Assembly: GCA_031273735.1 (NCBI GenBank)
Contig: JAISRI010000035.1
Location: 1-32,785, forward strand
Reading direction: 5' to 3'
Origin: Helicobacteraceae bacterium
GTDB taxonomy: Bacteria; Campylobacterota; Campylobacteria; Campylobacterales; SZUA-545
DNA length: 32,785 nt
Below the pieces are notes generated by a model that did not search any database, was not told the origin of the DNA, and saw nothing but the letters and a program-made list of their open reading frames with translations. Shown in pieces: positions 1 to 32,785 of the stretch. The translations under genes were made by a program, and so were the position numbers. Within the stretch, counting starts at the first letter, position 1; every line of letters begins with the position of its first letter.

Positions 1-2
1 TC

Positions 3-1046
3 GAGAGCATTCACCACAGAACGCCCGAGTTCGAGGCGATTTTCGGTCGCGTCCGCGATCGTCTAAAAAACTTTACGGGCGTTTGCGAAGTCGTTTTTCT
101 CGCAAGCACGGGAACTGGCGCTATGGAAGCGGCGCTTACGCACCTTTGCGCCAAAAGAGCGCTGACGATCAACGCGGGCAAATTCGGCGAGCGTTGGACA
201 AAGATCGCCTGCGCCTACGGCAAAAACCCGCTAGAGCTTAAATACGAATGGGATACGCCCGCTTCGGTATCCGACGTTGAAAACGCGCTGAAAAACAACG
301 CCGATATTGACGCGCTTTTTATTCAGATTTGCGAAAGTTCGGGCGGTTTACGCCACCCCGTAGAGGCGATCGCGAAAGCGGCGAAAGCGATTCGCCCCGA
401 TCTTTTCGTCGTCGCGGACGGCATAACGGCGATCGGCGCGGAGAGAATCGACGCGGCAAATATAGACGCGCTGATCGGCGGTAGCCAAAAGGCGTTTATG
501 CTTCCGCCCGGTTTAGCTACGATCGGACTTTCGGCGAACGCGGTTAAACATATCGATACGACGGGAGGCGCGGGCTTTTATTTCAACCTTGCGACGGAGC
601 TAAAAAACCAGCGCAAGAACACGACGGCTTGGACGGCGACCACGACGATCATTCAAGGTTTAGACGCGTTCTTTGCGCGGCTCGATACGATCGGCGAAGA
701 TCGTTTTTACGCCGACGCGCTTAAGCGCTTCGAGGCGGGAATCGCGGCGTTGAACGCCATTGGAGCGCGGATTTACCCTACGGTTGCGGCGCCGAGTATG
801 TTTAGCGTTTTTCACCCGCAAGCGGCAAGCCTTCGCAAATGGATGAAAAAAGAGGCGCTCGTCAATGCGGCGGGCGGACAGGACGATCTTAAGGACAGCT
901 TAATCCGCATTAACAATATGGGGTTTGTTTCTCCGAACGAGATCGCGTGGAGCTTAAACGCGCTAGAAATCGCGCTAGATCGATCGGGCGCTAGAAAATA
1001 CGACGGCGGCGCCAACAGAGCCTTTACGGAGAACTACTACAGATGA
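3..1046 (+). CDS. Class V aminotransferase (alanine-glyoxylate/serine-pyruvate aminotransferase-like), 5'-truncated by window edge
   Basis: The listed ORF starts at 123, but the frame is open to the window start and reads ESIHHRTPEFEAIFGRVRDRLKNFTGVCEVVFLASTGTGAMEA, matching the N-terminal motifs of class V aminotransferases. A lysine in GGSQKAFMLPPGL is consistent with the PLP site. Confidence 0.9.
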   Translation, partial: ESIHHRTPEFEAIFGRVRDRLKNFTGVCEVVFLASTGTGAMEAALTHLCAKRALTINAGKFGERWTKIACAYGKNPLELKYEWDTPASVSDVENALKNNADIDALFIQICESSGGLRHPVEAIAKAAKAIRPDLFVVADGITAIGAERIDAANIDALIGGSQKAFMLPPGLATIGLSANAVKHIDTTGGAGFYFNLATELKNQRKNTTAWTATTTIIQGLDAFFARLDTIGEDRFYADALKRFEAGIAALNAIGARIYPTVAAPSMFSVFHPQAASLRKWMKKEALVNAAGGQDDLKDSLIRINNMGFVSPNEIAWSLNALEIALDRSGARKYDGGANRAFTENYYR

Positions 1047-1864
1047 TCGGCGAATACGAGATACCAAAGGGAAGCAAGCTCTTTTTTGGCGATCGGGCGC
1101 GCAAAAAGCGAGAGATTGAAAACAAAGCGGCGGCGCTCTTTGAAAAGCGCGGTTTCGAGGAGATCGCCACGCCGCTTTTTTCGTATCATCAGGCGAATCT
1201 AAATGAAACGATCCGCTTTAGCGACGAAGATAATAACGCCGTTTTCTTACGCGCCGATTCGTCTTTGGAGGCGGTCAGGCTGATCTTAAAGCGGCTTGGA
1301 CGCGCCACGGAACACCGCAAATGGTTTTACATTCAGCCCGTTTTTCGCTATCCGACGCGGGAGATCCACCAGATCGGCGCGGAGGCGATCGGACAAAGCG
1401 ATCTAAAAGCTATGATTTCGCTTTGCGGCGAGATTTTGGATGCGGTAGGATTGCGCGGCGCGACGCTTCAAGCGGGATCAATCGCGCTTCTAAACGCTTT
1501 GCAAAAACTACTTGGGATCGATCGCGAAGTTTTAATCCGCCACGAACTGCACAAGTTGCTTGAAAGAGACGAAAAGTGGCTTAAACCGCTTGCGGAGCTG
1601 TGCGATCTAAAGCGTCTTGACGAGGTTTTGGCGATCGTTCCTAACGAATTAAAACCGCACTTAAAAGCGATGGGCGAATTAACGCGGGGGCGAGATCGCG
1701 TGGCGCTTTCGCCGCTTTTTTACGCGGATATGGCGTATTACGACGATCTCTACTTTCGTTTCTTACTAAACGGCAAACAGATCGCTATGGGCGGCGGCTA
1801 CGAAAGCGGCGAAGGCAGAGCGGTAGGATTTGCGATCTATACCGACGAGCTTATCGACTTTTAA
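1043..1864 (+). CDS. hisZ: ATP phosphoribosyltransferase regulatory subunit (HisZ-like, HisRS-like fold)
   Basis: IPKGSKLFFGDRARKKREIENKAAALFEKRGFEEIATPLFSYHQ and FYIQPVFRYPTREIHQIGAEAIG resemble the HisRS catalytic core without the tRNA-binding domain. It overlaps the upstream gene by 4 bp. Confidence 0.8.
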   Translation: MIGEYEIPKGSKLFFGDRARKKREIENKAAALFEKRGFEEIATPLFSYHQANLNETIRFSDEDNNAVFLRADSSLEAVRLILKRLGRATEHRKWFYIQPVFRYPTREIHQIGAEAIGQSDLKAMISLCGEILDAVGLRGATLQAGSIALLNALQKLLGIDREVLIRHELHKLLERDEKWLKPLAELCDLKRLDEVLAIVPNELKPHLKAMGELTRGRDRVALSPLFYADMAYYDDLYFRFLLNGKQIAMGGGYESGEGRAVGFAIYTDELIDF

Positions 1865-1887
1865 CGACGCAAAACCGAGTTAATCGT

Positions 1888-2148
1888 CTATGATTCGAGC
1901 CGATAGCTAAACTGCGTTGAAAGATCAAATTGGGGATCTTTTGTCGCGTTAAGATTCCGAACAAAACGATCCGTTTCGCGCAGCATTTCGGCGGCGCTTA
2001 AAAGCTCTTTTAACTCCTCGTCGCTAGTCGCTCTTTGCAAACGGTTTTCTATACTTTCTCTACATAGTCGCGCTTCGCTACGCAAAGAGGCTAAAGCGTA
2101 TGCAAACCGCGCCCTGCGATAGGCGATCCTTGTATCTGAAAAACTCAT
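1888..2148 (-). CDS. Small hypothetical helical protein
   Basis: 86-aa ORF, 4-bp overlap with the upstream small ORF on the same strand. Confidence 0.55.
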   Translation of the reverse strand: MSFSDTRIAYRRARFAYALASLRSEARLCRESIENRLQRATSDEELKELLSAAEMLRETDRFVRNLNATKDPQFDLSTQFSYRLES

Positions 2149-2399
2149 CGCGCCCCTTTTTGCAAAATAGATAAAATTTCGTCGGCGGCTTCTTGCGCGC
2201 TATCTCTATTGATCGTTTCCGATTCGTTTCTAATAAAGCTCGTTATCTCTTCGAGCGATTCGATTTCGTCGCCTATCGAACGCGCTTCGCCAAAGGTTAT
2301 CAAACCCTTTTCAAAGCGGTTAAACAACGCAAAATAACGATCGTTAATAAAATTGGCGACCTCTTGCAATACGATCTTTCGAGAACGCAAAAGCGTCAT
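2145..2399 (-). CDS. Small hypothetical helical protein
   Basis: The track ORF runs to 2426, but the internal ATG at 2399 (MTLLRSRKIVLQEV) is preceded by AAGGAG (cgcaaggagtaaaaATG), so 2399 is the preferred start. Confidence 0.55.
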   Translation of the reverse strand: MTLLRSRKIVLQEVANFINDRYFALFNRFEKGLITFGEARSIGDEIESLEEITSFIRNESETINRDSAQEAADEILSILQKGAR

Positions 2400-2517
2400 T
2401 TTTACTCCTTGCGAAGCAAAAAGCAAACCCCGTTCCGCTTAATAAATCATAATGCGTTCTAAAGTTGTTTGGCGCTATTCTCGCAATCGCTATGCGTTCT
2501 TTGACGCTTCAGAAGCG

Positions 2518-3891
2518 TTATTGATCTCTTTTGAAGTCGTCTTCGATACGAACGATATCGTCTTCGCCAAGATAGTCGCCCACTTGCGCTTCTATTATTA
2601 CGAGATCGATCTTGCCCGGATTTTCAAGACGATGCGCGCAACCGGCGTGAATATAGATCGATTCGTTTGCGTTGATCTGACATACTTTATCTTCAAGCGT
2701 AACGAGCGCCGCGCCGCTAAGGACGATCCAATGTTCGTTACGATGGAAGTGCTTTTGCAACGATAATCTTTTGCCCGCTTTGACGACGATGCGTTTAATC
2801 TTAAAGCGATCGCCCGTATCCAAAACCTCGTAAGTTCCCCAAGGGCGATGAGCGATAGAATGGACTTTTGGCAACTCGCTACCTTGCGCTTTTAACGCCT
2901 TAACGACTTCGCGCGCTTTTTGCCCGCTTCCCTTTTTAGCGATTAAGAGCGCGTCGGAAGCGTCGATCGCCATTATATCTTCGCAATCGATCAGCGAGAT
3001 TTGCCGCGAAGAACCGATAACGAGATTATTTTTGGAATCGATATAGATCGCTTTGCCAGCGTTGCCCAGATCGTCTTTAGGCAGCTCGTTATACAAGCTT
3101 TCAAAACTGCCCATATCAGACCACTTTGCGGCGCACGAAACGACGCGAATATTTTTGGCTTTTTCCATCGCGGCGTAATCGACGCTAATTTCGTCGATTG
3201 CGCTCATCTTTTCGCGGCTGATTCTAATCGTCTTTTCGTCGATCTTAGCCGTTTCAAACGCGGCTTTTATCTGTTCTAAAAGTTTTGGCGCGTGATCCGC
3301 CAGCGCTTGCAAATAGGCGCCTGCGGTAAAACAGAACATTCCGCTATTCCAATAGACCTCTTCGCGCGCGATAAGCTCTTGGGCTTGTTCGCGGTTTGGC
3401 TTTTCTTTAAACGCCTTAACGATATTTCCCCGCGCCTTGATGTATCCGTAGCCCGTTTCGGGATAGGTCGGCTTGATTCCAAAGGCGACCAGATAGCCTT
3501 CAAGCGCCTCTTTTTGCGCGGCTTTGATCGCCTCGCTATAGGTTCCGTCTTGATCGTCGATAAGGTGATCGCTTGGGACGACCAAAAGCGGCTCGTTTTG
3601 CGACGCGCATAACGCGGCAAGGGCGATCGCGGGCGCGGTGTTGCGTCCGACGGGTTCGATCAAAACGCGATCGGCTTCAAAACCGATCGCCTCTAATTGA
3701 TCGAGCGCCAAAAAGTAATGCTCCGTATTACAGACTATTAGCGTTTTCTCGCACAGCGGCGCGTTGCGTTTGACCGTTCTTTGAAAGAGCGAATCGCCCT
3801 CGAAAAGCGAAGCGAACTGCTTGGGCATTAACTCGCGGCTAATAGGAAAAAGGCGCGTCCCCGATCCGCCGCATAAAATAACCGCCGTCAT
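2518..3891 (-). CDS. manC: Mannose-1-phosphate guanylyltransferase / mannose-6-phosphate isomerase (bifunctional type II)
   Basis: MTAVILCGGSGTRLFPISRELMPKQF nucleotidyltransferase motif; C-terminal cupin segment HRPWGTYEVLDTGDRFKIKRIVVKAGKRLSLQKHFHRNEHWIVLSG. Confidence 0.93.
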   Translation of the reverse strand: MTAVILCGGSGTRLFPISRELMPKQFASLFEGDSLFQRTVKRNAPLCEKTLIVCNTEHYFLALDQLEAIGFEADRVLIEPVGRNTAPAIALAALCASQNEPLLVVPSDHLIDDQDGTYSEAIKAAQKEALEGYLVAFGIKPTYPETGYGYIKARGNIVKAFKEKPNREQAQELIAREEVYWNSGMFCFTAGAYLQALADHAPKLLEQIKAAFETAKIDEKTIRISREKMSAIDEISVDYAAMEKAKNIRVVSCAAKWSDMGSFESLYNELPKDDLGNAGKAIYIDSKNNLVIGSSRQISLIDCEDIMAIDASDALLIAKKGSGQKAREVVKALKAQGSELPKVHSIAHRPWGTYEVLDTGDRFKIKRIVVKAGKRLSLQKHFHRNEHWIVLSGAALVTLEDKVCQINANESIYIHAGCAHRLENPGKIDLVIIEAQVGDYLGEDDIVRIEDDFKRDQ

Positions 3892-4022
3892 CGATTGTCC
3901 TTAAAATTGATGTCGAGATTTTACAAAAATCGTTCGTATAGCATTTAATTTTCGCGAACGTTTTAATAACGTTTTAGCGCCATCTTGTTACTATTCTACT
4001 ATTAAAACCCCCGCAAAGGCGT

Positions 4023-5237
4023 ATGATGGATTACCGCTCGCTTGCCGATCGTTACGGAACTCCTCTGTATATTTACGATTTTGACTATATGGCGAGCCAA
4101 TACAATGCGCTAAAGGGGGCGTTCGAGGGCAAAAAGTCGCTGATCGCTTTCGCGCTAAAGGCTAATTCAAACCTTAGCGTGATCGCGCATTTTGCCTCGT
4201 TAGGAGCGGGCGCGGACTGCGTGAGCTTTGGCGAGATCAAACGCGCTCTGATTGCGGGCGTTCCTAAATACAAAATTATATTTAGCGGCGTCGGCAAACG
4301 CGACGACGAGATTTTGGGCGCGCTTAAAGAGGATATTTTATTTATCAACGTCGAGAGCGAAGCGGAGTTGTTGCGCGTCGAGGCGATCGCCAAAGAGTTG
4401 GGCAAAGTAGCGCGAATTAGTATCAGGATCAATCCAGAAATCGACGCAAAAACCCACCCATACATATCGACGGGTTTGCGAGAACACAAGTTTGGAGTGG
4501 ATCAAGAAAGCGCGAAAAAACTCTATATCTACGCCAAAAACTCCCCATTTTTGGAGCCGATTGGCGCTCATTTTCATATCGGAAGCCAACTAACCGAACT
4601 AGAGCCGATAAAACAAGCCGCGCAAAAGGTCGCCGAGCTTGTCAGATCGCTTGTAGCGCTGGAAATCGATCTGAAATTTTTCGACGTAGGCGGCGGGATC
4701 GGCGTGGTCTATAAAGACGAAAAAACTATCGATCTAAAAGAGTATGCAAGCGCTATTTTTGGCGCTATCAAAGATCTCGACTTGACGATCGTATGCGAAA
4801 TCGGGCGGTTTTTGGTAGCTAGCGCGGGAACGTTTCTTACTAAAGTTTTGTATGAAAAAGAGATGGGGGAAAAGCGTTTTGTCGTCGTAGACGGCGCTAT
4901 GAACGATCTGATTCGCCCCGCGCTCTACAACGCCTATCACGCCGTAGAGGCGATCGGTTGCGAAGGCGAAACAAGTTTGTGCGATATTGTAGGCCCCATC
5001 TGCGAAAGCTCCGATTTTTTTGCCAAAAACGTCGCTCTGCCGCCGACAAAACATAACGATCTGTTACTAGTCAATACCGCCGGCGCTTACGGCTTTGTTT
5101 TGAGTAGCAACTACAATACAAGGCGGCGTTCGGCGGAAATCGCCATACAAAACGGGGTCGATCGATTGATTCGAGAGCGCGAAACCTACGAGGATATTTT
5201 CGCGAGCGAACTGAAACTACTAGAAACGCCGCGATGA
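4023..5237 (+). CDS. lysA: Diaminopimelate decarboxylase
   Basis: YGTPLYIYDFDYM, FALKANSNLSVI, HFHIGSQL and the C-terminal NTAGAYGFVLSSNYNTRRR are characteristic of LysA. Confidence 0.95.
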   Translation: MMDYRSLADRYGTPLYIYDFDYMASQYNALKGAFEGKKSLIAFALKANSNLSVIAHFASLGAGADCVSFGEIKRALIAGVPKYKIIFSGVGKRDDEILGALKEDILFINVESEAELLRVEAIAKELGKVARISIRINPEIDAKTHPYISTGLREHKFGVDQESAKKLYIYAKNSPFLEPIGAHFHIGSQLTELEPIKQAAQKVAELVRSLVALEIDLKFFDVGGGIGVVYKDEKTIDLKEYASAIFGAIKDLDLTIVCEIGRFLVASAGTFLTKVLYEKEMGEKRFVVVDGAMNDLIRPALYNAYHAVEAIGCEGETSLCDIVGPICESSDFFAKNVALPPTKHNDLLLVNTAGAYGFVLSSNYNTRRRSAEIAIQNGVDRLIRERETYEDIFASELKLLETPR

Positions 5238-6286
5238 GTTTAGAGGAAATAAGAAAACGGATCGACGCGATCGACGACAAACTTTGGGAGCTTTTAGAGG
5301 CGCGAATGAGCCTTGTCCAAGAGATCGGCGAGATCAAGAAAAAAGAGCGCTTAACGATCTATCGACCCGCGAGAGAAAAAGAGATTTTGTCAAGGTTAAG
5401 CGCCCGCAAAGGTCGCCTTTCTCAAAGCGCGATCGAGGCGATCTTTTTAGAGATTTTCGCCGCTTCGAGAACGCTGGAGTTTGCCGAGCGCATAGCCTTT
5501 TTGGGTCCTGTCGGCAGCTTCACGCACCAAGCGGCGGAGAGTCGATTTGGCGCAAATGGCGACTATCTTTCTATGCAATCGATCGGCGCGGTTTTTGACG
5601 CGGCGGAATCCAAACGGGCAAAATACGGCGTAACGCCAATCTACAACAACACAAGCGGACTTGTGGGCGAAGCGATAGATCGTCTTGAAAAAAGCTCGCT
5701 TTTGATCGTAGGCGATATGGAGCTTGCGATTCACCACTGCTTTGCTACAAAAGCCCAAAGCCTCAACGCGATCGATAATATCTACTCCAAAGACGCGGCG
5801 TTTGGGCAGTGCGGAGCGTTTTTGCAAGGACACGCGTTAGATGGGCGCGTTAAAATGATCCCGATCGAAAGCACCGCCAAAGCGGCGCGGCTTGCAAGCG
5901 AAGACGAAAAAAGCGCCGCGATCTGCTCGCATATCGCGGCGAAACTTTACAATCTACCCGTAATGTTTGACAATATCGAGGATACGGGCGAAAACACGAC
6001 GCGCTTTGCGATTATAAGCGATTTTGAAAACCCTTCGAGCGCTCAAGACAAAACGACGATCATCGCGCAAACGCCCAACAAACCGGGCGCTCTTTTTGCT
6101 TTATTGAAGGCGTTTAAGGACGCGAATATCAATCTAGCGCAGTTAGAGTCGCTTCCTTCAAAAGGCGATAGGATCTCGTCGCGTTTTTTTATTGATTTCG
6201 AGGGACATAAAGACGATCCGAAAATCGCCGAAACCTTATCTAAAATTAAAAACTATAAACTGCTTGGAAGCTATGCAAGGAGCTAA
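5234..6286 (+). CDS. pheA: Chorismate mutase / prephenate dehydratase (P-protein)
   Basis: N-terminal chorismate mutase (LEEIRKRIDAIDDKLWELLEARMSLVQEIGEIKK), prephenate dehydratase motif FLGPVGSFTHQAA, ENTTRFAII, C-terminal ACT domain. Confidence 0.95.
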   Translation: MSLEEIRKRIDAIDDKLWELLEARMSLVQEIGEIKKKERLTIYRPAREKEILSRLSARKGRLSQSAIEAIFLEIFAASRTLEFAERIAFLGPVGSFTHQAAESRFGANGDYLSMQSIGAVFDAAESKRAKYGVTPIYNNTSGLVGEAIDRLEKSSLLIVGDMELAIHHCFATKAQSLNAIDNIYSKDAAFGQCGAFLQGHALDGRVKMIPIESTAKAARLASEDEKSAAICSHIAAKLYNLPVMFDNIEDTGENTTRFAIISDFENPSSAQDKTTIIAQTPNKPGALFALLKAFKDANINLAQLESLPSKGDRISSRFFIDFEGHKDDPKIAETLSKIKNYKLLGSYARS

Positions 6287-6291
6287 GAAAA

Positions 6292-7386
6292 ATGCGATTT
6301 AGAAAAGAGTTAGAAAAGATCAAAACCTACGAGGCGGGAAAGCCGATCGAGCTAATCGCTAGAGATTACGGCGTCGCCGAAAACGAGATTATAAAACTTG
6401 CCAGCAACGAAAATCCTTTCGGCGCAAGCCCTAAAGTCGTAGCCAAAGTCGCCTCGCTCGCCTCGCGAATCAGCCGCTATCCAGACGATAGTTATTTTGT
6501 CTTGAAAAAGGCTTTAGCAGAACGCTTCACGGTCGAATCAAAAAACGTTATTATCGGTAGCGGTAGCGATCAGATTTTTGAGTTTATAAGCCACGCGCTA
6601 ATCGATCGCGGCGATCTTGTTTTACAAAATAAAATTACATTTGCGATGTATGCGATCTATACGGCTCAGGCGGGAGGCGAAACGATTGTTACCGATAGCG
6701 ATCGCCACGATCTAAAAGCTTTTGAGGCGCATTTAGATAAAAAGCCGAAAATCGTCTATCTCTGCACGCCTAGCAATCCTTATGGCGACGCGCTTTTTAG
6801 CGAAGATATTTTCGAATTTCTAAAGAAGGTCGATCCGCAAACGCTAGTCGTTATCGACGCGGCATATATGGAATACGCGGCGTTTAAGGATCCGCGAAAA
6901 TATATCGATCCAAAAGAGTTAATCGACAAGTTTCCAAACGCGATCTATACGGGAACGTTTTCAAAAGCCTATGGGCTTGGCGGTATGCGCGTGGGATACG
7001 GGATTGGCGAAGAGAGTTTGATTAAAGAGCTTCATAAACTTCGCGCCCCGTTTAATATCACGACGCTCTCTTTAGCCGCCGCGACGATCGCGCTAGAAGA
7101 TCGCGAGTTTGTAAAAAAGAGCGTAGAGCATAATTTTAAGGAGATGAAGCGCTACGAGAAGTTCGCCGTTCAAAACGGATTAAAATACGAGCCGAGCTAT
7201 ACCAATTTTATCGCGCTATTTTTCGATCAAAACGAGAGCGCCAGCGATATAGCCAACGCTTTGTTAAAACAAGGTATGATCGTCCGCGATCTAAAAAGTT
7301 ACGGCTTAAACGCGCTTCGCGTTACGATAGGTCTTGCGGCTGAAAACGATCGCTTTTTTGAGCTTTTCCAAGAATTGCGGAGGTAA
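6292..7386 (+). CDS. hisC: Histidinol-phosphate aminotransferase
   Basis: LASNENPFGASPKV, GSGSDQIFEF, YTGTFSKAYGLGGMRVGYGI PLP-lysine motif. Confidence 0.94.
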   Translation: MRFRKELEKIKTYEAGKPIELIARDYGVAENEIIKLASNENPFGASPKVVAKVASLASRISRYPDDSYFVLKKALAERFTVESKNVIIGSGSDQIFEFISHALIDRGDLVLQNKITFAMYAIYTAQAGGETIVTDSDRHDLKAFEAHLDKKPKIVYLCTPSNPYGDALFSEDIFEFLKKVDPQTLVVIDAAYMEYAAFKDPRKYIDPKELIDKFPNAIYTGTFSKAYGLGGMRVGYGIGEESLIKELHKLRAPFNITTLSLAAATIALEDREFVKKSVEHNFKEMKRYEKFAVQNGLKYEPSYTNFIALFFDQNESASDIANALLKQGMIVRDLKSYGLNALRVTIGLAAENDRFFELFQELRR

Positions 7387-7389
7387 AGC

Positions 7390-9090
7390 GTGGATATTAA
7401 AGCCCTTGTCGAGCAACTAAGCGCGCTGACCAAGCGTTTTAACGCGAAGCAAAAGGCTACGATTATCGCCGCGCTGATCGGCGTGATCGCTCTGATCGCC
7501 TTTTTGATTGTCTTTGCGAGCCCCAGAAACTACGACGACGGTTATCGCGCTTTGTTTCGCGATCTTAGCGCCAAAGACGCGGGGCTTGTCGTTCAGCAGT
7601 TGGAAACGCAGGGCGTTAAGTTTAAGATTCCCGAAGAGGGCGTGATCGCCGTCCCAAAAGAACAGGTTAATCGTATTCGGTTAAACTTAGCTTCGCAAGG
7701 GTTGCCGCGCGACGGCAGACCCGGTTTTGAGCTCTTCGACGCGCAAGATTTCGGCGCAACGGATTTCGATCAACAGATCAAGCTATTGCGGGCGCTGGAA
7801 GGCGAATTAAGCTCCACGATCGAGAGCTTGGAGAGCGTGCGAAGCGCGAAGGTTCATATCGCTATGCCCAAAGAGAGCGTTTTTGTCAGCAAAGACGTTC
7901 CGCCGACAGCCTCCGTCGTCGTGGCGATGAAAGACGGAATGCAGACTAGCCGCCAACAGATCTTGGGCGTTAAACACCTTGTCGCTTCCGCCGTGCCAAA
8001 ACTGACGGTTGAAAACGTGCGGATCGTCAATGAGGACGGCATTCCGCTAGGCGAAGAGGACGCGCTGACGACCGCGGGCGAAACGGCTAGGGCGCAGCTT
8101 CGATACAAGCGCGATTACGAGCAGGTTTATGAAAACAAGATCGTGCAAATGCTGGCGCAATTTTTGGGCGGAAACGAGAAAGCCGTCGCGCGCGTAACGA
8201 TCGACTTTGATTTTTCGCAGAGAAACTCTATCCAAGAGGTATTCGACCCAAATAACGTGCCGCGTTCCGAGCAGAGTATGGAGTATAAGCGCGAAGGAAC
8301 CCGCCCGCGCGAGATCGGCGGCGTTCCAGGCGCGGTGTCCAACATAGGCCCCGTGCAAGGCTTGGAAGACGATCGCCTGCGCGATAAAGAGCAAAAAAGC
8401 GAAAACACGATCAATTATGAAATATCCAAAAAGACAAGCGAAATTAAAGGCGAGTTTGCCACGATCAACCGCGTTACCGCCGCCGTAGCGGTCGACGGGC
8501 GTTATAAAGCCCCAAAGGGAAACGGCGCGAGCGACGGCGAATTGGAATACGTGCCTTTAACGTCGGAGGAGCTTGCGGCGATTGAAAATCTTGTTAAGCA
8601 AGCGATCGGCTTTAACCCTGAGCGCAAAGACGAGGTAACGGTGAGCGCCTTTGAGTTTAGAGCTGGAATCACGCCCACAAGACCCGCGCCGCTAAAGTGG
8701 CTCGAAAAATACTTTGATCCGATTTATCCCGCGCTAAAATATCTCCTTGCGGCAATTTTGCTCTTCGTTTTTTATAAAAAGGTAATCAAGCCCTTTATCG
8801 ATCGTATGATGGAGATTCCGATCGCGGAGGAGGAGCCGCCAAAGCATATCGAGTTTGAAGAGGACGAAGAAGAAGAGGATTCCGATCGCGCAAACGAGCT
8901 TAAAAAGCGCATAGAACAACAGCTGGGCGCTGGAGCTGGCGCCGACGAAGAAAAGCTAAAATACGACGTGCTATTAGAGCGTTTGCGAACCGCTTGCGAC
9001 GAAAAACCAAAAGACGTGGCGATATTGATCGGCAGTCTTTTAAATGACGAGATCGCAAGAGCTAGTCGAAACGCTAGGGAGAAATTATGA
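7390..9090 (+). CDS. fliF: Flagellar MS-ring protein FliF
   Basis: DGYRALFRDLSAKDAGLVVQQLETQGVKFKI, LEGELSSTIESLESVRSAKVHIAMPKES; two TM segments; followed directly by fliG. Confidence 0.96.
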   Translation: MDIKALVEQLSALTKRFNAKQKATIIAALIGVIALIAFLIVFASPRNYDDGYRALFRDLSAKDAGLVVQQLETQGVKFKIPEEGVIAVPKEQVNRIRLNLASQGLPRDGRPGFELFDAQDFGATDFDQQIKLLRALEGELSSTIESLESVRSAKVHIAMPKESVFVSKDVPPTASVVVAMKDGMQTSRQQILGVKHLVASAVPKLTVENVRIVNEDGIPLGEEDALTTAGETARAQLRYKRDYEQVYENKIVQMLAQFLGGNEKAVARVTIDFDFSQRNSIQEVFDPNNVPRSEQSMEYKREGTRPREIGGVPGAVSNIGPVQGLEDDRLRDKEQKSENTINYEISKKTSEIKGEFATINRVTAAVAVDGRYKAPKGNGASDGELEYVPLTSEELAAIENLVKQAIGFNPERKDEVTVSAFEFRAGITPTRPAPLKWLEKYFDPIYPALKYLLAAILLFVFYKKVIKPFIDRMMEIPIAEEEPPKHIEFEEDEEEEDSDRANELKKRIEQQLGAGAGADEEKLKYDVLLERLRTACDEKPKDVAILIGSLLNDEIARASRNAREKL

Positions 9091-10112
9091 CGCTGCCGCC
9101 GCATTTACAATCGTTATTTGAAGAGATGTCTATGGCGGAAAAAACGGCTGTGTTTTTGATGCAGATGGGCGAGGACGTTACCGCGCAGGTCTTTACGCAT
9201 ATGGACGTCGATACGATTACGGAAATATCTAAGTATATCGCGCTTTCCAAAAACGTAGATAAGCAGATCGGTATGGCGGTTTTAGAGGAGTTTTACGCGA
9301 TCTTTCAATCCAACCAATATATCAACTCCGGCGGTATGGAATACGCCAAAGAGATTTTATATAAAGCGCTTGGTCCAGAAGAGGCGCGAAAGGTGCTTGA
9401 AAAACTTGCTAAATCTATGCAATCGGGGCAAAACTTTGGTTATCTTGGCAAGATCAAACCGCAGCAGCTATCCGATTTTATTATCAACGAACACCCGCAG
9501 GCAATCGCGTTAATTTTAGCGCATATGGACGCGAGCGCGGCGGCTGAAACGTTAAATCTATTTCCGGACGATTTACGCGGAGAGGTTTCTATGCGAATGG
9601 CGAATTTGGGCGATATATCTCCTACGATTATCAAACGGGTTTCTACTGTTTTAGAAAGCAAATTGGAGGCGCTCACGAGCTACAAAGTTGAGGTTGGCGG
9701 TCCTCGCGCCGTCGCGGACATTTTCAATCGTTTAGGCGCAAAGGCAAGCAAAGCCACTCTTGCGTATATCGAACAGGTCGACGAGGCGCTGGCAAGCTCG
9801 ATCAAAGAGATGATGTTTACCTTCGAGGATATTATCAAGCTCGATAACCACGCAGTTCGAGAGATATTGCGCAACGTCGATAAAAAAGAGCTTACGCTGG
9901 CTCTTAAAACCGCCTCCGATCCGCTTAAAGATAAGTTTTTCTCTAATATGTCGCAGCGAGCGGCGGATACGATGCGCGAAGAGCTTCAATATCTCGGCGC
10001 GGTCAAGGTGCGCGAAGTCGAAGCGGCGCAACGCAAAATCGTAGATAGCGTCCAACAGCTCGCCGAACAAGGCGTGATCGAAATGGGCGGCGAAGAAGAG
10101 GTGATCGAGTAA
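9087..10112 (+). CDS. fliG: Flagellar motor switch protein FliG
   Basis: NEHPQAIALILAHM, MFTFEDIIKLDNHAVREILRNVDKKELTLALK. Confidence 0.97.
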   Translation: MTLPPHLQSLFEEMSMAEKTAVFLMQMGEDVTAQVFTHMDVDTITEISKYIALSKNVDKQIGMAVLEEFYAIFQSNQYINSGGMEYAKEILYKALGPEEARKVLEKLAKSMQSGQNFGYLGKIKPQQLSDFIINEHPQAIALILAHMDASAAAETLNLFPDDLRGEVSMRMANLGDISPTIIKRVSTVLESKLEALTSYKVEVGGPRAVADIFNRLGAKASKATLAYIEQVDEALASSIKEMMFTFEDIIKLDNHAVREILRNVDKKELTLALKTASDPLKDKFFSNMSQRAADTMREELQYLGAVKVREVEAAQRKIVDSVQQLAEQGVIEMGGEEEVIE

Positions 10113-10913
10113 ATGGAAATTATTATCTCGCCCGATCGAATCGACGCGCACAAAATCGCCAAATATGAGTTTAAGAACTTTGAATGCGCGCCTACCCCCG
10201 CGAAAACGCCCGTCTTTGCCCCTTTGCCGATCGCGGCGGCGCAAGAGAATAACGCGCTTGCGGCGGAAAAAGAGGCGCTTGCTGATATTAGCGCCAAGCA
10301 AGCCGCCGAAAACGATCTTGTAACAAATCTGATTAAAAAGGTCGAAACCTTTGCGGATAACGTCGCGCAATTGCAACTACGCCTAGAAAAACAGGAGAGC
10401 GAGTTTGAACGAAGGATCGAAACCGAAAAACAGCGCGCCTTTGAAGACGGCAAAAGAGAGGGCGAAGATGCGGCTACGGCGCGGCTTACAAACGATATAG
10501 AACAAAAAAAGGCGCAGCTTATCGAATCGCTGATCAAACTCGATGCGGCGTTAAAAGAGTTTGGCGAACACGGCGTTTCGCTAGAAAAGGAGCTTTCGAG
10601 TATCGCGGTAGAGATCGCCAGAGAGGTTATAGCGATCGAGGTTGGCGAGAACTCCTCTAAGATCGCTCTAGCGCTGGCTTCGTCGCTCTTAAACGACATC
10701 AAAGACGCGCTTAAAATCGTTATAAAGGTCAATCCCGCCGATCTGTCCGCTTTGAAAGAGGCGTTCAAAGAGGACGCAAAGATCGCTATCGAACCCGATC
10801 GCGCCGTCGCGCCCGGCGGCGTTGTGATCCATAGCGACGCGGGCAATATCGACGCGGAGCTTCCGCATAGATTCGCGGCGATCAGAAAAAGCGTTTTAGG
10901 AGGCGGGGAATGA
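10113..10913 (+). CDS. fliH: Flagellar assembly protein FliH
   Basis: Position directly after fliG; coiled-coil followed by IAVEIAREVIAIEVGENSSKIALALASSLLNDIKDALKIVIKVNP, as in FliH/SctL. Confidence 0.85.
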   Translation: MEIIISPDRIDAHKIAKYEFKNFECAPTPAKTPVFAPLPIAAAQENNALAAEKEALADISAKQAAENDLVTNLIKKVETFADNVAQLQLRLEKQESEFERRIETEKQRAFEDGKREGEDAATARLTNDIEQKKAQLIESLIKLDAALKEFGEHGVSLEKELSSIAVEIAREVIAIEVGENSSKIALALASSLLNDIKDALKIVIKVNPADLSALKEAFKEDAKIAIEPDRAVAPGGVVIHSDAGNIDAELPHRFAAIRKSVLGGGE

Positions 10914-12727
10914 AACCGATCAAAGAGCAAACCCTAGCCGAATTAAACGAAACCTGTAGTTTGATTCGCGCGCGAATTATCGACGTGGTAAGCCGAAACG
11001 GCGGGCATTTAACTAGCTCGCTCGGCGCGACGGAGTTGATCGTCGCTATGCACCGCGTTTTTGATTCGTCTAGCGATCCGTTTATCTTCGACGTTTCTCA
11101 CCAAGCCTATGCGCATAAACTTTTAACTGATCGCTGGGACTCCTTTGAAACGCTCCGCTCTTTTGGCGGCGTTAGCGGGTTTACAAAACCTAGCGAAAGC
11201 CCGTTTGATTATTTCGCGGCGGGACATAGCTCCACAAGCGTCAGTCTAGCCGTAGGCGCGGCGAAGGCGATCGCGCTGAAAAATGAAAAACGAACGCCCG
11301 TAGCGCTGATCGGCGACGGCGCTTTAAGCGCGGGAATGGTTTACGAGGCGATGAACGAGCTAGGCGATCGCAAATATCCGATCGTCATCGTGATCAACGA
11401 CAACGAGATGAGCATAGCAAAGCCGATCGGCGCGATTAGCCTTTCGCTCTCTAGGGCGATCGCCGCGCCTTGGTTTCAAAAGCTCAAATCGATGATCGAT
11501 AGCGCGATTGGCGGCAACGAAACTTTTCAATACTTGGCGAAGCGTTTTGAAGAGAGTTTGCGGTTGATCACGCCGGGCATTTTGTTTGAAGAGTTGGGTT
11601 TGGATTACATTGGGCCCGTCAACGGACACGATCTAAGCTCTTTAATCCCCGTTTTAACCCGCGCCAAAGAGATGAAAAAGCCCGTCGTCGTCCATACCCG
11701 CACGATCAAAGGCAAAGGCTACGACATCGCGCAGGGCAAAGAGGAGCGCTGGCACGGCGTAGGACCTTTTGATAAAGAGAGCGGCAAAGCGCTAAAAAGC
11801 GGCGGCGATACGAGCGCTACGGAGATTTTTTCGCGGGCGCTTTTGGAGCTTGCCCGTAAGGACGAAACAATCGCGGGCGTTACCGCCGCAATGCCAAGCG
11901 GCACCGGACTAGACAAACTAATCGGCGAGTTTCCGGAACGCTTTTGGGACGTGGCGATCGCCGAACAACACGCCGTAACTAGTTGCGCGGCGCTAGCAAA
12001 GGAGGGCTTTAAGCCTTTTTGCGCGATCTACTCGACGTTTCTGCAACGCGGATTTGATCAGATTATTCACGACGCGGCGATTAGCGCTCTACCCGTAATT
12101 TTCGCTATAGATCGCGCGGGTATAGTGGGCGAGGACGGCGCGACCCATCAAGGCGCGTTTGACGTAGGCTTTTTGCGCCTGATCCCAAATATGGTAGTTT
12201 TCGCTCCTAGGGACGAGGCGAGCCTGATCGACGCGGTTAGTTTCGCCGCCAATCTTGGCAAGCCGTGCGCTTTTCGTTACCCTCGCGGATCGTTCGAGCC
12301 GCATAAGATCGCGCCGTTCGAGCCGTTCAAATTGGGCAAAGCGCAATGGCTAAAACGGGGCGTAAATCTACTGCTAATCGGCTACGGAAACGGGGCGGCA
12401 AAAGCGTTGGCGGTGAGCGAGATTTTGCTAAAAAACGGACTTAAAGCGGGCGTTTTAGATCTGCGTTTCGTTAAGCCGATCGATAAAGAGGCGTTAAAGA
12501 TCGCGGTTGAAAGCTACAATCGCTTCGCCGTTATTAGCGATTCTTCCATAACGGGAGGCGTTAGCTCCGCGATTGTCGAAGCGCTGATTGAGCTTGGTTC
12601 TCTATCGGTTAAGATAGAGCGTTTTGAACTGCCGGACGTTTTTCTGCCTCACGGAGAGACGAGGCGCGTGGAGGAAAGTTTGAATCTAAACGTAGAGCAG
12701 ATCGCGCATAGGCTACTAAATGGCTAA
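10910..12727 (+). CDS. dxs: 1-deoxy-D-xylulose-5-phosphate synthase
   Basis: GHLTSSLGATELIVAMH, FDVSHQAYAHKLLT, GDGALSAGMVYEAMN, GPVNGHDLSSLI, AIYSTFLQRGFDQIIHDA. Confidence 0.96.
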   Translation: MKPIKEQTLAELNETCSLIRARIIDVVSRNGGHLTSSLGATELIVAMHRVFDSSSDPFIFDVSHQAYAHKLLTDRWDSFETLRSFGGVSGFTKPSESPFDYFAAGHSSTSVSLAVGAAKAIALKNEKRTPVALIGDGALSAGMVYEAMNELGDRKYPIVIVINDNEMSIAKPIGAISLSLSRAIAAPWFQKLKSMIDSAIGGNETFQYLAKRFEESLRLITPGILFEELGLDYIGPVNGHDLSSLIPVLTRAKEMKKPVVVHTRTIKGKGYDIAQGKEERWHGVGPFDKESGKALKSGGDTSATEIFSRALLELARKDETIAGVTAAMPSGTGLDKLIGEFPERFWDVAIAEQHAVTSCAALAKEGFKPFCAIYSTFLQRGFDQIIHDAAISALPVIFAIDRAGIVGEDGATHQGAFDVGFLRLIPNMVVFAPRDEASLIDAVSFAANLGKPCAFRYPRGSFEPHKIAPFEPFKLGKAQWLKRGVNLLLIGYGNGAAKALAVSEILLKNGLKAGVLDLRFVKPIDKEALKIAVESYNRFAVISDSSITGGVSSAIVEALIELGSLSVKIERFELPDVFLPHGETRRVEESLNLNVEQIAHRLLNG

Positions 12728-13622
12728 AGAGTTAAAAGAAGCCGAGATACTGCAAGAGATCGAGCAGATCGACAAACGCTCTTTTTGGGATAGCGAATTA
12801 TTCAAAAAGACCTTTGTTTCGATCGCGTTGATCGCGCTATTGATTTTCTCTTTTTGGGGCGCGGCGCGGGAGCGAAGTTTCGATTACCTTTTCGCGCCGC
12901 TTGATCAAAAAGCCGAAGAGTATTTAGAACGGACGCTTACAAAAACCGCTTTCACCTACGCGAGCGTTCGCGCCGCGCACGCCGTCATATCGCTTTTCAA
13001 AGGGACGCAAGTGCATCCGCCGTTTGCGACGATAAGCGTGGGCGAGTTGCTTTCGCCTGTTTTGGATATGATCGAGAAACTTTCCGACGCGCTTCTGATC
13101 GCGATCGCCTCTTTGGGAGCGCAAAGGATTATAATGGAGATCGGCGGCTTTATCGGCTTGTCGATATTTGTTTCGGCGGGATCGGTTTTGCTTTTGGCGG
13201 GCGTGTGGATTACGAAGTTTAGGTCGCTTTTGTTCTCTTGGGGAGCGCGGCTTGTCGTTTTCGGTTTGGCGGCGCGGCTTATGATCCCGCTGATCGCCTG
13301 CGGCGCTTCGATTGCGAGCGAAACTTTGTTGCAAAACAAATACGAGGAGGCGATTTCTGGTATGGAAGTCCAAAGAGGCGCTTTTAGCGAAAACGTCTTG
13401 CCGTCCGACGGATCGGGCTTTATGGATAAGGTTAAAAAATGGGCGAGCTTAGACGCGCTTTCGGCGCGGATCGACGCTCTAAAAAACGTTGCGGAAGAGC
13501 TAACGAAAAACTTTATTGCGCTCTTTACGCTTTTTGTTTTTGAAACGATCGTTTTTCCGATCGCTTCGTTATGGATTCTTTTGCGCATATTTTATGCGTT
13601 CATTCCACTAAATAAGGATTAA
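12720..13622 (+). CDS. Multi-pass inner-membrane protein of unknown function
   Basis: Overlaps the dxs 3' end by 8 bp; several long hydrophobic segments (FVSIALIALLIFSFWG, IGLSIFVSAGSVLLLAGVWI, FIALFTLFVFETIVFPIASLWILL). No family recognised. Confidence 0.75.
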   Translation: MAKELKEAEILQEIEQIDKRSFWDSELFKKTFVSIALIALLIFSFWGAARERSFDYLFAPLDQKAEEYLERTLTKTAFTYASVRAAHAVISLFKGTQVHPPFATISVGELLSPVLDMIEKLSDALLIAIASLGAQRIIMEIGGFIGLSIFVSAGSVLLLAGVWITKFRSLLFSWGARLVVFGLAARLMIPLIACGASIASETLLQNKYEEAISGMEVQRGAFSENVLPSDGSGFMDKVKKWASLDALSARIDALKNVAEELTKNFIALFTLFVFETIVFPIASLWILLRIFYAFIPLNKD

Positions 13623-13623
13623 A

Positions 13624-13905
13624 ATGCACGCGCCGGAAGCTATGCAGATTCTTTTAGAAAAAGCGCTTGGATTCTTGGATAAATCCAAAGAGTCCGATTG
13701 GGCGGAAACGCCTTTAGAGGATCAGAAAAAAATGATTCGCGCCGCGATCGAGGCGCTTAAAAACAACCAGCCGATCGACAAAGAAGCGCTCAAAGCCGAA
13801 TTTGCGCCGATCGGCTCTTTACAGGAAACCGCCGTTAGCAACCGCTGGGGAGAAGAGTATATCGGGCTTGCCGAAGAGTTTGAAGAGCTAATCGATCTTG
13901 TCTGA
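13624..13905 (+). CDS. Small hypothetical acidic protein
   Basis: 93-aa ORF following the membrane protein by 1 bp, in the same transcriptional direction. Confidence 0.65.
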   Translation: MHAPEAMQILLEKALGFLDKSKESDWAETPLEDQKKMIRAAIEALKNNQPIDKEALKAEFAPIGSLQETAVSNRWGEEYIGLAEEFEELIDLV

Positions 13906-14398
13906 TCGCAAAACTGTTTCGGCAAAAGAAAAAACGACGTTAAAGGGTAAAATTTTATTTACTTGCGCGCTTTTATCGCTACCGATATTCAAGCTATACG
14001 CTATAGATTACGTCGTTTCGCCCGAATTGATCTCTCAAAAACGCCTATTTACGGCGATCAATATCGGCATAGAAACGCGCCTATCCAAGATGACCAGCGG
14101 TATGATCCACAATGCCGATCTTTATGAAATCGGCTACGAAAAAAGCGTTAGCGACGACGCGAGCGGGATTAAGATCGGCTACGAACATTTTGGTAGTTAC
14201 GGTTTAGATACCATAAGAGTAAATCTTATCTATCACGCTGCGGACGGCAAAAGCGAGCTTAGAATCGCGCCTGAAATCGGATTAAGTTTATTTACCTATC
14301 TCTCCCTAAGCTACGGCTACGGCTTTCATATAGGCAAAGATAAGATAGACAAAATAGACGCAAGCAGGTTTGCGTTTCGCATCAATATTTATTTTTAA
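13898..14398 (+). CDS. Hypothetical exported protein, possibly a small outer-membrane beta-barrel
   Basis: Signal-peptide-like ILFTCALLSLPIFKLYA; alternating hydrophobic strands; C-terminal aromatic ending RFAFRINIYF. Start is TTG at 13898, overlapping the previous gene by 8 bp. Confidence 0.55.
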   Translation: MSDRKTVSAKEKTTLKGKILFTCALLSLPIFKLYAIDYVVSPELISQKRLFTAINIGIETRLSKMTSGMIHNADLYEIGYEKSVSDDASGIKIGYEHFGSYGLDTIRVNLIYHAADGKSELRIAPEIGLSLFTYLSLSYGYGFHIGKDKIDKIDASRFAFRINIYF

Positions 14399-14436
14399 GC
14401 GCTAACGAAAAATAAACCTCCTCTTTTCGCCATATT

Positions 14437-15027
14437 TTAGTCGCGCATTAGATTGTTTTCTTTTAGATATTCCAATGCGTTGCAATTACCCAATTCGCAC
14501 GTTTTTTTAGCGTCTTGCGCAGCTTTTTTGTAATTCGTTAAATTAAAATAGATAAGCCCGCGATTATTATATGCGCCGATATAGTTCGGATCTATTTTTA
14601 TCGTTTGGTCGTAATCGGCGATCGCTTTATCCGTATAGCCTAGACGGTTATAAACGCCCGCGCGGTTATAGTAAACGTCGGCATAGTTTGGGTTAAGTTT
14701 AATCGTCCTAGTATAATCGGCGATCGCTTTTTGATAATCGCCTAAATTGCGACGGACGTTTGCGCGGCTGAAATAAGCGTTGGCGTATTTTGCGTCGATC
14801 GCGAGCGCTTGGTCGTAATCGGAGATCGCTTTAATATAATCGCCCAATTTAGCGTAAACGCTCCCGCGAATATAGTAAATATGGGCGTTTTTGGGATACT
14901 CTTTGATAGCGATCGAAAATTGTTCGATCGCCTCTTGAAAATTGCCGCTTTCATAAGCGTGGGCGCCTTGCGTAAGCGCGCTTGGAGCGGCGTAAGCGGA
15001 TAAAAAGGCGCAAAATAAAACTGCCAA
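14437..15027 (-). CDS. Exported TPR protein (about 5 repeats); start codon uncertain (TTG at 15027, or an ACG at 15036 aligned to the paralogue's ATG)
   Basis: Tandem 34-aa TPRs (YAKLGDYIKAISDYDQALAIDAKYANAYFSRA...). Signal peptide with LSAYA|APS. Closely related to the protein at 17427-17927. Confidence 0.85.
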   Translation of the reverse strand: MAVLFCAFLSAYAAPSALTQGAHAYESGNFQEAIEQFSIAIKEYPKNAHIYYIRGSVYAKLGDYIKAISDYDQALAIDAKYANAYFSRANVRRNLGDYQKAIADYTRTIKLNPNYADVYYNRAGVYNRLGYTDKAIADYDQTIKIDPNYIGAYNNRGLIYFNLTNYKKAAQDAKKTCELGNCNALEYLKENNLMRD

Positions 15028-15290
15028 AATACGCGTTATCGTCCCCTTTCAAAATCAACCGCGAGCGTTATTTACGCGGATAGTTCCGTTTTCTATCCTC
15101 GCGATCATAGCGCTATAAAACCTCGCGCCTTGCCATTCTAGCGACAAGCGCGAACAGATAAAGCGCGCTTAGTTTGCTCGATTCGGGCGATTGCGGCGGC
15201 TTTCAAAATAAACGCGCTTGCTTGCGGAAGCTACGGGCAAACGGCGAGCTTTGCGCCGCTCGCATTGATAGGTTGGGCTATTTTTGCTAT

Positions 15291-15296
15291 TATAAT
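15291..15296 (+). promoter_or_regulatory. Candidate -10 element (TATAAT) for the 699-aa TPR gene
   Basis: Exact TATAAT 27 bp upstream of the ATG at 15323; a TTGATA lies at 15265 but the 20-bp spacer is suboptimal. Confidence 0.4.
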
Positions 15297-15322
15297 AGGA
15301 CTTTATGTCAAAGGCTTGATCA

Positions 15323-17422
15323 ATGCGTTTGAGTTTAGCTTTTGCGCTACTGCTTGTTTCGGTTTGCGCAGCCGAAGAACCCGTCGAAAAGGTCGATCCC
15401 AAAGAGGCGATCGAAATCTACACCAACCAGATTGGCGTTAATCCTAAAGCCGCCGAACCGTTTGTTAATCGCGCTTTTATCTACCTTGATATTGGCGAAA
15501 GCAAGAAGGCGATCGTCGATTTCACCCACGCGATTCTAAACGATCCAAATCTGGCGAACGCTTATAGCGGACGCGCTTTAGCCTACTCGAAAGAAAACGA
15601 CCGACAAAGAGCGATCGCCGATTATACAAAGGCTATCGAGCTTGGCGGGGACGCTATAGCGCTTCGCGTGGCGCGGGCGAACGAATATACGCTTTTGGGC
15701 GATCGCGCTTTGGCGATAGCGGACTATTCGGAGGCGATCAGAAGCGACGAGAACGACTACGCGGCGCATATTGCGCGGGGCAAGGCGCTTATTGGCGACG
15801 GTAAAACGCAGGCGGCGATCCGAGATTTTACCCGCGCTTTGCATATTAAGCCCGATCTAGCGGAAGTCTATTTCCTACGCGGCAACGCTTACGGCAAGTT
15901 AGGAGAAACCGAAAAGGCGATCGCCGACTATACAAACGGCGTTAAATACGACGGAAGCAAAGAGTCGTTTGCGCATCTTTCTCACGCCGTCGCTTCCCAA
16001 AAAATGCGCGACGATAAGAAGGCGCTTGAAAACTATGATCTAGCCTGTGCGTCCGATCCTAACGATTCGCTTCTTATCTTTTTACGCGCAATGACCCATT
16101 ATCGATTGGGCGAAGAGGCGCAGGCGATCGCCGATTACGACAAGACGATCGAAATCGATCCGAATCATCTAAGCGCGTATTTCAATAGAGCGGCGATTTA
16201 CTTTAGCCGAGAGGAGTATGAAAAAGCGATCGCCGATTTTTCGCAGGCGATCAAACTCGATCCCGAACCCGCGCAAGCCTATTTTATGCGCGCCGAATCT
16301 TATATGAAGCTAAACGATACCAAAAGCGCTTTAGCCGATTACAATCTAGCGGTTAAGAGCGATCCAAATCACGCGGGCGCTTATTACGGACGCGGACTAA
16401 TTACGGCGCAAAGCGGCGCTTTGGACGGCGCGATCGCGGATTTTTCAAAGACGATCGCGCTTGCGCCAAAAGACGCGAGAGCCTATTACGAACGCGGATC
16501 GGCGCTAACAAAAAGCGGCTATCATCAAAGCGCGATCGCCGATTTGACGCAGTCGCTAAAGCTAAATCCAAATTCGCCCAACGCATATCTAGCGCGCGGA
16601 TCGGCCCGTTTGAACGCGGGCTTTGCAAAAGACGCGATCGCCGACTATTCTCAAGCGATAGGGCTTAGTCCAATGTTAAAAGAGGCGTTGATCGGTCGCG
16701 GTTTTTCTTATATTCGTCTCGGCGATTATCAAAAGGCGATCAAAGATTTTTCGGATTATATTAAAAATACTCCCAACAACGCCGACTCCTTTTACGGACG
16801 CGGTTTGGCGCATTTGCGATCGGGCGCGCATCAAAACGCGATCGCCGATTTTGATCGAGCGCTTTCGCTTAACCGCAACCACGCTTTGGCGTTAAGCGCG
16901 CGCGGTTTGACTTACGCGGAGCAAAAAAATACTCAAAAGGCGCTCGCCGATTTTAGGCGTTCTATAGCGATCGATCCAAATTTGGCGGAAACTTATCGCG
17001 CTAGAGGTTCCGTATATCTTAAACAGGGTAGCCGCATAAACGCGATCGCCGATTTTGATCGGGCGATCAAGCTCGATCCAAACTACGCGCCAACCTACGT
17101 GGATAGAGCCGACGCGCGCGCGAAAACGGGCGATACAAAAAGGGCGTTCGCCGACTATGCGCAGGCGTTAAAGCTCGATCCAAACAACGAGCAAATCTAC
17201 CAAAAACGCGCCGCTTTGTATAGCAAACAGGGCGATTTTACAAGGGCAGTTAGAGATTTAAGCTCGGCGATCGAGCGAGATAGCGACAATCCCGCGCTAT
17301 ACGTCGATCGCGCAAACGCCTATCTAAAGCTAAAAGATCGGCGCACCGCTTTAAGAGACGCGAGAATGGCTTGCGAATTAAAGGACTGCGCGCTTCTCAA
17401 ACGCCTTGAAAACAGGAAGTAG
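15323..17422 (+). CDS. Secreted protein made of 19 tandem TPRs plus C-terminal cap
   Basis: Signal peptide MRLSLAFALLLVSVCAAEE, then 19 consecutive ~34-aa units (xxAIADYxxAIxLDPNxAxAYxxRGxAYxxxGD) and a DARMACELKDC cap. Confidence 0.93.
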   Translation: MRLSLAFALLLVSVCAAEEPVEKVDPKEAIEIYTNQIGVNPKAAEPFVNRAFIYLDIGESKKAIVDFTHAILNDPNLANAYSGRALAYSKENDRQRAIADYTKAIELGGDAIALRVARANEYTLLGDRALAIADYSEAIRSDENDYAAHIARGKALIGDGKTQAAIRDFTRALHIKPDLAEVYFLRGNAYGKLGETEKAIADYTNGVKYDGSKESFAHLSHAVASQKMRDDKKALENYDLACASDPNDSLLIFLRAMTHYRLGEEAQAIADYDKTIEIDPNHLSAYFNRAAIYFSREEYEKAIADFSQAIKLDPEPAQAYFMRAESYMKLNDTKSALADYNLAVKSDPNHAGAYYGRGLITAQSGALDGAIADFSKTIALAPKDARAYYERGSALTKSGYHQSAIADLTQSLKLNPNSPNAYLARGSARLNAGFAKDAIADYSQAIGLSPMLKEALIGRGFSYIRLGDYQKAIKDFSDYIKNTPNNADSFYGRGLAHLRSGAHQNAIADFDRALSLNRNHALALSARGLTYAEQKNTQKALADFRRSIAIDPNLAETYRARGSVYLKQGSRINAIADFDRAIKLDPNYAPTYVDRADARAKTGDTKRAFADYAQALKLDPNNEQIYQKRAALYSKQGDFTRAVRDLSSAIERDSDNPALYVDRANAYLKLKDRRTALRDARMACELKDCALLKRLENRK

Positions 17423-17426
17423 ACGC

Positions 17427-17927
17427 TCATTCGACAAGCAATTTGGAGTCGCTTAGATATATGAACGCTTCGCAATCGCCCAAATCGCACGCCGTTTTCG
17501 CGTCTAGCGTCGCGTTTTTATAATTTTTTTGCTTGGCGTAAGCCGTCGAACGATTGCTATAGGCTTTGGCGTTGATTGGATCGAGGGCGATAACCTGCGT
17601 CCAATCGGCGATCGCTTTATTTGTATCGCCCAACCTATAGTAAGAGTTTCCGCGACTATGATATGCGTTGGCGTTTGACGAATCGATCCTTACCGCTTGG
17701 TTAAAATCCGCGATCGCTCTACTGTAATCCTTTATGCTAGCGTAACTATTCCCCCGTCTAATATACGCCTCGACGTTATTCGGATCTTCTTTGATAGCGT
17801 TTGAAAACTGCTCGATCGCCTCTTGAAACTTGCCGCTTTTTCTAGCCTCAAGTCCCCGTTCATACGCGCTGGGCGCAACGCAACCAAACAATAAAAAACC
17901 GCAAAATAGAGCTATTAAACCTCGCAT
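17427..17927 (-). CDS. TPR lipoprotein (about 4 repeats)
   Basis: ATG start with AGGA-type RBS; lipobox LLFGC; TPRs KFQEAIEQFSNAIKEDPNNVEAYIRRGNSYASIKDYSRAIADF...; cap DAKTACDLGDC. Confidence 0.88.
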   Translation of the reverse strand: MRGLIALFCGFLLFGCVAPSAYERGLEARKSGKFQEAIEQFSNAIKEDPNNVEAYIRRGNSYASIKDYSRAIADFNQAVRIDSSNANAYHSRGNSYYRLGDTNKAIADWTQVIALDPINAKAYSNRSTAYAKQKNYKNATLDAKTACDLGDCEAFIYLSDSKLLVE

Positions 17928-17979
17928 CCTCGTTTCCTTTCATCGAAAAATCAACGCATAGTAACCAAACCGCTCTTAA

Positions 17980-18171
17980 AACGCAATCCGAAAGGATCAA
18001 GCCGATCGCCTAAAACCGACGCGATGCGGGCAAATCGGCAATTACAAGGTGCGCGAAGCCGTTTCAAAAGAAACGGGAACGGCAAATAAGGATAGGCGCT
18101 TTGATAATCAAAAAGGTTTAAGACTAGTTCGACTAATTCCTAAGCCCAACAAAACTAGGATAAGTATTTAG
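17980..18171 (+). pseudogene. Possible C-terminal remnant of a formylglycine-generating-enzyme/SUMF1-like gene
   Basis: Stop-to-stop frame with no ATG: NAIRKDQADRLKPTRCGQIGNYKVREAVSKETGTANKDRRFDNQKGLRLVRLIPKPNKTRISI*. The VREA...GLRLVR ending resembles the R.A.R...GFRLVR ending of that family. Confidence 0.3.
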
Positions 18172-18216
18172 TCCGTTCGCATATTTAGGAAGCAAATTGC
18201 TTATTATTGTTCGCGT

Positions 18217-19437
18217 TTATTTATTCGCTTCATGTTGGATAGGCGGAAGCTCTTTTTTGTATATATCAAACTCTTTTTTCAACTCCTCTTCGGAAGCGCT
18301 CAAGACATGTTTGACATAAGAAATAGCTTTTTGCGCCTCTTTTAAGTCGTCTTTGCTATATTTTGTCGGCATTTTCGCCAACTCGTTTGCCATTTTTGAC
18401 AAATCGTTTTCAATTTCTATGATAGGCGCAAGATCGCCGTTTTTTAGTTCGCCGCGCTCATACGGTTGATTGCCGCCCCAATGAAAATAAACTTTTCGCG
18501 AACCGTTCTCGTAAAAATGGACGGCATACTGTTTAATATCGTAAACACGTCTACTATTGGCATGAGCGTCTATACTAATATCGCCTTTAATTTTAAACAG
18601 TTTGCCATCTTTAACGTAGCGGTGTTCTATTATTTCCGCGCTGATTTTCAATGTTTCATCTCTACGCAAATATTCGTCTTTCATACCGGTAACTTCCAAA
18701 GCCCCCATAATAAAACGCTCGCCTTTTATCTTATCGCCCGTTAAAATTGGAAGCGGATTGATTATATCGCTTGCTTTGTTAAAGCTTGGCGCGTAGCGAA
18801 CATAAATCGCTTTATGTAGCGATTTGCTATCGTCTTTAAGAGCCATATTTGGCGCTTTATCGCCCGTTACAACTTTGCCGTTTTCCACTAGCGAAAGCTT
18901 AAAGATTATCGGTTTTCTAACGATCAAACGAAAAACGGAGCCGCCGTGCATTTCAGTATTCGGCGACATATCATAGCTTTCTATATATTGCGGGAAACGT
19001 CGATTCGATTCGGGATACAACTTAATATCAACTCCATATGCGCGTATTTTTCTCAAGTCGCCATATTTATCAGACCACGGAAGCTCAAAACGAATCTTCT
19101 TACCTTCATAGGAGACGTTCGAGGCGTTTTGATAGCCTAGATATGATTTGTCTTTATAGGTAGGTCCGGGAAGTCTGAAATCGACGCAAAACCAAACGTC
19201 GCGTCCGCAACCGCCGCCGCCGCTACCCCCTTCGTTCCACCCAATACCCGTCTTTTCTTTATAATATTCGCCTTCTATATTATGCGTTTTTATAAAATAT
19301 TCTATCGCCTCTTTATCGCTAGTCGCAAGGGGATCGTAGTAATCTATGATCTCTATCTCAAACTCTTGCGCGTTCGCGGCGCAATTTGCTATAAGCGGCG
19401 TCAAAATTAGCGCCCTTAACATTTTCGCGATTTTCAT
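18217..19437 (-). CDS. Exported protein of unknown function (orphan)
   Basis: Signal peptide MKIAKMLRALILTPLIANCAANAQ; 406 aa; start codon immediately follows the pth stop codon (TAAATG). Confidence 0.75.
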   Translation of the reverse strand: MKIAKMLRALILTPLIANCAANAQEFEIEIIDYYDPLATSDKEAIEYFIKTHNIEGEYYKEKTGIGWNEGGSGGGGCGRDVWFCVDFRLPGPTYKDKSYLGYQNASNVSYEGKKIRFELPWSDKYGDLRKIRAYGVDIKLYPESNRRFPQYIESYDMSPNTEMHGGSVFRLIVRKPIIFKLSLVENGKVVTGDKAPNMALKDDSKSLHKAIYVRYAPSFNKASDIINPLPILTGDKIKGERFIMGALEVTGMKDEYLRRDETLKISAEIIEHRYVKDGKLFKIKGDISIDAHANSRRVYDIKQYAVHFYENGSRKVYFHWGGNQPYERGELKNGDLAPIIEIENDLSKMANELAKMPTKYSKDDLKEAQKAISYVKHVLSASEEELKKEFDIYKKELPPIQHEANK

Positions 19438-20013
19438 TTAATCCACTTTTTGTCCATTTTGTATCATACCCGATCTTGTTAGAGTCGATTGGACGCTTTC
19501 TAGCGAGTCGGATATTAACGCTAAGGCGGCGTTAGAGGCGGCTTCGATCCATTCGCTTAATACGGCTTTTTGATCTTCGTTCCAACTTCCCAAAACATAG
19601 TCGATCGCGCTTTCTTTTTCGTTAGGTCGCCCTATACCCATTCGCGCTCTAAAATAATCGCTTCCGCATAGCGCGTCGATCGACCTTAGTCCGTTATGTC
19701 CCCCGCCGCTTCCGCCAAACTTAAATCTAAGCGCTCCAAAGGCGAGATCGAGATCGTCGTGAATAACGATTATTTTTTCTAGTTTGTAAAAGTTTTTAAC
19801 GGCTAAAACGCTTTCGCCGCTCAGATTCATATATGTCAAAGGTTTTAAGATTAGCGTTTCGCAGGCTTTGTAAAGTTCGCCTTTGAAAGCGGCTTTGGAG
19901 ATATTCGCGGGTTTAAGGCGGCGTATTATCTCGTCCGCCGCCAAAAAACCCGCGTTATGTCTAGTATTTTCGTAGCGCTTGGTCGGATTGCCAAGTCCCA
20001 CGATCAGCGTCAT
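19438..20013 (-). CDS. pth: Peptidyl-tRNA hydrolase
   Basis: LIVGLGNPTKRYENTRHNAGF, LKPLTYMNLSGESV, VIHDDLDLAFGALRFKFGGSGGGHNGLRSI. Confidence 0.96.
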   Translation of the reverse strand: MTLIVGLGNPTKRYENTRHNAGFLAADEIIRRLKPANISKAAFKGELYKACETLILKPLTYMNLSGESVLAVKNFYKLEKIIVIHDDLDLAFGALRFKFGGSGGGHNGLRSIDALCGSDYFRARMGIGRPNEKESAIDYVLGSWNEDQKAVLSEWIEAASNAALALISDSLESVQSTLTRSGMIQNGQKVD

Positions 20014-20546
20014 TTCGCTTTAATAACTCCAGTGATAGCGATGCGCCCGTCAAGCAGGATTTTTACGCCTTTTGGCGCTTTAATATCCCGCGTCAAAACC
20101 GTGTCGTTTACGTCGAGATCGCTAACGTCGATATCAAAAGAATTAGGCAGATCTTTACCTAAGCATTGAACGGGAAGGCGCTTTTTCATCTTAATGAAAA
20201 CCCCCTTATTTTTCAAGCCTTTTGGCGTTCCGATCGTTTTTATCGGCACTAGGTAACGCGCAAGTTTATCTTTAACGACGATACGCAGATCGACGTGAAG
20301 CAGATCGCCGCTAACGGGATCGGTTTGATACTCCTCGATTACGACCGGGTATTTTTTCTCCCCGACTTTAACGTCAAAAACAAGTTTTTCTTTGTTTTTG
20401 ACAAAGCGCGTAAAGTCGTTTTTCTTAAACGCCGCGTTGATGTTAGGTTCGCCGCCGCCATAGATATTAGCGATCAGATAACCATCTTTGCGTAGCGCCT
20501 TAGTAGCGCTTTTGGCAATACTCTCTCTGACAATGCCCTCTAGCAT
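20010..20546 (-). CDS. rplY: 50S ribosomal protein L25/general stress protein Ctc
   Basis: L25/Ctc-like sequence (LRKDGYLIANIYGGGEPNINAAF, DPVSGDLLHVDLRIV); adjacent to pth, as in many bacteria. Confidence 0.93.
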   Translation of the reverse strand: MLEGIVRESIAKSATKALRKDGYLIANIYGGGEPNINAAFKKNDFTRFVKNKEKLVFDVKVGEKKYPVVIEEYQTDPVSGDLLHVDLRIVVKDKLARYLVPIKTIGTPKGLKNKGVFIKMKKRLPVQCLGKDLPNSFDIDVSDLDVNDTVLTRDIKAPKGVKILLDGRIAITGVIKAK

Positions 20547-20620
20547 TTAATTGTCCTTTTATAAAGTTTTTCGCCGTCAAAAAATGCAAACGGCGAATTG
20601 GGGCGCGAATTATACAAAAA

Positions 20621-21784
20621 TTATCCCAAACCGCCTTTGATCTTAAAAACGCCGACCTCTTTTGGCAGGTCGATTCTTTCCGCGATCGCGCCGCGAATAC
20701 GGATTTTAAGGTCGTCGGGGCTGTGCGCGTTGGCGAGCGCCTCCTCTTCGCTGATCTTGCCGGCGTTGTAGAGATCAAGTAGCGATTGATCGAACGTCTG
20801 CGTTCCGTAAATCTCCCTGCCCTCCGCAAGCGCGTCAAACACCTCGTCGTCGCGATTATCGGCAATCATACTAATCACGCGAGGCGTGTTTAACAAAATC
20901 TCTATCGCCGCCGTTCGTTTGTTGTTCGTCGTTTTAACGAGTCGCTGAGAAATCACGCCTACCAGCGTGCTGGCAAGCGTCAAACGAATACGGTTTTGCT
21001 CCTCTTTCGCAAACATACCAATCACGCGATTGATCGTCTCTTTTGCGTCCAGCGTATGGAGCGTGGATAGTACCAAGTGTCCCGTTTCCGCCGCGTGTAA
21101 CGCGATTTCAACCGTTTCAAGATCGCGCATTTCGCCCACAAGGATAATATCGGGATCTTCGCGCAAAGCGCCGCGCAAAGCGCTTGCGAAGCTAAGCGTG
21201 TCTTCGCCTATGCTTCGCTGGTTGATAATACATCTCTTGTCTCGGTGAACGAACTCGATCGGATCTTCGATCGTGATGATGTGATCGCGGCGTTTTGTGT
21301 TGATCGCGTCGATCAGAGCCGCCAACGTCGTAGATTTTCCGCTTCCCGTTACGCCCGTAACCAAAACAAGCCCGCGCCTTTTTTCCGCAAGCGCGTTAAG
21401 CGATTTTGGTAGATCCAACTCGGCGAGCGTCTGAATCTCGGTTGGGATTGTCCTAAAAACCGCCGAAAGCCCGTCTTTTTGAAAAAAGGCGTTAGCGCGA
21501 AAACGATAGTTTTCGTCAAGCTGAAAGGTAAAATCGATCTCTTTCGAGCTAACCAACTCTCCAAAACGCCCTCGCAACATCTCTTTAGCCATCGTCAAAG
21601 CGTCCTGACGGCTCATAACGTCTTCGCTTAAAGGGACTATATCGCCCCTAATCCGCCCCATAATCTTCTGCCCCGCCTTGATATGCAGGTCGCTGCCGCT
21701 CTTTTGAACGAGCGTTTTAAGATAGCCTTTAACCCGCTCGGTTACCTCGAACGTCAATTTCGCAACGTCTACCTCTACTGCCAC
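20621..21784 (-). CDS. pilT: Type IV pilus twitching-motility ATPase PilT family
   Basis: SDLHIKAGQ, VTGVTGSGKSTTLAALID Walker A, ILVGEMRDLETVEIALHAAETGHLVLSTLHT. Confidence 0.93.
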   Translation of the reverse strand: MAVEVDVAKLTFEVTERVKGYLKTLVQKSGSDLHIKAGQKIMGRIRGDIVPLSEDVMSRQDALTMAKEMLRGRFGELVSSKEIDFTFQLDENYRFRANAFFQKDGLSAVFRTIPTEIQTLAELDLPKSLNALAEKRRGLVLVTGVTGSGKSTTLAALIDAINTKRRDHIITIEDPIEFVHRDKRCIINQRSIGEDTLSFASALRGALREDPDIILVGEMRDLETVEIALHAAETGHLVLSTLHTLDAKETINRVIGMFAKEEQNRIRLTLASTLVGVISQRLVKTTNNKRTAAIEILLNTPRVISMIADNRDDEVFDALAEGREIYGTQTFDQSLLDLYNAGKISEEEALANAHSPDDLKIRIRGAIAERIDLPKEVGVFKIKGGLG

Positions 21785-21798
21785 GCAACACTCCTTTT

Positions 21799-22755
21799 CT
21801 AGCTAGATAAAGCCAATGCTGAAAGTATATCTGAAAAAGCCCGCTCAAACTGCGCTAATCCGTCGCGCAAAAGCGTATCGCACAACTCTTCAAAATCTAC
21901 GCCGCTTGCTTTGATTTCCGCAAAGAACGCGTCGATCCGATCGGATGGGACTGGCAATTTGCTCTTACGATCGCCGTTTGTTAAAAACGCTTCGATCGCC
22001 TTTAGCGGCGCGGTATTCACAAGGCGATCGCCTAAAAGTTCGCTAACATAATAATCCGCGCTTAGATCGTCGCCTTTAACGCCCGTGCTGGCAAACAAAA
22101 CGCGGACGTTTTTGCGCTGCGATTCGCAAATTAAATTATAGTGATTAGCGGCGTTAAAAATACCGGTTTTCGCTTTAAGATTTTCAGGTAGTTTTTCGTC
22201 GATAGCGCGATCGAAACGACTGACAAACACGCTAATTACAAGCGGCGTTTCATTGTCTTTTGCCGCTTTTAAGATTTTGCGCGTTTGTTCGGGCGAAAAA
22301 ATAAGCGTGGCGTTGGTTGGAACGCCAATTTTAAGCGTTTCTTTGATCGCTATAAATCCCTCGTTTGTCGCGGGGATTTTGATCATAACGTTTTCGCGTC
22401 CGATCGCTTTATAAAGTCTTTTTGCCTCCTCGATCGTGCTCGCCGCGTCGCGCGCATACGCGGGATCGACCTCCACGCTTATAAACCCGTCCGATCCGTC
22501 AAAATAAGGCTTTAACGTATCGGCGGCGTTTTGCGCGTCTTCGATCGCTAAAGTTTCGTAGAGTTTTTTGCCGCTAACGCCTTTAAGTTTAAGCGCCTCG
22601 ATCTGGGTTTTGTAGGAGTTTTTACCTACGATCGCCTCTTTGAAAATAGCGGGGTTTGTCGTAATTCCGCGCAAACCTCTCTCTAAATAACCGCGCAAAG
22701 CGGAACCTATAAAATCCCGATCGAGATAGTCGATCCACAAAGAAAAACCATTCAT
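21799..22755 (-). CDS. tal: Transaldolase
   Basis: LWIDYLDRDFI, GITTNPAIFKEAI, VMIKIPATNEGFIAIK, GVPTNATLIFSPEQ. The ORF track begins at 22770, but ATG 22755 overlaps the uppP stop (TAATG). Confidence 0.92.
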   Translation of the reverse strand: MNGFSLWIDYLDRDFIGSALRGYLERGLRGITTNPAIFKEAIVGKNSYKTQIEALKLKGVSGKKLYETLAIEDAQNAADTLKPYFDGSDGFISVEVDPAYARDAASTIEEAKRLYKAIGRENVMIKIPATNEGFIAIKETLKIGVPTNATLIFSPEQTRKILKAAKDNETPLVISVFVSRFDRAIDEKLPENLKAKTGIFNAANHYNLICESQRKNVRVLFASTGVKGDDLSADYYVSELLGDRLVNTAPLKAIEAFLTNGDRKSKLPVPSDRIDAFFAEIKASGVDFEELCDTLLRDGLAQFERAFSDILSALALSS

Positions 22756-23528
22756 TACAATACCGCCCATAAAAAGATTGCGCCAATAACGACGCGATAG
22801 ACCCCAAACGGAGCAAAATTAAACCTAGAAATAAAGCGTAAAAAACCTTTGATAACGATTAAGGCGACAAAAAATGCCGTGATAAAACCGATCGCTAAAT
22901 TGATCGTTTGATCTTGGCTAAAAGAGCCGTAGTTTTTATAGAGATCGTAGCAGGTGGCGATCAGCATCGTAGGAACCGCCAAAAGAAACGAAAAGAGCGC
23001 GGCGCTTTTGCGATCGAGCCCGCAAAGAAGCCCGCCGATAATCGTCGCGGCGGATCTGCTAGCGCCCGGTATCATCGCGAAACATTGCGCGCAACCGATT
23101 AAAAACGCCTGCGCGAAGGTAACGTTTTCTACGCTTGTCGTTCGTTCGGTTTTGGGCTTGTAAAATAGCTCGATCGCAATCAAAATTACGCCGCCTATTA
23201 TTAGCGCGTAAGCGACCGTTTGGGGCGCGAAAAGCTCTTTTATCTGTTTGTAGAATAAAAGCCCGATCAAACCCGTAGGAAAAAAGGCGATCGCGAGTTT
23301 AACAAGCAGATTAAAATCGCTTATCAGTTTCTTAAAATATAACGCCACGACGGCTAAGATCGACCCAAGCTGAATTACGATTACAAAACTTTTATGCGCC
23401 TCGTCAAGATCGATTCCAAGTAAATTAGAGGCTAAGATCAAATGCCCCGTCGAAGAGATCGGCAAAAACTCCGTCAATCCCTCTACGATCCCAAGCAAAA
23501 ACGCTTCAAACAGGCTCATTTCGGTCAT
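22755..23528 (-). CDS. uppP: Undecaprenyl-diphosphatase (BacA/UppP)
   Basis: GIVEGLTEFLPISSTGHLILA and IPGASRSAATIIGGLLCGL signature motifs. Confidence 0.95.
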   Translation of the reverse strand: MTEMSLFEAFLLGIVEGLTEFLPISSTGHLILASNLLGIDLDEAHKSFVIVIQLGSILAVVALYFKKLISDFNLLVKLAIAFFPTGLIGLLFYKQIKELFAPQTVAYALIIGGVILIAIELFYKPKTERTTSVENVTFAQAFLIGCAQCFAMIPGASRSAATIIGGLLCGLDRKSAALFSFLLAVPTMLIATCYDLYKNYGSFSQDQTINLAIGFITAFFVALIVIKGFLRFISRFNFAPFGVYRVVIGAIFLWAVL

Positions 23529-23550
23529 ATTAGAAGGATTTGGATTAAGC

Positions 23551-24429
23551 TCATCGGCTATTTATCTCGCCCCAGTTGAGTTTTGCGCGAATAGCGCTAA
23601 AAAAGTTGCGTTCTGGACGGCGGATCATTTTAACAAACGAATCGCTCATCGAGATCGAAACGCGATCGTTTTGGCTAAACGGGCTCATATACTGCCCGTC
23701 GATAATCATAACGCCCTCTTTTTCCTTAACGCGCAATTCCACGTCAAAACTCGTGGGCAGAACAAGCGATCGCTGATTAAGCGAATGAGGGCAGATCGGC
23801 GTAAAAATAAAGTTTTTAGCGTAGGGATAGACGATAGGTCCTCCAGCCGAAAGATTGTAGCCCGTCGCGCCCGTAGGAGTGGCGACGATCAGCGCGTCTC
23901 CATAGTAGGTATTCGCAAGCGTTCCGTCGATAATCAGATCGATATGAATCATTTTCATTTTTTGGTGGCGCACCACAAGATCGTTAATGGCGTGCAACAC
24001 CTGTTTTTTGCCGTTAATTTCGGCGTTGATTTGAATGATCATACGTTTGTCGATCACGTAATCGTGCTTTAAGATACGATCGATCGCGCTTTTGATCTCG
24101 CTTGATTGAATGTCGGTAAGAAAGCCGAGCGTTCCCATATTTACGCCCAAAATCGGCTTTTCATATTTGAAACTGTTTCGCGCAAGGGCGATCAACGTGC
24201 CGTCGCCGCCTATACTGATCAAAAAGTCCGATCGACTAAAAAGCGCGTAATCATCGACGCCGCTTAAACCGATCATACGAGCGCACTTCTCGCCGATTAG
24301 CGTTTCGATCCCCAAAGATTCCAAGTAGAGCTTTAGATCCAAAAAGTAATCTTTTAATTGCGGCGATTCTGGGCGCAAACGCGCGCCTGCGGTTTTGATC
24401 TTGCCGATTCGTTCGTTAAGGTTTAGCAT
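23551..24429 (-). CDS. nadK: NAD kinase
   Basis: SIGGDGTLIALAR, GVNMGTLGFLTD, ATPTGATGYNLSAGGPIVYP. ATG 24429 (MLNLNERIGKIK) is preferred over the extended ORF start at 24531. Confidence 0.93.
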   Translation of the reverse strand: MLNLNERIGKIKTAGARLRPESPQLKDYFLDLKLYLESLGIETLIGEKCARMIGLSGVDDYALFSRSDFLISIGGDGTLIALARNSFKYEKPILGVNMGTLGFLTDIQSSEIKSAIDRILKHDYVIDKRMIIQINAEINGKKQVLHAINDLVVRHQKMKMIHIDLIIDGTLANTYYGDALIVATPTGATGYNLSAGGPIVYPYAKNFIFTPICPHSLNQRSLVLPTSFDVELRVKEKEGVMIIDGQYMSPFSQNDRVSISMSDSFVKMIRRPERNFFSAIRAKLNWGEINSR

Positions 24430-24540
24430 TATTAGGATTTTACCCGCAAAATCGTTAAACAAGTAAAAAAACGCGCCGACTTGCCAATGTAACTCGACTA
24501 TTGCCGCCGCCGCTAGATTGCGAAGCGGCAAAAACGATAA

Positions 24541-25143
24541 TTAGCCGAGTCTTATTAGCTTTGTAAATTGCGTTTTTAGATAATCGGCGTTTGTGCTTGC
24601 GACAATGCTAGACGGGTCGATCGTTTTAAGCCCGCTCTGCTCGTAGCTTTTTTGCGCCGATTCGCCTAGCTTTTTCGTTTCGCCAAGCAAGCGCGATTTA
24701 ACCGCGCTTAAAGCGTCCGCGTTTTGCTTGATCAGATCGTCGAGCGCTAAAGCGTAAGCGTCAATATCGCCGCTTGCGTCAAAATCTACGCGGCTACGAA
24801 CGTTGATCGCGCCCTCTTTTAGCGGAAAGTTTTCATAAAGATTTTCGTTTTTATAGCGGGTATTTTCCACGCGATCGGCGATAGCTTTTGCGGCTTCTTG
24901 CCGATCGCTTTCGCCGTTTTTGAGCGCCGTCGCAATCGTTTTTAACGCCGCAAGCGATCGCTCCAAAGTTTTAGTCGCGCCAAAAAGATCGTTATCGCTT
25001 TTCAGCGTTTCGCTTTGCGCCTTTACGCTCTTTTGCGACAAACTCAAATCCGATACGGCGTTTTGGGGCGCGTTTGTCGATCGCGCCGACGTTTGCGTAC
25101 CCAAATATGCCGACGAGCCAATTCTAATAGCGTTAATCTCCAT
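24541..25143 (-). CDS. Flagellin-like small protein (possible flagellar export co-chaperone or flagellin mimic)
   Basis: Helical, flagellin-like ends (MEINAIRIGSSAYLG... and ...ASTNADYLKTQFTKLIRLG); preceded by a sigma-54-like promoter (25171-25184). Confidence 0.55.
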   Translation of the reverse strand: MEINAIRIGSSAYLGTQTSARSTNAPQNAVSDLSLSQKSVKAQSETLKSDNDLFGATKTLERSLAALKTIATALKNGESDRQEAAKAIADRVENTRYKNENLYENFPLKEGAINVRSRVDFDASGDIDAYALALDDLIKQNADALSAVKSRLLGETKKLGESAQKSYEQSGLKTIDPSSIVASTNADYLKTQFTKLIRLG

Positions 25144-25170
25144 AAAGCGTTCCTCGTTTTTTATATTAAA

Positions 25171-25184
25171 GCAATCCGCGTTCC
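25171..25184 (-). promoter_or_regulatory. Sigma-54 (RpoN) type -24/-12 promoter
   Basis: Minus strand GGAACGCGGATTGC: exact GG-N10-GC spacing with GGAAC and TTGCTT flanks, 28 bp upstream of the 25143 start. Confidence 0.6.
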
Positions 25185-25206
25185 GAAGTTTTGTTATACT
25201 GCCTCT

Positions 25207-25599
25207 ATGCTTAATTATCTATTGGACGCGGCGGCGCTATTTTTTATCGAGATTATAGAGGCGAACCTACAAAAAGGCGATTCGCTAGACTCTTACGCGC
25301 AAAACTTAATCGCGATTAAAAACGAATATCCGATCGTTTTCTTAGGGTTGCATTCGTCGTTTTTCTTTGTCGTTATCTATGCGATATATTACAATCTTTT
25401 TAACTTTTCTATCTGCGCGATCGTAACCTTAAAACTAACCGATATATACGCGAAAGCTACTCTGCTGCGCAAAGCGAAAAATAGCGAAAACTTTAGCGCT
25501 TCTAGCTATCTTGGAACGCCAAATTTTCAAATCAAACCCGCGCTACGCTACGGCGGCGCGTTTATCTATCCGCTAGTTTTTTATTACGCGATTAGCTAA
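25207..25599 (+). CDS. Small membrane protein of unknown function
   Basis: ATG 25207 (MLNYLLDAAALFFIEII) with hydrophobic segments; track ORF 25015-25599 extended into antisense sequence upstream. Stop overlaps the convergent gene by 8 bp. Confidence 0.5.
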   Translation: MLNYLLDAAALFFIEIIEANLQKGDSLDSYAQNLIAIKNEYPIVFLGLHSSFFFVVIYAIYYNLFNFSICAIVTLKLTDIYAKATLLRKAKNSENFSASSYLGTPNFQIKPALRYGGAFIYPLVFYYAIS

Positions 25600-25864
25600 C
25601 GACTTCGTAACTTTTTACGCGCAATCCAACTTGCGAGCTATGATAGGCGATCGCTTTTTTGGTCTGATCGATCTCCGTTTGCAGTCGTTCGCGTTTATTT
25701 CTAAGAAGTTTAATCGATTCGGCGATCAGCGCGGCGGATTCTTGCGCATCGCTTAAATCGTCAAATTCGTTAGGCAGATCGCCGTAAAGCCTAGCGATTG
25801 TTTCGATCTCTTCGTTGATAATCGCCGCTTTAAGATTGTTGTTCCATTTACGCGCCTGATTCAT
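25592..25864 (-). CDS. Small helical protein downstream of fliS, FliT-like chaperone by position
   Basis: 90-aa helical ORF overlapping the fliS 3' end; assignment is positional only. Confidence 0.5.
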   Translation of the reverse strand: MNQARKWNNNLKAAIINEEIETIARLYGDLPNEFDDLSDAQESAALIAESIKLLRNKRERLQTEIDQTKKAIAYHSSQVGLRVKSYEVVS

Positions 25865-26237
25865 CGTTTAACCCCGTTTCTTCGTTCCACGCTTCCAAAA
25901 GCCCTCTAGCGACTTTTAACGTCGTGTCCAATCGCTCCGTATCGCACTCTATATTGGCTTCCGTCAGAAGTTTGATCTGATAGGTATAAAGCCCTTGCAG
26001 ATAGGCGCTCATCTTTTCGTTGCCTTCGGAAAAGTCTAGCGACGCCATCAACTCCGTAAAAATATCTATAGCGCGGTTGATCCAATAAACCTGTTTTTCA
26101 ATATCGCCCTCTTCCATACTTTTTTTGGCTTGAGAGACAAATTTCAAAATGCCTTCAAAAAGCATTTGAACAAGTTTATACGGCGATTGAACCGTCGCCG
26201 CGTTTTGAGCGTATGCCGCGTAGCCGTTTGCGTTCAT
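25848..26237 (-). CDS. fliS: Flagellar secretion chaperone FliS
   Basis: YAQNAATVQSPYKLVQMLFEGILKFVSQAKKSMEEGDIEKQVYWINRAIDIFTELMASLDF. Confidence 0.93.
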   Translation of the reverse strand: MNANGYAAYAQNAATVQSPYKLVQMLFEGILKFVSQAKKSMEEGDIEKQVYWINRAIDIFTELMASLDFSEGNEKMSAYLQGLYTYQIKLLTEANIECDTERLDTTLKVARGLLEAWNEETGLNDESGA

Positions 26238-26240
26238 CTA

Positions 26241-28049
26241 TTAACTGTTGGCGTTCGCGGCTTGTTCGATCATCTGCTGGATCGCCGTAAAAGACGCTTC
26301 ATATTTGCTAATAAGCGCGTTATACGAGGCAAATTGCGTCGTCATAACCTCGTATTTGGCGTTTATGCGATCTAGAGCTTTTTGAATGCTGTCCGTCAAA
26401 CTTGTAACCTCGCTCGTAAGCTGACTATTGATAAGCGTCATAGTCGCGTCCTCCCAATAGCCGTTTAGTTTATCTACATAACTATCGAGCTTGGTAAATA
26501 TGCCGTCCTTCGTCGTCGTCGTTCCCGAAAAAGAGCCGATCGGCAACCCCGCTTCTTCGGCTCTTGTGCCTTTTACCTCGATCGTATCGCCCGTAGAGTT
26601 ATATAAAATCACGTTGTCGCCCAAGCCGCCGATTCGCGCGGAAACGCCCGTTTCGCTCGTTTTTTGGTTGATTGCCGCCATAAGCGCTTGCGCGTTTTGC
26701 GCCGCGCTATCGCCCGCCTTATATGAAAAATCTCCGATAGCTACGCCGTTAATATATACGTCGCCCAAATAGAAGTCCACATCAGAACCAGATGGAACGC
26801 TTTTGCCGACAGCGCTCGCGCCCGTAACGTCCGTTACGCCGCGAAGAAGTCTTTCTATGCCTTCGGGGTCTTGTTCCAAAGCGTATTCAAAGGTGCGCTG
26901 ATCGAAGATCAAAGAGCCGTTTTCCGCGAGGCTAAAAGCGAACGCCGACGATTCGTTGCCCTCTATGTCTAAACTTGTCCGCGTCAATAGATCCATAATG
27001 TTTTTGCCGTCTTCGTTATTGGCGAATAGAATCTTGTTAATATCGCCGCGAATCGAATTGATACGGCTATCGCCCTGAAAACTGCCGCGCTCGCTTGTTT
27101 CCGTATCGTATTTGGTAATTTCGCTCAAATATGTCGTTAATTCGTTGTAAGAATCCACAAAGGCTTGCATCTGTTCGCTTAAAGAGCTTAGATCGCGCGA
27201 GATCGAAACGTTTGCGACGTTCGTATCCTCTTTTTTAAGCTCGATCGTAACGCCGGAGATCAGATCGCTAATCGTATTTGTCGTTCGTTGTATCGTCATA
27301 CCGTTGTATGTAAATTGCGCGTCTTGCGCCTCTTGCACGGGGTTAAATTTAAAAGCGTTGTTCGTATTATCGTCGGGATCGATCGCGACGCCGTTCTCGT
27401 CGGACCAAGCAAACGACAACTCCTCCGCCGCGCCCGTTTTCGCGCTTTTGACGACTAGCGAATAGGGATCGCTTCCTCCTACGTTTAAGATTGTCGCGCT
27501 TAGCGTCCCGTCGCTCGCCTCGTTGATCGCGTCGCGCAATTCGCTCAGCGTCATACCCGATTTGATCTCAATATCCAAAGATTTAAGCGTCGTCGTTTCA
27601 TCATTGTCGAACGCGTCTTGATCGCCTTTGCGGATAATTTTTAGCGTGAGCGGCGAAATTCCCGCATTAACCGTGTCGTTCTCGTTCGCAAAACCTTTAT
27701 CGGACTGCGCTACGGAGTTTCTAGCCATTTGCGTAACTTGCAACGTCATACTTTGAATATCCACGCCGTCGTTCGCGCTCACGCTTACGGAATCGGAGCT
27801 GACGCTCACGCTTCGCTTCAAATAACTAGAACCGCTCGAAAACGCCGAAACCGCCGAGCGAAAACTATCTAACGCCGTAACTAATTTTTTCTGATCCTCT
27901 TGTTTTTGATAGACGGTCGTTAATTGCGTTTCAAACGGTTTGATCATCACGCTCTTATCGGCTTCTCTTAATTGATCGATGAGATCGGCGGTCAACGCGC
28001 TCTGCCCGCTCAGGCTCACTCCTAACATACTTACTGATCCTACAGCCAT
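26241..28049 (-). CDS. fliD: Flagellar hook-associated protein 2 (filament cap)
   Basis: FliD N-terminal (LTADLIDQLREADKSVMIKPFETQLTTVYQKQEDQKKLVTALDSFRSAV) and C-terminal domains; located between flaG and fliS. Confidence 0.93.
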   Translation of the reverse strand: MAVGSVSMLGVSLSGQSALTADLIDQLREADKSVMIKPFETQLTTVYQKQEDQKKLVTALDSFRSAVSAFSSGSSYLKRSVSVSSDSVSVSANDGVDIQSMTLQVTQMARNSVAQSDKGFANENDTVNAGISPLTLKIIRKGDQDAFDNDETTTLKSLDIEIKSGMTLSELRDAINEASDGTLSATILNVGGSDPYSLVVKSAKTGAAEELSFAWSDENGVAIDPDDNTNNAFKFNPVQEAQDAQFTYNGMTIQRTTNTISDLISGVTIELKKEDTNVANVSISRDLSSLSEQMQAFVDSYNELTTYLSEITKYDTETSERGSFQGDSRINSIRGDINKILFANNEDGKNIMDLLTRTSLDIEGNESSAFAFSLAENGSLIFDQRTFEYALEQDPEGIERLLRGVTDVTGASAVGKSVPSGSDVDFYLGDVYINGVAIGDFSYKAGDSAAQNAQALMAAINQKTSETGVSARIGGLGDNVILYNSTGDTIEVKGTRAEEAGLPIGSFSGTTTTKDGIFTKLDSYVDKLNGYWEDATMTLINSQLTSEVTSLTDSIQKALDRINAKYEVMTTQFASYNALISKYEASFTAIQQMIEQAANANS

Positions 28050-28073
28050 ACTTTATCCTTTCAATTCAATAAA

Positions 28074-28445
28074 TTATACGCGCTCTTCAAGCAATAATCC
28101 TGCCACTTCTCTCATTCTGGCGATAAACTTGATCGCCTGTTCGCTTGGAATCTGGCGGATAATATCGCCGCTTTTCGCGTCCAACACGCTTAAATATAAC
28201 CCTTTTATATCCTCGCTATAGCCAAAACGAAGCTGCATTTTAAGCGTTTGCGCCGATTCGTTAAGGTTTGAAACAAGATCGGAAAAACGCTCTCTGCTGA
28301 TTTCGGCTTTTTCGCCGTCTCTTTCCGCTCGTTCCGCCACCTCGCTCGCCGTCTCGGTTTGCTTGAGAGATTCGCTCTCCGAGTTTTTCTGCGCGTTCGG
28401 ACTTATCGTTCCGTTCGCTACCGTCTTAATTGCGCCTATTTCCAT
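28074..28445 (-). CDS. flaG: FlaG family protein
   Basis: LQFGYSEDIKGLYLSVLDAKSGDIIRQIPSEQAIKFIARMREVAGLLLEERV-like C-terminal FlaG domain (LRFGYSEDIKGLYLSVLDAKSGDIIRQIPSEQAIKF in this sequence). Confidence 0.9.
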   Translation of the reverse strand: MEIGAIKTVANGTISPNAQKNSESESLKQTETASEVAERAERDGEKAEISRERFSDLVSNLNESAQTLKMQLRFGYSEDIKGLYLSVLDAKSGDIIRQIPSEQAIKFIARMREVAGLLLEERV

Positions 28446-28553
28446 GAGAGACTCCTTTGCGCCTCCTTATTTATACTAGGTAAAATAGGAGGTATTCCCA
28501 ACTAAATCGTCGGCAAAGAAATAATTTTAATAGCCAAAAAGTTAAAATCGCGC

Positions 28554-28925
28554 ATGATCTTATCAAATTCGGACGGCGTTTCAGATAAAAAGACGATTTT
28601 GATCGCCGTTTTGTGCGATTCGCCGCTACTAACAAAAGCGTTGGAACGTATGTTAAAAACGCGGCTTGCGCCGCTAAACCGTTGCGATCTGGCGATCGGC
28701 GACAAGCCGCTAAAGATCGACAAGCCGCTTTTGGTCGTCGGCGATCATCTACCCAAGCCGTTTAGCCGCGAAAATCTTTTCGCCGCGATCGCCAGTTTTG
28801 AAAAACTATGGGATATTAAAGAGGCTTCAATTCAGCTTTTAGGCGCGAAAAATATCAAAGAAAAGATCGACGATCTGACCAACCGCTACGCCAAAGAGCT
28901 TTTAGAGCTTACGAGCCGAAAATGA
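28554..28925 (+). CDS. Conserved-type hypothetical protein upstream of rsmD
   Basis: 123-aa ORF overlapping rsmD by 4 bp (ATGA). Confidence 0.7.
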   Translation: MILSNSDGVSDKKTILIAVLCDSPLLTKALERMLKTRLAPLNRCDLAIGDKPLKIDKPLLVVGDHLPKPFSRENLFAAIASFEKLWDIKEASIQLLGAKNIKEKIDDLTNRYAKELLELTSRK

Positions 28926-29497
28926 ACGCGGCGAAAATTATCGGCGGCGCGTTGAAGGGGCGCAAAATCCTTCTGCCCGAACGCGACGGATCGCGCCCTA
29001 CAAAGGCGATCGCCCGCGAATCGATCTTTGATTCTCTGCAAAGCGAGATCGGAGCTTTTGCCTTTGCGGAGCTTTTCGCGGGAAGCGGATCGGTAGGATT
29101 GGAGGCGATCAGCCGCGGCGCGAAAAGCGCGATTTTTATCGAACGCGACAAAGCCGCTTTTGGCGTTTTGGAGCGAAATATCGCCGCTCTGAAAATCTCA
29201 AACGCGAAATGTTTTCTCGGCGATAGCTTCGTTTTGATCGCGCAGGCGATCGAATACCTGAAAGCGCAAAAACAAAAGGCGTGGTTCTATCTCGATCCGC
29301 CCTTTTCTATCCGCGAAGGTTTTTCGCAAATCTACGAACAGACGCAAACGCTTCTTTCGTCGCTTCCGATCGACGCTCTTGCGGGCGCGATAGTCGAACA
29401 TAGCTCAAATGTCGTCCTAAGCGATAGTTTAGGCGCTTTGGCAATCTCTAAAAGGCGCAAGTTCGGCAAAACGACTCTTAGTTACTACCAAATATAA
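28922..29497 (+). CDS. rsmD: 16S rRNA (guanine(966)-N(2))-methyltransferase RsmD
   Basis: IIGGALKGRKILLP, RPTKAIARESIFDSL, AELFAGSGSVGLEAISRGA, FYLDPPF. Confidence 0.93.
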   Translation: MNAAKIIGGALKGRKILLPERDGSRPTKAIARESIFDSLQSEIGAFAFAELFAGSGSVGLEAISRGAKSAIFIERDKAAFGVLERNIAALKISNAKCFLGDSFVLIAQAIEYLKAQKQKAWFYLDPPFSIREGFSQIYEQTQTLLSSLPIDALAGAIVEHSSNVVLSDSLGALAISKRRKFGKTTLSYYQI

Positions 29498-29508
29498 ACC
29501 TTCTTGTT

Positions 29509-29691
29509 ATTCCCGCGTCCTCTCTCGTCATTCCCGCGACGAAGCGATAGGCGCTCTCCAGCCGTCCATCGCGGAGGAAGGCGGGAATCCAAAAGGATCT
29601 AACGAAATACCGAACGCTTACGCATTTTCAACAAGCCCTACAAACGCCGTCATTCCCGCGAGGTATGGAGTAACCACAACGCGGCTTGTTG
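29509..29691. repeat. Cluster of ATTCCCGCG repeats with inverted copies
   Basis: ATTCCCGCG at 29509-29517, 29530-29538 and 29652-29660; inverted GCGGGAAT at 29581-29588; further inverted repeat CAACAAGCC (29629-29637) / GGCTTGTTG (29683-29691). Confidence 0.75.
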
Positions 29692-29709
29692 TAGAGGGGT
29701 TTTTTTTCA

Positions 29710-30870
29710 TTACGCTAACGCCCTGTGCAAGTTTTGAGCGTTTAATGAGTAATCGCTCGTAACTTCCCGAAAATCTTGCAAAAACTGCGGCGCGTGGGTA
29801 ACGTCTTGCGGGATATATTTCGCGTAATACGCGAGCGTCGTAGTCGGCGATTTATGCCCCAACATCTTCGAGACCCACAACAAATTCGCTCCTTTCGACA
29901 ATGCGATCGAGGCAAACGTGTGTCTTGTCGTGTATAACTCGCGATAATCTAGCAAGCACGCTCGCAAAACTCTTTCCCATTGCTCCCGTATAGTATTTAA
30001 CCACCCATACGCGTCGCCGCGATTTGTCATAAAGATAAACTTGTTCGCTAGCCCCGTTTCAAGGTATTGCTCGCGCAACGCTCTTTCAACTATCGGGAAC
30101 ATTTCGATTACCCGATTGCTTGACGGCGTTTTAAGTTTGCCCGTTTCTCCTTCCACCCGCTGTTGCTTGATTGCAATTCGGCGGGCGTGGAAGTTAATGC
30201 GTTCCCAGCGCAATCCGAGCAATTCGCCCGGGCGCATACCCGTGTAGAACGATATGGTTAGGAAGTTTTTGAACCAGCCCGTTGCGGTATCGAGTATTAG
30301 CTTAACCTCTTCCAAAGTAAAAGGCTCTTTCTCCTTTGCCTCTTTCTTCGGTTTTGGAACGTTGGCGAGAGGGTTTTTCGCGATAATACCCTCCGTAACC
30401 GCCAACCCAAAAATTAGGTTCAGAATCTTTCGGCGATCGTCTATGCCGCCGCCGTCTTTCACGAGCGCCCCCTGCCATTCGAGGAGTTCGAGCGACGTTA
30501 TATCGTCTATGCGCCGCTTGCCAAACGCAGGGCATACTTGGTTATGGAGCATTCGCGCGTAACGCGCGTTTGTCCTTTCCGCTCGATATTGTTCCGTCGC
30601 TTTTAGCGCCCTCACGCCAAACTCCTCCAACGTTACCCCGCCCGTAGATTTCTTAGGCGAGATTTTATCGCGGATAATGCTTTCCCATTCCCGCGCAACA
30701 TAGGCGAGATTGACTTTCGTCGCCTCTCGCCCCGAACTAATGCGATAGGTTTTGCCGTCTATCCTGCCGTAGGCATAGACGATACCGCCGCGATCGTAAC
30801 TGTGATGAGATTTTCCTTTCATCGGTTTTTTGCTCCTTATGCGGCTAGGAGCTAATCGGGTAACGCTCAT
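29710..30870 (-). CDS. Tyrosine recombinase/integrase
   Basis: Catalytic motifs FYTGMRPGELLGLRW, YTTRHTFASIALSKG, MLGHKSPTTTLAYYAKYI. Confidence 0.93.
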   Translation of the reverse strand: MSVTRLAPSRIRSKKPMKGKSHHSYDRGGIVYAYGRIDGKTYRISSGREATKVNLAYVAREWESIIRDKISPKKSTGGVTLEEFGVRALKATEQYRAERTNARYARMLHNQVCPAFGKRRIDDITSLELLEWQGALVKDGGGIDDRRKILNLIFGLAVTEGIIAKNPLANVPKPKKEAKEKEPFTLEEVKLILDTATGWFKNFLTISFYTGMRPGELLGLRWERINFHARRIAIKQQRVEGETGKLKTPSSNRVIEMFPIVERALREQYLETGLANKFIFMTNRGDAYGWLNTIREQWERVLRACLLDYRELYTTRHTFASIALSKGANLLWVSKMLGHKSPTTTLAYYAKYIPQDVTHAPQFLQDFREVTSDYSLNAQNLHRALA

Positions 30871-31145
30871 TTTACTTCCTTTTGCTTGATAGACCTGCGC
30901 GGCGCAAACTTATTTACGCTTGATCGTAAAATCAGATACTTTTTGCCGTCGCGGCGGTAATCGTGAGGCGAGATGTTCGCGTCGTTGATTAGCCGCCATC
31001 TAATTGCGCTTGGCGTTACGCCGCACATTTTGGCGACCTCTGGCACGCATAGGTATTTTGCTTCGGACGCTTCGATTAGCGTCTCTAGCCTGCGCTCTAT
31101 ACCCTCCAATTTGTTAATAACGATCAATCCGATTTCCGCGTTCAT
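30867..31145 (-). CDS. Small HTH protein, excisionase/AlpA-like
   Basis: YLCVPEVAKMCGVTPSAIRWRLINDANISPHDYRRDGKKYLI resembles a MerR/excisionase HTH; directly upstream of int with ATGA overlap. Confidence 0.6.
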   Translation of the reverse strand: MNAEIGLIVINKLEGIERRLETLIEASEAKYLCVPEVAKMCGVTPSAIRWRLINDANISPHDYRRDGKKYLILRSSVNKFAPRRSIKQKEVK

Positions 31146-32107
31146 TGCCGCTCCTCTAGCGCGATTGCGATTTGCGTTTCATAGTCTGCGCCGTAGAGCG
31201 CGGACATCACCGCCGTTTCAATGCCGCCCAAAGCCTCTACCGCTCGCGCTTCTTGCGCCGTAAAAAACGCCGCGCCGCTTCTTGCGCGTAAATCTTTGGA
31301 TTCGAGTTTCGCCGCTCTCTCGCGCAACTTCGGGTCTCTTTCAAACGACGCGCCCAATTCGCGGAGCTTTTGCGCTAGAGCTTGCGCCGCGCCGCTCTTT
31401 TTGGGCGCAATTTGAATATCTGAAACTTTAACCCCTTCGGGAACGCCGTCGACATAATCATCGTAGCGATCAAGAAACTTCGTAAAGTCCAACACAAAAC
31501 CTCTCGCTACTGGTTCTGTCTTTTTATAATTCTCTATCGCTATTTTTATTTTGTCGGCTTTTAACCATAGTTTTTTTATATTCCATTTCTTAATCGCTAA
31601 TTGTTTTGTGGTTTTTTTCGGATATATTTTATAAACGCTTTCAAATAATGTTTTATTTTCTTGCCGCGAAAACGCAAAATTAAAAAGTTCCCCCTTTACC
31701 CCCTCAAAAAGTAGATCTTCTTGTATGGGAGTATTTAAATTATTTAAAATATTTAATTGCGCGGGCGCCTGCGTTTCTATAATATGGGAATTGGTTTCAG
31801 AAGTATCATTTTGACACTTCAGAAGTGTCAATTTGACACTTTGCTCTATTGCGTTTTCGGTAAAAATTATCGCTCTATTTCTTCGATTGCCCGCATTTAT
31901 TATTAGCTCTTTCGCGTAAAGCCTTTTTAATATGCTCTTAACGCTATTTTCGCTTGTCATTAGCATTTGCGCTATCATTTTATTCGATAGCGAAAACTCG
32001 CCTTTTTCTATAATTTCGCCAAATATCAACCCCGATAAGAGCTTCTCGCTCGGCGTTAGTTTTTTGTCGTTCAAGAACCTATCGGTTGCAATTGCGTAGT
32101 TATACAT
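31142..32107 (-). CDS. Phage/plasmid-type replication initiator-like protein (N-terminal winged helix, C-terminal YPKK domain)
   Basis: N-term LTPSEKLLSGLIFGEIIEKGEFSLSNKMIAQMLMTSENSVKSILKRLYAKELI; C-term FESVYKIYPKKTTKQLAIKKWNIKKLWLKADKIKIAIENYKK...FTKFLDRYDDYVDG, the pattern common in phage replication proteins. Confidence 0.65.
   Translation of the reverse strand: MYNYAIATDRFLNDKKLTPSEKLLSGLIFGEIIEKGEFSLSNKMIAQMLMTSENSVKSILKRLYAKELIINAGNRRNRAIIFTENAIEQSVKLTLLKCQNDTSETNSHIIETQAPAQLNILNNLNTPIQEDLLFEGVKGELFNFAFSRQENKTLFESVYKIYPKKTTKQLAIKKWNIKKLWLKADKIKIAIENYKKTEPVARGFVLDFTKFLDRYDDYVDGVPEGVKVSDIQIAPKKSGAAQALAQKLRELGASFERDPKLRERAAKLESKDLRARSGAAFFTAQEARAVEALGGIETAVMSALYGADYETQIAIALEERQ
31732..31758. 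repeat. 27-bp pure A/T tract of three tandem 9-mers (candidate DNA-unwinding element)
   Basis: TATTTAAAT-TATTTAAAA-TATTTAATT read directly. Confidence 0.9.
31796..31841. repeat. Two tandem 22-bp iteron-like repeats with internal palindromes
   Basis: ttcagaagtatcattttgacac / ttcagaagtgtcaatttgacac (20/22 identical). Perfect inverted repeat TTGACACTTC-A-GAAGTGTCAA (31811-31831) and AAGTGTCA-ATT-TGACACTT (31823-31841). Confidence 0.92.
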
Positions 32108-32357
32108 CGGCTCTCCACCATTTGGCTTTTATCAGCTCTTTATGCGATAGCTTCTCTAGCATAGGCGCAACGCTCTTGGCGGGAACGTTCAATATCCGCG
32201 CCAACTCCTCGTCCGTTAGCTCAAAGCCGCCTTTTAGCGCAAAATCGCCAAAAATTAGCCCAGCTAGGAGCTTCTCGTTTGCCGTTAGGCTCGTATCCGT
32301 CAATATCCTCATAGGCGTTATCGCTAACGCCTTTATCGTCTTTATATCGTTGGTCAT
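32100..32357 (-). CDS. Stand-alone winged-helix protein, paralogous to the N-terminus of the 31142-32107 product
   Basis: LTANEKLLAGLIFGDFALKGGFELTDEELARILNVPAKSVAPMLEKLSHKELI aligns with LTPSEKLLSGLIFGEIIEKGEFSLSNKMIAQMLMTSENSVKSILKRLYAKELI. Confidence 0.75.
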   Translation of the reverse strand: MTNDIKTIKALAITPMRILTDTSLTANEKLLAGLIFGDFALKGGFELTDEELARILNVPAKSVAPMLEKLSHKELIKAKWWRADV

Positions 32358-32500
32358 TGTTTGTCCTTTTCTTGGGGTTCTATTGGCTTTTCGGTCGTTA
32401 ATTTGTTCGCCTTGTCGTTTTTCTCGCGGGCGAGCAGATCGGCAAGGCGTTTATCTAGTCCCGTCGTATCGAGGTGGTGGGTGTGGGGGCTTTCGCTCAT
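32354..32500 (-). CDS. Very small hypothetical protein (48 aa)
   Basis: ATG at 32500 (MSESPHTHHLDTTGLDKRLADLLAREKND...); 4-bp overlap with the downstream gene. The longer track ORF is mostly in the antisense-like low-complexity R-rich frame. Confidence 0.4.
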   Translation of the reverse strand: MSESPHTHHLDTTGLDKRLADLLAREKNDKANKLTTEKPIEPQEKDKQ

Positions 32501-32785
32501 TTTTTTGCCCTGTAGTTGAAAGTTGAAACGCCGGCACCGGATAAGCGTCCATATCCGTCTGCTCGCGAGTAAGCGCCGAAGCCGCCTTTGGCGCGAGCGC
32601 TCTAAGCTCTTCCTTGACGTAATATTTCGCGTCGTAAGCGTTAAGCGTAGCGATCGCGGCGGATAAAAACGCCTCCCAATCAATATCAACCTGCATACCG
32701 CTTACCGCTCCGATTTTATAAAAGTCGACAAGTCTCTCCTCTAGCGCTATTTTTAGCAAGGCGACGCTCTCGTCGGAGTCAATAA
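32451..32785 (-). CDS. Hypothetical protein, 5' end beyond window
   Basis: Frame remains open to the window edge (...IDSDESVALLKIALEERLVDFYKIGAVSGMQVDIDWEAFLSAAIATL...); the track start at 32759 is a TTG codon inside this longer frame. Confidence 0.5.
   Translation of the reverse strand, partial: IDSDESVALLKIALEERLVDFYKIGAVSGMQVDIDWEAFLSAAIATLNAYDAKYYVKEELRALAPKAASALTREQTDMDAYPVPAFQLSTTGQKNERKPPHPPPRYDGTR

Follow-up and report, generated by a model that had tools for sequence, protein, structure and literature searches.

Replication origins embedded in the gene of their own initiator are known from phage lambda, whose ori lies in gene O (NC_001416, PMC7466680). It consists of tandem imperfect palindromic iterons at 20–24 bp spacing, which fall in the initiator's linker and in more than one reading frame, with an A/T-rich unwinding region just 3' of them. 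Used as a positive control, lambda O gave iterons at residues 116–144, read in three frames and spaced by 20, 24 and 23 bp; the sequence 10–40 bp after the iterons is 80% A/T, and the best A/T window, 13 bp downstream, ranks in the top 0.3% of the gene. Work cited in PMC7466680 gives two iterons plus the A/T region as the minimal unwinding unit in lambda. Lambda-like origins have also been predicted in Francisella phage KIRK (PMC7924643) and Pseudomonas phage MD8 (PMC8508860). Because lambda has an embedded origin and others are predicted in other phages, the locus described here is classed with them as a further example. It very probably represents, at 31732–31841, the replication origin of an integrative element, located in the linker of the element's own initiator gene.

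The window, that is, the whole stretch of DNA that was analysed, is the complete 32785-bp contig C42 of a 2.04-Mb Helicobacteraceae genome. Its right end carries, on the minus strand, overlapping genes for an 85-aa winged-helix protein, an initiator-like protein (Rep), an Xis-like protein and a tyrosine integrase. The features are as follows:

29710..30870, minus strand: tyrosine integrase gene, overlapping xis (Pfam Phage_integrase, E 4e-17; PHROG integrase, E 5.5e-62)
30867..31145, minus strand: gene for an Xis-like HTH protein (Pfam HTH_17, E 1e-6, above cut-off; weak excisionase PHROGs)
31142..32107, minus strand: rep, gene for a 321-aa replication initiator-like protein (PHROG 270 "replication initiation protein", E 7.9e-9, residues 3–262; AlphaFold2 model) with a winged helix (residues ~12–82), a disordered linker (~90–146) and a YPKK domain (~150–220)
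31732..31758, minus strand: candidate DNA unwinding element, three 9-mers NNTTAAATA that make up an A/T-only tract of 27 bp, 42 bp 3' of iteron 2
31801..31819, minus strand: iteron 2, a 19-bp palindrome with one mismatch between its arms, AAGTGTCA-AAA-TGATACTT = AAGTGTCAAAATGATACTT, read in a different frame from iteron 1 as CQNDT
31823..31841, minus strand: iteron 1, a perfect 19-bp palindrome, AAGTGTCA-AAT-TGACACTT = AAGTGTCAAATTGACACTT, read as VKLT
32100..32357, minus strand: gene for an 85-aa protein paralogous to the winged-helix N-terminus of Rep (45% identity across 66 aa, E 5.7e-9; profile match E 1e-13)

The start of the xis-like gene overlaps the stop of rep (ATGA), and the gene of the 85-aa paralogue, whose homology is to the Rep winged helix alone, overlaps the rep start. 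This small protein is possibly a regulator or a truncated duplicate, and it could bind the rep iterons and regulate Rep. The Rep protein itself matches no Pfam family above the gathering cut-off, HTH_36 and Rep_3 included, and a Foldseek comparison of its model with the PDB retrieved generic winged helices only (E at least 0.1). Its membership of PHROG 270 rests on a profile match that spans both the winged helix and the C-terminal domain.

The initial annotation had described tandem repeats, identical at 20 of 22 positions, within the rep coding sequence, and an A/T-only tract of three 9-mers further downstream. Both are confirmed at the coordinates first given. The 22-bp units lie at 31796–31817 and 31818–31839; the two 19-bp palindromes that they form on the coding strand, AAGTGTCA-N3-TGACACTT, are 22 bp apart. 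Allowing for up to 2 mismatches, the window contains no further copy, and the pattern AAGTGTCANNNTGAYACTT has no other occurrence in the 2.04-Mb genome. The tract is the sole A/T run of at least 18 bp in the window, where the longest run before position 31,100 is 16 bp. By coordinates, the iterons encode residues 89–103 and the tract residues 117–126. The AlphaFold2 model (33 sequences, mean pLDDT 66.8) has a confident winged helix up to residue ~82, with blocks within 11–70 at ~89–97, and pLDDT falls below 50 at residues 90–111 and 113–146; the iterons and the tract therefore both lie in the linker, as had been proposed. When the codons of rep were shuffled synonymously, a palindrome pair of equal quality at 21–23 bp arose in 1 of 3000 shuffles, and equally good tandem 19-mer palindromes of generic type in none of 2000. 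An A/T run of at least 27 bp arose in 15 of 3000, and it is only the length of the run that is unusual, the A/T content of rep at 5–55 bp downstream being no higher than in the shuffles (z −0.16).

Two relatives of rep were found, both solely through whole-genome searches of the family and the order; single-protein searches of phage records, plasmids, IMG/VR and GTDB contigs returned none. Within the family, 1 of 14 other genomes (G305, of the same genus) carries a clear homologue, on contig C165, 42% identical by BLAST and in the same rep-xis-int order, and the close relatives G117 and G303 lack the gene. Two copies of GGGTGTCAATTTGACACCC, 44 bp apart, occupy the position in the linker of the G305 homologue that the iterons have in the window. 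Aligned as DNA, the two iteron pairs match once a gap of exactly 22 columns is allowed, at the site of a decayed middle copy, GTGTCCGAAAAATTGAC. The reading frames of homologous iterons are opposite, giving VKLT/CQNDT in the window and CQFDT/VNLT in G305, and the outer iteron arms differ by symmetric changes, AA..TT in the window being GG..CC in G305. Such a frame swap combined with symmetric arm changes is what a symmetric dimer on DNA would predict, unlike selection on the peptide. The unwinding element is not conserved in G305, where rep has no pure A/T run comparable to that of the window, the longest being 10–11 bp. Two DNA methyltransferase-like genes lie directly upstream of rep in G305 (C165, L007 116–2151), and Labrenzia phage L152 is similar.

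The other relative, a distant one in the single-contig genome G337, was the one further hit of a profile of the window and G305 proteins across 400 genomes of the order. Here rep is followed by a small ORF and an integrase beside tRNA-Met, with a LexA/CI-like repressor in the opposite direction. Its linker holds three palindromes, GGACA-N4-TGTCC, spaced 21 and 24 bp, and a 27-bp A/T run begins 9 bp after them in a gene that is just 48% A/T; the palindromes and the run were each reproduced in 0 of 3000 synonymous shuffles. Judging from these features, G337 retains the layout with a changed iteron sequence. Homologues that keep the protein and have lost the repeats had been named in advance as evidence against an origin. 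Both relatives that match over the full length or the C-terminal part keep repeats, and the distant winged-helix genes L077 and L078 are without them. The PHROG-270-like matches L071–L080 in the family include three clear wHTH genes, L072, L077 and L078, with no TGTCA palindromes within the gene, and some of the other matches were rejected as unrelated proteins, e.g. an ABC transporter in L076. L078 (G000:C127 13030–13320) and L077 (G305:C10) are other initiator-like winged-helix genes in these genomes, with no TGTCA iterons in a linker.

The same iteron occurs well beyond this order. IMG/VR was searched, by DNA alone and with no protein information, for two copies of GTGTCA-N3-TGACAC 1–31 bp apart. 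Tandem copies are present in 61 viral contigs; a control palindrome matched in composition gave 3, none of them in an initiator-like ORF. In ~55 of the 61 contigs the sites fall within one ORF, which mostly encodes a winged-helix replication initiator. Carrier proteins (66, with the window protein and a relative included) were scanned in two batches, the second of which deliberately contained short doubtful ORFs; PHROG 270 was matched by 56 of them at E up to 1e-3 (33/33 and 23/33), and Pfam HTH_36 also by 23 of the 33 in the first batch at E up to 0.01. A winged-helix profile of the other carriers, with the linker removed, recognizes residues 1–86 of the window protein at E 1e-4, the best of 200 shuffles reaching E 0.23. 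Carriers in named genomes include Actinomyces, Corynebacterium, Selenomonas, Novosphingobium, Variovorax, Thorsellia, Synergistaceae and Kiritimatiellia. Two loci, L046 (11869–11990) and L059 (3202–3301), have 5–6 TGTCA palindromes at ~22-bp steps in an intergenic position, between a short winged-helix ORF and PcfK/PcfJ-like genes; the order of winged helix followed by iterons is therefore independent of translation as a linker. The form with flipped half-sites, GTGACA-N3-TGTCAC, is found in 46 contigs, and 19 of 23 scanned proteins match PHROG 270. In Psychrobacter phage vB_PmaS_Y8A (L150, 669–1478), an HTH gene with GTGACA-N3-TGTCAC palindromes in its linker is followed by replication protein P. 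A pattern scan of genome contigs was dominated by arrays of Alicyclobacillus and an allied MAG, which were set aside as another kind of repeat with a 41-bp period. These are long GTGTCA-N3-TGACAC arrays, seen in NZ_CP066784.1 (Alicyclobacillus sp. ALC3, e.g. L084) and MAG YS1.bin19 at many chromosomal places, outside initiator genes.

Embedding in a gene puts a particular constraint on this sequence, as the reading frame set by the first base of GTGTCA-N3-TGACAC includes a TGA stop. Among non-redundant ORFs, perfect sites occur 90 times in frame 1 and 74 times in frame 2, and never in the frame that reads TGA. Slots in the forbidden frame 21–23 bp from a site hold 11 sites with exactly one mismatch, and in all 11 the mismatch removes the stop (CGA, GGA, AGA, TGG or TGT); of 13918 background windows, 1 is as good. 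For GTGACA-N3-TGTCAC the forbidden frame is a different one, as expected from where its stop falls, and that frame is empty (frame 1, 44; frame 0, 19; frame 2, 0). This frame rule is strong evidence that selection acts on the DNA sites themselves, and, together with the frame swap and symmetric arm changes between the window and G305, it supports maintenance of the repeats at the DNA level beyond coding constraint, a check that the initial annotation had called for.

Across the class, the spacing of sites peaks at 21–23 and 44–45 bp, and the surrounding composition is one-sided. In 58 genes, A/T content exceeds the gene mean by 0.116 at 10–40 bp after the array, the excess being near zero more than 100 bp after the array and at most ~0.03 ahead of it. 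In 63% of genes the 150 bp that follow the array include the gene's most A/T-rich 27-bp window, where 18% would be expected by length. Relative to synonymous shuffles the excess at 5–55 bp is 0.045 (s.e. 0.006); the shuffles explain part of it, and some of the enrichment therefore derives from amino-acid composition. We consider it fairly likely that winged-helix initiators of phages and elements, highly diverged and spread over many bacterial phyla, have in common a single palindromic origin code, TGTCA-N3-TGACA and its flipped form with a ~22-bp period, which is placed in the linkers of the initiators and restricted in reading frame by the TGA stop within the site. In the open-licence literature, no description was found of the iteron sequence, of its recurrence across phyla or of the frame rule.

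Compared with the described systems, the locus is lambda-like in layout. It shares with lambda-type origins a spacing of ~20–24 bp, a position in the linker of the initiator's own gene with iterons in more than one frame, an A/T region on the 3' side and conservation beyond coding constraint. It differs in having two iterons instead of four, in iteron sequence, and in being followed by xis and int instead of P; a P-like loader gene beside the initiator is not required for the origin itself. The lambda-like logic claimed by the initial annotation thus holds for the layout, which recurs in the two relatives and in lambda, and does not extend to the protein, in which no homology to lambda O is detectable (hhalign probability 0.1–0.2), so that the sequence comparison does not identify Rep as a member of the lambda O family. 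Phages KIRK and MD8 resemble the window in that the repeats are predicted inside an initiator-like gene; the phages and the repeats are different, and theirs are likewise predictions. With the PHROG 270/HTH_36-type phage initiators, to which the carriers of the same iteron belong, Rep shares the PHROG 270 match, but it is divergent, with no HTH_36 match and no relative in the phage and plasmid records searched. Pseudomonas phage JBD68 gp54 has the same arrangement of winged helix, linker palindromes and YPKK-type C-terminal domain; its iteron sequence differs from that of the window and consists of two perfect copies of GGTGCAAC-G-GTTGCACC. Annotated as a hypothetical protein (L204, KY707339 33447–34283), gp54 has a PHROG 1032/270 initiator match and the linker palindromes GGTGCAACGGTTGCACC, and is an unannotated candidate for an embedded origin in a phage of laboratory use. 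Classical iteron plasmids of the Rep_3/RepA type are a poor fit, the iterons of the window being inside the gene, with no Rep_3 match and no plasmid relative.

The most likely mechanism is as follows. The N-terminal winged helix of Rep would bind each 19-bp palindrome as a dimer, and two such dimers, placed on the same side of the DNA at a distance of two helical turns, could form an O-some-like complex. This complex would strain and open the 27-bp A/T tract ~42 bp downstream. Recruitment of a host DnaB-type helicase, the weakest step of the scheme, might be achieved by the C-terminal YPKK domain or by an unseen partner. No P-like helicase loader was seen beside rep, which is followed by xis and int, and the rest of the element would lie beyond the contig end at 32785. 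For these two reasons the element cannot be called self-contained, as the initial annotation had it; the assignment to a Campylobacterota host agrees with the Helicobacteraceae genome.

The features on which the origin reading rests are present in the sequence itself: an initiator-type protein, the palindromes with their spacing and placement, their frame-independent maintenance at the DNA level and the adjacent A/T tract. Against it stand the number of iterons, only two with an arm mismatch in one, the missing pure A/T run in G305, the A/T content 5–55 bp downstream of the window's iterons, which does not exceed that of the shuffles, and the lack of a lambda P-like loader adjoining rep. The number of iterons is no bar, since two plus an A/T region suffice for unwinding in lambda. 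The main rival is intragenic autoregulation, in which the palindromes would form an operator, with no origin function, where Rep or the 85-aa paralogue represses or road-blocks its own operon. Winged-helix proteins frequently bind palindromes, the 85-aa N-terminal paralogue could be the regulator, and a site in mid-gene would affect xis and int downstream. The carriers, however, are overwhelmingly annotated as replication initiators, repeats at 22-bp steps with a one-sided A/T stretch are features of origins, and in L046 and L059 the 5–6 copies follow the winged-helix ORF and precede the genes after it. An operator without origin function is quite improbable, and autoregulation may coexist with origin function.

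It is also unlikely that the architecture is real by descent and that the copy in the window is decaying and inactive; the low number of iterons with one imperfect, the origin of the contig as a fragment in a MAG and the absence of the gene from G117 and G303 would agree with this, yet the frames of rep, xis and int overlap and are unbroken, and a perfect iteron and the A/T run have been kept. Two further readings deny the repeats a role as DNA sites, and both are very improbable. That they are peptide repeats of a flexible linker would suit its disorder and tolerance, but the 22-bp period is out of frame, the copies encode VKLT and CQNDT, homologous iterons have swapped frames between relatives, and the class-wide, frame-specific changes that avoid stops already contradict it. 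Palindromes with a 3-nt centre could fold in RNA and act as hairpins for attenuation or termination in the rep transcript; region 28900–32785 has no Rfam match, and folding leaves the 21–23 and 44–45 bp spacing peaks and the A/T side preference unexplained.

The origin reading places a lambda-style initiator and a candidate origin in a mobile element of Helicobacteraceae, where the papers searched describe none, and the short segment is a possible replicon for an uncultured lineage. Frame-locked palindromes provide a sequence rule for finding origins in phage initiator genes that are annotated just as "helix-turn-helix protein" or hypothetical. If the shared origin code is real, sequence alone could suffice to locate the origin in many uncharacterised temperate phages.

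As regards the integration of the element, the last ~200 bp of rsmD and ~50 bp downstream are present twice in the genome, at 97% identity: at 29293–29546 of the window, adjoining the integrase, and at 9248–9499 of contig C104 (G000:C104, L196), at the end of that contig. The duplication points to the 3' end of rsmD as the attachment site. In relatives, however, rsmD does not adjoin the genes found past the second copy, and the gene order downstream of rsmD there does not match C104. Elsewhere in the window, three adjacent tetratricopeptide-repeat-like genes, one of 699 aa, lie at 14437–17927.
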